From contig JAPKEJ010000006.1 of assembly GCA_028822155.1 (NCBI GenBank), positions 1-64,000 on the forward strand: a DNA stretch of 64,000 nucleotides, in the 5' to 3' direction. This DNA comes from Porticoccaceae bacterium. Lineage in GTDB: Bacteria > Pseudomonadota > Gammaproteobacteria > Pseudomonadales > Porticoccaceae. How positions within the stretch are numbered: the first letter of the stretch is position 1; each line of letters opens with the position of its first letter. The notes under the pieces were generated by a model. The model made no database searches. It had not been told where the DNA came from and saw only the letters and a list, made by a program, of their open reading frames with translations. The position numbers were made by a program, and so were the translations under genes. Below are positions 1 through 64,000 of this stretch, in pieces.

Positions 1-26
1 CATTCGCTTCGATGAGCGGGACGCGT

Positions 27-54
27 ATTCTATAGATCGCAACCCCTTTGTCAA
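27..54 (-). promoter_or_regulatory. rrn-type promoter (distal from tyrS): -35 TTGACA (54-49), 16 bp spacer, -10 TAGAAT (32-27), GC-rich discriminator ACGCGTCC
   Basis: Reverse complement reads TTGACA-AAGGGGTTGCGATCTA-TAGAAT-ACGCG; same architecture as two further copies at 141-168 and 254-281. Confidence 0.75.
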
Positions 55-140
55 CAGCTGAAAGTGAAATACTACACTTTATTTTCACTCTCTTTTCTTG
101 ACACTTTATTTACGTCTCAACATTGCTGTTGGGAGCGCGC

Positions 141-168
141 ATTCTAGCGCCAAGACTTAACTTGTCAA
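141..168 (-). promoter_or_regulatory. rrn-type promoter (middle): TTGACA-N16-TAGAAT-GCGCGC
   Basis: Reverse complement TTGACA-AGTTAAGTCTTGGCGC-TAGAAT-GCGCGCTCCCAACAG; AT-rich upstream (UP-element-like). Confidence 0.78.
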
Positions 169-253
169 CAGTAAAATTCAAATAAATATTAAGCCTTTGA
201 ATCTTTACTTATTGCCGCTGAACCTCAAGCGACTCACCCTGTTGGGAGCGCGC

Positions 254-281
254 ATTCTACAGCTAGGCGGTTGACTGTCAA
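254..281 (-). promoter_or_regulatory. rrn-type promoter (proximal to tyrS): TTGACA-N16-TAGAAT-GCGCGC
   Basis: Reverse complement TTGACA-GTCAACCGCCTAGCTG-TAGAAT-GCGCGCTCCCAACAG. Confidence 0.78.
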
Positions 282-332
282 CAAGTATTTAGGTTTATTT
301 ACGGGTGACCGAGAAACTGATTAAAAAAGGGG

Positions 333-1643
333 TTAAATAAGCTCAAATAGATGGTATTTTTTCTTACCAAGCCGAACGAGGAAAAACCTCCCGTAAAGCG
401 CGTGCTCAACGGCAAAGCTATGAGAGGCGCCCATATTATCTTGCGAGCCCTTGGCAACGCCGTTAATAAAGACTGACGTGCGCGCAAGAGCGTCTTTCAC
501 TTCACGCCCTGCCTTGGCTATTCCAACATCAGTGAGCAGGCTAGTGAGCGGCTTATCAATTAAGTCGTCATTTGATAGCTGTGAAGACGGTAGCCCATCT
601 TGACTAAGCTGCTCAAAATCAGATTCTGATAAATCAGCGGGATTACCACTAAACATCGCTTCAGTAATGCGCAGCGCAGCATTCAGCCCTCTATCACCAT
701 GGACCAGAGACGTCGCTTCGCGAGCTAAAATAGATTGCGCCTGGGGCCTCCCGTCAGTCAAAGCATCTGCAGATTTAATGGCTTGGATTTGGTCCAGCGG
801 TAAAAAGGTAAAATAGCTAAGGAATTTATACACATCAGCATCGGCGACATTAAGCCAAAACTGATAAAAACTGTAGGGCGATGTTTTTGAAGGGTCGAGC
901 CACACTGCTCCCGCCTCGGTCTTACCAAATTTTGTACCGTCGGCCTTGGTAATAAGCGGCACTGTAAGGCCAAAACAATGAGCGCGATTTTGCCGTCGGC
1001 TTAGATCAATGCCTCCGACAATATTGCCCCACTGATCACTCCCTCCGACCTGCAGAGTGCAGTTATGTAGCCGATTGAGTTCTGCGAAGTCTAACCCCTG
1101 TAGTAAGGAGTAAGAAAATTCGGTAAAAGACATCCCAGAACCATCCCGGTCAATGCGCTGTTTAACCGATTCTTTTGAAATCATATTGTTAACAGAAAAG
1201 TGCTTGCCTACGTCGCGCAAAAAATCCAAGGCGCTCATACCAACCGTCCAATCAAGATTGTTAACCACTAATGCCGAACTCTCACCACAATCAAAATCAA
1301 TAAACTGACTAACTTGGTGTTTAATCTTATCTGCCCAGCTGGCAATAACCTCTGGCGTATTCAGTTTTCGCTCATCTTCCTTAAAACTAGGATCACCAAT
1401 CATGCCGGTGGCACCGCCAACTAGGGCTATAGGGGTATGCCCGGCCTGCTGAAAACGCTTCAATACCAGCAAGGGAACTAGATGGCCGAGATGCAAACTG
1501 TCGGCAGTGGGATCAAAGCCACAATACAAAACGCGAGGTTGATCAAGATGAGCGTGCAACTCTTGGTCGCCCGAGTACTGAGCTATAAGCCCTCGCTGGG
1601 TTAATTGTTCGATTAACTGATGTCCACTGAGGTTCATTGTCAC
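333..1643 (-). CDS. tyrS: tyrosyl-tRNA synthetase (likely start ATG at 1637)
   Basis: CGFDPTADSLHLGHLVPL (HIGH-like) and KFGKTEAGAVWLD (KMSKS-like) motifs; full length. Confidence 0.97.
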   Translation of the reverse strand: MTMNLSGHQLIEQLTQRGLIAQYSGDQELHAHLDQPRVLYCGFDPTADSLHLGHLVPLLVLKRFQQAGHTPIALVGGATGMIGDPSFKEDERKLNTPEVIASWADKIKHQVSQFIDFDCGESSALVVNNLDWTVGMSALDFLRDVGKHFSVNNMISKESVKQRIDRDGSGMSFTEFSYSLLQGLDFAELNRLHNCTLQVGGSDQWGNIVGGIDLSRRQNRAHCFGLTVPLITKADGTKFGKTEAGAVWLDPSKTSPYSFYQFWLNVADADVYKFLSYFTFLPLDQIQAIKSADALTDGRPQAQSILAREATSLVHGDRGLNAALRITEAMFSGNPADLSESDFEQLSQDGLPSSQLSNDDLIDKPLTSLLTDVGIAKAGREVKDALARTSVFINGVAKGSQDNMGASHSFAVEHALYGRFFLVRLGKKKYHLFELI

Positions 1644-1852
1644 TCTTCTTTGCCACTAAACTTAGATGAGCGCCAACTCTACAGATTGACGCAATAAATA
1701 CAAGATATTAACGCTAACAGCCCACTTTGGGCTACCCCTCTATTGCGGAGTGCCACAGTAAGCTCGGATTAACTGCCACCCAAGGATGACATTGTATCTT
1801 TTTAATCAATCAAGCTAAAATCACCGTTTGACATTAGAACTGGTAAATTAAC

Positions 1853-3184
1853 GTGATGAGAAAAGTGCAAGAAATCGGTCATTTTTTGCTCCTTTTGGCG
1901 CGAGAATTTCCTCACCGCGACCTATTGCTGGGCTCCCTGATTATTGCACTACTTGTAACATTTTACCTCTCTCAAGCCGATGACAACACGCCGCCAGTAT
2001 TAATTGCTGAGCCCATTACTATATCACTCGAGAGCGCACCGAAACTTAAGGAATATGATCATCATCAACTCACATGGCAAGAACATCTGGTCGGTAGAGG
2101 TGATAATTTATCTACTCTTTTCCAGCGCGCCAAATTTTCAGCAAAAGACGTCTATGAGGTTTCTTCGTCACCCAAAGGTAAATCGCTTCGAAATCTCTAC
2201 CCCGGAGAAAAATTGCGCTTTGGAGCAAGTGATGCTGGGCAGCTCCGTGAGCTTCACTATATAAAAAACCCTCTTGAGAGTCAGGTGTTCACTCGGGGAA
2301 AAGGTAGCTTCGTAGCTGAAGAGCGTGTCCGTGAACCCGAAGTGATACTGAGTTATAGAGAAGGTGTTATTAAAGATTCCCTCTACTTGTCCGGTAAGCA
2401 GTCGAATTTACCAGACAAACTCATCATGGAAATGGCTAATATCTTTGGCTGGGATATAGACTTTGTTTTTGATATCCGTCCAGGCGATTCCTTCGCTCTC
2501 TTATTTGAGGATAGATTTATTGACGGGGAAAAACTGTCAACTGGAAATATTGTTGCCGCTTCATTTACTAACCGTAATAAAAATTATCAAGCGGTTCGAT
2601 ATACCAATAAGAAGGGTCAAAGCAATTACTATACGGCTGAAGGGCTAAGCATGCGTAAGACCTTCTTGCGCACACCGCTTGATATATTCCGGATTAGCTC
2701 AGGATTCAATATGCGCCGCAAACATCCGATCCATAAGATGATTAAAGCCCATCGCGGAGTAGATTATGCTGCGCCGCGAGGCACTCCAGTTTATGCTGCT
2801 GGAGATGGAAAAGTCACCGAGACCGGATACAGCAAGGCGAATGGGAACTACATATTTATTCAGCACGGCCAAACCTATGTGACAAAGTACCTACATCTGA
2901 ACAACAAAAAAGTCCGCAAAGGAGCATCAGTCCGTCAAAAACAGCCCATAGGTACTGTCGGATCAACGGGTTATGCTACAGGGCCGCATCTACATTATGA
3001 GTTTCTGGTTAACGGCGTTCATCGTAATCCACGGACCGTCACACTGCCTCAAGCACAACCTATCCCAAAAGCTGATAGACTCGAATTTAACCGAGTGGTC
3101 ACCCCTATGCTGGCGCAACTAGCCGAATACAAAGCGACTAGTCAGCTAGCCAGAATTCAGAGCAATACAATCAGTGCCAACTAA
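1853..3184 (+). CDS. M23-family peptidoglycan endopeptidase (MepM-like) with LysM/OapA-like N-terminal region
   Basis: HRGVDYAAPRGTPVYAAGDGKV...GNYIFIQHGQTYVTKYLHL...TGPHLHYEF Zn-metallopeptidase motifs; N-terminal TM. Confidence 0.93.
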   Translation: MMRKVQEIGHFLLLLAREFPHRDLLLGSLIIALLVTFYLSQADDNTPPVLIAEPITISLESAPKLKEYDHHQLTWQEHLVGRGDNLSTLFQRAKFSAKDVYEVSSSPKGKSLRNLYPGEKLRFGASDAGQLRELHYIKNPLESQVFTRGKGSFVAEERVREPEVILSYREGVIKDSLYLSGKQSNLPDKLIMEMANIFGWDIDFVFDIRPGDSFALLFEDRFIDGEKLSTGNIVAASFTNRNKNYQAVRYTNKKGQSNYYTAEGLSMRKTFLRTPLDIFRISSGFNMRRKHPIHKMIKAHRGVDYAAPRGTPVYAAGDGKVTETGYSKANGNYIFIQHGQTYVTKYLHLNNKKVRKGASVRQKQPIGTVGSTGYATGPHLHYEFLVNGVHRNPRTVTLPQAQPIPKADRLEFNRVVTPMLAQLAEYKATSQLARIQSNTISAN

Positions 3185-3193
3185 TATATTACT

Positions 3194-4312
3194 ATGAAAA
3201 ATGCCGTCACCTTTATAGGCTTAATGTCTGGCACTAGTATGGACAGCATCGATACAGTAGCGGTCACTTTTTCTAATAAAAGCTTGGATCTATTGGGGAG
3301 CTATACCCACTCTATCCCGGCTAAAGTAAAGGCTGATATCCTTACTTTGTGTGCGCCAGGGCTGGATAACGTGCAGTTACTTGCAGAGACAGATCATCGT
3401 CTCGGGGAATTATTTGCAGAGGCGAGCCTAGCCCTCATGGCCCAGCTCAGCCTCAGCAGTAAGGATATTGTTGCCATTGGTTCTCACGGCCAAACTATTC
3501 GCCATCAACCTCCCGGACACAAGCCTGGCTTCAGTTTGCAAATCGGCAACCCTAATCAAATTGCGGCACTGACAGGATGCTCCGTCATCGCTGACTTTCG
3601 ACGAAAAGATATGGCTTACGGGGGCCAGGGAGCGCCTCTGGTGCCAGCGTTTCATCGAGAAATATTTCCTCATCCTAGTAAAACGCGAGTTATTGTTAAT
3701 ATCGGCGGCATCAGCAATATCACAATTTTGGAGGCGAGCGGTGGCTGCTATGGTTTTGATACAGGACCCGGCAATATCCTCCTCGATGTATGGTGCCAAA
3801 AGCACACCAACAAAAACTATGACCATGAAGGTCGATGGGGCGCTACGGGGAAGTGCAGCGACGCTTTACTCTCTCAACTTAAAACCCACAACTTCTTCGC
3901 TCGTAAAGGGCCCAAAAGCACGGGCAGGGAAGATTTCAATTTGGAATGGCTAGAAGAGCAAACTCGCCTATTTGAAATTGCGCCTGCAGATATTCAGGCT
4001 ACTCTAGCGCTCTACACTGCCGAAACTATCGCGCAATCAATTGCCGATTTAGCACAGCCAACAGACGAAATTTTTGTTTGTGGTGGAGGCATACTTAACT
4101 TGGAACTGATTCGAAACCTAAATGAAAGCTTACTAAACAGGATGTTGCCTGCAATTCAATCCACCGGAAATATAGGCCTAGACCCAAACTGGGTAGAAGC
4201 CTGCGCCTTTGCTTGGCTAGCCAAGCAACGTATTGACATGCAGCCAGGGAATCTACCAGCAGTCACAGGAGCGTCTCAGCAAACCGTTTTAGGCTGCATC
4301 TATTTACCCTAG
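3194..4312 (+). CDS. anmK: anhydro-N-acetylmuramic acid kinase
   Basis: FIGLMSGTSMDSID N-terminus; GSHGQTIRH; GFDTGPGNILLD. Confidence 0.96.
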   Translation: MKNAVTFIGLMSGTSMDSIDTVAVTFSNKSLDLLGSYTHSIPAKVKADILTLCAPGLDNVQLLAETDHRLGELFAEASLALMAQLSLSSKDIVAIGSHGQTIRHQPPGHKPGFSLQIGNPNQIAALTGCSVIADFRRKDMAYGGQGAPLVPAFHREIFPHPSKTRVIVNIGGISNITILEASGGCYGFDTGPGNILLDVWCQKHTNKNYDHEGRWGATGKCSDALLSQLKTHNFFARKGPKSTGREDFNLEWLEEQTRLFEIAPADIQATLALYTAETIAQSIADLAQPTDEIFVCGGGILNLELIRNLNESLLNRMLPAIQSTGNIGLDPNWVEACAFAWLAKQRIDMQPGNLPAVTGASQQTVLGCIYLP

Positions 4313-4329
4313 AACGTGGCAGCTGCCAA

Positions 4330-4683
4330 CTAAATCGAAAATGAAGCGCCGCAGCCACAAGTAGTAGAAGCATTAGGGTTGGTAATCAAAAATCTGGATC
4401 CCATCAAACCAACCTCATAATCAACTGTAGAGCCCGCTAAATATTGAAAGCTCAGAGAATCAACCAACACTGTCACTCCGTCCCGACTAACCAGTGTGTC
4501 ATCTTCAGCCATAGTATCCTCAAAGGAGAAACCATACTGGAAGCCCGAACACCCGCCTCCAGTGACGTATACTCTCAGCTTGAGGTCATCATTCTCTTCC
4601 TCAGTCTTGAGACTCTGGACTTTTTCCACAGCGCGATCAGTAACCTCTAGCGCGGTTGGAATGTATGTTTGTATTCCTGACAT
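4330..4683 (-). CDS. erpA: iron-sulfur cluster insertion protein ErpA
   Basis: A-type carrier: [15 protein letters not shown]...CGCGASFSI cysteines. Confidence 0.94.
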
Positions 4684-4741
4684 TATTACTCCGTGACTGA
4701 GAACTTACTATAAAGTCCAGCCTACTTTTGGTTCTTTTGAA

Positions 4742-5191
4742 CTATTTTTCAACTTTAGGTTTGTGAGCACTAGTTGCCTCAACGGTCTCTCCCGCTTTCT
4801 GAAAAGCAGTGACGTTGGTTGCAGGAATCTCATGCACTAGCTTGCCGCCAATATCGGCGCCTCGCTCAATCTCAATCGAGCTATAGTAGATGGTTCCTTT
4901 GACTTTTGCTTTAGCCGCCAGCTGAATATGTTTAGATGCGTATATATCACCTTTAATAAGGCCATTTACAATGACGCTAGGAACCCAGATTTCACCTAAA
5001 ACTGACCCTCCGTTTAAAATCCGGATTTGAGCAGTCTCATCATCGGCTACAATTTTACCAATAATTGACCCCTGAACCTCCAAGCTACCAGAAAAATTTA
5101 AGTCGCCTTTAATCTCTGTGCCTGCCGCTACCAAAGTAGTAGATTCTGACGAAGGCGCCGGGTTCTCATTAGTACTTTTATTTGTAAACAT
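4742..5191 (-). CDS. bactofilin (polymer-forming cytoskeletal protein)
   Basis: AAGTEIKGDLNFSGSLEVQGSIIGKI beta-helix repeat pattern. Confidence 0.9.
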   Translation of the reverse strand: MFTNKSTNENPAPSSESTTLVAAGTEIKGDLNFSGSLEVQGSIIGKIVADDETAQIRILNGGSVLGEIWVPSVIVNGLIKGDIYASKHIQLAAKAKVKGTIYYSSIEIERGADIGGKLVHEIPATNVTAFQKAGETVEATSAHKPKVEK

Positions 5192-5194
5192 ATC

Positions 5195-5899
5195 TTATTC
5201 CTCAACTTTCCAATCAAACGTTTGCTTATAGGCAAGTTTATCACTCCACGAATAACGCAAACTAATCTGAACTGTATCAGGGTTAAATCCATCAGGTAAA
5301 CGTAAAATACCTTGATTAATAGAAAAATATTTAAACTTAATGGTAAGAGGCATTTTTTTAACCTCAGTATCTAATTCAGATAACGACAAACTAACAGGTT
5401 TATCGCCCCGACTTCCCATTACCCGTATATCAGCCAAAATAGTATTAACCTGCATCTTAGCTGTTTTTTGTCTAGCAACCCAACGATAAGCGATATTTTT
5501 TGAATCAACCAATGTCAGCTGAAATCTACTAACCGACAATCCCCCAGGGGGATCGGTATCCTCAAGGAGTTCCCGGTATAACTGCAATTGCTCTTGATCT
5601 TGATATGTCTGAGCCTGCAGCTCCATCATTTCTTGTCTTGCATTTTCCAAAGCAGCGGAATCAACGTCACTGTTAACCCTGATCATTTCTAACTCTGTGG
5701 TTTTTGACTTCACCAAACTCTGTAGCGCCGCTACTTTATCAAAAAGTTGGTTTTTTTCAGCCAATACCTCTGATCCTTTTTGCCTCTCCCATAATATGCC
5801 AGCCATTAGCGAGACTAGTGATATCAACACTATTAGGCCATACAACCAATACCTAAAGCCTTCGCGATAGGTAACAACGATCGATCTTCGCTCAGACAT
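5195..5899 (-). CDS. hypothetical membrane-anchored coiled-coil protein (DUF6776-like)
   Basis: N-terminal TM plus coiled coil; conserved position between argC and the bactofilin gene. Confidence 0.7.
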   Translation of the reverse strand: MSERRSIVVTYREGFRYWLYGLIVLISLVSLMAGILWERQKGSEVLAEKNQLFDKVAALQSLVKSKTTELEMIRVNSDVDSAALENARQEMMELQAQTYQDQEQLQLYRELLEDTDPPGGLSVSRFQLTLVDSKNIAYRWVARQKTAKMQVNTILADIRVMGSRGDKPVSLSLSELDTEVKKMPLTIKFKYFSINQGILRLPDGFNPDTVQISLRYSWSDKLAYKQTFDWKVEE

Positions 5900-6930
5900 T
5901 AAGGCAATAACCCTGGCATTATTAACCCCGAGATTTCTGGTAAATCAAACATCAAATTCATGCACTGGATAGCTTGGCCAGAAGCCCCCTTCGTTAAATT
6001 ATCCTCTACCACCAAGACAATTACCTTGCGCCCGTTATTAGGCCTATGTACTGCAATTCGACAATAATTTGAACCTCTCACTGTGCGTGTTTCAGGATGG
6101 CTACCTGCGGGCAGCACATCAACGAAAGGTTCATTCTTAAAATGCTGCTCATACAAGCTCTGAATGTCGACTGTTAGATCAACTAAATTAGCGTAAATAG
6201 TAGTATGGATACCACGATTTATCGGCAGTAAATGCGGAACAAAGGTCAGCCCCACTGGATGTCCAGCTATATCTTCAAGTCCCTGCTCGATCTCAGGCTG
6301 GTGACGATGCCCAGATGCCCCATAAGCTTTAAAGCTATCACTGGCTTCAGACAGTAAGTTGGCTATATTAGCCTGCCGGCCAGCGCCACTTGCTCCAGAG
6401 GCTGAATTAGCAATAATGTCACTGCTATCCACGCACCCTTGCGTCAATAAAGGAAGTAGCCCCAGCTGAATGCTTGTTGGATAACAGCCCGCACAAGCGA
6501 CTAAATCAGCGTCGATAATATCTTTACGGTTGACCTCTGGAAGGCCGTAGACTGCGCAATCCAATAATTCTGACGCCTGATGTGGCTGGTCATACCATTT
6601 TTCCCACACAGCCTGATCACGGAGGCGAAAATCAGCTGACAAATCAATCACCTTTATGCCAGCTCGCAAAAATTCAGGCGCCGAACTCTGGGCTACACCA
6701 TGAGGCGTAGCAAAAAATACCACATCGCAACTACTTAAATTATCTAGATCAGGCGCAACAAAAGGCACGTCGACCACACTACGCAGATTTGGATAAATCT
6801 CAGAGACTAGCTCCCCCTGATTGCTGCGAGAGGTAACTGCAGCGATCTCAGCATCAGGATGACCTGCCAACAGACGAAGGAGTTCCGCTCCGGTATAACC
6901 TGTCCCACCAATAATACCTACTTTAATCAC
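5899..6930 (-). CDS. argC: N-acetyl-gamma-glutamyl-phosphate reductase
   Basis: [34 protein letters not shown] active site. Confidence 0.97.
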
Positions 6931-7050
6931 CTAAGCCTCGCTTTTAAATATCCAGAACGTCTTTAGCCGCCTATAATACCGTAAAGTCACTCAACCAACT
7001 ATGCCAATACTTGCGGCATTAGTAGAACTAATAGATTAACGGAGCGTTCA

Positions 7051-7476
7051 ATGTATAAGTGGGTGTTAGCCTTTCATATTATCGCCGTGATTTGCTGGTT
7101 TGCAGCTCTGTTCTATCTGCCGCGTTTATTTGTTTATCACGCTATGTCGGACGATGACATTAGCATTGAGCGATTTAAGCTTATGCAACGTAAGCTTTAC
7201 CGTGGGATTGCCAATCCAGCAATGATTGCGACTATTATATTAGGCCTTTGGCTTGTATCTATGGCGCCAGAGGCTTACTTAAATCAGACATGGTTTCAAT
7301 TAAAGGCCGTGCTTGTGCTGCTGCTCGTTGGCTACCACTATATGTGCCTAAGTCATATGAAAAGACTCGCAGAGGATCGCAGCAATAAAAGCCACGTCTA
7401 CTTCCGGTTATTTAATGAAGTCCCCGTATTCTTTTTAATCGCCATTGTAATTTTAGTTATTGTCCAGCCCTTTTAG
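7051..7476 (+). CDS. hemJ: protoporphyrinogen oxidase HemJ family
   Basis: WVLAFHIIAVICWFAALFYLPRLFVYH, four-TM protein; next to hemL/hemB. Confidence 0.9.
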   Translation: MYKWVLAFHIIAVICWFAALFYLPRLFVYHAMSDDDISIERFKLMQRKLYRGIANPAMIATIILGLWLVSMAPEAYLNQTWFQLKAVLVLLLVGYHYMCLSHMKRLAEDRSNKSHVYFRLFNEVPVFFLIAIVILVIVQPF

Positions 7477-7561
7477 GCTAATCGAATAGCTTCTAACCTT
7501 TTAATTAAGGATAATACCAACCATTAACTAAGCAGCATCGTTTACTCGTCAGGAAAATTTA

Positions 7562-8866
7562 ATGTCGGACATAATCAAAGTATCAAACTCACGTTCAAGA
7601 GAGCTTTTTAAAGCTGCTCAGTTGCACATCCCGGGCGGTGTAAATTCACCCGTTAGAGCTTTTCGGGCTGTAGGCGGCACCCCTATATTTTTCGATCGGG
7701 CCAAAGGCGCTTATATGTTTGACGCCGACGGAAATCGTTATATTGATTACGTTTTATCTTGGGGTCCAATGCTTTTAGGCCACGGGCACGAGGATGTTTT
7801 ACAGGCCATTCGCAAGCAACTGGACAAGGCAATGACCTTTGGCACCCCTACTGAGTTAGAGATTCAGTTAGCCGACAAGATTTGCTCTATCGTCCCAGGT
7901 ATGGAAATGATCCGTATGGTTAATTCAGGTACCGAAGCAACTATGAGTGCGATTAGGCTGGCTCGTGGCTATACCGGTCGCGACAAAATTGTTAAATTTG
8001 AAGGATGCTATCACGGGCACTCCGATTCTTTGTTAATTAAGGCTGGTTCTGGGGCCCTAACCCTTGGCGTGCCAAGCTCCCCTGGAGTTCCGAGCTGTCT
8101 GGCGGACCACACAGTAACCCTTTCCTACAATGATATTGACCAGGTCAAGCAGGTTTTTGCTGACATTGGCGATGAAATCGCCTGCATAATCGTTGAGCCA
8201 GTGGTCGGCAATATGAACTGTGTTCCGCCAATCCCAGGATTTTTGGAGGCGTTGCGCGAGTGCTGTACAGCCAGTGGGGCTCTACTTATTATCGATGAAG
8301 TCATGACCGGTTTTCGAATTAGCCAGCAGGGCGCTATCGGTCACTATGGTATCGACGCCGACCTCATATGCTTGGGCAAAGTTATTGGTGGCGGCATGCC
8401 CGTTGGAGCCTTTGGCGGTAAGCGCGAAATTATGCAGCATATTGCCCCCCTAGGTCCGGTCTATCAGGCGGGTACTCTTTCAGGCAATCCGGTGGCAATG
8501 GCGTCCGGTCTGGCGACATTAGAATTAATTTCCAAACCTGGCTTTTTAGAGCCTGTCATTAATCGGACTACCCGATTAGTGGAAGGCCTGGTCGATCGAG
8601 CAAAGCAAGCGGGCATACCCCTGACAAGCAATCACGTGGGCACTATGTGGGGAATCTTTTTCTCTGAAGAAGAAAAGATCATTAATTACAGTCAAGTAAT
8701 CAAATGTGATACCGATCGTTTCGGTAAATTTTTCCATGGTATGTTGGAGGAAGGCATTTATTTAGCGCCAGCCTCCTACGAAGCCGGATTTATGTCTGCA
8801 GCCCATACAGACCAAGATATTGATGACACGTTAAATGCCGCCTCTCGAGTTTTCGCCCGTATTTAA
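7562..8866 (+). CDS. hemL: glutamate-1-semialdehyde 2,1-aminomutase
   Basis: [29 protein letters not shown] lysine. Confidence 0.97.
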
Positions 8867-8949
8867 AAGGCGCTTTAATGATTATGAGGTAAGCAATAAT
8901 CATGTGGTAAATCGCTTTTTTGCGTATTATACAAAACTTAAACAAATGA

Positions 8950-10693
<1,744 letters not shown>

Positions 10694-10694
<1 letters not shown>

Positions 10695-11773
10695 TGAATA
10701 ATGCATTTGATTTACCGCGCTCCTTTACAGACCCTAATGTCTCTCGGCTATCTCTATATCTCCATGGTAACCAGGGTAAATGCTTGGTTGTTACCGACGA
10801 GAATTGGTCTCAGTTTAACTGGGCTTCTATAGGAGATCGTCAAAACCAATCATTGGAAATATTTAGTAATCGTTATGATATTGCTCAAAAAGCCATCAAA
10901 GCTGGGTTAGCCGCCGAATTTAATGATTTTGATTTTTCCGCATTAGAGCCTCATAGTTATGATGCAGTTTTATATCGAGTATCAAAAGAGAGAGCCTGCA
11001 GCCACCACGTTATTAATCAAGCCTCAAAGTTACTCAAAATGGAGGGCGAGTTAATATTAAGCGGTGAAAAAAATGACGGTATAAAGACTTATGTTAAGCA
11101 GGCTTGCATTTTATTTGGCGATCGCACGGCAGCAGAGAAACAGGGTAAGAGCTATTTAGCGACAATTACCTTGCACCAGCTCGATCAAGCCTTTTTGGAT
11201 GATAAAAACTACCCTTCAACGAGAGACAGTAAAACACTGCCGGCATTCTCTAAAATCACTAAACCGGGGATTTTCGGTTGGGATAAAATTGATCGCGGCA
11301 GCGCGTTTCTCTCAGAACATATACCGACGTTTTTAACCCGATTTGCTGAGCCGCCAAAAACCCTTCTCGATCTTGGCTGCGGCTACGGCTATTTAGCCTG
11401 TCAAGCAAGCGAGTATAGTTTTAGCCACGTAACGGCCACCGATAATAACGCGGCAGCATTACTCGCAGTAACAGAAAATTTAAAAGCTACTGATGCTGAA
11501 TATCAGGTTATTGCAGCTGATGCTGGAGATAATATTACTCAGCGCTTTGACGCTGTCTGGTGTAATCCTCCCTTTCACCAAGGCTTTGCTGTTGATGGCG
11601 ATATGTCCGATAAATTCCTTGAGGCCACAAAAAGACTGCTGACTTCATCCGGGCGCGCACTATTTGTGGTCAATACATTTATCCCTTTGGAACGCAGTGC
11701 AAAAAAATACTTCAGATCGATTGAGGTGTTAGCCAACAACGGTTCATTTAAACTAATTTCCTTAGCTAGATAA
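10694..11773 (+). CDS. RsmC-like class I SAM-dependent rRNA methyltransferase
   Basis: LLDLGCGYGYLAC; AVWCNPPFHQG (NPPF motif). Confidence 0.88.
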
Positions 11774-11817
11774 ACATAAAAAACTATTATGAGTGATCAG
11801 CGCGTGAAGTACGGTAA

Positions 11818-12675
11818 ATGAAAACACCAAAACGATTACTACCACTGATTGAGGACGGCTTGATCGATGAGGTCATTGGTCAGTTAATGAGCGGCAAAGA
11901 GGCCACTGTTTATACAGTACGGTGCGGTGCGGAATTACGCTGCGCTAAAGTCTATAAAGAAGCGATGAAACGCAGCTTTAAAAAAGCCACACAATATGTA
12001 GAAGGACGAAAAGTTCGCAACAGCCGTCGCGCGCGCGCCATGGAAAAGGGTTCGAAGTATGGACGCAAACAGCAAGAAGAAACCTGGCAAAATGCCGAAG
12101 TGGATGCTCTCTATCTGCTAGCAAATGCGGGTGTTCGAGTACCTAAACCCTACGGCTGTTTTGATGGCGTCTTACTAATGGAACTCGTCACCGATGAAAC
12201 AGGTGCCGTGGCTCCGCGATTGAGTGATGTGTCAATGAGTGCGGAACAAGCTCTCGAAGACCACGCCTTAGTTATGCACTACGTAGTTTTAATGTTATGC
12301 GCGGGTATTGTGCACGGCGACCTATCTGAATTTAATGTCTTAGTCGATGATTACGGCCCCGTGATTATCGACCTTCCGCAGGCTGTGGACGCATCAGCAA
12401 ATAATCATGCCGAGTCTATGCTAGAGCGAGATGTGAATAACATGACTCAATACTACGGCCAGTTTGCACCAGAATTGTTGGGCTCCCAGTACGCTAAAGA
12501 AATTTGGGCTCTTTACGAAGAGGGGGAGCTAAAACCAGGCGTTGAATTAAATGGCAATTTCGCAGAAGCTACCGGGCTTTCAGATGTGGATGGAGTGCTC
12601 GAAGAAATTAAAGCCGTACTTTTCGAAGAGCAAAAACGCCAAGAACGTGAAGCAGAAGATCAAGAATCACCATAA
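11818..12675 (+). CDS. RIO1-family serine protein kinase (PA4780-like)
   Basis: MSGKEATVYTVRCGAELRCAKVYK; VHGDLSEFNVLVDD; VIIDLPQAVD. Confidence 0.93.
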   Translation: MKTPKRLLPLIEDGLIDEVIGQLMSGKEATVYTVRCGAELRCAKVYKEAMKRSFKKATQYVEGRKVRNSRRARAMEKGSKYGRKQQEETWQNAEVDALYLLANAGVRVPKPYGCFDGVLLMELVTDETGAVAPRLSDVSMSAEQALEDHALVMHYVVLMLCAGIVHGDLSEFNVLVDDYGPVIIDLPQAVDASANNHAESMLERDVNNMTQYYGQFAPELLGSQYAKEIWALYEEGELKPGVELNGNFAEATGLSDVDGVLEEIKAVLFEEQKRQEREAEDQESP

Positions 12676-12677
12676 AC

Positions 12678-13898
12678 TTATAGTCCCATCGCTAACTTAA
12701 TTAGTTCGTTTTTCACGACATTGAACTTGTTTAGCCTAGACATGCCCAGACTACGTAAAAATCTGAGTGGTAATTGGTCTGCAATAAATAGTTTATTAAA
12801 AGCTTCCATGAGTGCCATCGCCGCCAGATTGTCGGGTTTTCGCCGACGTTGGTAACGAGCCAAAATAAGCTTATCTCCAATATCGTTACCTCGACTTAGT
12901 GCCCTAACAAGCTCTTCCACTAAAACCTCTACATCTGAAAATCCCATATTAACGCCCTGGCCCGCTAGGGGATGTATGGAGTGCGCCGCATCGCCTACCA
13001 GCGCAATCCTCGGCATCACATAATCAATGGCATGACGTTGTATAAGAGGAAAACTAAATCGCTTATCTATCGCTAAAATATTACCTAAACAATACTCACT
13101 AGATTTAGAAAGCTCAGCACAAAATTGCTCATCACTAAGCGTCATAAGCGACTTGGCAATCGCTGACTCTTGAGACCACACAATAGAACTCCGGTGCAAG
13201 TCACCATTATTATTTAAAGGCAACAAGGCTAGGGGGCCCTTTTGCGTGAAGCATTGCCAAGCTGTTTGTTGATTAGAGTTTTGAGTTTCAATAGTCGTGA
13301 CTATCGCCTCTTGATGATAACTCCACTCTTTGGTCTCAACTTTAAAATGCTGCCGAACTTTTGAATTGGCACCATCGGCAGCTATCAATAATGCTGCGGT
13401 CAACCATCGATCATCATCAAGCTGAACACTAATGCTTTGGTCATTATTTTGGTAATCATAGATGGTTGCTGGGCAAATAAGGTCAACATTATCCAATGTC
13501 TTGATCTGGGTAAGAAGCGTTTGAACAATTACTGAATTTTCAACGATGTGCCCAAGATTCGGCTGGTGTATCGCGTGACAATCGAAGTCTATTCTACCTG
13601 TGCTCTCAGCATCCCATACCTGCATTGCCAAATACGGACTAGCGCGCAGCTGCTCTATATTGTGCCAAACTCCGCATGATTCCAGTATCTGACGAGATCT
13701 CTCAGTTACCGCAGCAACCCGAGGATCAAACACTTTGTTATCAAACGGTTTGCCAACGGTAGATTCTATCAAGGCAATTTTTAGAGGCCTATTTTGACTA
13801 GCGCATTGCACCTGGGCCAACAGGCAGGCCGCACTGGCACCGACCATGCCGGCACCAACAATTATAACGTCATAATCTTCTCCAACTAAGTCAGTCAT
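12678..13898 (-). CDS. ubiI: FAD-dependent ubiquinone biosynthesis hydroxylase (UbiI/VisC type)
   Basis: VIIVGAGMVGASAACLLAQ; ALVGDAAHSIHPLAGQGVNMGFSD. Confidence 0.88.
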   Translation of the reverse strand: MTDLVGEDYDVIIVGAGMVGASAACLLAQVQCASQNRPLKIALIESTVGKPFDNKVFDPRVAAVTERSRQILESCGVWHNIEQLRASPYLAMQVWDAESTGRIDFDCHAIHQPNLGHIVENSVIVQTLLTQIKTLDNVDLICPATIYDYQNNDQSISVQLDDDRWLTAALLIAADGANSKVRQHFKVETKEWSYHQEAIVTTIETQNSNQQTAWQCFTQKGPLALLPLNNNGDLHRSSIVWSQESAIAKSLMTLSDEQFCAELSKSSEYCLGNILAIDKRFSFPLIQRHAIDYVMPRIALVGDAAHSIHPLAGQGVNMGFSDVEVLVEELVRALSRGNDIGDKLILARYQRRRKPDNLAAMALMEAFNKLFIADQLPLRFLRSLGMSRLNKFNVVKNELIKLAMGL

Positions 13899-15177
13899 GT
13901 TTAGCCTCAGTATTTAGCATACCCATCCCGAATCTAGCGAAGCGCTGACGCAGCCCTGGTATTAGGTCCAAAGTGAGTAACCCAGAGTTTCGTCCTAGAG
14001 TGGTAAGCAACGATGAATGACCAAAGGATTTAGTTAAGCTATCGCTAAACATTAGAGTATTGCGTTGGTCACCCAACTGCTGCTGATAATATTCCTCTAA
14101 CACCTCTAAAGATCCAATAGATCGGCCGTTAATTCGCGCTCGCTGAACTGTAGACGCTAGAGTAGCAGCGTCGCGGAGAGATAGATTAAACCCCTGACCA
14201 GCAACCGGATGTAGGCTGTGGGCCGAATTTCCCATCAGTACGACGTTTTGTCGTACCTGTTCGCTCGCCAATCCTAACGACAAAGGATAGGAAACGCGCT
14301 CCCCTCCAATCTTCAATCGGCCAAGTCGATAACCGAAATTTTTCTGTAAGCTCTGGAGGAAATCAGCATTACTTGAAGCCATCAGCTGCTCAGCATTTTC
14401 AGTAGGCCGCGCCCAAACTAGAGCACTTCGATGCTGACCCTCATAGTCAGAAAGCGGCAACATCGCCATAGGTCCCTGATCGGTAAATCGCTCATAAGCG
14501 ATGCCATTATGCGCATTTTCAAGCCCGATATTGGCAATGATAGCAGTTTGATTGTAGGAAGTAGTGTCACTAAATATACCCAGTTTTTGGGCCGTCTGTG
14601 AGTCTGCTCCATCAGCAATTACCACTAACCCCGCCTTCACTAAGTGATTTTCTGATTCGCCATTAGACGTAGCGCCACGATGCAAGTCTAACTGCATGCC
14701 GGAAGATAGTGGTTTGAGTTTCGCGACCGCTGAATCCATCTGAACCTCAACACCAGAAAGGCTGAGCTGCTCAATGAGTACTGAACCCAACCAGCGGTTT
14801 TCAACTACATAACCAAGAGCCTCAACATTGGCGTCTTCCGCGGTCATGCGCGTCAAACCGCTGTGGCCTCGATCGCTAACATGAATTTGCTTTATTTCGG
14901 ACAGGTGTAACCGAAGCCTATCCCACAAGCCAACTGATTGATAAATTTTACGACTAGCCCAAGACAGCGCCGTAGATCTTGCATCAAAACTGGAGCTGTA
15001 ACTAGATTGAGTTCCTGAATGTAAGTTCATGGTCAGAGATTCAATCAGTAAAATCTTCAGTCCCGGCTGCTCAGCTAATAACAATGCCAAGCTAATACCT
15101 ACCATTCCTCCGCCGACGATAGCCACATCGAAACTGGCACATGGCCGTTCTAGTTGTTCGGTATTTTCCTGTGCCAT
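13891..15177 (-). CDS. ubiH: FAD-dependent 2-octaprenyl-6-methoxyphenol hydroxylase UbiH
   Basis: VAIVGGGMVGISLALLLAE; LMGNSAHSLHPVAGQGFNLSLRD; upstream pepP. Confidence 0.9.
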   Translation of the reverse strand: MAQENTEQLERPCASFDVAIVGGGMVGISLALLLAEQPGLKILLIESLTMNLHSGTQSSYSSSFDARSTALSWASRKIYQSVGLWDRLRLHLSEIKQIHVSDRGHSGLTRMTAEDANVEALGYVVENRWLGSVLIEQLSLSGVEVQMDSAVAKLKPLSSGMQLDLHRGATSNGESENHLVKAGLVVIADGADSQTAQKLGIFSDTTSYNQTAIIANIGLENAHNGIAYERFTDQGPMAMLPLSDYEGQHRSALVWARPTENAEQLMASSNADFLQSLQKNFGYRLGRLKIGGERVSYPLSLGLASEQVRQNVVLMGNSAHSLHPVAGQGFNLSLRDAATLASTVQRARINGRSIGSLEVLEEYYQQQLGDQRNTLMFSDSLTKSFGHSSLLTTLGRNSGLLTLDLIPGLRQRFARFGMGMLNTEAKHD

Positions 15178-15187
15178 CAGCTACTCA

Positions 15188-16501
15188 TTAAGTGGCCATT
15201 AAGGCTTCAATTTGGTCTCGGGCTTTTGGTACCCCAGCACTCATGATCTCATTACCTTCTTTAGTGACTACCACATCATCCTCGATACGCACGGCGATCC
15301 CGCGCCATTTTTTATCGACGTTAGTGTTATCCGGAGAGATATAAATTCCCGGCTCAATAGTTACTACCATGCCCGGTTCATAGACGCGCCACTTATTTTC
15401 AATCTTATAATCCCCAACATCATGAACATCCATACCCAACCAATGTCCTGCTCCATGCATATAAAATTCGCGATGAGCTTCCTCCGCAATTAATTCATCA
15501 ACATCGCCTTGCAAAATACCAAGCTCTACCAGACCTTGAGTAATCGCTCGTATCGTAGCTTCATTAGCTTTATTGTACTCAATGCCTGGGCCAATCACTT
15601 TAATGGCATCTTCCTGCGCGCGTAACACAACGTCATAAATTGCCGCTTGCGCATCGCTAAACTTGCCGTTAACTGGGAACGTACGGGTGATGTCAGCTGC
15701 ATAGTCTTGATACTCACATCCGGCATCAATGAGCACCAGATCTCCGTCTTTAAGCTTATCTATGTTTTCAATATAGTGCAGTATGCAACCATTTTTACCT
15801 CCACCAACAATGCTGGTATAGGCTGGGGCTGGAGCGCCAGAAATCATAAATTCATGCTCTATTTCCGCCTGCAAATGATATTCATATAACCCTGGGCGAC
15901 TTAATTTCATTGCACGGCAATGGGCACGGGCAGATATTTCCCCGGCCTTGCGCATAACTTTAATTTCTGGGGCGCTCTTAATTAATCTCATCTCATCAAC
16001 AAAATGGTCAAGATCGACAAACTCACTAGGTGGCAGTGCACCGCTGCCCCTTTGGCTGCGAACATCATTGACCCAAGCCATGAGGTGAGCATCAAAATCA
16101 GGATCCTTGCCAATTGCATAATAAAGACGGTCTTTACCTTCCAGTAGACCCGGCAGGATGTCATCAATGTCGCTAATAGGGAAAGCATCGTTAGCACCAA
16201 AGTTAGCCACGGCTCCGCTTGGGCCCTCTCGATAACCATCCCAAGTTTCTCGCAGCGGGTCTTTGTCTCGACAGAATAAGATCACCTCTCCTTGAGGTCG
16301 GCCCGGTATTAGCGCCATAACCGACTCTGGTTCAGGAAACCCAGAAAGGTAGGAAAGGGTTACGTTCTGTTTATATGGGTAGTGCGTATCTCTCGAGCGA
16401 ACTTTCTCAGGCGCCGACGCTATAATCGCAATGCTATTACTCTGCATTAGCGACATTAAGTCTTTTCTCCGAGCTGCATATTCTTTATTAGTAATCGTCA
16501 T
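15188..16501 (-). CDS. pepP: Xaa-Pro aminopeptidase
   Basis: M24 metallopeptidase: DAGCEYQDYAADITRTFPVNGKF; HGAGHWLGMDVHDVG. Confidence 0.96.
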   Translation of the reverse strand: MTITNKEYAARRKDLMSLMQSNSIAIIASAPEKVRSRDTHYPYKQNVTLSYLSGFPEPESVMALIPGRPQGEVILFCRDKDPLRETWDGYREGPSGAVANFGANDAFPISDIDDILPGLLEGKDRLYYAIGKDPDFDAHLMAWVNDVRSQRGSGALPPSEFVDLDHFVDEMRLIKSAPEIKVMRKAGEISARAHCRAMKLSRPGLYEYHLQAEIEHEFMISGAPAPAYTSIVGGGKNGCILHYIENIDKLKDGDLVLIDAGCEYQDYAADITRTFPVNGKFSDAQAAIYDVVLRAQEDAIKVIGPGIEYNKANEATIRAITQGLVELGILQGDVDELIAEEAHREFYMHGAGHWLGMDVHDVGDYKIENKWRVYEPGMVVTIEPGIYISPDNTNVDKKWRGIAVRIEDDVVVTKEGNEIMSAGVPKARDQIEALMAT

Positions 16502-16535
16502 ATAGGCTACCTGCGCTGTTTTTTATATTGCTAAG

Positions 16536-17081
16536 TTAATGGATAGTAGGCTCAAGGTCAGCCTTCAGTTCAGGATGCAAGTCGGTGAAAATGACCTGAA
16601 CAGCTATACGTATATATTCAACTAATTCGGTGTAATCGCGCTCACCTTCATCCTCAGCTTCAAAATCCACCGAAATTTGTCCAATGGCAGCAAGATCATC
16701 TAAGGCTTCTTTACCTTCATCTGTAATTTCAAAGTTACTTTCCATGCCTTCAGCCAATCCAGAAATATAATTACTAGCCCATTCCCCAACAGCACTCAAA
16801 CGCTCGCCCAGAGGTAATTCATCTTCAGGCAGCAAAGGCTGAAAGAGAAATGAGACATCTTCTAAATTACTTAAAGATGATTCAAAAAAATCTCGCAGTG
16901 CTGGCTCTGCTGCTTCACACTGCTCATCAGAAAGGGTAAGCCAGTCGGACGACGTCTCAATTAAATTTTCAATATCCACCGCCCCACAGGTCAAGCGCCC
17001 GCAGAGAAAGCCATGAAAGGCAGAAGGACTCGCTGTTATTTTAACGGCATAAAACAAGTCTTCAAGCTGATCAAACGTCAC
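16536..17081 (-). CDS. YgfB/YecA UPF0149 family protein
   Basis: AFHGFLCGRLTCG and acidic composition; position upstream of pepP. Confidence 0.9.
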   Translation of the reverse strand: MTFDQLEDLFYAVKITASPSAFHGFLCGRLTCGAVDIENLIETSSDWLTLSDEQCEAAEPALRDFFESSLSNLEDVSFLFQPLLPEDELPLGERLSAVGEWASNYISGLAEGMESNFEITDEGKEALDDLAAIGQISVDFEAEDEGERDYTELVEYIRIAVQVIFTDLHPELKADLEPTIH

Positions 17082-17242
17082 ATCAATACCCCTTTAGTTT
17101 AGCCTTGCATTCTAACATTCTTAGTATAAGGGTGCATCTGCGTTTCGTATAATCTTATCATCTTGTAATTGACCATCCCCCTGACAATGCCTATAGTTAT
17201 ACGGTTTTAGTCCCCTTTCTTTGCCGCGGTAAGTTTTCAGCC

Positions 17243-17446
17243 ATGACCGATAATGATAATTTTGAACAAAATCTAGACCGTTTGATCGAGCTCTGCCAGC
17301 AACTCAAGCGAGACAACCAAGCGTTGCGCAATCGCGAAGTTGGTTTACTTGGGGAGCGCAGCCAACTTATGAAAAAAAATGAGATGGCGAAGCAAAAAGT
17401 TGAGACTATGATTAATCGCTTACAAGCCTTAAGTGCAGAGCAATGA
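17243..17446 (+). CDS. small coiled-coil protein, TIGR02449/ZapB-like
   Basis: 67 aa coiled coil immediately upstream of zapA. Confidence 0.85.
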   Translation: MTDNDNFEQNLDRLIELCQQLKRDNQALRNREVGLLGERSQLMKKNEMAKQKVETMINRLQALSAEQ

Positions 17447-17742
17447 TGGCAAATATTTCATTAAAAATTCGTATTCTTGACAAAGAATATCAAGTTAATT
17501 GTGCTCCCGAAGAGCGCGAAGGGCTTGAGTACTCCGCCAGAATGTTAAATGAAAAAATGGAAGAGATTCGACAAGGTTCCCAAATTATTGGCTTAGAGCG
17601 TATCGCCGTTATGGCTGCACTTAACCTGGCTCATGACTTAATTCGAACCGAGAACGCCGCGCAGAAAAATACAGAGGCATCTGGAGTCTTAAACTCGATG
17701 AACTCCAAATTAAACTCTGTCCTCTCCGATTTGACTAATTGA
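17443..17742 (+). CDS. zapA: cell division protein ZapA
   Basis: ISLKIRILDKEYQVNCAPEEREGLEYSARMLNEKM; adjacent to 6S RNA. Confidence 0.93.
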   Translation: MMANISLKIRILDKEYQVNCAPEEREGLEYSARMLNEKMEEIRQGSQIIGLERIAVMAALNLAHDLIRTENAAQKNTEASGVLNSMNSKLNSVLSDLTN

Positions 17743-17838
17743 TCGAACAACACCGCTAATGCAACCACCTGCGTAGTAAAAAAAGTTATTAATCTCTATT
17801 GTTGCCGCTATTTTTAACGGATGCTCTGTTATAATGGT

Positions 17839-18004
17839 GGTGCCTGAGGTGTTTGCCAGCCAAGAAGTCCCTGAGCCGATAATTATTATCCGGCTTCTTT
17901 CTGTCAACATTGTTGTGCAATTCCGTGCGTCGGAAAGCCTGATATGTTGCGAAAGTCGCCAACTTGAACTCTTCGGTTCAAGGCCACGTTGGCAGCGGCA
18001 CCCT
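17839..18004 (+). ncRNA. ssrS: 6S RNA
   Basis: AAGTCCCTGAGCCGATA motif, CTTGAACTCTTCGGTTCAAGG 3' hairpin, closing stem GGTGCC(17839-17844)/GGCACC(17997-18002); -10 TATAAT at 17830-17835; zapA-ssrS-fthC synteny. Confidence 0.92.
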
Positions 18005-18030
18005 GGGGTTTTATTATAGGTAGAAAGAAA

Positions 18031-18621
18031 ATGGATAGTGGCGAAATTCGAAGCCAGTTACGTTCCAAGCGACGGTCGCTGACAGACCAACAGCAGCAGT
18101 TTGCCGCACAGCATATGTCATCCCTAATGCAAAGAGAGTCACCTTTTACCTCTGGCACACGTATTGGCGTATACCTTGCTAATGATGGCGAAATAGATCC
18201 TTCACTGCTTGTGTCCAAGGTCAGATCGGCAGGTTGCTACTGTTTTTTACCCGTTATAGATCCCCGCGGCACTAATTGCCTCTACTTTGCGCGGTACGAT
18301 TCCGATACTGAATTAGCGACTAATCGTTATGGTATTTTGGAGCCGGTAGCGAAGCAATCAACTATGCTTTCGGCCAAAGATCTTGATATCTTATTGATGC
18401 CTCTAGTGGCCTTTGATCGAGAAGGTACGAGGATGGGTATGGGGGGTGGGTTTTACGATCGCTCACTGTCATTTATGGCGGAATCAGTCCATACAAAACC
18501 CATATTGATTGGCTTAGCTCATAGTTGTCAAGAAACGCCCCATCTTATCCGCCAGCATTGGGATATTCCACTACATCTGATAGCCACTGAAAAAGAGATA
18601 GTATGCGTAAAACAAAAATAA
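18031..18621 (+). CDS. 5-formyltetrahydrofolate cyclo-ligase (ORF track starts at 17989 with TTG inside 6S RNA; ATG at 18031 preferred)
   Basis: GMGGGFYDRSLSF motif; downstream of 6S RNA. Confidence 0.93.
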   Translation: MDSGEIRSQLRSKRRSLTDQQQQFAAQHMSSLMQRESPFTSGTRIGVYLANDGEIDPSLLVSKVRSAGCYCFLPVIDPRGTNCLYFARYDSDTELATNRYGILEPVAKQSTMLSAKDLDILLMPLVAFDREGTRMGMGGGFYDRSLSFMAESVHTKPILIGLAHSCQETPHLIRQHWDIPLHLIATEKEIVCVKQK

Positions 18622-20012
18622 TTTGCACGATTGGGCCGGTCACTGAATCCATAGAAATGTTGGAGAAACTGGCCTCAGCAGGAATGAATATAGCACGGCT
18701 AAACATGTCTCATGGTGATCATGAGTCTCACGCTAAAATCATACGATCTATCCAGACGCTCAACAAGAAATTAGATCATCCAGTGGCTATTTTACTTGAT
18801 ACTCAGGGGCCTGAAATTCGTACAGGAGACATGGCTGACGATTTACATCTTAATGAAGGTGACACCATCTCTATCGTTGCTCGTGGCGCAGAGAACGTGG
18901 AAGAATCTTCTATCCACATAAATTATGATGATCTTATTAATGATGTAGATATTGGTGACACCATCACTGTAGATAACGGTCTTATCAACCTTGAAGTTCT
19001 GGCAAAGCAAGATCGCGTGATGCAGGTTAAAGTGATTGATGGCGGTCTGTTAAAAAGTAAGCGTCACGTTAACTTACCGGGGATCAGAGTTAATTTGCCC
19101 GCCATCACTGAAAAAGACCGCCGTGATATCGAATTTGGCACAGAGCAAGGCGTCGATTTTATCGCCCTTTCCTTTGTACGAGAGGCCGCTGATATTCACC
19201 AATTGCGAGAATTACTAGGCGAGAGATCTGAGAAAATTAAGATTATCGCTAAGTTAGAAGATCAAGAAGCAATTACCAATATGGTCGAGATTATTGAGGC
19301 TGCTGACGGCATTATGGTGGCTCGGGGTGACTTGGGTGTTGAGATTCCGTTAGAGGTTTTGCCACGCGTTCAACGGCGTATCATTCGTACCTGCGCAGAG
19401 ATGGGAAAACGAGTTATCGTGGCAACCCATATGCTGGAGTCGATGATTCAAAATCCCATACCAACTCGTGCCGAAGTAACTGATGTAGCTAATGCTGTCT
19501 ATGAAGAAGCCGATGCAATTATGCTGTCAGGCGAAACCACTGTTGGAAAGTATCCAGTTAAGTGCGTTGAGATTCTCGATCGAATTGCCAGATCCACTGA
19601 AAGCAGCCGTGGACTGCTGTTTACAGACAATTTGATTATCGACAACGATAAGCAGCAGATCGCCAAAGCGGCTGTTACTTTGGCTGAATCTATCTCTGCC
19701 AAGGCCATTATTGTGCCCACTCGCCGAGGCCGAATGGCGAATCGGGTGACAAACTGCCACCCCCAGAAATCTATAATTTGTGCATTTACTGACAATAGCC
19801 TAACAATGCGCCAACTGATGTTGAATCGAAATGTCTTGAGCTATCAGATTACATTTAGTGAGGATCCTGAAAAAACTCTCGCAGCGGCGGCGGCAATAAT
19901 GCTTCAGCGAAATGATTTTTCTGCAGATGATCCTGTCGTGGTTATTTCAGATGCATTGGCTGGATCAGGCTTTGAGGCAATTCAGATACGTAAAATTTCT
20001 GACCTACTTTGA
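18603..20012 (+). CDS. pyk: pyruvate kinase
   Basis: MRKTKIICTIGPVTES; IMVARGDLGVEIP; MLESMI. Confidence 0.97.
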   Translation: MRKTKIICTIGPVTESIEMLEKLASAGMNIARLNMSHGDHESHAKIIRSIQTLNKKLDHPVAILLDTQGPEIRTGDMADDLHLNEGDTISIVARGAENVEESSIHINYDDLINDVDIGDTITVDNGLINLEVLAKQDRVMQVKVIDGGLLKSKRHVNLPGIRVNLPAITEKDRRDIEFGTEQGVDFIALSFVREAADIHQLRELLGERSEKIKIIAKLEDQEAITNMVEIIEAADGIMVARGDLGVEIPLEVLPRVQRRIIRTCAEMGKRVIVATHMLESMIQNPIPTRAEVTDVANAVYEEADAIMLSGETTVGKYPVKCVEILDRIARSTESSRGLLFTDNLIIDNDKQQIAKAAVTLAESISAKAIIVPTRRGRMANRVTNCHPQKSIICAFTDNSLTMRQLMLNRNVLSYQITFSEDPEKTLAAAAAIMLQRNDFSADDPVVVISDALAGSGFEAIQIRKISDLL

Positions 20013-20037
20013 CCTAGATTAAGTTCGATGATAGCCG

Positions 20038-21552
20038 CTAACTGCTAAGAAAAATCTGGTACGCCTCGTTATGTGTCTCGTCTTCGTAACGGTACCCTAG
20101 CTCATCCAAAAAACGCTTGACCTCGAGTCCGTCTTGCTCAGATGCCTGAAATCCAACGAGCACTTTACCAAATGCCGATCCATGGTTACGGTAATGGAAC
20201 ATTGAAATATTTAGCCCACTACCCAACTCAATTAGAAAATTAGCTAAAGCACTGGGACGCTCCGGGAACTCAAATCGAAATACCTGTTCTTCGCCTACCT
20301 GTGGTGAGCGGCCGCCAACCATATGTCGTATATGAGATTTAGCTATTTCGCTATCAGTTAGATCAGAAACTGGATAGCCTTTTCCCACCAGTTCATTAAC
20401 CAGATCAAATCGATCGCCATCGTCGGACACCTTTACGCCAACATAAATTTGCGCCTGCTGAGAATCACTATATCGATAATTGAACTCAGATATAGTGCGT
20501 CGTCCAATCGCTTTGCAAAAGTTTCTAAAACTACCCGGTTTCTCGTCTAAGGTAACCGCCAAAATAGCTTCGCGTTTCTCACCAATTTCTGTACGTTCAG
20601 AAATATAGCGCAAGCGATCAAAATCAATATTTGCTCCACACTGAACTGCCACTAAAGTCTGACCTTGGACACCACTTTGCTCTACATATTTTTTCAGCCC
20701 AGCAGCGCCCATCGCACCAGAGGGTTCACAGATAGCCCGAGTATCGTTATAGACATCTTTGATTGCTGCGCAAATTTCATCAGTGGTAACCGTAATCACT
20801 TCATCAACCAGATCCTTGAGAATTCGGAATGTTTCTGTGCCCACCTGTGCAACCGCAGTGCCGTCAGCAAAGATACCGACTTCTTTTAACTTTACCGGTC
20901 GCCCCGCTTTCATAGCGGCATCTAAACAGGCCGCATCATCAGATTCTACGGCGATCACCTTCACACCTGGACGAACATATTTCACATAGGCCGCGATTCC
21001 AGCACATAGACCACCACCGCCAACTGCAACAAAAATAACATCCAAATCTCCAGGTAACTGACGCAAAATCTCCATGCCGACTGTGCCCTGTCCTGCAATA
21101 ATGTCGGGATCATCAAACGGATGGATATAAGTCAGCCCCTGCTCGGCAACAAGTTGATTAGCATGGTCTGCTGCCGCATTATAATTGTCACCGAACAAAA
21201 TAACCTTTGCCCCCCAACCACGCACCGCATCAACCTTAATAAGCGGCGTTGTTTTGGGCATAACAATAGTCGCATTGATACCCATCTTCTGTGCTGCTAG
21301 GGCTAGCCCCTGAGCGTGATTTCCTGCCGAAGCGGCGATCACCCCCTTTGCCAGTTCCACTTTAGATAATTGTCGTAACTTGTTGTAAGCGCCACGAAGC
21401 TTGAAAGAAAAAACTGGTTGTAAGTCTTCGCGCTTCAATAGAATAGTATTATTTAGCCGCTTTGAAAGCAGCGGGGCAGCATCTACGGGCGTTTCTATCG
21501 CCAAATCGTAGATACGGGCATCGAGAATCTTTTTAACGTACTTCTGCGGCAT
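20038..21552 (-). CDS. ilvA: threonine ammonia-lyase, biosynthetic
   Basis: LKREDLQPVFSFKLRGAYNK; GGGGLCAG; C-terminal ACT-like domains. Confidence 0.97.
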   Translation of the reverse strand: MPQKYVKKILDARIYDLAIETPVDAAPLLSKRLNNTILLKREDLQPVFSFKLRGAYNKLRQLSKVELAKGVIAASAGNHAQGLALAAQKMGINATIVMPKTTPLIKVDAVRGWGAKVILFGDNYNAAADHANQLVAEQGLTYIHPFDDPDIIAGQGTVGMEILRQLPGDLDVIFVAVGGGGLCAGIAAYVKYVRPGVKVIAVESDDAACLDAAMKAGRPVKLKEVGIFADGTAVAQVGTETFRILKDLVDEVITVTTDEICAAIKDVYNDTRAICEPSGAMGAAGLKKYVEQSGVQGQTLVAVQCGANIDFDRLRYISERTEIGEKREAILAVTLDEKPGSFRNFCKAIGRRTISEFNYRYSDSQQAQIYVGVKVSDDGDRFDLVNELVGKGYPVSDLTDSEIAKSHIRHMVGGRSPQVGEEQVFRFEFPERPSALANFLIELGSGLNISMFHYRNHGSAFGKVLVGFQASEQDGLEVKRFLDELGYRYEDETHNEAYQIFLSS

Positions 21553-21597
21553 GACTAACCCAAATTATTAATCAAAGACGCAATGGTAAGTTGATAT

Positions 21598-21642
21598 GGG
21601 TCTTTACGCCAGCGCCTTATTTTGATGCTAGCGTAAAGACCC
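21598..21642. repeat. large perfect inverted repeat between ilvA and rpiA
   Basis: GGGTCTTTACGC (21598-21609) / GCGTAAAGACCC (21631-21642), 12 bp arms. Confidence 0.9.
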
Positions 21643-21730
21643 CCAATGTCAGCGACGATTCTGATTTATAAAATAAATCACCGTATACTTATCATAGGCT
21701 TTTCGGCACCCTAATTTTGTGGAGTATTAA

Positions 21731-22411
21731 ATGAATCAAGATCAACTTAAAGAGGCGGTAGCTCAGGCTGCTGTCGATTATGTCGTTGCAAAAATTGAAT
21801 CGGATAGTATCGTCGGTATAGGCACTGGCTCTACGGCAAATTGTTTCATTGATCTGATAGCTCAACACAAGCATAAATTTCTGGCCACCGTAGCTAGCTC
21901 AGAGGGTTCTGCCGCGCGTTTGCGTAATCACGGTATTCAGGTTTTTGAATTAAATTCCGTCTCTGAAGTCACTATATATGTCGATGGCGCAGACGAAGCT
22001 AATCCGCGCCTAGAGCTAATTAAAGGCGGTGGCGCTGCCCTAACTCGCGAGAAAATTGTGACCGCAGTGGCTAATGAATTTGTCTGTATTGCTGACGAGA
22101 GTAAATGGGTCAAAAACTTAGGTACCTTCCCTCTCCCAGTTGAAGTCATTCCAATGGCCCGAAGTTATGTTGCCCGAGAACTAGTTAAACTTGGAGGAGA
22201 CCCCGTGTGGCGGGAGAACGTTATCACTGACAATGGAAACCTAATACTCGATGTACATCACCTCCATCCGATAGGCTCTGCTTGTGAGTTAGAGGAAAAA
22301 ATTAATCAGATTACCGGCGTTGTCACCAATGGTTTATTTGCTCTAAAACCTGCCGATGTTTTATTTTTGGCGACCCAACAGGGAATTATCACTCATTACC
22401 CTGCACACTAG
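21731..22411 (+). CDS. rpiA: ribose-5-phosphate isomerase A
   Basis: [40 protein letters not shown]. Confidence 0.97.
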
Positions 22412-22417
22412 ACGATA

Positions 22418-23473
22418 CTAGCCTTTAGACATAAGTTCTCGTAAATCAATGATCGCCGCATTAGCACGACTGATATAGGAAGCCATCACCAAGGAATGAT
22501 TAGCCAGCAAACCAAAGCCTTCGCCATTAACAATCATTGGTGAGCGAAGTGGTCTTTGTGTCATTTCAAGCTCTCGAATGATTTGTTGTAGGCTTGCGAT
22601 GGCATTTTTTTTTGCCAGCACATCTCCGAAATCAACTTCAACGGCTTTTAAAAAATGAACTAAGGCCCACGAGGTACCTCTCGCCTCATAGAACACATTA
22701 TCTATTTGCCACCAGCTAGTTTTAACCACTAATTCGTGAGGTGACGCTGTAGACTGCCGAGCGCCCAAGCTTCCAGAAAGATTAGTGTTGATGCGCCGTT
22801 GACCGACGCTAGCTGCTAGACGTTGGGATAAACTACCCAACCGCTTTTCAACAGTGCCCAACCAATAACGCAAATTATCCGCTCTAGCGTAAAATTGCGC
22901 GTTAAAGGCCTCCTCATCACTCAGGCGCTCCAGATAAGAGGCTACGTAATTGCGACCTTCTCTGTACTCCCGCTCAGGCCAGGGTGCTGCCCAACGCACA
23001 TGGTCAACGTTAAATCGTGGCTCGGCCATAGATAGATCAGAATCCTCTGCAGACTGTGATTGTGAGCGGCTAAAAGACTCTCTCATCGCCTTACTGAGAT
23101 CTCTAACTTGAATCATTACGCCATATTCCCAGCTCGGCTGATTATCCATCCAAATGCCTGGCGGCATAATATCGTTACTCAGATAACCGCCGGGCTTATC
23201 TAGCAAAACATCGACTACTTTAATTAAAGCACTAGTCGTGGTTTCACCGATGACAATCTCGGTATTAGATTTTACTTGGATATTGAATTCAACAGGCTCT
23301 TGACTCCAGTACCAGCCTAAAAGCAGCAACAAGAGAAGAGCAAGTAACGTGATGTATAAGCCAACACGTAATTTAGGAGGGGCATTTTTGCCAATATAAT
23401 CTTCAGACAATGTTTCACCAGCACCACTAAAAAATCGTCGCCATGCGGTTATTATTTTTTTGGAAGCAAACAT
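22418..23473 (-). CDS. DUF2333 family membrane protein
   Basis: N-terminal TM then conserved WxxDNVFYEARGTSWALVHFLKAVEVDF. Confidence 0.82.
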   Translation of the reverse strand: MFASKKIITAWRRFFSGAGETLSEDYIGKNAPPKLRVGLYITLLALLLLLLLGWYWSQEPVEFNIQVKSNTEIVIGETTTSALIKVVDVLLDKPGGYLSNDIMPPGIWMDNQPSWEYGVMIQVRDLSKAMRESFSRSQSQSAEDSDLSMAEPRFNVDHVRWAAPWPEREYREGRNYVASYLERLSDEEAFNAQFYARADNLRYWLGTVEKRLGSLSQRLAASVGQRRINTNLSGSLGARQSTASPHELVVKTSWWQIDNVFYEARGTSWALVHFLKAVEVDFGDVLAKKNAIASLQQIIRELEMTQRPLRSPMIVNGEGFGLLANHSLVMASYISRANAAIIDLRELMSKG

Positions 23474-23964
23474 TAATGATGATCCGTTATTTTCGTTTTG
23501 ACCAAGCCCCGTATCTCTAACTCAGCGCTGTAGTCACCGCACTGATCGGTAGCTAATGTTAGCGCTGTCTTGTGACCGGCCATCAGCGGATGGCCCACAT
23601 TAAAAAACATGATATGAAAAGCACCTGGTTTAAAAACCACTCTGTTACCAGCAGCCACTAGTACGGACTTCATAGGACGCATTTTCATCATCCCATCAAC
23701 ATGTTGATGTTGATGGAACTCAACACGATTAGCTAAAGGAGAGCTAAGAGAGGTAAGCCGGCAATCTTCATCACTCATATTGGTTACACTGATAAAAGCT
23801 GCTGTTACCTTTTGACCAGGAGGCATAGTACGCAAATACCCATCACTAAAAGATAAAGCTTTCGGTCGCAGTTGTTCTGATGCCTGTCCAGTTCCCGCAA
23901 AGGTCAACTGAATTACTGCCACTACAAGGGCAAAAACCACAAGTCTCATAAATATTCTCCTCAT
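23473..23964 (-). CDS. periplasmic copper chaperone PCu(A)C family
   Basis: RTMPPGQKVTAAFISVTN...VEFHQHQHVDGMMKMRPM...LMAGHKT. Confidence 0.93.
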   Translation of the reverse strand: MRRIFMRLVVFALVVAVIQLTFAGTGQASEQLRPKALSFSDGYLRTMPPGQKVTAAFISVTNMSDEDCRLTSLSSPLANRVEFHQHQHVDGMMKMRPMKSVLVAAGNRVVFKPGAFHIMFFNVGHPLMAGHKTALTLATDQCGDYSAELEIRGLVKTKITDHH

Positions 23965-24150
23965 CCGAACTATACATGATCAAGAATATTTAGGCCTGTG
24001 CATTAAGGTGATTTGTGACTTGGATCGCCAAATAATACTATGCCAGTGTCCAAAATATCCATGTCCCATAAAATAAGGATACAATAAACCTTAGCAACCG
24101 TAAGTAACCCTAAATTGTCTAAAAATACGCATTAAACCAGGAAGCCAAAG

Positions 24151-25929
24151 ATGATCAAGTTGTTAAAGGCAACGTTAATTTTACTAACCTATTTGTTAGC
24201 ATCATTGAGCTTCGCGCAAAGTTCGTTAACTGACAATCTCTCATCGTCGGTTGACAATAATCGACTACTATCGCCAAACACTTTATTTTTGCCCGTGGAA
24301 CAAGTTTATCAAGTTGCCGTTGAGGTCAAAGAGAGTGAATTAGTCCTTAACTGGTCGATTGTTGAGGGCTACTATCTTTACCGCGATCGATTTAGCTTTA
24401 GTGCTGTCGATGCGACCAGCCAATTAAAAGCACCTATCTTTGAGACTGGAAAACGTAAGTGGGATGACTTTTTCGAAGAAGAATTAGAGGTCTATTACAC
24501 AAAAACATCCATCGCCCTTCCTTACAAAGGAGAAGGTGATCAGATGGAAATTCAAATAGAGTCTCAAGGTTGTGCGGATGCCGGACTCTGTTACCCACCT
24601 TACAAACAATGGCTAACCATCAACTTGGTCAGTGGCAAGGTCGATATTAGCAAAACCCCCTCTGCTGCTGCACAAGCAGCCATGCAAGGTGGCTCCAGCA
24701 GTAATGTTGGGCAACAGCAGTTCTCTTTAGGCTTGATTCTCATATTCGCCTTACTGGGGGGCATGATATTGAATCTAATGCCCTGTGTTTTCCCAGTCCT
24801 CTCGATAAAAGCACTCAGCTTTACTATGACGCATCAAACCCAGTCAAGCCGGCGCTCCCATGGCCTGGCGTATACCGCGGGCGTCGTCGCTAGCTTTGTT
24901 GGAATTGCATTTGTCATGCTTAGTTTGCGTGCAGCTGGCGAAGCCATTGGGTGGGGCTTTCAACTTCAGTCACCGCTGTTTGTCATGTTATTGATTTACC
25001 TATTTTTTATTATGGGATTAGTTTTTTCTGGCTATTTAGAAATAGGCTCTAGTCTCATGTCGATAGGGCAGTCTTCAGAACGAGATGAGAGCCTATCCTC
25101 TTCTTTTATGACGGGTGTTTTGGCCACCACCGTTGCTAGCCCTTGCACTGCGCCCTTTATGGGCCCGGCACTTGGTTTTGCCATAGCTCAACCAAGCTAT
25201 TTAGCGCTATTAGTGTTCGCCTTTTTAGGCCTAGGTATGGCGTTACCCTTTGTTCTGCTGGCCTGGATTCCTAGCCTAACCGCCAAACTACCTCGCCCAG
25301 GAGCTTGGATGGATAGCTTCAAACAATTTCTAGCCTTTCCGCTCTATATCACAGGGATATGGCTTCTTTGGGTCGTTGGCAGGCAGACTAGTGTTGATAT
25401 TGTTGCCATTATTATTTTTGGCTTAGTATTAATTACCATGGCTATTTGGATAACCAAGCTAAGGCAGGCCTCGGGGCAGAAGATCACCTCATTTTCGTTT
25501 GGAAATATATTGGCGGCCTTATGCCTCATAGGTGCGCTAGCTATCCCTGCTTGGTCAATCACTAAAGAAGCTGAGCCAGCGCGGTGGGAGCCCTATTCCC
25601 AACAGCGCCTCAGTGAATTAAGGCAGGCGCAGAAGGCTGTTTTTGTTAATTTAACAGCAGATTGGTGTATCACCTGCCTAGCCAATGAGAAAATCGCCTT
25701 TACTAATGCGTTCTATCGCAGTTTGAACGACAACCAAGTAACCTACTTAAAGGGTGATTGGACTAACAATGATCCTGAAATCACAAAACTACTCAACCAA
25801 TTCCAGCGAAGCGGCGTTCCTCTTTATCTTGTCTACCCAGAAGGTGCGGCCTCCGCCGAAGTTTTACCGCAAATTCTACTTGAAAGCACTTTACTCAAAG
25901 CAATAAAGAGCTCTAAAAAGACATTTTAG
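24151..25929 (+). CDS. dsbD: protein-disulfide reductase DsbD
   Basis: N-terminal alpha domain, CcdA-like TM domain (MPCVFPVLSIKA, VASPCTAPFMGPALGFA), C-terminal thioredoxin WCITC. Confidence 0.95.
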   Translation: MIKLLKATLILLTYLLASLSFAQSSLTDNLSSSVDNNRLLSPNTLFLPVEQVYQVAVEVKESELVLNWSIVEGYYLYRDRFSFSAVDATSQLKAPIFETGKRKWDDFFEEELEVYYTKTSIALPYKGEGDQMEIQIESQGCADAGLCYPPYKQWLTINLVSGKVDISKTPSAAAQAAMQGGSSSNVGQQQFSLGLILIFALLGGMILNLMPCVFPVLSIKALSFTMTHQTQSSRRSHGLAYTAGVVASFVGIAFVMLSLRAAGEAIGWGFQLQSPLFVMLLIYLFFIMGLVFSGYLEIGSSLMSIGQSSERDESLSSSFMTGVLATTVASPCTAPFMGPALGFAIAQPSYLALLVFAFLGLGMALPFVLLAWIPSLTAKLPRPGAWMDSFKQFLAFPLYITGIWLLWVVGRQTSVDIVAIIIFGLVLITMAIWITKLRQASGQKITSFSFGNILAALCLIGALAIPAWSITKEAEPARWEPYSQQRLSELRQAQKAVFVNLTADWCITCLANEKIAFTNAFYRSLNDNQVTYLKGDWTNNDPEITKLLNQFQRSGVPLYLVYPEGAASAEVLPQILLESTLLKAIKSSKKTF

Positions 25930-25944
25930 CGTATTTTATTGAAT

Positions 25945-26018
25945 TTTAGCGGCACATTAAAAGAACTTAGGCGATTTTACTGAAATAGGTGGCCTAAAGG
26001 AGTTATTATGCCGCTAAA
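25945..26018. repeat. nested inverted repeats downstream of dsbD
   Basis: Outer TTTAGCGGCA (25945-25954)/TGCCGCTAAA (26009-26018); inner TTAGGC (25967-25972)/GCCTAA (25992-25997). Confidence 0.85.
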
Positions 26019-26204
26019 TGCTCTAAACGTCGCTTTAAGTGCATAATAATCTAGCCCTAAATCATAAGTCTCTGCAAAAAATACAGAAAAACCACTCAAT
26101 TTCTGCCAATTTCGTCGAAAAGTAAATTTATGCCTACAGCCATAGACAGGTTATGCGTTTTAGTGCAGACTTCATTCTTAATTTGACACGCATTGAGAGT
26201 GATT

Positions 26205-26648
26205 ATGGCCAACTTATTGTTGCTACACGGCCCAAACCTTAACTTGCTTGGTACTCGCGAACCCGAGGTTTACGGGGGCAAAACCCTAGACCTTATCAAT
26301 CAGCGGCTAGTTGGTAATGCAGAGAATGCCGGGCACAGGCTCAAGGCCCTGCAAAGTAATGCTGAGCACGTGCTTATTGACAGCATTCATAGCGCAGCTA
26401 ATGAGGGTGTCGACTTTATTATTTTTAACCCTGGCGCCTTTACCCACACGAGTATCGCACTTAGGGACGCGCTGCTCGGTGTCAACATTCCTTTTATCGA
26501 AGTACACCTGTCCAACGTACACGCACGGGAAGAATTTAGGCACTACTCTTACTTTTCCGACATCGCAGAAGGTGTGATTTGTGGTTTTGGAGCGAAAAGC
26601 TATGATTTTGCTCTGGACGCAGCCTTAAGTAAATTTGACCAACAATAA
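26205..26648 (+). CDS. aroQ: type II 3-dehydroquinate dehydratase (start chosen at [11 protein letters not shown])
   Basis: [42 protein letters not shown]. Confidence 0.96.
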
Positions 26649-26665
26649 TAGATTGAGAGACAACA

Positions 26666-27118
26666 ATGGATATCCGTAAAGTTAAGAAGCTCATTGAGCT
26701 GCTTGAAGAGTCTAATATTAACGAACTTGAGATCACTGAAGGTGAGGATTCAGTTCGAATCAGCCGCGGACCTCAGGTAATCTCGTACGCTGCACCGCCT
26801 GCCATTGCAGCGACTCCAGTGGCGACTACACCTGCCATTAGCGGTGCGCGTGTTATAGAGCCCCCTGCCCCCGCAGAACTTCAGGGCCATATCGTACATT
26901 CCCCTATGGTCGGTAGCTTTTATGCCTCTCCTGCTCCTGGCTCTCCAGTATTTGCAAGTGTTGGTCAAACCGTATCGCCCGGAGATGTCCTTTGCATTAT
27001 CGAAGCAATGAAAATGATGAATCAAATTGAAGCGGATAAAGGCGGTGTTATTGGTGCCATACTGGTCGAAGACGGCGAGCCCGTAGAATTCGATCAGCCT
27101 TTATTCACTATTATTTAA
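26666..27118 (+). CDS. accB: acetyl-CoA carboxylase biotin carboxyl carrier protein
   Basis: [14 protein letters not shown] biotinyl domain. Confidence 0.97.
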
Positions 27119-27138
27119 TAGCGCCAGGGAACTAAATC

Positions 27139-28479
27139 ATGCTGGATAAAGTGCTTATCGCCAATCGCGGCGAAATTGCCTTGCGAATCCTCCGCGCTTG
27201 CAAAGAGCTGGATATAAAAACCGTTGCTGTTCACTCAAAAGTGGACGCCGCACTGAAGCACGTTAAATTAGCCGATGAAGCTGTTTGTATTGGCCCAAAT
27301 CCATCGCCACAAAGCTACCTGAATGTTCCCGCACTTATCAGCGCAATGGAAATAACGGGCGCATCTGGCGTGCACCCTGGTTATGGTTTTCTGGCAGAAA
27401 ACGCTGACTTCGCGGAACAGGTTGAGAAAAGCGGATTCGTTTTTATTGGTCCAACTGCGGATGTAATTCGCATCATGGGGGACAAAGTTGCGGCCATTAA
27501 GACGATGAAAGCAGCCGGTGTGCCCACTGTTCCAGGCTCTGATGGCCCATTATCCAGTGACACAGCTACTTTGCATGCTACTGCCATGCGAATTGGCTAC
27601 CCCGTTATTATTAAAGCGGCGGCAGGTGGTGGCGGTAGAGGTATGCGTGTTGTTGAGGATCAAGAATCCCTAGTCAATGCCGTCTCTATAACCAAGACCG
27701 AAGCAGCGGCAGCTTTTGGTGATGGCACAGTGTATATGGAGAAATTTCTCCAGAACCCTCGACATGTTGAAGTGCAGATACTCGCTGACGGTCAAGGCCA
27801 TGCCATCCATCTCGGAGATAGGGACTGCTCCCTGCAACGACGGCACCAGAAAGTATTAGAGGAAGCGCCCGCCCCAGGCATCCCAGAGGATGCTAGGCAG
27901 GCAGTTTTCGAGAGTTGTGTAACCGCCTGCATCCAGATTAACTATCGTGGTGCCGGAACCTTCGAATTCCTTTATGAAGATGGCCATTTTTACTTTATCG
28001 AAATGAATACGCGGGTCCAAGTCGAGCATCCGGTTTCAGAAATGATTACCGGCGTTGATATCGTTAAAGAGCAACTCTTAATCGCAAGCGGTCGAGCTCT
28101 AAGCTTTAAGCAAGAAGATATTATCTTCCGCGGTCACTCATTTGAATGTCGTATTAACGCCGAAGATCCCGTTACCTTTATGCCTCAGCCAGGCACTATC
28201 AATGCTTATCATGCTCCAGGCGGCAACGGTATTCGGGTTGATTCTCATATTTATAATGGCTACACGGTGCCGCCTAATTATGATTCGCTCATAGGGAAAG
28301 TCATCACTTATGGTCACGATCGAGAAGCTGCACTGTCTAGAATGCGTATCGCCCTTGATGAGATGGTTATTGACGGCATTAAGACTAACATCCCCCTTCA
28401 TGAAGACTTAGTAAGAGATGAGGCTTTTAAGAATGGCGGCGTCAACATTCATTATCTTGAGAAAAAACTTGGCCTATAG
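27139..28479 (+). CDS. accC: acetyl-CoA carboxylase biotin carboxylase subunit
   Basis: [45 protein letters not shown]. Confidence 0.98.
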
Positions 28480-28527
28480 GTTCTTCTCCTATTATTCCAT
28501 AGGCCAAAATGAAGTCGGACTTTAGGT

Positions 28528-29415
28528 ATGCAGTGGATTCAGTTAATCATTCTATCATCCAGACAAGATAGTCATGAGATAGAAAGCGCTCTTATTGCTC
28601 TGAATTCTCTATCAGTGACGATCCAAGATGCCGCCGATCAACCAATCCTTGAGCCTGCTGTCGGTGAAACGCCGCTGTGGGATCAATGTATTGTTACTGC
28701 GCTGTTCCCAACAACCGTAGACACGCGAGAAATTAATTTGCAGTTTTACGCGTCTATTTTATCTTCTCCACAAATACGCTGGGAACAACTCGAAGATAAA
28801 GACTGGTCTCAAGAATGGAAAAAACACTTCAACCCCCTAAAATGCGGGGATCGCTTGTGGATATGCCCAAGCTGGATTGATCCGCCAGATCCTGCAGGTG
28901 TCAACTTAAGCCTCGACCCTGGCTTAGCCTTCGGCACTGGCAGCCACCCCACCACTCACTTGTGTTTGAGATGGTTAGATAAACAAGATTTAAATGGCAA
29001 AACGATTATTGACTACGGTTGCGGCTCCGGTATTTTAGGCATCGCGGCCCTTCTACTTGGTGCCAAGCAAGTCATCGCTGTCGACCATGATCCCCAAGCC
29101 TTGCTGGCCAGTCGCGACAACGCTCAGCGCAATAATATTGCTGATCATCAACTGATCACTTATCTTCCTAACGAGGTTCCCGATGATATTCAAGCAGAAG
29201 TGGTAGTAGCCAATATTTTAGCCGCACCTCTCATTGAGCTTGCAGACAAACTCTGCGCCATGACTATGGCCAGTGGTTTATTGTGTCTGGCTGGGCTTTT
29301 AGATCGACAAATTGATGCTGTCTCTGCGCCCTACTCTACCGAATTTACCTTTTTTGCCCCAGCTATTGAGTCTGAATGGGCGCAGTTGAGCGCCCAAAAA
29401 GTAAAGCAGCCCTAA
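28528..29415 (+). CDS. prmA: ribosomal protein L11 methyltransferase
   Basis: DPGLAFGTGSHPTTHLCL; IIDYGCGSGILGIA. Confidence 0.96.
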   Translation: MQWIQLIILSSRQDSHEIESALIALNSLSVTIQDAADQPILEPAVGETPLWDQCIVTALFPTTVDTREINLQFYASILSSPQIRWEQLEDKDWSQEWKKHFNPLKCGDRLWICPSWIDPPDPAGVNLSLDPGLAFGTGSHPTTHLCLRWLDKQDLNGKTIIDYGCGSGILGIAALLLGAKQVIAVDHDPQALLASRDNAQRNNIADHQLITYLPNEVPDDIQAEVVVANILAAPLIELADKLCAMTMASGLLCLAGLLDRQIDAVSAPYSTEFTFFAPAIESEWAQLSAQKVKQP

Positions 29416-29535
29416 ATCAAGACCTTTTATCGAGTTTTAGTGCCCAAGAAACACAGAATCATCAATAACCGACATATTTTTCAATTGATCACTTTTTAAT
29501 CAATCGCTGAGGGAGTATTATTACCAACTCGCAAC

Positions 29536-30540
29536 GTGGCACCAGAGATTAACTTGTTTAATATTGGCCCCTATCATATTCATAACCAAACCGTGCTTGC
29601 ACCCATGGCAGGCGTGACCGATTTACCGTTCCGCCAACTGTGCAGAAAAATGGGCGCTGGTTTAGTCGTGTCTGAGATGGTAGCTGCCGATCCGGCTACG
29701 TGGTCAACCAGAAAGTCTCGACTGCGCGTGCAGTTTGGTGATGAACCTGCCCCGCGGTCAGTACAAATAGCTGGATACGATCCTCAAATGATGGCAGAAG
29801 CCGCTAGATTTAATGTCCAACAGGGTGCCGAGATTATTGATCTTAATATGGGGTGTCCTGCCAAGAAAGTATGTAAACGTGCCGCAGGATCAGCGCTACT
29901 GCAAAATCCAGAGCTAGTGAAAGATATCCTAGATGCCGTAGTTTCTGCCACCGACGTCCCTGTGACCTTGAAAATTCGTACTGGCTGGGACAGACAAAAC
30001 CGCAACGCGGTGACAATTGCAAAAATTGCAGAGGATGCCGGTGTTTCAGCTCTCGCCGTCCACGGCCGCACTCGTGCCTGCCGTTTCGTCGGCGAAGTTG
30101 AGTACGACACCATTGCCCAAGTAGTGGAAGCGGTATCTATTCCAGTACTAGCCAATGGCGACATAACGGATCCAGAAAAAGCCGTCTCTGTGCTTAAACA
30201 CACCGGAGCGGCTGCAGTAATGGTTGGACGAGCCGCTCAAGGTAACCCATGGATTTTTAACCAAATAAATCACTTTCTTAAATTTGGAGAACACCTAGCT
30301 CCGCCAAGCATGGAAGAGTGCGCCACCATTATGTCCAAACATTTACTTGCACTACATGAGTTTTATGGTGAAACCGGCGGGCTGCGTATTTCACGGAAAC
30401 ATATTGGTTGGTACATTAATCCACTGTCCGGTGGTAGAGACTTTACCCGTCAGTTCAATACCCTTGAAACCACCGAACAACAAAGAAAATTACTCCAAGC
30501 GTTTTTCTTCGAATCTCGCTATGAAGGAAAAGTCGCATGA
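29536..30540 (+). CDS. dusB: tRNA-dihydrouridine synthase B
   Basis: LAPMAGVTDLPFR; DLNMGCPAKKVCKRAAGSALL; upstream fis. Confidence 0.96.
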   Translation: MAPEINLFNIGPYHIHNQTVLAPMAGVTDLPFRQLCRKMGAGLVVSEMVAADPATWSTRKSRLRVQFGDEPAPRSVQIAGYDPQMMAEAARFNVQQGAEIIDLNMGCPAKKVCKRAAGSALLQNPELVKDILDAVVSATDVPVTLKIRTGWDRQNRNAVTIAKIAEDAGVSALAVHGRTRACRFVGEVEYDTIAQVVEAVSIPVLANGDITDPEKAVSVLKHTGAAAVMVGRAAQGNPWIFNQINHFLKFGEHLAPPSMEECATIMSKHLLALHEFYGETGGLRISRKHIGWYINPLSGGRDFTRQFNTLETTEQQRKLLQAFFFESRYEGKVA

Positions 30541-30869
30541 GTTCTGCTAATGACACTAAGGTGTTAGATAAAAAAGACGTTAACAGCTACCTAACGACCC
30601 CAGACTATAATCCCCCGATTCACCAGCCAACAAAAGACACTCAAGATTCTTTAAGAGTTAGTGTGGCCGATGCTATGCAGCGTTATTTTGAAGACTTGGA
30701 TGGTCAAAGCACCGTCAATCTTTATGATTTGGTACTAGCTGAAGTCGAGGCACCACTGCTGGCGGCGGTAATGGCCTATACTCGGAAAAACCAAAGTAAA
30801 GCATGCAAAATACTCGGCCTTAACCGAGGCACTCTACGTAAAAAACTTAAACAATACGATCTTTTGTAA
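30537..30869 (+). CDS. fis: DNA-binding protein Fis
   Basis: C-terminal [33 protein letters not shown]; 4 nt overlap with dusB. Confidence 0.96.
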
Positions 30870-30886
30870 CCCAACTCGAGGACTCC

Positions 30887-32461
30887 ATGAGCGATCTAAA
30901 AAAAGTCACGCGCGCACTCATTAGCGTATCTGATAAAACTGGCATTGTTGATTTTGCCCGAGCTTTAACAGCTCAAAATGTAGCATTATTATCCACTGGA
31001 GGAACCTTCCGATTACTTAAAGAACATAACATCGCCGTCACTGAAGTCTCAGACTACACAGGTTTTCCAGAGATGATGGATGGCCGCGTGAAAACCCTGC
31101 ACCCAAAAGTTCATGGTGGTATTTTAGGTCGTCGTGGTACCGATGATGCTGTGATGGCAGAGCATTCGATTAAGCCTATCGATATGGTCATCGTTAATCT
31201 CTATCCCTTTGCAGCCACCGTTGCTGATCCTGATTGTACATTGCCAAATGCGATTGAAAATATCGATATCGGCGGGCCAACCATGGTTCGATCAGCGGCA
31301 AAAAACCATAAAGATGTGGCCATTGTCGTTAACAACAGTGACTACGCTATGGTCCTTGAGCAGATGCAGTCCAATGCTGGGCAACTTGATTACAACACTC
31401 GTTATGCCCTTATGGTCAAAGCCTTTGAGCACACAGCAGGCTATGACGGCATGATTGCTAATCATTTTGGCGCCCGAGATACCGACAATACTGCTCGTGA
31501 TTTTTCTGACACTTTTAATGTCCAGTATTTCAAAACCCAAGAAATGCGTTATGGTGAAAACCCTCATCAGAAGGCCGCCTTTTACACCGAGGCTAACCCT
31601 ACCGAGGCCAGTGTGGCCACTGCTGAACAGTTGCAAGGTAAAGAGCTATCGTTCAATAACATCGCCGACACTGATGCCGCGCTAGAATGCGTCAAACAAT
31701 TTGACCAGCCCGCCTGCGTTATCGTCAAACACGCCAACCCTTGTGGTGTATCAGTGGCGGCCGATATTGCTACAGCCTATGATCTAGCTTTTGCCACTGA
31801 CCCAGAATCTGCCTTCGGTGGCATTATTGCCTTTAACCGTGAGCTTGACGCCAAGACCGCGGAGGCTATTTGTGCAAAACAATTTGTTGAAGTCATTATT
31901 GCGCCCTCAGTATCGGCTGATGCTTTGGCTGTAGTGGCCACGAAGAAAAACGTCAGGCTTCTAGAATGCGGCACCTGGGGTGAGCAGCGTCCGCAAGACT
32001 TTGACTACAAACGCGTCAATGGAGGCCTGCTGATTCAAGACCGCGACAACGGCATGATTACTGAGCAAGACCTCAAAGTAGTGTCCAAAAGATTACCCAC
32101 AGCAAGTGAAATGACGGATATGTTGTTTGCTTGGAGGGTCGCCAAAATGGTCAAGTCTAACGCCATCATTTATGCCAAGAATAACCAAACCGTTGGCGTT
32201 GGCGCAGGCCAAATGAGCCGTATTAATAGTGCCCGGATTGCAGGCATTAAGGCTGAGCACGCAGGTCTTGACGTAGTAGGGGCTGTCATGGCATCTGATG
32301 CATTCTTCCCCTTCCGTGATGGTATTGATAATGCCGGTCAAGCAGGTATTAGCTGTATTATTCAGCCCGGTGGCTCAATGCGTGATGATGAAGTCATTGC
32401 TGCTGCAGATGAGCACGGTATCGCCATGGTATTCACTGGCATGCGCCACTTTAGGCACTGA
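30887..32461 (+). CDS. purH: bifunctional AICAR formyltransferase/IMP cyclohydrolase
   Basis: [39 protein letters not shown]. Confidence 0.98.
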
Positions 32462-32475
32462 GTCTTTTTACTTCA

Positions 32476-32514
32476 CCAATAAAAAAGCCCTCTTTATGCG
32501 GGCTTTTTTATTGG
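32476..32514. terminator. bidirectional intrinsic terminator (purH / convergent sulfatase gene)
   Basis: CCAATAAAAAAGCCC-TCTTTATGC-GGGCTTTTTTATTGG, 15 bp perfect stem with A/T tracts. Confidence 0.93.
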
Positions 32515-32527
32515 CTAGGGTTTGGCT

Positions 32528-33943
32528 CTACTGGTCAGGCGCTCCAGCGTCTTCAGCAATGGAGACTTGATGCTCCTCAATTACTTGCCATAAAGGCGTA
32601 TCGACCCAAGTATCATCTAAATAGAACTTTTCTGGTTCTTCTTCTTTGGGATCTACAATTAGATTATAAATTGAAGGGTAAGCCATGTTTTGAATCGCAT
32701 AGCTCTTTTCATCGATCTCCTTCAGTAACATTTTCCAGTTACGCCATTTCACGCCAAATAGCTCATTACCGATATAAATAATGACTGATTCTCGTGCTGA
32801 TTTTGCGGCTGCACCCATCAAAAATTTAGTCTGGTCAACCCCGTCTAGTACTCTATCTGTGGGAACAACACCACCCACCAAATTAGCCAAGGTAGGAAAT
32901 ACATCAATTAAATGAACAATATCATTAGACACCTGTCGCGCTGGTATTTTACCCGGATAACGAATAAGAAAAGGGACTCGCAATGAGCCTTCATAAGGTG
33001 AGAACATGGTTCCTCGCCAAGGTCCAGTAAAACCAAATGAGCGCTTTATACCCTCCCGACCATTGTCAGAGGTAAAGATAAAAATCGTATTATCCTTCAG
33101 TCCAAGATCATCAACCGTTGCAAGTAGTTCGCCTATATAAGCATCAGTTTGGGCTAACACATCGGCAAAACTGCCATTGCCTGTTTTACCCTTGAAGTCA
33201 GGATGCGCATCAACCGGCTCATGGGTCTGGGTATACGGCAAATAAGCAAAAAATGGTTGCTTGGTTTTCGCTTTGCGCTTCATGAAATCTAACGCGTGGT
33301 CAGTGATTTCTCGGTCAATAGTCGCGCGCTTAGCGCGGCCATAGACCTCACCCTTTTTAGGCTTCTCATTGCGTTTTGACGTCATTATGCGGGTAAATTC
33401 CACACCTGCATCTTTCTGAAAACTGTCACTGTCAGGCCAAAACGCTTGATCTGACGAATTGGGAATACCATACCATTCATCAAACCCTTGATCCGTTGGG
33501 TAGCGCCCTTCAGCGTCACCCAAGTGCCACTTACCAAACATGCCAGTGGCATATCCAGTGTCTGAAAGCATTTCTGCTAGAGTAATTTCCCAAGGTGTAA
33601 TGCCATACCAAATACCTCTAGGCGGGCCCTCTGGCTGCTGACGCGTTCGAATACCATAGCGGCCTGTCATCAAGGCAGCACGTGATGGCGTGCATTCAGC
33701 TTCGACATTAAAATTGGTTAACTGAAATCCTTCCGCTCCAATGCTATCAATATTCGGTGTTGGCGCGCCACGCAAAACACCCCCACCATAAACACCAATT
33801 TCGCCATAACCAAAGTTATCCATCACCACCAATACAATATTCGGCTTTTCAGTGCTGTTTACGGCAAACGCAGTAAGTGGCAATGACATCATAAGTACTA
33901 GTAAAAAAGCTAAGCTTCTCTGACTGCTAAGTTGACTACACAT
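32528..33943 (-). CDS. secreted type I sulfatase (arylsulfatase family)
   Basis: Signal peptide; NIVLVVMDNFGYGEIG; CTPSRAALMTGRYG formylglycine motif; GKWHLGD. Confidence 0.93.
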   Translation of the reverse strand: MCSQLSSQRSLAFLLVLMMSLPLTAFAVNSTEKPNIVLVVMDNFGYGEIGVYGGGVLRGAPTPNIDSIGAEGFQLTNFNVEAECTPSRAALMTGRYGIRTRQQPEGPPRGIWYGITPWEITLAEMLSDTGYATGMFGKWHLGDAEGRYPTDQGFDEWYGIPNSSDQAFWPDSDSFQKDAGVEFTRIMTSKRNEKPKKGEVYGRAKRATIDREITDHALDFMKRKAKTKQPFFAYLPYTQTHEPVDAHPDFKGKTGNGSFADVLAQTDAYIGELLATVDDLGLKDNTIFIFTSDNGREGIKRSFGFTGPWRGTMFSPYEGSLRVPFLIRYPGKIPARQVSNDIVHLIDVFPTLANLVGGVVPTDRVLDGVDQTKFLMGAAAKSARESVIIYIGNELFGVKWRNWKMLLKEIDEKSYAIQNMAYPSIYNLIVDPKEEEPEKFYLDDTWVDTPLWQVIEEHQVSIAEDAGAPDQ

Positions 33944-34100
33944 CTATGCCTCCATTAATTTTCTTCTGGTCTAAAAGACTAGGAACCTATATGGTTTTCT
34001 AATCAGTATAGGGCGCGCTTGCAAATTAACAATATTAGCCGATAGGGAACAATGACTCCCACGGCAAGTTTTATCTCTATTGTTAAAGCGCCCTACTTAC

Positions 34101-35615
34101 TTAATCTCGTAGCGGTTTGACGTGGAATTCCCAGTCTGCATGATCAGCTGGCCCAGCAGGCCCTATTTTGCCTTTAGCTGAATTTAGCAAAGCCTTTGGA
34201 TTATGAACCACACCCTCCTTCACTACAATCCTAATACTGCGCGTAGCCTTAATATCCTTTAAGGGGTTACCTTTAACCACCAACAGGTCGGCAAATTTTC
34301 CAGTTTCGACTGAACCGAGGCGATCTGCAACACCAAGGGCGACAGCACCGTTTATGGTGGCGGCTTTCAGAACAACAATCGGAGGCAATCCTGCATAGGT
34401 CATAGCGAGTAATTCTCTGTGATAGGCAAAACCCGGGAGCATACTGGTATAGACCGGCTCATCAGTACCAACAACCAAAAGATGTTTACCTCCTGCTTTA
34501 TAAAGCGTCATTAGTTCGATTACCCGCTGGTTATACTCCCTTTCTTCTGACTCGGGTAACGGTGGACCACGCTGCAAAAGAAGAGTCTGCGTGTAGGGAG
34601 TGAAATATTTTGATTCATCGGCCCAGCTCATTTCAGAGGGATAATCCTTGCGCAAATTAATGCCACCGTACATCTGCAAGTTCGCGTCATAATAAACCTG
34701 ATGTTCTATCATCAGATCTACTATCTCATGCATTTCTGCACTTCTTGGATCATCACTTCCAAGGGCGAGAGTGAGTTGGTGCTCAATACGATCCATACCC
34801 ATTAGGATGGCATCGCGCGTGGAGACATCATATTCAACATCGTAGTTAGCAAGATGCCCGGTGGTTGTTATGTCATTCTTATGTGCTTGTTGAATAATGA
34901 TCTTTGCCTCACCCGGCGTTGCCTGCTTTATCTTGAGACTGATAACACCTTGTTGGGCCCACTTATCAACCTCGTCCCTGATCTCTTTTTCGGTGATGTT
35001 ATTTGGCCAGGCTGCACATTCATCAGCTGCCACCCTGACTTGATACTCACAGCGAAAGGCACCAAAGTAGGGACCAGATACAAATAAGTGCGGCCCAATA
35101 GCGCGGCCTGCTTCAATTAGATCTCGCTGGGCAATGACGCGCTCAGGATAAAATTCCCCCGCTGACCATGTGGCGGTTACGCCGTTGGCTAGAAATACAA
35201 TACCGTTATAAACGACTTCCTCCGCACGACCTTTGTCAATGAGATCTAGATTGTAGTGTGCATGCAAGTCGATGAGGCCAGGTAGAATTGTTTCTGACTC
35301 GGCTAACTCGATAACTCGGGCGGGCGTTGAACTTTGTTGATTAGCAGGAACATCGACGCCGACTATTTTGCCATCTTGAATAAGTATACCGCTGTTGCGA
35401 CGGCGATCGTCGCTGATGCCATCAAATAACCAGCCTCCACGAATCAACAACGATCCCGTCGCTGCTACAGCATCCTTATCGCTAGCCAGGGCCGGTGTGA
35501 AACCAGCCAGCACAAAAACTGTGTAGACAAAAAACCTTAAAGAATATCGCGTGCTAGGCGTATTATCCCAGGGACGGTCGGCTGAACCTAAACTACTTAA
35601 AATATTACGCTTCAT
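34101..35615 (-). CDS. amidohydrolase family protein (imidazolonepropionase-like), secreted
   Basis: LPGLIDLHAHYNLD metal site; VGTDEPV; C-terminal GSVETGKFADLLVVKGNPLKDI. Confidence 0.9.
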   Translation of the reverse strand: MKRNILSSLGSADRPWDNTPSTRYSLRFFVYTVFVLAGFTPALASDKDAVAATGSLLIRGGWLFDGISDDRRRNSGILIQDGKIVGVDVPANQQSSTPARVIELAESETILPGLIDLHAHYNLDLIDKGRAEEVVYNGIVFLANGVTATWSAGEFYPERVIAQRDLIEAGRAIGPHLFVSGPYFGAFRCEYQVRVAADECAAWPNNITEKEIRDEVDKWAQQGVISLKIKQATPGEAKIIIQQAHKNDITTTGHLANYDVEYDVSTRDAILMGMDRIEHQLTLALGSDDPRSAEMHEIVDLMIEHQVYYDANLQMYGGINLRKDYPSEMSWADESKYFTPYTQTLLLQRGPPLPESEEREYNQRVIELMTLYKAGGKHLLVVGTDEPVYTSMLPGFAYHRELLAMTYAGLPPIVVLKAATINGAVALGVADRLGSVETGKFADLLVVKGNPLKDIKATRSIRIVVKEGVVHNPKALLNSAKGKIGPAGPADHADWEFHVKPLRD

Positions 35616-35656
35616 AATTAATACTTCCTCTCACAAATAGGGGCTGTATAAAGGAA

Positions 35657-36120
35657 TCAAAAAAAACCATCGTCTATTAGGCTATACAAGCTAAGCGCTA
35701 GGACTATGGGATACATGCCCGGCTCATAATCATTGTTTATAGCAGCGATCTTAAGGGCAGCAAACTTAGCAAAGAACGGCGCTGATTTTTGGCTTGCTTC
35801 AATATTAACCAAAGTCACCCCTGAATCACTCGCCGCAGCAGAGATTCGACTTATAATAACCGAACCAAGACCCAACCCTTATGAGCGTGGGTTCGGTAAA
35901 ATCCAATTGAGACTTTTTTGCTGTAAACCATGTTCTGAAAGCCCAAAAGCGCCGGTGACTTTATCTTCAGTTAAGCACAATTCGTAGTCAAATGGGTTGG
36001 CGTCAAGAAAATCTGCATAATCGACACGTTCATTAGATGCGAAAACTCAGGACAATTCACATTAAAGAGTTCAAGACAGACGGACTTATAGCTCGACGCG
36101 TATGGCCTACAAGTGACGTT
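35657..36120 (-). pseudogene. GNAT-family N-acetyltransferase pseudogene (one frameshift near 36042-36045, one in-frame TAA at 35881-35879)
   Basis: Conceptual translation RPYASSYKSVCLELFNVNCPEF/FASNERVDYADFLDANPFDYELCLTEDKVTGAFGLSEHGLQQKSLNWILPNPRS*GLGLGSVIISRISAAASDSGVTLVNIEASQKSAPFFAKFAALKIAAINNDYEPGM. Confidence 0.82.
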
Positions 36121-36173
36121 TGCTACCGTATGATTACCCTGTGATGGTGGATGAGGTCCTGACTGGCTTAGTG

Positions 36174-37250
36174 CTACGCCTTAGTAGCTGCGAAATAACC
36201 GCGAATGAGGTCACAGAAATCTTCACGCTGGATGTCTTGGGTCACAAAGGAGGTCACAAGCCGCGCAAACATCTCATCCTCAGCTATTGTGATATTGGGC
36301 GGCAAGGTGTCGATATACCAGTCATAAAATTCTGCACCGGCAGCCTGTAAATGATCTGCCAACCCCTTGGGCATGATGACAAAGAGCTCGTTTGATTCCA
36401 CCGGCCAGGCTAATGTTAGGCCATCAATAGCTGCTATTGCCTCAGCTAGCTTGGCCGCTTGAGTATTGGCATGCTGGGCTAACTCAAGCCAGTGGTCGTC
36501 TTGTAACCAGCCGACCATTTGCGCTCCAAATAGTCTCCCCTTAGATAGTAAGTGACCTGCACGCTTGCGACGATGGCTAAAGGTCTGAGCTAGGTCTTTA
36601 TTAAAAAATATAACGACCTCGGCACTTAGCGCGCCACATTTGGTGGCTCCAAGACAGAGTACGTCGACGCCTGCCTTCCATGACAACTCTGCGGGGCTGC
36701 ATTGCAGCGAGGCAACAGCATTGGCAAACCTTGCCCCGTCCATGTGGACGCTTAGGCCATTGTCTTTAGCTATGCTACTAAGCGCCGAAACTTGCTCTGG
36801 TGTGTAGACAAGGCCCGATTCGCTGGCCTGAGTAATACTTAATGCAGTTGCTCGCACATTGTGGGGGTAGTCGGTCCCTATTGTTTGAAAATAGTCTTGC
36901 AGGTGTTTTGGGCTGATTTTGCCTTCACCCTGAGAAATAGACCGCATGCGTGCGCCACCGGTAAATAGTTCTGGAGCGGTGGACTCATCCAAAATAATAT
37001 GAGCATTGTTATGGCAGAGTATGGCCTCCCAAGGTTGTACCATGCACGACAAGGCCAGTGAGTTTGCCGCGGTGCCGGTAGCCACAAAATAGGCCTCCAG
37101 ATCACATTCAAATAAGGTCTTTAGAGCCTCTATGGCCTTATCAGTCCACTGGTCATCACCATAACCATGGGTATAACCACTGTTAGCCTGGGTTAGCATC
37201 TCTAGTACCTGTGAAGATGCGCCGGTTTGATTATCACTGCCAAAATACAT
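36174..37250 (-). CDS. low-specificity L-threonine aldolase / beta-eliminating lyase family
   Basis: FGSDNQTGASSQVLEML; VHMDGARFANAVA; CLGATKCGAL PLP lysine. Confidence 0.92.
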   Translation of the reverse strand: MYFGSDNQTGASSQVLEMLTQANSGYTHGYGDDQWTDKAIEALKTLFECDLEAYFVATGTAANSLALSCMVQPWEAILCHNNAHIILDESTAPELFTGGARMRSISQGEGKISPKHLQDYFQTIGTDYPHNVRATALSITQASESGLVYTPEQVSALSSIAKDNGLSVHMDGARFANAVASLQCSPAELSWKAGVDVLCLGATKCGALSAEVVIFFNKDLAQTFSHRRKRAGHLLSKGRLFGAQMVGWLQDDHWLELAQHANTQAAKLAEAIAAIDGLTLAWPVESNELFVIMPKGLADHLQAAGAEFYDWYIDTLPPNITIAEDEMFARLVTSFVTQDIQREDFCDLIRGYFAATKA

Positions 37251-37279
37251 TGTAAAGCTCCGCTAAAAAATGAGACCCA

Positions 37280-38704
37280 TTAACTGTCTGTAGGCTGAAT
37301 TTTAGTCACTCCAAAGGCCGCTAGTGCTCGCTCTCTGGATTCCTTAATGTCCATTATAGGTGCTGGGTAGTTATTGCCAATGTCCACACCAGCCGCAGTG
37401 AGAACCTCAGAGGGTGCCAACCATGGCGCATGAATATGTTTTTCTGGCATATCCGCAAGCTCTGGCACATATCGGCGAATGTAGTTGCCCTGCTTGTCGA
37501 ACTTTTCACTCTGGGTAATGGGATTAAAGATTCTAAAGAAAGGGGCAGCGTCTGCACCGGACCCAGCGATCCACTGCCAGCCAGCACTATTGCTGGCAAG
37601 GTCTGCATCAACTAAGCAATCCCAAAACCATTGCTCACCCTTATGCCAGTGTATGAGTAAATTCTTTACCAAGAATGAGCCAACCACCATGCGCACGCGG
37701 TTGTGCATGTAACCGGTGGTATAAAGTTCACGCATACCTGCATCTACCAATGGGTAACCTGTTTTACCCTGCTGCCAAGCTTTTAAATCAGCGTCGGTGT
37801 TCTCTGCCCAAGGGAAAAGATTAAAGCGTACTTGCAAGTTGTCGGTTGGCAACGTAGGGAAATGGTAGAGCAAATAGTAAGAAAACTCGCGCCAACCTAG
37901 CTCACTCATAAAGGTATCTAAGCTTTGCTCATTGGTAATAAAGGCTCCTGCTTCTGCCGCACGATGCCACGCTATGTTGGGTGATATTTGACCAAAATGC
38001 AGGTAGGGAGACAATCGTGATACGTTCTGTTTATCTGGGAAATTTCGGCCTTCGCGGTAGTCTTGTAACTCGTCCATGACGAACTCATCAAGGCGTTCAT
38101 GAGCGGCTCCTTCGCTAATATCCCAACGCGCCTTCATATGCTCGTCCCAGTTAATTTTAGGCAGCAAATTTAAGTCTTTTAGCAGTAGTGAGTGGACACT
38201 ATTTTTATTTAAGTTGATGCCTACTGGTGGTGCCAATGGCCGGCGTGGGGCAGTAACAGAAAGACAACCACGACGATAATAAGGGGTGAATACTTTGTAG
38301 GGAGTGCCATCTTTTTTAAGCACTTGCCAAGGTTCCCACAGCAGCGACCCATTGAAACTTTGCACCTCAAGACCATCGTCTTTGAGCGCTGTTTTAAGGG
38401 TGGCATCGCGAGTAATACGCCAAGGCTCATAACAACGATTCCAAGTGATAGCTGCGGCGCCGGTTTGCGCGGCAAGGTCACGAAGGATGGTTAGTGCATC
38501 ACCCTGAAAAAGCTGTAAACCTTGCTTGAGAGAATCGTTTAGATCTTCCAACGCATGATGCAGCCACCAGCGGCTAGCGCCTCCCATTTTCCAGTTTTCG
38601 GCTCCTTGATCATCAAGAATATAGACCGGAATAATCTCACCCCGCTCGCAAGCGGCGCAGAGTGCTGGGTTGTCGGCAAGCCTTAGATCTTGACGAAACC
38701 ACAT
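37280..38704 (-). CDS. phrB: deoxyribodipyrimidine photo-lyase (CPD photolyase)
   Basis: MWFRQDLRLADNPAL; GWREFSYYLLYHFP; NRVRMVVGSFLVKNLLIHW; WQWIAGSGADAAPFFRIFNP. Confidence 0.95.
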   Translation of the reverse strand: MWFRQDLRLADNPALCAACERGEIIPVYILDDQGAENWKMGGASRWWLHHALEDLNDSLKQGLQLFQGDALTILRDLAAQTGAAAITWNRCYEPWRITRDATLKTALKDDGLEVQSFNGSLLWEPWQVLKKDGTPYKVFTPYYRRGCLSVTAPRRPLAPPVGINLNKNSVHSLLLKDLNLLPKINWDEHMKARWDISEGAAHERLDEFVMDELQDYREGRNFPDKQNVSRLSPYLHFGQISPNIAWHRAAEAGAFITNEQSLDTFMSELGWREFSYYLLYHFPTLPTDNLQVRFNLFPWAENTDADLKAWQQGKTGYPLVDAGMRELYTTGYMHNRVRMVVGSFLVKNLLIHWHKGEQWFWDCLVDADLASNSAGWQWIAGSGADAAPFFRIFNPITQSEKFDKQGNYIRRYVPELADMPEKHIHAPWLAPSEVLTAAGVDIGNNYPAPIMDIKESRERALAAFGVTKIQPTDS

Positions 38705-38897
38705 GATCGTTGGTGTATTCGATTGTTGTAATTCAGCGATGGAGTATATCCTCTGTGGTAATTTTTGTTATATGAAAATTACGACTTAGACGCACATTTA
38801 GATTGGTCTTGTTAGCGACACGGTATCACAAATTATATAATCCCAGCCGTGCAGTCTGTTATAATTTTTTTCTCAAATTTTGCTTGGAAATAACACA

Positions 38898-40190
38898 ATG
38901 AATGTTCTGGTTATTGGCTCTGGTGGACGCGAACACGCACTGGCTTGGAAGGCATCTCAATCACCGAGTGTCAGTACCGTTTATGTAGCACCGGGCAATG
39001 CAGGAACGGCGATGGAGCCTAATCTGAAAAACGTTGCGATCTCAGTGGCTGACTTTGCCGCACTGGCTGACTTTGCCGAGAACAATAACGTTGGCCTAAC
39101 CATCGTTGGCCCCGAGCAACCATTAGTAGATGGTATTGTTGATTTTTTTGAGTCACGCGGATCACCAATTTTTGGGCCCTCTAGTGGTGCAGCCCAGCTA
39201 GAGGGTTCTAAAGCATTTACCAAAGACTTTCTTGAACGCCAACAAATACCGACTGCTAACTATGGTAAATTTACTGAGGTCGATGCTGCACTTGAATATC
39301 TACAACAGGTTGGCGCACCCATTGTAGTTAAAGCTGACGGCTTGGCCGCGGGTAAGGGTGTCATTGTTGCCATGACCATGATTGAAGCTGAAGACGCAGT
39401 GCGCGACATGCTCGCCGGCAATGCCTTTGGCGAAGCCGGCAGTCGTGTGGTGATAGAAGAATTTTTAGACGGCGAAGAAGCCAGCTTTATTGTGATGGTA
39501 GATGGCAAAAATGTATTGCCAATGGCCACCAGTCAAGATCATAAGCGTGCTGGCAACGGCGACACTGGCCCTAATACTGGCGGCATGGGCGCGTACTCCC
39601 CAGCACCTGTGGTGGATGAGGCGATTTATCAGCGAATTATGGATGAGGTGATTTATCCAACGGTTAAGGGCATGGCTAATGAGGGCAATTACTACATTGG
39701 CTTTTTATATGCTGGGCTAATGATTATGGCCGATGGCACCCCCAAGGTCATTGAGTACAACTGCCGCTTTGGCGACCCTGAAACTCAGCCCATACTGCTT
39801 CGTCTACAATCTGACTTGGTGGCTCACTGTTTAGCTGCTTTATCGGGAACATTAGATCAACAAACAACGCAGTGGGATCCACGGCCCGCTATCGGCGTGG
39901 TACTAGCCGCAGGTGGTTATCCTGGAAGCTATCGTGGTGGTGATATTATTTCGGGTTTAGCTGATACACCTGCTGACACGGATCAAAAGGTCTTTCATGC
40001 CGGCACTGCCATGGCAGATGGCAATGTGGTGACCAGTGGCGGACGCGTACTCTGCGCGACCGCAATGGGCGATACTGTGTCTGAGGCTCAGGCTCGTGCT
40101 TATCAACTGGCCTCTAAGATTCACTGGAATGATATTTATCTGCGTGATGATATTGGTTGGCGAGCAATTGCTCGGGAACAAGACAGCTAA
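38898..40190 (+). CDS. purD: phosphoribosylamine--glycine ligase (ORF track starts at 38880; ATG 38898 preferred)
   Basis: MNVLVIGSGGREHALAWK; YNCRFGDPETQPIL. Confidence 0.97.
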   Translation: MNVLVIGSGGREHALAWKASQSPSVSTVYVAPGNAGTAMEPNLKNVAISVADFAALADFAENNNVGLTIVGPEQPLVDGIVDFFESRGSPIFGPSSGAAQLEGSKAFTKDFLERQQIPTANYGKFTEVDAALEYLQQVGAPIVVKADGLAAGKGVIVAMTMIEAEDAVRDMLAGNAFGEAGSRVVIEEFLDGEEASFIVMVDGKNVLPMATSQDHKRAGNGDTGPNTGGMGAYSPAPVVDEAIYQRIMDEVIYPTVKGMANEGNYYIGFLYAGLMIMADGTPKVIEYNCRFGDPETQPILLRLQSDLVAHCLAALSGTLDQQTTQWDPRPAIGVVLAAGGYPGSYRGGDIISGLADTPADTDQKVFHAGTAMADGNVVTSGGRVLCATAMGDTVSEAQARAYQLASKIHWNDIYLRDDIGWRAIAREQDS

Positions 40191-40216
40191 TTCCAAACTC
40201 ACTAAAGGAGAGTTAT

Positions 40217-40954
40217 GTGTTCATCAATAACGTCTTTTTTAGCGCTGATATTGGTTTTACATCGTTTAGCCAATCGCATCTGGGGGCGGTGATTGTTTTT
40301 GTCCTTTTTACCGTGACCTTTGTCAATGCTGCACAACGCTTAGAGGATCGTCAAAACTTGCTGCTAACACGTTCAGCGTCTGTTTTTATTAGCCTCACAG
40401 TAATCGTTTGGACCTCTATCCATATAGCCTATGGTAGGTTCGATCCAGCGGTTAATTTACCTTTGTCGATTTGTAACCTATTTGCGTTGGTGGCCCCTCT
40501 TTTGTTTTGGCATCCTAATCGGCGGCGCTTCGAAATCGTCTATTTCTTCGTCTTGTCTGGCACACTGCAAGCGATAATCACGCCGGATCCGGACGGTGGC
40601 TACCCCAGTTATGGGTTCTTTAAATATTGGATTGTTCACTGCGGTCTGGTGGTGGTCGTGGTTCATCACCTGATTGCGTTTAAGCTCTATCCCAAGCCTC
40701 AGGGTATTTTGCGCACCTTTGCCTGGCTGAATATTTATATCCTGTGTTTGATCCCCATTAACCTTTCGTTGGATGCTAATTATTTCTACATGATGAACAA
40801 ACCGATTAACCCATCACTGCTAGACTTCCTCGGTCCCTGGCCACTCTACATAATAGCCACAGAGGGCTTGGCCATGGTATTTTTTGCCTTAGCGTATCTA
40901 CCTATATTTATCGCTAGGAAGAACAACCCAAAAATGGATACAATAGACGCTTAA
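40217..40954 (+). CDS. TIGR02206/YwaF-like membrane protein, GTG start after AAAGGAGAG
   Basis: ORF 40157-40954 with multiple TMs; GTG at 40217 has Shine-Dalgarno AAAGGAGAG upstream. Confidence 0.78.
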   Translation: MFINNVFFSADIGFTSFSQSHLGAVIVFVLFTVTFVNAAQRLEDRQNLLLTRSASVFISLTVIVWTSIHIAYGRFDPAVNLPLSICNLFALVAPLLFWHPNRRRFEIVYFFVLSGTLQAIITPDPDGGYPSYGFFKYWIVHCGLVVVVVHHLIAFKLYPKPQGILRTFAWLNIYILCLIPINLSLDANYFYMMNKPINPSLLDFLGPWPLYIIATEGLAMVFFALAYLPIFIARKNNPKMDTIDA

Positions 40955-40974
40955 TGATACTTGGATAATGTTTC

Positions 40975-41619
40975 GTGACTAATCGAAAATTAACAGCGCT
41001 CGACAGGGTTTTAGCCCAACTAGATCAAGGTTTACGGACAGCCTTTAGCGGTGCGCCGCAACCTAACAGAAAGTCTCCTGCGGACACCCTAGCTGATGTC
41101 GACCTTAGCGATAAAGATCGCGCCCACGCGATTGGTCTTATGCGCGTTAATCATACCGGCGAGGTCTGCGCTCAAGCTCTTTATCAAGGTCAAGCGCTAA
41201 CCGCTCAGTTGCCTGAAGTACGCGAGCAAATGAAGCACTCAGCCGCAGAGGAAATCGATCACTTAGCTTGGTGTGAAGAGAGAATTAGAAATCTTGGAGG
41301 TGAAACGAGCCTTCTAAATCCAATTTGGTATGCAATGTCTTTTGGCATTGGCGCCGGAACTGGTCTTATTAATGACAAGCTAAGCTTAGGTTTCGTTGCC
41401 GCAACTGAAGATCAGGTATCTGCTCATTTGAGCAAGCACCTATCTGACTTGCCAGAAAATGATGTGAAAAGTCGCGCTATCGTTGAGGAAATGCTAGTTG
41501 ATGAACAACGTCATGCGCAGGCAGCGCGCGATGCTGGAGGTTATGAATTTCCCTCTCCCGTAAAAAAATTAATGACCTTAGCCTCATCGGCTATGACTCT
41601 AAGTAGCTATCGCATGTAA
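40975..41619 (+). CDS. coq7: 2-polyprenyl-3-methyl-6-methoxy-1,4-benzoquinone monooxygenase (Coq7 type)
   Basis: di-iron motifs MRVNHTGEVCAQALYQGQ; EEIDHLAWCEER; VDEQRHAQAA. Confidence 0.96.
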   Translation: MTNRKLTALDRVLAQLDQGLRTAFSGAPQPNRKSPADTLADVDLSDKDRAHAIGLMRVNHTGEVCAQALYQGQALTAQLPEVREQMKHSAAEEIDHLAWCEERIRNLGGETSLLNPIWYAMSFGIGAGTGLINDKLSLGFVAATEDQVSAHLSKHLSDLPENDVKSRAIVEEMLVDEQRHAQAARDAGGYEFPSPVKKLMTLASSAMTLSSYRM

Positions 41620-41685
41620 GTAATCTGAAAGTTCAGACATTATAGACTTCAGCCCTCGTCGCAATGCGCCAAAAAACAATGCTCG

Positions 41686-41706
41686 GATTTTAGAACGTCT
41701 AAAATC
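41686..41706. terminator. possible terminator hairpin between convergent coq7 and LysR gene
   Basis: GATTTTAGA-ACG-TCTAAAATC 9 bp perfect stem; no strong T-run. Confidence 0.4.
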
Positions 41707-41711
41707 TTATA

Positions 41712-42668
41712 CTAGAGCTCTGAGATTGCCGCTCTTTTTTGAATCAAGCCGACTATTTTCTCTGAGAGCCATTGATGAATTGGTGAACCGGAGGTGCGTT
41801 GATGTTGAAGTAAAACTAAATTAATTTTGCCTTCATGTGGAATATCTTCAGGGAAACGTTTACGTATAATCCGATGCATTTCTCGCTCCATCGTCTCTCC
41901 GTACTTAGCTGCAACCATAAGACAGTCCGTATCACATACCGTTTCCATTGCCGTCATCAACTGATTGGTAACCAGAGTCTTTTTTCGCTTAAGACCCAAT
42001 TCTCGAAGCGCTCGATCAAAACGGGCATCTGTTCTTGCGCTAACTCTCTTAGAGATTAATAGATAATATTGGATAAACGGATATTCAAGAATTTCCGCCA
42101 GCGTAACTGTGTCTTTATTCGCTAATGGGTGGCCTTCACGCATCCAAATCGATGGCGTGAAAATAGCTAGGGGTGTTGTGATGATATCTTCTGTCGTGGT
42201 CTTTTCAATATCAATCGCAAAATCTAAAACGCCTTCCGCTAACTCACCCGTGACTGAATCAGTTTCACTCGAGATAGATAAAATAAGCCCAGGCGCATAT
42301 TGGGTCACCACTTTAGTTAATTCCGATATTAAAGAGATAGCGACAAATTCAGGTACGGCGATGGTAATTTCACCCGTATAAGTTGCAGGATCAAACTCCC
42401 CTTCACTAACCATATCCAGAATGCCGTCCAACAACCTCGGCAACCGTTGCTGGAGGTCCCGCGCTTTTGGAGTGGGCACCAACTCATTACCGGTTCTGGT
42501 AAACAGCGGATCATCAAGTTGATAACGTAATCGCTGAAGCACTCGACTCATCGCTGGCTGACTAATGAACAGGCGCGCTGCCGCGCGAGTAACACTTTTC
42601 TCTTCAAGCAGAGCCTGCAACGAAACCAGTAGATTTAGGTCAAGCCGCGAAAGCTTTTGTAAATTCAT
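41712..42668 (-). CDS. LysR-type transcriptional regulator (start chosen at MNLQKLSRLDLNLL; ORF track extends to 42695)
   Basis: LTTR HTH DLNLLVSLQALLEEKSVTRAAARLFISQPAMSRVLQRLR and substrate-binding domain. Confidence 0.95.
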   Translation of the reverse strand: MNLQKLSRLDLNLLVSLQALLEEKSVTRAAARLFISQPAMSRVLQRLRYQLDDPLFTRTGNELVPTPKARDLQQRLPRLLDGILDMVSEGEFDPATYTGEITIAVPEFVAISLISELTKVVTQYAPGLILSISSETDSVTGELAEGVLDFAIDIEKTTTEDIITTPLAIFTPSIWMREGHPLANKDTVTLAEILEYPFIQYYLLISKRVSARTDARFDRALRELGLKRKKTLVTNQLMTAMETVCDTDCLMVAAKYGETMEREMHRIIRKRFPEDIPHEGKINLVLLQHQRTSGSPIHQWLSEKIVGLIQKRAAISEL

Positions 42669-42698
42669 AGTAACCTCTTTAATAGGACATACCAAAAA

Positions 42699-42715
42699 CG
42701 CATATAGTTAATGCG
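42699..42715. promoter_or_regulatory. candidate LysR box, copy 1
   Basis: CGCAT-ATAGTTA-ATGCG dyad 31 bp upstream of the LysR start codon; core repeated identically at 42953-42967. Confidence 0.65.
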
Positions 42716-42725
42716 ATAAATGCAT

Positions 42726-42754
42726 TTGGATTATGCATGCGCAGCAACTATATT
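42726..42754 (+). promoter_or_regulatory. predicted promoter of unit 1: TTGGAT-N17-TATATT
   Basis: -35 42726-42731, -10 42749-42754; aligned with the unit 2 promoter. Confidence 0.6.
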
Positions 42755-42760
42755 AGCAAC

Positions 42761-42921
42761 CTTGAATCATCGATTATAGTTTTCCGGCTTCAGAACAGCT
42801 AAGAATTAGGGTCAGAAACTAACTCGGGACAGCACCTCAAAATTCGCTTGCGATCATTACCCCTCTTAATCCTGCTACAGGATTTTTTAAAGAGACCTTT
42901 CTAAGGTCTCTTTTTTTTTAT
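42761..42921 (+). ncRNA. candidate small RNA (unit 1), about 160 nt, ending at intrinsic terminator
   Basis: Promoter plus terminator with no ATG in between; conserved 3' module shared with unit 2. Confidence 0.5.
42868..42920 (+). terminator. tandem hairpins / intrinsic terminator, copy 1
   Basis: AATCCTG-CTA-CAGGATT then AGAGACCTT-TCT-AAGGTCTCT followed by a long T-run. Confidence 0.9.
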
Positions 42922-42952
42922 GTTTCGAAAAACTCTTAGTCATACCATTTTT

Positions 42953-42967
42953 GCATATAGTTAATGC
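42953..42967. promoter_or_regulatory. candidate LysR box, copy 2
   Basis: GCATATAGTTAATGC identical to copy 1, followed in both by ATGCATTTG after 5 nt. Confidence 0.65.
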
Positions 42968-42978
42968 ATTTAATGCAT

Positions 42979-43007
42979 TTGTTATATGACCCTGTAATCA
43001 ATATAGT
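42979..43007 (+). promoter_or_regulatory. predicted promoter of unit 2: TTGTTA-N17-TATAGT
   Basis: -35 42979-42984, -10 43002-43007. Confidence 0.6.
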
Positions 43008-43053
43008 GCATAGATCGGAGCAATAATGCTCTCAACAGATTAAGGAAATAGAA

Positions 43054-43161
43054 ATGACACTCGTGTACTTGCTACTAGGTTTCGCTGGACTAGCAGGCGC
43101 TGCAATTGCGAAGGATGACTTCGTCAAGTTGGAAGCACCAGAAATAAAGAATAAGCAGTAA
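43054..43161 (+). CDS. 35-aa hydrophobic microprotein MTLVYLLLGFAGLAGAAIAKDDFVKLEAPEIKNKQ
   Basis: ATG preceded by TTAAGGAAATAGAA (SD AAGGA); own promoter and terminator; below the ORF-track length cut-off. Confidence 0.7.
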   Translation: MTLVYLLLGFAGLAGAAIAKDDFVKLEAPEIKNKQ

Positions 43162-43228
43162 GAAAAGTAGCCCATTTAGCGGCGACAAAAATAGCTTTAC
43201 CAAATTCAGTTTGAACCAAACCCCTCTT

Positions 43229-43278
43229 AATCCTTGCTATAGGATTTTTATAGGGACCTCCTAAGGTCCCTTTTTTTT
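43229..43278 (+). terminator. tandem hairpins / intrinsic terminator, copy 2
   Basis: AATCCT-TGCTAT-AGGATT then AGGGACCT-CCTA-AGGTCCCT-TTTTTTT. Confidence 0.9.
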
Positions 43279-43447
43279 ATCTTTTCTTTGTCACAGTTTT
43301 TAGAATCCCATAATCACAGATTCTTTTCCTAATTTATTAATACACACTTGCATAATAAAGGGTTACTATTTGTCACTTACAAGGTAATGTTGTCGGCGCG
43401 TATATTCCCGTATCGGCATAAATCAATATTCAGGAGTTCTCATTACT

Positions 43448-44077
43448 ATGCACACCGTACCTAATACCCTTGAGGACGAAAAGCCGTTTCTGTCTAACTT
43501 TCATAGAAGGCGTTATCCAGCGAAGAGTACAATTATTTATGCCGGCGATAAGGCTGACGTACTCTACTATCTTGCTAAAGGAACTGTTAGCGTCTTAGTG
43601 GAAGATGGGAATGATGAGAAAGACATGATCGTGACTTACCTTAACCCAGGCGAGTTTTTTGGAGAAATGGGTCTTTTTGAGGAACATCCGCGCACTGCTT
43701 GGATTAAAGCCAAGACCGAATGTGAGGTATGTGAAATTAGTTATTCCAAATTCACAGCCCTTTACCAGAAAAACCCGGAAATTTTATTTTCCATCACTAA
43801 ACAAATTGCCGAAAGACTCAGAGAAACTACCCGTAAAGCCAGCGATCTTGCTTTCTTGAGCGTCACTGGGCGTATTACTCACGTGCTTAAAGATCTGGCC
43901 AATCAACCTGATGCTATGACTCACCCAGATGGGATGCAGATTAAGATTACTCGCCAGGAGATTGGACGAATTGCGGTTTGCTCGCGTGAAATGGCCGGAA
44001 GAGTCATTAAAGAACTTGAAAGCCAGGGTGTCATATCCGTAGCAGGGAAAACCATCGTGCTCTTCGGCGCCCGGTGA
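43448..44077 (+). CDS. crp: cAMP-activated global regulator CRP/Vfr
   Basis: Cyclic nucleotide binding fold [63 protein letters not shown]. Confidence 0.94.
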
Positions 44078-44142
44078 AGATTATTGTCAATAACAACCGA
44101 GTCGAAAATACCTTCTGTGTCGAATTTGTCATTAGCGTTACG

Positions 44143-44964
44143 CTAGCTAAATAATTCTTTTAACTTCTCGCCAGGTTGTTCGCTTCGCATGAATACTTCG
44201 CCAACCAAAAACCCATGGACCTTCTTCTCATGCATTGCCGCAACATCGGCAGAAGTATGAATACCACTTTCTGTCACCACGATTACTTTCGACGGAATTT
44301 TATCCAATAATCGATAAGTGTTCTCTAAAGAAACATCAAAGGTATGTAGATTACGGTTATTAATGCCAATTAGAGTGTTCTCTAGCTGTATAGCTATTTC
44401 TAATTCGTGCTCGTCATGCACCTCAATTAATACATCCATTCCAAGGGAGATTGCAAGTTTATGCAGCTGCTTTAGATGTGTTGTCTCAAGAGCAGAGACG
44501 ATCAATAAAATACAGTCGGCCCCTAGCACCCGGGCTTCGTAAATTTGGTACTCATCGATAATAAAGTCTTTTCGAATAACCGGTAGATTGCATGCATTAC
44601 GAGCCGCCTGCAGATGCGCATCTGAGCCTTGAAAGAAATCAACATCAGTCAACACTGATAAGCAACATGCTCCTCCCTTCTCATAACTCTTAGCAATCTG
44701 TGCTGGCTCAAAGTTGTTGCAAATAACACCTTTGCTCGGTGAAGCTTTTTTGATTTCAGCAATAACTGCGGATTCTCCAGCGCTCACCTTGGCCTTAATC
44801 GCCTGAGTAAAACCCCTCGGTTTGGAGGCTGTTACCAGAGCCTCAATCAAAACAGATAGAGGTACTAAAGCCGCTCGCTCGGCAACTTCTACCTGCTTTC
44901 GAGCTAAAATTTTCTTTAATATAGTCGGTGTTTTTAAAGTCATGCGTGTCTCTCTTTCGGTCAA
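44143..44964 (-). CDS. trpC: indole-3-glycerol phosphate synthase
   Basis: [41 protein letters not shown]. Confidence 0.96.
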
Positions 44965-44965
44965 A

Positions 44966-45982
44966 CTAGAGGCTATTGGTTAGCGTCACAAGTTGGTCCA
45001 TTTTTACACTAGCCGCTCCAGAAGCAATTGATCCCTGCGCCATAGCAAAGCCCTCTTGGATAGTACCTGCACACCCAGCGACATAGAGTGCAGCACCGGC
45101 ATTAATAGCGATCAGGTTAGTCGCAGCGGGTAAATCTCCACTAAGTGCCGAAGTGATCATGGATAGCGATTCTTTAGCATCTGCAACAGACAATCCTTCT
45201 AGAGATTGCCGCACACTGAAATAGTCATCTGGAAACAAGCAATATTCTGTAAGCTGCCCTTCTTTGTACTCCGCAACAAATGTTTCCGCCGCGATGCTTA
45301 TCTCATCAAGACCATCAGCGGAATGCACCACCATCACATGCTCCGCCCCCAATCGGCCAAGTACCTCGGCCATTGGTCGGCACAGTGATTTATCATAAAC
45401 TCCAATCAGCTGTCGTTTAACGCCAGCGGGGTTAGTCATAGGTCCAAGAATATTGAAAATAGTGCGTAGCCCCAGCTCTTTCCTCGGTCCAATCGCATAT
45501 TTCATAGCGCTGTGGTGGGAGGGTGCGAACATAAATCCCACTCCTATCTTATTAACGCATATAGCTACCTTTTCGGCACTGATATTTAAATTTACGCCAG
45601 CCACTTCCAGGACGTCAGCAGCACCACTTTTGCTACTTACCGAGCGATTACCGTGTTTTGCAACCTGCGCTCCGGCCGATGCCACAACAAAAGTTGACGC
45701 CGTAGAAACATTGAACAAATTAGATTCATCACCCCCAGTGCCAACAATATCAACCAGATGATCGCCGTAGACTTCAACGCCTTTGACGAGCTCACGCATG
45801 ACTTCAACAGCGCCGGTAATTTCATCAATGGACTCGCCTTTGATCCGTAGTGCAACTAAAAAAGCGCCTATCTGAGCATCACTCGCACCGCCTGACATGA
45901 TCTGGCGCATGACTTCACGCATCCCCTCTCGGCTCAAATCCTGCCGATTAACAACTATCGCTAAAGCCTGCTTTATATCCAC
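44966..45982 (-). CDS. trpD: anthranilate phosphoribosyltransferase
   Basis: [35 protein letters not shown]. Confidence 0.97.
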
Positions 45983-45985
45983 TAG

Positions 45986-46564
45986 CTAAATCTCCAAAAA
46001 GTTACGCAATAAATCGTGTCCATGCTCAGTGAGGATGGATTCAGGATGAAACTGAACGCCCTCAACAGCCAACTGTTTATGTCGTACACCCATGATCTCA
46101 TCTAAGGAGCCATCTTCATTTTCAGTCCAAGCGGTAATCTCAAGACAGGGCGGCAAGCTACTCTGTTCAATCACCAATGAGTGGTAGCGAGTAGCTATAA
46201 AGCGTGCGCCAAGACCCTTAAAAACGCCTCCATTGTGGTGGCAAATTTTTGAGGTTTTTCCGTGCATTACCTGTTTTGCCCGCACAATGTTACCGCCAAA
46301 CGCTTGGGCAATGCTTTGATGGCCAAGACAAATGCCTAAAATGGGTATTTTGCCGGCAAAGCGTGTTATGGCCTCAACGGAGATGCCCGCCTCATTTGGG
46401 GTGCAGGGCCCCGGAGAGATAACTATCTTTTCCGGTGCTAATTTCTCAATATCATAAAGGGAAATTTCATCATTTCTAAAGACCTGAACATCCGCATTTA
46501 GTTCAGCCAAATACTGGACAATGTTGTAGGTAAAGGAATCGTAATTATCAATCATTAAAATCAT
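45986..46564 (-). CDS. trpG: anthranilate synthase component II
   Basis: [42 protein letters not shown]. Confidence 0.97.
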
Positions 46565-48039
46565 TTAACTGCCCCACAAACCATCGCCGCTGCGCGCATT
46601 ACCGCGCGAGCTTTATTCATCGTTTCTTCCCATTCTAGCTCAGGGACTGAATCGGCAACCACACCCCCTCCAGCTTGCACATGCAACATGCCGTCTTTAA
46701 TAACCGCTGTACGAATAGCAATCGCCATATCCATATTGCCGTTCCAACCAATATAGCCAACCGCTCCGCCATAAATGTTGCGCTTCACAGGTTCGAGCTC
46801 ATCAATAATCTCCATTGCTCTGATTTTCGGTGCTCCGCTCAATGTTCCCGCCGGTAATGTCGCCTTGAGAACATCAATTGCGCTCATCCCCTCCTCTACT
46901 TGGCCAACTACATTGGAGGTGATGTGCATGACATGAGAATAGCGCTCCACCACCATCTTTTCAGTAACTTCCACCGAGCCAGCCTGACTAATTCTACCCA
47001 CATCATTACGGCCTAAATCGATCAACATTAGATGTTCAGCTATCTCTTTAGGATCGGCCAGCATCTCCTGCTCTAGCAGCCGATCTTCAGCATCCGTTTC
47101 ACCTCTGCGACGAGTACCTGCAATAGGTCTAACTGTTACCTGATCATCTTCTAACCGAGCCAAGACCTCTGGCGATGAGCCTACAATATGAAAGCCATCT
47201 AGATCGAGAAAATACATGTAAGGAGAGGGGTTAAGACGGCGTAGCGCTCTATAAAGATTAATTGGCGCTTCTTTAAACGGCGCCGTAAATCGTTGTGACG
47301 GCACCACCTGCATGATGTCACCTGCAAGCGTATATTGCTTCACCTTCTCCACCGCTAACTTATAGTTCTCTTTACCAAAACTAGATACAAATGCATCCTC
47401 AGACAGACCCTGCCCCCTCATGTTCATCGGCGGCAAAACTGGTTGTGGTTGGGCTAATTTAGCCTCTAGATCATCAAGTCTAGATTCCGCATCAGTTAAG
47501 GAATTCGGATCCTGAGCATCTACGTGTACCACCAACATAATAGTGCCCGACAGGTTGTCAAAAATGGCAACCTCATCTGAAGCCATTAACAATATGTCAG
47601 GAGTTCCTAGTTTATCTGGGGGCGAGCTTTTGGCCAGTCGTGGCTCAATATATCGAACAGTGTCGTAACCAAAGTATCCAACAAGGCCACCAGTAAACCT
47701 AGGTAAATCAGGCAGATTAGGCATGCTAAAAAGCTGCCTGAACGCCTCAACCTCACCTAGAGGGTCATCAGTGGTTCGGTTGACCATCGGTTTACCGTCT
47801 CGAACAATTTCTAATCGATTGCCAAATAACTTAAGTACCGTTGAAGTGTGTAGCCCTATTAACGAGTAACGACCCCATTTTTCTCCACCCTGAACCGATT
47901 CAAACAAATAGGAATTAGGTCCAAAAGCTAATTTTAAATAAACACTCAAGGGCGTTTCTAAATCAGCTAAGACCTCTCGAGTAACAGGGATTCGATTAAA
48001 TTTTTGGCTTGCCAGTTCGGCAAATTTGTCAGGACGCAT
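46561..48039 (-). CDS. trpE: anthranilate synthase component I
   Basis: Chorismate-binding domain; [36 protein letters not shown]. Confidence 0.97.
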
Positions 48040-48099
48040 TGCAATTTCCTTGTTTTGTATCAGCTTAATAAATGCAGGCAGCAGAGTGCCAAGAGTTAG

Positions 48100-48162
48100 T
48101 TAGCCACGCCAACAATCTCTCCACATATTAAAATTAAATTGAACAAAACAATTGTTCTTCAA
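48100..48162 (-). CDS. candidate trp operon leader peptide MKNNCFVQFNFNMWRDCWRG (TTG start)
   Basis: SD GGAG 7 nt upstream of TTG; two Trp codons near the C-terminus; 60 nt upstream of trpE. Confidence 0.5.
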   Translation of the reverse strand: MKNNCFVQFNFNMWRDCWRG

Positions 48163-48267
48163 AGCCTTTCTCCCAGTCGCAGGTCATATTGTAGCCAATA
48201 TTACACCCGCAATAAACCACAACTGAAACAGACAAGAATAAACCTAGTTAGTTTATTGCTAGCCAAA

Positions 48268-48939
48268 CTACCCGACTAGGGCCAGCTCTGCTCGAAGCTT
48301 GGCAATCACCTCAAAGTAATCTGGTTGGCTAAATATTGCTGAACCGGCAACAAATGTGTCAGCGCCCGCAGCAGCAATCTCAGCGATATTGGCAACACCT
48401 ACACCGCCATCAACCTCTAAACGAATATCATAGCCACTGCTATCGATCATTTTCCTAGCTTGCTTTAATTTATCAATAGTTGAAGGTATAAATGCCTGAC
48501 CACCAAAGCCTGGATTGACAGACATTAACAGTAACATATCGATTTTATCCATTACCCACCGAGTAGAAACGAGACCAGTTCCAGGGTTTAGTACTAGTCC
48601 AGACTTGCAACCAAGCTCACGTACTAGCTGCAAAGACCTATCGATGTGATTGGTTGCCTCCGGATGAAACGTGATGTAACTAGCACCAGCATCGGCAAAC
48701 ATTTTAATCAAGTCATCTACTGGACTGACCATAAGATGGACGTCAATCGGTGCGGTAACGCCATGATCTCGCAATGCCTTACACACCATCGGCCCGATAG
48801 TTAGGTTAGGTACGTAATGATTATCCATCACATCAAAGTGGACAATATCTGCGCCTGCCTCCAATACTTTATCGACCTCATCTCCGAGACAAGCAAAATT
48901 AGCCGCTAAAATAGAAGGGGCAATTAAATAATCAATCAT
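48268..48939 (-). CDS. rpe: ribulose-phosphate 3-epimerase
   Basis: [46 protein letters not shown]. Confidence 0.97.
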
Positions 48940-49018
48940 AGGGCACCTAAGTTCGGTTAGTAATATAACTAGAATTTAGAAATCATTATATACTGCGACT
49001 TAGCACAGGGGCAAAACA

Positions 49019-49053
49019 ACAAAAAAGGCCGCTTAGTTAAGCGGCCTTTTTTT
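49019..49053. terminator. bidirectional-looking intrinsic terminator downstream of EF-hand gene
   Basis: GGCCGCTTA-GT-TAAGCGGCC (49027-49046) flanked by A and T tracts. Confidence 0.9.
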
Positions 49054-49075
49054 AATTAAGAATACTGCATATCTG

Positions 49076-49423
49076 CTAGTCTTCTGAAGAGTTTTCTCCC
49101 TCATTCACCATAGCCTTTCTTTTCTTTCGCATGCCCTTCTTTATCTTTTTCCTCGCCTTGCGAGCTTCTTTTTTCGTGACAAAGCCATCACTATCCAAGT
49201 CCATTTCTTGGAAGCGCGCACGGCCCCTATCAGACATCTCTTGGACCATCGCCTCATGCTCAGCGTAAGAGACTTTATCATCGCCATCGAGATCAGCCTC
49301 CTTAAACAAATCACCTCTGCTTCGCTCATGTCCCGGGCCCTTGTCTCGATCGCTTCTATGATGGTCAGAGAATGTCGAGACAGATATCAGAGATACCACT
49401 ATAAAAACAATAATTTTGTTCAT
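49076..49423 (-). CDS. secreted EF-hand protein with Lys/Arg-rich C-terminus (start chosen at MNKIIVFIVV)
   Basis: Signal peptide; EADLDGDDKVSYAEHEA and EMDLDSDGFVTKKEARKA EF-hand loops. Confidence 0.85.
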   Translation of the reverse strand: MNKIIVFIVVSLISVSTFSDHHRSDRDKGPGHERSRGDLFKEADLDGDDKVSYAEHEAMVQEMSDRGRARFQEMDLDSDGFVTKKEARKARKKIKKGMRKKRKAMVNEGENSSED

Positions 49424-49588
49424 CACTCTTAACTCCTTTGTAGACTGTCCTTTTAAGAACGACAGTCTACACAATTGGTTGACAACCCAGATGTCCTTAA
49501 AATAACTATAGCACGGGCACGGGCCACAGCAACTCAACAGGCTGGATCCAGAGATTATCATCAGAGCAATAACACTAGAGTGTTTTTT

Positions 49589-50680
49589 TTACTTCTTTTT
49601 CAGAATTTTGCCCGTTTTAGTGACATTAACTACCTCAGTTACCGTTTGAAAATATTCTGGATAGACCGCTTTTTCTCTAGCGACGTCAAGAGTAATCATC
49701 TGATCATCCACTAGTTTCCTTAGGCTTTGATCGAGGGTTTTCATTCCAAATTCAGACCCCGTTTGAAGTACTGAATATATCTGGGCCACCTTATCTTCTC
49801 TAATTAAATTACGAATCGCTGGCGTTCCAATCATAATTTCATGTGCAGCGATTCGTCCGCCCACCCGTCGCTTCATCAGGGTCTGGGTTACCACTGCCTG
49901 CAATGAATCTGACAACATAGAGCGAACCATATCTTTCTCAGCCGAGGGAAACACATCAATAATTCGGTTCACCGTCAAAGCGGCTGATGTCGTGTGCAAA
50001 GTGGCAAACACTAAATGGCCCGTTTCGGCAGCAGTCAGCGCCAGACGGATAGTCTCTAGGTCACGCATTTCTCCGACCACAACCACGTCGGGATCTTCAC
50101 GCAATGCCGCGCGTAACGCTTGACTAAAACTCTGGGTGTCACGACGGACCTCACGCTGATTAATTAGGGATCTTATACTTTGATGGACATACTCAATAGG
50201 GTCCTCAATAGTCAGAATATGATAGGGCCGATGTTTGTTTATGTGATCTACCATAGCGGCCTGGGTTTTAGATTTTCCAGAACCCGTTGGACCGGTAATC
50301 AGAACCAACCCCCGAGGTTTTAGACAAAGCTCTTCAAACACCTCGCCTAATTCTAGCTCTTCAAGTGTCGCTACTTCGGCAGAGATTGCTCGAAAAGCTG
50401 CTGCTCTTCCACGATTTTGATTGAATACATTGGCTCTAAACCGCGCCACATGAGGAATCTCAAAGGAGAAGTCAATTTCAGCACCATCCTCCACAATCGC
50501 TATTTGCCGGTCATTAAGAACCTCATATATGAGTTTATCGACAAGATCAGAATTCATTATGGGCAAGTCGGTTTGAACTAAATCGCCATCAATCCGTAAA
50601 ATAGGGGAAAGTCCTGCCGAAAGATGTAAATCCGAAGCGCCTTCTTTTATACTGAGAGACAGTAGCTCACTGAGATTCAT
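49589..50680 (-). CDS. pilT: type IV pilus twitching motility ATPase PilT
   Basis: MNLSELLSLSIKEGASDLHLSAGLSPILRIDGD; HILTIEDPIEYVHQS; AIRNLIREDKVAQIYS. Confidence 0.94.
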   Translation of the reverse strand: MNLSELLSLSIKEGASDLHLSAGLSPILRIDGDLVQTDLPIMNSDLVDKLIYEVLNDRQIAIVEDGAEIDFSFEIPHVARFRANVFNQNRGRAAAFRAISAEVATLEELELGEVFEELCLKPRGLVLITGPTGSGKSKTQAAMVDHINKHRPYHILTIEDPIEYVHQSIRSLINQREVRRDTQSFSQALRAALREDPDVVVVGEMRDLETIRLALTAAETGHLVFATLHTTSAALTVNRIIDVFPSAEKDMVRSMLSDSLQAVVTQTLMKRRVGGRIAAHEIMIGTPAIRNLIREDKVAQIYSVLQTGSEFGMKTLDQSLRKLVDDQMITLDVAREKAVYPEYFQTVTEVVNVTKTGKILKKK

Positions 50681-50874
50681 AGTAATAGTTCCTTTATTAC
50701 GTGAATTAATGGGTTGTCAAATTATTAATTTCTGTTTCGCGATTAATAATACTGGCATTTAGAGAATAGAGGCCCAGATAAAGCGAGCTGGGTATTTTAG
50801 GTAGCAAGAACGCAGTTCCATTGGTCCTGTATGGGCTAATCATACTGGATTTTATCCATAAAGGCATAGTTATT

Positions 50875-51825
50875 ATGAGCAAACTCCTCGGCGTAGTTAT
50901 GGACCCTATTAGGTCTATTAATTACCACAAAGACACTACCCTAGCCTTGTTGCTTGCCGCCCAAAATCACGGCTATGAGCTGTTTTATATGGAGCAAAAA
51001 AGTCTATTTATCGATAGCACGGGACCTGGCGCAAAAATGTCTTCCCTTAAGGTACATGCCGATTCCAATAGCTGGTATGAGCTAGGTGACAGTACTTTTA
51101 AACCTCTTGGTGATCTTGATGTTATTTTAATGCGCAAAGATCCACCGTTTGACAGTGAGTTCATCTATTCCACTTATATTCTGGAAGCTGCGGAACGCCT
51201 CGGTACATTGATAGTTAATAAGCCTCAGAGTTTGCGCGACTGTAACGAAAAAGTGTTTGCAACTGAGTTCCCGCAATGTACGCCTCCACTACTTGTGAGT
51301 CGCGATGAAGATCTGTTAAAACAATTTCTAATAGAGCACAAAGAAGTTGTCTATAAACCTCTTGATGGCATGGGAGGAACTTCAATTTTTCGCGTACAGC
51401 AGGGTGACCAAAACCTCAATGTCATCATCGAAACACTAACTAACTATGGCCAAAACACCATCATGGCTCAAAAATATTTGCCAGAAATACTTAGTGGTGA
51501 CAAAAGAATACTAGTCATAGATGGCGAAGTCGTTCCTTACTGTGTCGCGAGAATTCCTGCGGCAGGAGAATTCAGGGGTAATCTTGCGGCAGGCGGTCGC
51601 GGCGTAGTTCAACCATTAAGCACACGAGATCTTTGGATCGCGCAGCAAATCGCGCCTACCTTAGTTGAAAAAGGCTTGTTATTTGTTGGCTTAGACGTAA
51701 TCGGCGATTACCTCACAGAAATTAATGTAACTAGCCCAACCTGTGTTCGTGAAATTGATAACGCCAAAGACACCGCTATAGGCGATCAATTGATGCGCGC
51801 AATTGCGAAGCGGTTGCAATCTTAA
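50875..51825 (+). CDS. gshB: glutathione synthetase (ORF track starts at 50821)
   Basis: MSKLLGVVMDPIRSINYHKDTTLALLLAAQ; KPLDGMGGTSIFR. Confidence 0.96.
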   Translation: MSKLLGVVMDPIRSINYHKDTTLALLLAAQNHGYELFYMEQKSLFIDSTGPGAKMSSLKVHADSNSWYELGDSTFKPLGDLDVILMRKDPPFDSEFIYSTYILEAAERLGTLIVNKPQSLRDCNEKVFATEFPQCTPPLLVSRDEDLLKQFLIEHKEVVYKPLDGMGGTSIFRVQQGDQNLNVIIETLTNYGQNTIMAQKYLPEILSGDKRILVIDGEVVPYCVARIPAAGEFRGNLAAGGRGVVQPLSTRDLWIAQQIAPTLVEKGLLFVGLDVIGDYLTEINVTSPTCVREIDNAKDTAIGDQLMRAIAKRLQS

Positions 51826-51894
51826 GAAAAAATACTCACTAACTCGTTGATTCTAGTGTTGAGTTTCGATGCGTAAACCTTCATATTGAGAACT

Positions 51895-52470
51895 ATGAAC
51901 ATCCCAAAGAGAACTGTTACAAGTCTAAAAAACCACTTCTTATTGGCTTTGCCTGGCCTTCGTGACCCCAACTTTTCTCGGTCAGTGGTTTACATTTGCG
52001 AGCACAGTCAAGATGGCGCCATGGGCCTCATTATTAATCAAGAGCTGAATATTCCAGTCAACGCTATATTTAAACAATTAGAATTAGACTATCACGATGG
52101 CTGTGGTGACAATCTAATTTTAGATGGTGGTCCTGTGGCTCGTGATCGCGGGTTTATCTTGCATAAAGCCTGTACTCAACGTTGGGAGTCTACCGTCGAC
52201 ATTTCAGAAGACGTTAGTTTAACCGCCTCAAAGGATATTCTTAGTGATATTGCTATTGGTAAAGGCCCTCAGCATGCTTTGATTGCTTTGGGTTATTCCA
52301 GCTGGGATGCAGGTCAGTTGGAAGAAGAATTAACTACTAACAGTTGGTTAACGATTCCGGCTAAATCGGCTATTATCTTCAATACTGAGTGTGAGAGGCG
52401 TGCCGATGTAGCGGCAGCATCTATCGGCATACGACTTGATATGCTGTCCATGGATATTGGACATGCCTGA
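51895..52470 (+). CDS. YqgE/AlgH family (UPF0301) protein
   Basis: NHFLLALPGLRDPNFSRSVVYICEHSQDGAMGLIINQ. Confidence 0.95.
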   Translation: MNIPKRTVTSLKNHFLLALPGLRDPNFSRSVVYICEHSQDGAMGLIINQELNIPVNAIFKQLELDYHDGCGDNLILDGGPVARDRGFILHKACTQRWESTVDISEDVSLTASKDILSDIAIGKGPQHALIALGYSSWDAGQLEEELTTNSWLTIPAKSAIIFNTECERRADVAAASIGIRLDMLSMDIGHA

Positions 52471-52918
52471 TCTCAAAAGACCTTCTTCATTGCTGGCATT
52501 CGACTTTGGGCTAAAGCAAATTGGCGTAGCTTATGGGCAAACACTGACTAATAGCGCGAAGGGTATTGCCATTATTAAAGCCGTTGACGGTGTCCCGAAG
52601 TGGTCAGAGGTCGGCGCGGTCATTGAGCTATGGAAGCCTAATATAGCGCTGGTTGGCTTGCCAATAAACATGGATGATACCGAGAGTGAGTTGAGCGGTA
52701 GAGCCAGAAAATTTGCTCGCCGGTTGCATGGCCGCTTTAATATCGAGGTGCAAATGGTCGACGAGAGGCTCACCAGTCAAGAAGCAAAATCATTTGTAAG
52801 AGAACAGTCGGGCAGGCAGCAAGGAAGAACGCACGATCTAACAAAAATAGACCATATTGCTGCCGCATTAATATTGCAAAGTTGGCTGAATGATCCTAGT
52901 TTAGGGCAACAGCCTTAG
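52463..52918 (+). CDS. ruvX: Holliday junction resolvase-like protein RuvX/YqgF
   Basis: LLAFDFGLKQIGVAYGQ; VDERLTSQEAKSF; KIDHIAAALILQSWL. Confidence 0.95.
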   Translation: MPDLKRPSSLLAFDFGLKQIGVAYGQTLTNSAKGIAIIKAVDGVPKWSEVGAVIELWKPNIALVGLPINMDDTESELSGRARKFARRLHGRFNIEVQMVDERLTSQEAKSFVREQSGRQQGRTHDLTKIDHIAAALILQSWLNDPSLGQQP

Positions 52919-52950
52919 GCCAACCACTAATCGCGAAACAACGTATAAAG

Positions 52951-53664
52951 ATGCTCTCCATGCAAGATCAAAGCGACAAAATAACGGCTCTCCAATTACG
53001 GCTCACATTAGCTGCTGCCGAGGCTCAGCGGCCAGCTTCTGAAGTAACCCTATTAGCTGTTAGCAAGACTAGGACGCCTGAGCAAGTAAAGCACGCTGTT
53101 GATTGTGGCCTGACAAGTTTTGGGGAGAATTACCTGCAGGAAGCCCTTAAAAAAGTGGCTGCGCTAAAAAGCTTAGCATTAGATTGGCACTTTATTGGAC
53201 CGATACAATCTAACAAGACTCGGCAAATAGCTGAGAATTTTGCATGGGTGCACAGTATAGATCGATTGAAAATAGCTCAGCGCTTAAGTGCTCAGAGGCC
53301 TGCAAATATGCCTCCGCTTAATGTTTGTTTGCAGGTGAATATTGATAATGAACCAACTAAAGCAGGGTTTGGGTCAAGTGAATTGCTACAATTGGTCACT
53401 GAGATAGCTAGGCTACCCAATTTAAGATTGCGTGGCCTAATGACAATACCCGAAGTTAGAACAGACATACAGGAACAGCGCATACCCTTTTATCAATTAG
53501 GTAAACTAAAAGACGAGATTAATGAGTCACTGGACAATTCTCAAAAACTGGATACCCTTTCAATGGGAATGTCGGCTGATCTTGAAGCCGCTATCCTTGA
53601 GGGTGCAACTATTGTTAGGGTGGGCACCGATATTTTTGGCCCAAGAAGCACAACAGCAGGGTAA
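52951..53664 (+). CDS. YggS family PLP homeostasis protein
   Basis: LLAVSKTRTPEQVKHAVDCGLTSFGENYLQEA; WHFIGPIQSNK; LSMGMSADLEAAI. Confidence 0.95.
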   Translation: MLSMQDQSDKITALQLRLTLAAAEAQRPASEVTLLAVSKTRTPEQVKHAVDCGLTSFGENYLQEALKKVAALKSLALDWHFIGPIQSNKTRQIAENFAWVHSIDRLKIAQRLSAQRPANMPPLNVCLQVNIDNEPTKAGFGSSELLQLVTEIARLPNLRLRGLMTIPEVRTDIQEQRIPFYQLGKLKDEINESLDNSQKLDTLSMGMSADLEAAILEGATIVRVGTDIFGPRSTTAG

Positions 53665-53667
53665 TGT

Positions 53668-54483
53668 ATGAGTTCAATCGTATTTATTGGTGGTGGCAAC
53701 ATGGCTTCTTGTTTAGTTGGAGGCACGATTGCAAACGGCTTTGACCCAGACGACATTCTAGTCAGTGAACCCAATGAGGCTAGCAGAGATAGGCTAAAAA
53801 AAGAGTTTGGGATCGCTGTGAGCGAAGATAACCAGGCCGCGGTGGCGAATGCAACTGTCGTTGTACTGGCAGTCAAACCTCAAATTATGCGAAAAGTGAC
53901 GATGGCCCTCGCGCCAGCTTTGAAAGATCATGCCGTCGTGGTGTCCATAGCGGCAGGTATCTCCGTAGAGTCTCTTCAGGGTTGGTTAGGCTCTTCTGTA
54001 TCCATTATTCGAGCTATGCCAAATACTCCCTCACTGGTTTTAGCCGGAGCAACAGCTCTATTTGCCAATCCGCTCGCCACGGCGCCACAAAAAGATATTG
54101 TATCCAAAATTTTCCAAGCCGTGGGCTACTGCTGCTGGGTTAAACGTGAGGATCAGATAAATGCCGTGATCGCGGTATCAGGTAGTGGCCCTGCGTATTT
54201 CTTCCGGATTTTGGAGATTATGCAACAAGTTGGTCAAGAGCTAGGCTTATCTGAAGAAATAGCGCGAGAACTTGCGTCCCACACGGCCCTAGGTGCGTCC
54301 CAAATGGCAAAACAATCGGCCAGTAGTCCAGCTGAACTTAGACGACAAGTTACATCGCCTGGAGGCACTACAGAGCGAGCCCTAAGCACATTTCAAAAGG
54401 AAGGCTTGGAAACTATTTTTCGGCGCGCTATGACCAGCGCACTTGAGCGAGCTGAAGAGATGTCTGAAGATTTTTCAGATTAG
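53668..54483 (+). CDS. proC: pyrroline-5-carboxylate reductase
   Basis: FIGGGNMASCLVGG; RAMPNTPSLV; SGSGPAYFF; TSPGGTTERAL. Confidence 0.96.
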   Translation: MSSIVFIGGGNMASCLVGGTIANGFDPDDILVSEPNEASRDRLKKEFGIAVSEDNQAAVANATVVVLAVKPQIMRKVTMALAPALKDHAVVVSIAAGISVESLQGWLGSSVSIIRAMPNTPSLVLAGATALFANPLATAPQKDIVSKIFQAVGYCCWVKREDQINAVIAVSGSGPAYFFRILEIMQQVGQELGLSEEIARELASHTALGASQMAKQSASSPAELRRQVTSPGGTTERALSTFQKEGLETIFRRAMTSALERAEEMSEDFSD

Positions 54484-54510
54484 CGTATTTTTAAATAAAG
54501 GAGTTAACTG

Positions 54511-55059
54511 ATGAACGGTGGTGCAATTAATATTATTAGGTTAGTCATTGATCTCTACGCCACTGTCCTGTTAGTGAGGCTTTTACTGCAATTAGTTCAG
54601 GCTGATTTTTTCAATCCCGTATCCCAAACGATATTTAAAATCACTGGGCCAGTCGTTGAGACGCTGAACAAATTAGTCCCAACCATCGGCAAATTTAATA
54701 CTGCAGCGCTGCTAGGCGCCGTTCTGATTAAGTGGTCTTTCTTTATTATAATGGTAGGGTTTGGAAAAGTTTTAGTTGAGCAATTGCCCACGTACCTCTT
54801 TGTCGCGGCATTGCAGTTATTAGGCACCCTAATCCAGATTTATTTTTATGGCATTCTTATTATGGCTATTTCTAGCTGGGTGGGCACCACTAACCACCCG
54901 ACGGTGAAGGTCGTTAATCAAATAATAGACCCATACATGAAGCCGTTTAGAAGTGTAATCCCACCGATTGGTATGATCGACCTTTCGCCCATGGTGGCAA
55001 TATTTACGCTGATGTTTATTCGAGGACAGGTATTACCTATGCTGAATGGTTTGATTTAG
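54511..55059 (+). CDS. YggT family membrane protein
   Basis: Two YggT repeats; LLQLVQADFFNPVSQ...DPYMKPFRSVIPPIGMIDLSPMVAI. Confidence 0.94.
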   Translation: MNGGAINIIRLVIDLYATVLLVRLLLQLVQADFFNPVSQTIFKITGPVVETLNKLVPTIGKFNTAALLGAVLIKWSFFIIMVGFGKVLVEQLPTYLFVAALQLLGTLIQIYFYGILIMAISSWVGTTNHPTVKVVNQIIDPYMKPFRSVIPPIGMIDLSPMVAIFTLMFIRGQVLPMLNGLI

Positions 55060-55261
55060 CATTTTCTCTATCTGAGCCATTATGTCGACATACCACTATT
55101 AATGGCAGGGCAATATTTATCAATGAGGCGCCTGATGAAACCATGTGTCTAGCCTGATCCAGTAAAGGGTATAACTAATAATTATGCCGGTCTGCGGTTA
55201 ACCTAATGGTAACCTTAACCATTAAAAAAATATTCCAAACTAAGCAGCTGTTTTTAATACT

Positions 55262-56434
55262 ATGCCACCAGATAACACCCTGCCATCTAGCGTTGACCAC
55301 CCCCTCGGCACAACTGCGTCTCAAATAGCTGTCATAAATAAGCCTATAGATTTAGTTTGTGGGACCACTTTGCCCTCTCATTCGCTTGTATTTGAAGCCT
55401 ACGGAATACTCAATAAAGCGCGTAATAATGCAGTTCTTATCTGCCATGCTTTAAGCGGCAACCATCATGTCGCCGGAGTTGATAAAGATGGAAAAGTAGG
55501 TTGGTGGGATCACTACATTGGCCCAGACAAAGCCATAGATACCAATAAATTCTTTGTCATATGTCCAAATAATATCGGTAGCTGTTTTGGTAGCACGGGG
55601 CCCACCGCTACCGACCCAGAGACTGAAAAACCCTACGGTAACAACTTTCCATCAATACAGGTCAGAGATTGGGTTGAATCTCAAAAGTATCTAATGGATC
55701 ACTTAGAAATCGACTGCTGGGCCGCGGTAATAGGCGGTAGTTTGGGGGGTATGCAGGCAATGTGCTGGTCCTTGGCCTACCCTGAAAAATTACAGCATGC
55801 TGTAGTAATCGCTGCTGCGATGAAATTATCTGCACAAAATATTGCCTTTAATGAAATTGCCCGTCGCGCTATACAATCGGATGTTGAATTCAAAGATGGT
55901 CATTATTTAGATTATCAAACCAGTCCCAAACAGGGTCTTGCGCTAGCGCGCATGATTGGGCACCTAACTTATTTATCTGACGACGCTCTCGGCAGAAAGT
56001 TTGGTCGTCTGGTCAATAGTGATGGTTTAGGCGCTACTGAAAAAGAACTAGGTGAATTCGAAGTGGCCAATTATCTTAATTATCAGGGTGATAAATTTTC
56101 CCAGCAGTTTGATGCTAACAGTTATATCTTGATTACCAAGATGCTCGATCACTTTGACCTAGCTCAAGACTATAACAACGACCCAACTGAAGCGTTCAGT
56201 CAAGCAAAATGCCAATTTTTAGTTATTTCCTTTAGCAGTGATTGGCGATTCTCACCGCCATGTTCAGAACAAATTACTGATTCTTTGATTGGTGCCGGGA
56301 AAGCAGTTTCTTATATTAGAATCGAATCTGATCAGGGGCACGACGCATTTCTTTTACCTGACACTCGATACCAAAATGCCCTTAGCCTTTATCTTAGTCG
56401 GGCTGCAAGTGAACTGGAGGCCAACTCGCTATGA
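55262..56434 (+). CDS. metX: homoserine O-acyltransferase (MetX)
   Basis: LICHALSGNHHVAG; GGSLGGMQAMCWSLAYPE; HDAFLLP. Confidence 0.96.
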   Translation: MPPDNTLPSSVDHPLGTTASQIAVINKPIDLVCGTTLPSHSLVFEAYGILNKARNNAVLICHALSGNHHVAGVDKDGKVGWWDHYIGPDKAIDTNKFFVICPNNIGSCFGSTGPTATDPETEKPYGNNFPSIQVRDWVESQKYLMDHLEIDCWAAVIGGSLGGMQAMCWSLAYPEKLQHAVVIAAAMKLSAQNIAFNEIARRAIQSDVEFKDGHYLDYQTSPKQGLALARMIGHLTYLSDDALGRKFGRLVNSDGLGATEKELGEFEVANYLNYQGDKFSQQFDANSYILITKMLDHFDLAQDYNNDPTEAFSQAKCQFLVISFSSDWRFSPPCSEQITDSLIGAGKAVSYIRIESDQGHDAFLLPDTRYQNALSLYLSRAASELEANSL

Positions 56435-57015
56435 ACGATGATATCGGCCCTATTGGTGACTGGATCGAGCCTAAATCGCGTTTACTTGACCTAGGCTGCG
56501 GTGACGGCGAGCTATTACGAACATTAATCGATGGCTATCAGGTTCAAGGTTACGGATTGGAAATTGACCCCGATTCTATTAACCAGTGCATTCGAAAAGG
56601 TCTTAACGTCATCGAGCAAGACCTTAACGAGGGGCTAGAGAATTTCCCCGACAAGAGCTTTGATACCGTTCTAATGACCCAAACCTTGCAATCTTTGCGA
56701 CATCCGCATTTAGTACTCGACGAAATGCTCAGAGTCGGTAAGCGCTGTATTGTCACCTTTCCCAACTTTGGTCACTGGCAGACTCGCGCGTTTTTCGCGT
56801 TGCAGGGTCGCATGCCGGTAACAAAGCAACTTGCCTATCAATGGTATGACACGCCAAATATCCACCTCTTTACTTATAAAGACTTCGAAGCACTCTGCTC
56901 TGAACAAAACATTAAAGTTTTGAGAAGAACCTTTGTCGGCAGCCCATTTCTCGGATTAAATAGGCTCTTTCCTAACCTATTTACCAAAACAGCGGTTTAT
57001 CATCTGACAAAATAA
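56431..57015 (+). CDS. metW: methionine biosynthesis protein MetW
   Basis: SRLLDLGCGDGELLRTL; FPNFGHWQTR. Confidence 0.96.
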   Translation: MNDDIGPIGDWIEPKSRLLDLGCGDGELLRTLIDGYQVQGYGLEIDPDSINQCIRKGLNVIEQDLNEGLENFPDKSFDTVLMTQTLQSLRHPHLVLDEMLRVGKRCIVTFPNFGHWQTRAFFALQGRMPVTKQLAYQWYDTPNIHLFTYKDFEALCSEQNIKVLRRTFVGSPFLGLNRLFPNLFTKTAVYHLTK

Positions 57016-57057
57016 GGCTTTAATAGTCAGGCAAAAATCATAACGAGGATCAAACTG

Positions 57058-57495
57058 ATGAAAAGAACCATTCTGACAGCTTTGCTGTTGGCTATGCCGC
57101 TGATGGGACAAGCATTTGAAGAAAAACTTTATAAGCAGCATGGAGACTACAAAATTTTTTATAGTGCCTTTAATAGCTCCTTTATCGAACCCAATATTGC
57201 AGTGATAAACAATATTGTCAGAGGCAAAGGGAAAGGCATCGTTAATATCGCAGTAATGGAAGAGCTAGCCATCGGAACGCCCTCGACGATCACTGGCCAA
57301 GTTTTCAATATCTTGCAACAAAGCCAGACCTTGGAGTTTGTCGCTGTTAAAGAAGAGCAAGCACTCTATTATCTCGCGCCCTTTGAGTTTGAAAATCAAG
57401 ATTATTTAACCTTTAAGATCACCGTCAAGCCTAATAGTAGCGAGCCAAGCTATGCCTATGATTTTAAATTCCAAAAAAAAATGTACCATGACTAA
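57058..57495 (+). CDS. DUF4426 family secreted protein
   Basis: Signal peptide; YKQHGDYKIFYSAFNSSFIEPNIA; position after metW. Confidence 0.88.
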   Translation: MKRTILTALLLAMPLMGQAFEEKLYKQHGDYKIFYSAFNSSFIEPNIAVINNIVRGKGKGIVNIAVMEELAIGTPSTITGQVFNILQQSQTLEFVAVKEEQALYYLAPFEFENQDYLTFKITVKPNSSEPSYAYDFKFQKKMYHD

Positions 57496-57516
57496 TCAGT
57501 AATTCGGACATTAAAA

Positions 57517-58116
57517 ATGATCAAGCCAAAAAAAATGGTATTAGCCAGCGCCAATTCCGGGAAAATTAAAGAGCTACAAGAATTATTGGCCGACCTAGGA
57601 CTTAGCATCGTACCCCAAGGCGATTTGAATATTCCGGACATAGAAGAGACCGGTTTAACATTTGTCGAAAATGCCATTCTAAAAGCTAGAAATGCTGCAG
57701 CACTCTCTGGCCTTCCAGCTATTGCAGACGACTCAGGCCTAGAAGTCGATTATCTCCTAGGGGCGCCCGGCATATACTCCGCCCGATTTTCCGGTGATGG
57801 TGCAACTGATGCGACTAATCGCGAAAAGCTGTTGAATGCATTAACCGACGCCCCCTCCGATCAGCGTGGCGCTCGCTATCAAGCAGTTATTGTCTACCTC
57901 CGTCACGCAGATGATCCCACTCCAATCATTTGCCAGGGAACTTGGGAAGGCAGCATCGCTGTCGAACATCGGGGCACAGGCGGATTCGGCTATGATCCAA
58001 TATTCTATGTTCCAGAAATGGCTTGCCATGCTGCCGAACTAGACAAGGCGACAAAACATAGCCTCAGCCATCGGGGCAAAGCCATTGCCCAATTTTTACA
58101 GCAAATGAGTTTGTGA
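57517..58116 (+). CDS. rdgB: XTP/dITP diphosphatase RdgB/HAM1
   Basis: [41 protein letters not shown]. Confidence 0.96.
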
Positions 58117-59249
58117 TTCATTTACCCCCCCTCTCGCTTTACGTTCATATTCCGTGGTGCGTGAAAAAATGTCCCTACTGCGATTTCAACTCCCATGTAG
58201 CAGAGGATAATATTCCCGAGCAAGAATATGTTGCCGCACTAATCGAAGACCTCAAAGCAGACTTGCATTGGGTACAGGGCAGAAAATTAAGCTCAATTTT
58301 TATCGGCGGCGGCACCCCCAGCCTTTTTTCTGGGCCAGCAATCGAGACCATCTTAGTTGCCGCAGAGGAATTAATAGGATTTCAGTCAGATATCGAGATT
58401 ACGCTTGAAGCGAACCCTGGAACATTTGAGCAAAACAAATTTGCCGATTTTTATAGTGCCGGAATCAACCGACTATCGATCGGAGTGCAAAGTTTTGACG
58501 ATTCACACCTTAACCGTCTCGGTCGAATTCATGATGGTAGTCAGGCCCTAAGAGCCATTGCCACAGCTCGGTCGGTGGGATTTGATAATTTTAATATTGA
58601 CCTCATGCACGGTTTACCCGATCAAACTATCAGCCAAGCTGAGACTGATATCACTATAGCTATGGATGCTGGTGCCGTTCATATTTCCTGGTATCAGCTC
58701 ACTATCGAACCCAACACCGAATTCTTCTCAAGACCTCCAATATTACCCGTTGATGATCGTCTAGCGGACATTCAGCAAGCCGGTATGGCCATACTTCGAG
58801 AAAACGAGTTTGATCAGTATGAAGTGTCCGCATTTGCGCTCAACGGGAAAAAGGCGGCACACAACATCAACTATTGGCAGTTTGGTGACTACCTTGGTAT
58901 CGGCGCGGGGGCTCACGGAAAGGTGAGTCTTCCCGAACAACAGCAAGTGCTTAGAACAGCGAAAACGCGACAGCCAGATCATTATTTAGGTCGGCTTGGG
59001 ACTGCTCTTACTCATAGTAAAGCCATCGACCCCGATGAAATAACATTAGAGTTCATGATGAATGGTCTGCGTTTAAGACAAGGCGTTCCTATAAATTACT
59101 TTATGACTAGAACCGGAGCCGATCCTGAGTCTATCCAGAAAGCGATTGGTCAACTGCAATCTCAAGGGCTGCTGGAACCCAATTCTGATCGCTATCGGAC
59201 GACCCCTTTGGGTTATCAATTCTTAAACACTGTATTACAGTCTTTTTAG
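58113..59249 (+). CDS. hemW: HemW (CPDH-like radical SAM heme chaperone)
   Basis: [20 protein letters not shown] (CX3CX2C); [10 protein letters not shown]. Confidence 0.95.
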
Positions 59250-59317
59250 GACCGCTTTACTGTATAGTCCTATGCAAATTTTCATAAAAACGATGATTGA
59301 TTAAAAGGAGTTTCATT

Positions 59318-60832
59318 TTGACCATTAGCCAAAGGCCCGCGTTCTGGGGAAAAATAATAGCCTTGATCGCCGCAGTTTTTTCAGCGACGGCACTTCTTGC
59401 TAAACCGGCTTCTGAAGAGAGTGATCATTGCTATATTGAGGGTCTTTCAGACAGACTACGCTGTGGCTATATTATCGTAAACGAAAATCCCAACGAACCT
59501 AACGGCCAAAAAATTAATATTCATTACGCGGTAATTCCAGCCGTTAAGAATATCTACCCTAATCAAGCGTTTCTTGCCATCGCTGGCGGACCAGGTCAAT
59601 CAGCAATTGATAACGCACCACTGTTTAATAACACTTTTGCGCGAATTCGAGAGACTAGAGATATTTTATTGATCGATCAGCGAGGAACCGGGCGGTCTAA
59701 TATTTTGAAATGCCCAGAAGATAAAAGTGTCTCACCACTGCTAATGAATGAAGGAAACTTTGACACCATCGCTGAAACTAATAAGTGTCTTGCTGCCATT
59801 GACGGTGATGTCACTCAGTACACTAGTACTGCCGCTCTCAAAGATTTTGAGGCGGTGCGAATATCTCTTGGCTACGACAAGTTACATATCTATGGTATTT
59901 CCTACGGTACCCGCATGGCACAGCTGTATATGCGTGAGTACGCTGAAGCGATAGCCACCGTGACTCTAGATGGCGTTGTACCTATGCAGCAATCGGTTCT
60001 AGCCATTGGGTTAGCTATCGATCGCGCAGTAGACTTGTTAATCAGTGAGTGTGAAAACCTGAGTCGATGCCAACAACAATTCCCCTCTCTTCGTAAAGCC
60101 TTAGCTACTACCGAAGTCGAGCTAATGCTCTCGCCGGTTAAAGCCCAAATCTTTCACCCAATGACGGGACAGCCAACAGAGTTTTTGCTAACCCATGATA
60201 AATTTCTTAGCGTTATTCGTCTCGCCCTGTACTCACCCACCACAAGGGTGCTACTACCCTACGCCATACATCAGGCGGGCGAAAAAAATTACCAAGCTGT
60301 CTTAGGACTCTATTCTTTGACTATGGAGGGGATCGATATAGCCATGGGCATGCATGCCTCTGTCGTCTGCAGTGAAGACATACATCGGCTTTCTACAGAT
60401 TTAAGCACAGAGCTTGAGACATCCTATATGGGCAGAACGATGTTCACCGAGCTATCTAAGGTGTGCTCAGTTTGGCCTAGTACTAAGGTCGACGAAACCT
60501 TTTCTGCACCGATTTCTAATAATATTCCTACCCTACTGCTGTCGGGCGAACTAGACCCAGCAACCCCTCCTGATTGGGCAATACTTGCGATGGCCGATAT
60601 GAAAAATGCCACGCACCTCGTTGCGCCCCACGCTGCTCATGGCGTGGCCATGCAGTCTTGTGCCAATCGCTTAGTTGCTCAGTTAGTCGATGAGGGCTCT
60701 ACCGCGGAATTAGATGGCGACTGCCTTAAAGAAGAGCGACCAAGGGGCTTTTATCTTAATGCTAATGGTGTAGACATATTTACGCCACCCATTGAGCCAC
60801 CTCTACAGACAAACTCTGAGGAACAGCTATGA
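59318..60832 (+). CDS. secreted alpha/beta-hydrolase, proline iminopeptidase/TAP-like (TTG start chosen; ORF track starts at 59297)
   Basis: IAGGPGQSA; LLIDQRGTGRS; IYGISYGTRMAQLY nucleophile elbow; SD AAAAGGAG 6-8 nt upstream. Confidence 0.88.
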   Translation: MTISQRPAFWGKIIALIAAVFSATALLAKPASEESDHCYIEGLSDRLRCGYIIVNENPNEPNGQKINIHYAVIPAVKNIYPNQAFLAIAGGPGQSAIDNAPLFNNTFARIRETRDILLIDQRGTGRSNILKCPEDKSVSPLLMNEGNFDTIAETNKCLAAIDGDVTQYTSTAALKDFEAVRISLGYDKLHIYGISYGTRMAQLYMREYAEAIATVTLDGVVPMQQSVLAIGLAIDRAVDLLISECENLSRCQQQFPSLRKALATTEVELMLSPVKAQIFHPMTGQPTEFLLTHDKFLSVIRLALYSPTTRVLLPYAIHQAGEKNYQAVLGLYSLTMEGIDIAMGMHASVVCSEDIHRLSTDLSTELETSYMGRTMFTELSKVCSVWPSTKVDETFSAPISNNIPTLLLSGELDPATPPDWAILAMADMKNATHLVAPHAAHGVAMQSCANRLVAQLVDEGSTAELDGDCLKEERPRGFYLNANGVDIFTPPIEPPLQTNSEEQL

Positions 60833-61563
60833 TCTCGGTATCTAACCTGTCAAAAAAAATCGGTGATGTACAGGCCCTCGACAACTTAAGCTTCGATGCA
60901 GAAGATGGACAGATAACCGGACTTTTAGGCCCCAACGGTGCAGGGAAAACCACTTGCCTGCGGACTATCTTTGGACTTCTAAAAGCGGACCAAGGAATCG
61001 CCACAATTAACAACATCGACGTTGCTATCAAGCCTGTTGCAGCCAAGCAACAATTAGGATTGTTCCCAGACCCGTTCGGTATTTACGAGCGGCTGACTCC
61101 TCGAGAATATATCCGATACTTTGCCGAGCTGAGCGGTTTATCCAGAGCTGCAGCCCTAGAAGCAACAAACCGAGTTATCGATGACCTGCAACTTGCCGAT
61201 ATTGCTGATCGTCGATGTAAGGGGTTTTCCCAAGGCCAAAGGATGAAGACAGCACTGGCCCAGGCGATTGTTCACCAACCGAAAAATATCGTCCTCGATG
61301 AACCGACTCGCGGGCTGGATGTAATGAGTACTCGAATACTCAGAGACATGCTGCGCAAGCTTAAATCTGAGGGGCATTGCATCCTATTCTCTAGCCATGT
61401 GATGCAAGAAGTGGCCTCACTGTGTGATCGTGTAGTGGTAATGACTGAGGGCAGAGTCGTCGCGATAGGTAGCCCGCAACAACTTTGTGAGCAAACTAAC
61501 CAAACTTCTCTAGAAGAAGCATTTATTACCCTTATTGGAACAGATGAGGGGATAGCAGCATGA
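60829..61563 (+). CDS. ABC transporter ATP-binding protein (NatA-like)
   Basis: LLGPNGAGKTT Walker A; FSQGQRMKTALAQA signature; VLDEPTRGLDV. Confidence 0.94.
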   Translation: MISVSNLSKKIGDVQALDNLSFDAEDGQITGLLGPNGAGKTTCLRTIFGLLKADQGIATINNIDVAIKPVAAKQQLGLFPDPFGIYERLTPREYIRYFAELSGLSRAAALEATNRVIDDLQLADIADRRCKGFSQGQRMKTALAQAIVHQPKNIVLDEPTRGLDVMSTRILRDMLRKLKSEGHCILFSSHVMQEVASLCDRVVVMTEGRVVAIGSPQQLCEQTNQTSLEEAFITLIGTDEGIAA

Positions 61564-62699
61564 ATAGTCGTTTTTTGAGTTTGCTACGCAAAGAGTTAAT
61601 CGATGCCATCAGAGATAAGCGGTCAGTCATGGCTGGTCTTTACTACGCGATTTTTGTGCCTCTATTGATGGCGGGTATGATGATGTTACTCATCGACAAA
61701 CTAACAAGCCCCGAAGATTTAAACATTACTATCAACAACTCCTCCGCGGCAGCCGACCTTGTGGCTTATTTGGACAACCAAGGTATTAGGCATAGCAATG
61801 ATAAGGCCACAACTAAAGCCATTGAGATAACCATCGGCGCTGCCTATGCCGAGCAAATGCATCGAGCTGAACCTGCAGAGGTTATCTTGATTGCTGACAG
61901 GTCAGAAGAGAATCTGCAAAGTGCTATCCGCAGAACTGAGAGAACCCTGCAAAGGTACAGTGCGGAGATGGCTAGTTTACGTCTCATTGCCCGAGGTATT
62001 AACCCCAAAATAATGAACTCACTGAATGTGAAGATGCAAGACCAAGCCACGACTGAATCTAAAGGTGGCCAGCTGATAGCAATGATTATCTTGTTTATGT
62101 TGTTATCGGTCTTTGTTTCAGGGATGAACCTCGCTATTGATACCAGCGCGGGAGAGCGAGAGCGGAACTCCCTGGCCCTTCTGCTAAGCCACCCTATTAG
62201 TCTACGCCAACTGGTTCTTTCAAAAGTATGCGCGGTAAGTATTTTCGGCATGTTAGGGCTATTTTTAGTGCTATTAGTGTCAAAATTTGTCTACCCATTC
62301 GTGCCCTGGCAGGAATTAGGCTTTAACGTGGATATCAACATTAACTTCATGATGGCCGCATTCATAGCCGGTGTCTTTGTCGCTTTTCTAGCGGCCAGCA
62401 TGCAGCTGTTTGTGTCCTTTATGGCGAAGAGTTTTAAAGAAGCTCAGACGTACATCACCTTTGTTATGTTCGTGCCGATGATGCTTTCCTACGCTGTGAC
62501 TTTTGACTTAGCAACAGATGAGTTGCGCTGGGCGCCCGTCACTGGGCAGCTGCAAGCTCTGATCGACGTAATGAAGGGTAAAGAAATCCCGCTGCTTCAG
62601 CTCGCTGTTTCCTGTCTATCAACATTGCTTATTTCTATAGCTCTAGTGTTAGGTATGGAACGTTTATTAAAAAGCGAAAAGATTGTTTTTGGACTCTAA
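61560..62699 (+). CDS. ABC-2 type permease (NatB-like)
   Basis: Multiple TMs; SAGERERNSLALLLSHPISLRQLVLSK. Confidence 0.91.
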   Translation: MNSRFLSLLRKELIDAIRDKRSVMAGLYYAIFVPLLMAGMMMLLIDKLTSPEDLNITINNSSAAADLVAYLDNQGIRHSNDKATTKAIEITIGAAYAEQMHRAEPAEVILIADRSEENLQSAIRRTERTLQRYSAEMASLRLIARGINPKIMNSLNVKMQDQATTESKGGQLIAMIILFMLLSVFVSGMNLAIDTSAGERERNSLALLLSHPISLRQLVLSKVCAVSIFGMLGLFLVLLVSKFVYPFVPWQELGFNVDININFMMAAFIAGVFVAFLAASMQLFVSFMAKSFKEAQTYITFVMFVPMMLSYAVTFDLATDELRWAPVTGQLQALIDVMKGKEIPLLQLAVSCLSTLLISIALVLGMERLLKSEKIVFGL

Positions 62700-62714
62700 C
62701 GTTGAATGCTGAGA

Positions 62715-63629
62715 CTAGCCAAACTGGGTTGATAATTGCCGATTAAATAACGCCTTTAGCAATTCGATATTTTTTACACCGGCATAGGTGGGCCGCATAA
62801 TCATCGTCAGCTCTCGATGAGGCCCCGGCTCACTAAGGTGCACACTGCGCAGAGACTTATTGGCAGCCATCAAAGTAGCCAATGCCATCTGCGGCACCAA
62901 TGTAGTGCCCATCTTCCCCGCCACCAATTGAATCAATGTCTCTAGACTTGACGCAGTCACACTATGATAAGAGTTGCTAGCTATCATGCAGGTGTCGAGA
63001 ATTTGGTCTTTTAAGCAATGGCCATCTTGCAACAACATAAGCTCTGCTTGGTCTAATTCGCCGGCGGAGATATGATCTCTCCCGGCAAGATGATGATCTT
63101 TGTGGCTAATCCAATAAAAGTCCTCCTGCCAAAAAGTGAACGTCAGTAACCCCTCAAGATCATACGGTAAGGCCAATATAGCGGTATCTATTTCACCGCG
63201 TTTAACTTTCCCCGCCAACACCTCAGACTGCCCTTCAATAATGGTCAACTGTAACGCAGGATATTGCCGGTTAATGGCGGGTAAAATAATAGGCAAGAGG
63301 TAGGGTGCGATTGTCGGAATAATACCGATAGACATCGGCCGACTTAACGGCGCTTGCTGTGTTTCTGCCAAGTGTTCAATATCATCAACTTGCAGCATGA
63401 TGGTTTGCGCTTTCTCCAGTACCTGCTTACCCAATTCAGTAATTAGCACTTTTTTAGTATCCCGCTCAAATATCTGAATGCCTAATTGCTTTTCCATCTC
63501 AGTAAGAGCATTACTGAGCGTTGAAGGAGATATAAAACAGGCGTCTGCTGCGCGCTTAAAATGCAGCGTTTTCGACACTGCCAACGCGTAATTCAGCTGC
63601 TTAAGTGAAACCATTATCTGTTTACCCAA
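62715..63629 (-). CDS. oxyR: LysR-type hydrogen-peroxide sensor OxyR
   Basis: DGHCLKDQILDTC preserves the redox Cys pair (C-x8-C); divergent from katG. Confidence 0.9.
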   Translation of the reverse strand: MGKQIMVSLKQLNYALAVSKTLHFKRAADACFISPSTLSNALTEMEKQLGIQIFERDTKKVLITELGKQVLEKAQTIMLQVDDIEHLAETQQAPLSRPMSIGIIPTIAPYLLPIILPAINRQYPALQLTIIEGQSEVLAGKVKRGEIDTAILALPYDLEGLLTFTFWQEDFYWISHKDHHLAGRDHISAGELDQAELMLLQDGHCLKDQILDTCMIASNSYHSVTASSLETLIQLVAGKMGTTLVPQMALATLMAANKSLRSVHLSEPGPHRELTMIMRPTYAGVKNIELLKALFNRQLSTQFG

Positions 63630-63864
63630 TTAATTAGTGTTCATTTTAATCGAACATCATGGTTCTTATTAATATATTTATCAATACATAAAATGTTTGT
63701 ATGGTTGGGTTGGCTTTGTGATCATACACAAGCAAGGCACCTAAAAATCACTTGTAATATTAAAGGACCCCGTTATGGTGTTAAGCGACACCCAAATAAA
63801 ACCCTAGGTCACTAATGGTTAACATCGCTTTTTTGCGAAAGAGCGAGCAAAAGAGGTAATAAAG

Positions 63865-64000
63865 ATGAGCAACGATACCCAAGGTAAATGCCCCGTTATG
63901 CACGGTGGCTTAACAAGCAATAATTCAAGCGGAACCAGTAATCGTGACTGGTGGCCCAATCAGTTAAATTTAAGTATTCTTCACCAGCACGATCACAAGT
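63865..64000 (+). CDS. katG: catalase-peroxidase, N-terminal part (truncated by window end)
   Basis: [45 protein letters not shown]. Confidence 0.93.

Follow-up and report, generated by a model that had tools for sequence, protein, structure and literature searches.

In Vibrio cholerae, the short VcdRP transcript combines a 29-aa protein with a base-pairing segment that contains four cytosines (PMC8672173). Its cytosine run base-pairs near the translation starts of target mRNAs, and the small protein plays a role of its own. The same source also cites the control of SgrS-SgrT by SgrR (PMC8672173). GcvA controls glycine cleavage genes in addition to GcvB, which is noncoding and single (PMC1557403). 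Here we describe a locus in which a LysR-type gene stands beside two short tandem units, one with a peptide and one without. It lies in a window of 64,000 nucleotides, the whole stretch of DNA that was analysed, from a SAR92-clade genome (Porticoccaceae; 2.44 Mb, 108 contigs). Our comparisons of related genomes make it likely that a dedicated LysR protein drives tandem small RNAs with a C-rich seed, one of which would be dual-function and encode a membrane peptide. No description of this LysR-unit system was found in the open-access papers searched, nor was any link there between SAR92 and sRNA or peptide regulation of such a kind. The original prediction had not recognized a described system either, and our database searches agree: Rfam gave no match above the gathering score at the locus or in ten related loci, GcvB was matched neither in the window nor in those ten loci, and the peptide had no match of meaningful score among Pfam or NCBIfam models. 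The only Rfam match in the window lies elsewhere and is a 6S RNA (17838-18013, + strand, RF00013, 85.2 bits). SAR92 bacteria are widespread in the sea, and the locus would represent a new family of sRNA and micropeptide with its own regulator.

The genes of the locus run in the order coq7, LysR (reverse), unit 1, unit 2, crp and trpC (reverse), with the names coq7 and trpC taken from translations (Table 1). The same locus is present in named SAR92-clade and Porticoccaceae records, including HTCC2207, MOLA455, H921 and H231. A divergent LysR gene beside an architecture that occurs twice had been proposed, and re-reading both units in the sequence confirmed this with small corrections. The predicted protein has both HTH_1 and LysR_substrate above the Pfam cut-offs, while no named NCBIfam equivalog reaches its cut-off (best BsrA, 122.9 bits vs 480). 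The layout is that of a LysR-sRNA divergent pair, with a divergent short RNA gene and regulator-like promoter sites.

Table 1. Features of the locus by position in the window; RNA elements and transcript ends are predictions.
Feature	Position	Strand	Basis
LysR-type regulator	41712..42668	-	divergent from units; Pfam HTH_1 E 2.5e-17, LysR_substrate E 1.1e-16
Unit 1 operator, GCATATAGTTAATGC + GCATTTGGATTATGC	42700..42736	+	centres 22 bp apart; second box overlaps -35; 0-mismatch pattern match
Unit 1 promoter, TTGGAT (42726-42731), 17 bp, TATATT (42749-42754)	42726..42754	+	sequence
Unit 1, predicted noncoding RNA sRNA-A, about 160 nt	42761..42921	+	3' end conserved in clade A
Mini-hairpin AATTCG-loop-CGATC, unit 1	42841..42855	+	14/14 sRNA-A copies, loops variable; read by eye
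C-rich block ACCCCTCTTAATCC, proposed base-pairing seed, unit 1	42859..42872	+	near invariant in 40-sequence alignment
Hairpin 1 AATCCT/AGGATT, unit 1	42868..42884	+	stem invariant, loop variable
Intrinsic terminator, unit 1	42889..42919	+	terminator scan (42889-42913); homolog stems vary in sequence, stay paired
Unit 2 operator, GCATATAGTTAATGC + GCATTTGTTATATGA	42953..42989	+	0-mismatch pattern match
Unit 2 promoter, TTGTTA (42979-42984), 17 bp, TATAGT (43002-43007)	42979..43007	+	sequence
Unit 2, predicted dual-function transcript (peptide mRNA and sRNA-like 3' end)	43014..43278	+	sequence comparison, fold
Possible 5' leader hairpin GGAGCA-AUAA-UGCUCU	43017..43032	+	predicted fold
35-aa peptide MTLVYLLLGFAGLAGAAIAKDDFVKLEAPEIKNKQ	43054..43161	+	28 complete ORFs conserved, ribosome-binding-like site upstream
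Constrained RNA element within ORF, codons 15-29, possible long hairpin	43096..43140	+	codon uniformity above every control window
C-rich block ACCCCTCTTAATCC, unit 2	43220..43233	+	near invariant in 40-sequence alignment
Hairpin 1, unit 2	43229..43246	+	stem invariant, loop variable
Intrinsic terminator, unit 2	43252..43278	+	terminator scan (43252-43271)
crp/vfr gene	43448..44077	+	conserved neighbour outside units; NCBIfam CRP NF008732 above cut-off

The box before each unit (42700-42728 and 42953-42981) is exactly as first described, and the -35/-10 pairs with 17-bp spacers are borne out in both units. The reported box stands, but the full operator is larger and comprises two boxes, the first reading GCAT-N7-ATGC and the second GCAT-N7-ATG, with centres 22 bp apart and the second overlapping the -35. 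A two-box operator with its second box over the -35 is a layout expected for LysR-type regulators. The unit 1 operator motif also occurs upstream of units in the other SAR92 genomes. We searched 38 genomes with a 36-bp operator pattern, allowing up to three mismatches. With zero mismatches, the 2.44-Mb genome contains exactly two sites, which are those of the two units, one of the signs that the repeated architecture did not arise by chance. With up to two mismatches, only this locus is represented among the SAR92 operator matches listed from the 38 genomes, each match being one per unit or the palindromic site read in reverse. Since the full operator is confined to this locus, the LysR protein probably has no further full-strength target in SAR92, a claim that covers the full operator and leaves room for weaker or half sites.

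Unit 1 had been described as having no ATG, and a scan of its transcript found no ATG-started ORF of at least 30 aa. The 3' blocks of the two units are also present as reported (42859-42884 and 43220-43246), each followed by a terminator detected by the scan. In the 40 aligned 3' ends, the C-rich block and the hairpin 1 stem are near invariant, and covariation cannot test hairpin 1 because it barely varies. The six-base terminator cores differ in sequence and keep their pairing among the 51 type-1 ends, which have nine distinct cores; the 33 type-2 matches have ten, at least one of them a misparse. Covariance model R2, which does not contain the window sequence, matches both 3' ends of the window (E 3.6e-8 and 9e-7). 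In addition, model R1 recovers the units of R2 and vice versa, which suggests that the 3' ends are homologous. Weak R1 matches in other families (G116 and G079) proved to be tRNA-Ser gene terminators, and further matches examined there lay within coding sequence or beside tRNA genes, or were lone terminators; the R1 match in G401 is genuine and led to a LysR locus. Both sequence features sought for an Hfq-dependent sRNA are present, as the terminator tails are U-rich (T-runs) and Hfq is encoded in all ten genomes tested, including reduced ones.

The 35-aa peptide of unit 2 was confirmed as an ORF at 43054-43161. Its conservation is almost genus-wide and accompanied by an SD-like site, and its invariant residues persist despite synonymous change at several codons, a mark of coding selection on a small ORF. 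AlphaFold2 predicts a single helix spanning residues 2-30 (mean pLDDT 79.6). The same ORF appears constrained at the RNA level. Compared with codons for identical amino acids in lysR, crp and coq7, codons 2-3 and 15-20 are far more uniform, and mean uniformity across codons 15-23 is 0.76, compared with 0.60 for the best 7-codon window among the 245 of these controls. This is strong but indirect evidence for RNA-level selection, since part of the effect could come from the codon bias found in genes that are very short or highly expressed. Pairing is possible between codons 15-16 (GGUGCU) and codons 27-29 (AGCACC), and the predicted fold allows an inner stem, GCGAAA/UUUCGC. In this arrangement 86.5% of cells are paired, vs 27-50% when the partner is slid and 86.2% in shuffles, which is no excess; pairs altered on both sides number 4, vs 1.7 expected from shuffles. 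The case for a hairpin inside the peptide ORF is suggestive only. At the 5' leader hairpin, homologs carry the variants GAGC/GCUC and GGGC/GCCC by eye, and RNAalifold, run on the MAFFT alignment, finds no consensus pairing. The original prediction had also remarked that the distance from box to CCCCTC differs between the two units by 108 nt, the length of the unit 2 ORF with its stop. This is a coincidence, as the equality fails in four sister-genome comparisons (differences of 114, 113, 113 and 130 vs ORFs of 108, 108, 105 and 114 nt).

To ask whether the RNA is selected apart from the peptide, we compared about 45 SAR92 genomes and counted the seed over 44 loci. A search at the DNA level found the region in 34 of the 35 other genomes of the genus (35 of 36 with the window's own), where two layouts predominate. 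In clade A, which includes the window, the peptide-less unit comes first and the peptide unit second. In layout B, the peptide unit is followed by a peptide-less unit of related type and then by an osmC-like gene. One genome, that of L053, has two peptide-less units and a peptide unit. Another (G007, L069/L005) has two or more peptide units in tandem, interrupted by assembly gaps (runs of N). The LysR tree recovers clade A with an SH-aLRT of 89 and the reduced-genome clade R with 100, with B around both; by parsimony, there is moderate support for a single origin of the clade A peptide-less copy. All five genomes of clade R (1.2-1.4 Mb, assemblies 78-92% complete) keep the LysR gene and the operator along with two units that contain the C-rich block, the second unit of L072 ending at a contig edge, and a profile search found no significant peptide match in any of the five. 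The absence of the peptide at this locus is direct because the locus itself is assembled, and loss of the peptide with retention of the RNA units in five genomes lends comparative support to an RNA function independent of the peptide. In seven clade A genomes (L045, L053, L054, L057, L063, L064 and L068), the peptide unit has a decayed block or none, with part of it retained at L057, and the peptide-less copy keeps an intact block. At least one unit has an intact C-rich block at all 44 SAR92 loci.

These patterns bear on whether only the peptide matters, in which case the units would be ordinary short mRNAs with tandem terminators and unit 1 a decaying copy without its ORF. Such an explanation accommodates the strong conservation of the peptide and the similarity of the two units at either end. 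However, the seed block is conserved beyond the needs of a terminator, it is kept by the peptide-less copy where several peptide units have lost it, the clade R genomes retain both units after losing the peptide, and peptide-less units recur in other genera, all of which make a peptide-only locus improbable. Peptide loss, block loss, codon constraint and recurrent peptide-less units together indicate that selection maintains both the RNA and the peptide in SAR92, which upholds the initial suggestion of selection on RNA output as well as on the peptide. As related genomes show all states (peptide with seed, seed only, peptide without seed and up to four peptide copies), the gain and division of jobs can be tested directly.

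In the mechanism we favor, LysR would act as a dedicated local regulator that binds both boxes before each short unit and most likely activates their transcription upon sensing an effector. Unit 1 would give rise to a noncoding, probably Hfq-dependent sRNA in which the C-rich seed ACCCCUCUU lies exposed as a single strand, flanked by small hairpins, and this seed would pair with target mRNAs at G-rich ribosome-binding regions (AAGAGGGG-like). Unit 2 would be a dual-function RNA, encoding a one-helix peptide with a putative membrane location and role and carrying the same seed and hairpins at its 3' end. After the peptide-less copy arose in a SAR92 subclade, some peptide units may have lost the seed, thereby dividing the two jobs. 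Candidate targets were screened as AAGAGGGG-N2-14-ATG in 40 genomes, from which 60 sites were fetched. The motif is about twice as frequent near ATG as its reversed control, which ribosome-binding-site bias alone could explain, and recurrence among the 60 fetched sites amounts to two orthologous pairs between close relatives. Two TonB-dependent-receptor-like proteins from different genomes (L127 and L134) have AAGAGGGG right before the start codon and are possible targets, although not significant ones.

The lack of a convincing target set, together with a single near-invariant block in all units and the multiple copies, would also suit short RNAs that titrate a protein or sponge another sRNA, the C-rich block then being the protein-binding or sponge site. 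Against this, the block with its U-rich terminator tail resembles an Hfq sRNA module, and C-rich stretches next to hairpins are known to serve as mRNA-pairing seeds, as in VcdRP (PMC8672173). We regard titration or sponging as improbable. Still further from what the locus suggests is a type I toxin-antitoxin system with a hydrophobic toxin peptide and an RNA antitoxin, an idea that the short one-helix hydrophobic peptide, the tandem copies (up to four at L090) and the adjoining small RNA bring to mind. Units 1 and 2 share sense sequence, they are preceded by the same LysR-type operator and the RNAs outlive the peptide, all of which speak against such a system and leave it very improbable. Complementarity between the two units is no better than shuffled, self-complementary terminator stems aside.

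Returning to regulation by a dedicated LysR protein, its ortholog is single-copy in 104 of 113 Porticoccaceae genomes and occurs in all 14 genera. We read 20 regions upstream of LysR by script, ten of them in full, and 18 of the 20 contain short units that end in a terminator and include a C-rich stretch or the peptide. Units of g25, g144, g145, g148, g149 and g151 encode a GLLGSAIAxDDL-like peptide, which is present in four tandem copies at L090. No such peptide was recognized in g24, g143, g146, g147 and g150, where a strongly diverged version could escape. The C-rich block differs among genera (CCCCTCTT, CCCCCTGTA and CCCTCCTA). LysR genes kept without boxes, peptide and hairpins, named at the outset as evidence against the module, are not the rule. 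The exceptions within the family are G484, where LysR is present beside no recognizable unit, and G475, a locus read later together with G485, which has the peptide; the G474 region ends early at a contig end. Outside the family, nothing recognizable accompanies the distant LysR homologs of G105, G271 and G285. A shortened peptide, MDVILGFTSLAGITIAKDDMSDR, and a CCCCTCTTAATCC block form a unit away from LysR at L088 and L089 (G407 and G401), adjoining long repeat-rich proteins; this near-identical sequence is found in bins of two families, so binning contamination is possible.

Similar layouts appear in up to four families beyond Porticoccaceae. A small hydrophobic peptide and a terminator lie beside the LysR homolog in f4 (G038 and G084) and f27 (G162), and peptide-less units do so in f48 (G152) and f43. 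These LysR proteins are treated as homologs, with orthology not established, because identity is 35-42%. Beside five f43 homologs (L239, L240, L241, L244 and L245), the divergent unit lacks a peptide and carries a terminator and a conserved CCCATCCAGGTCC block; it looks like a separate sRNA family. With slightly less than even confidence, we propose an old, multi-family, LysR-led RNA system of marine Gammaproteobacteria that has a single-locus regulon and in which peptide and seed were repeatedly joined, duplicated, divided and lost. If true, this system would provide a natural series for the evolution of dual-function sRNAs.

Among known systems, OxyR and OxyS likewise pair a LysR-type regulator with a divergent sRNA, but the OxyR regulon is large and the pair includes neither a peptide nor a tandem array. 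The CcsR or cuckoo RNAs with CcaF1 also link a small protein gene to repeated C-rich sRNAs, but they belong to Alphaproteobacteria, depend on an alternative sigma factor instead of LysR and carry a different motif. SgrR resembles the LysR protein described here as a dedicated regulator over a dual-function sRNA with a small protein, SgrS-SgrT, which differs in its lineage and in having no tandem peptide-less copy; SgrR itself is not a LysR-type protein. GcvA and GcvB share with our locus a LysR-family activator and a divergently transcribed sRNA (PMC1557403). VcdRP is repressed by CRP and forms a single unit in place of the tandem array seen here, and the sections of its description used here report no dedicated LysR partner (PMC8672173). 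What VcdRP and unit 2 have in common, at the level of design, is an RNA that also encodes a peptide and carries a C-rich segment, which in unit 2 is a proposed pairing seed.
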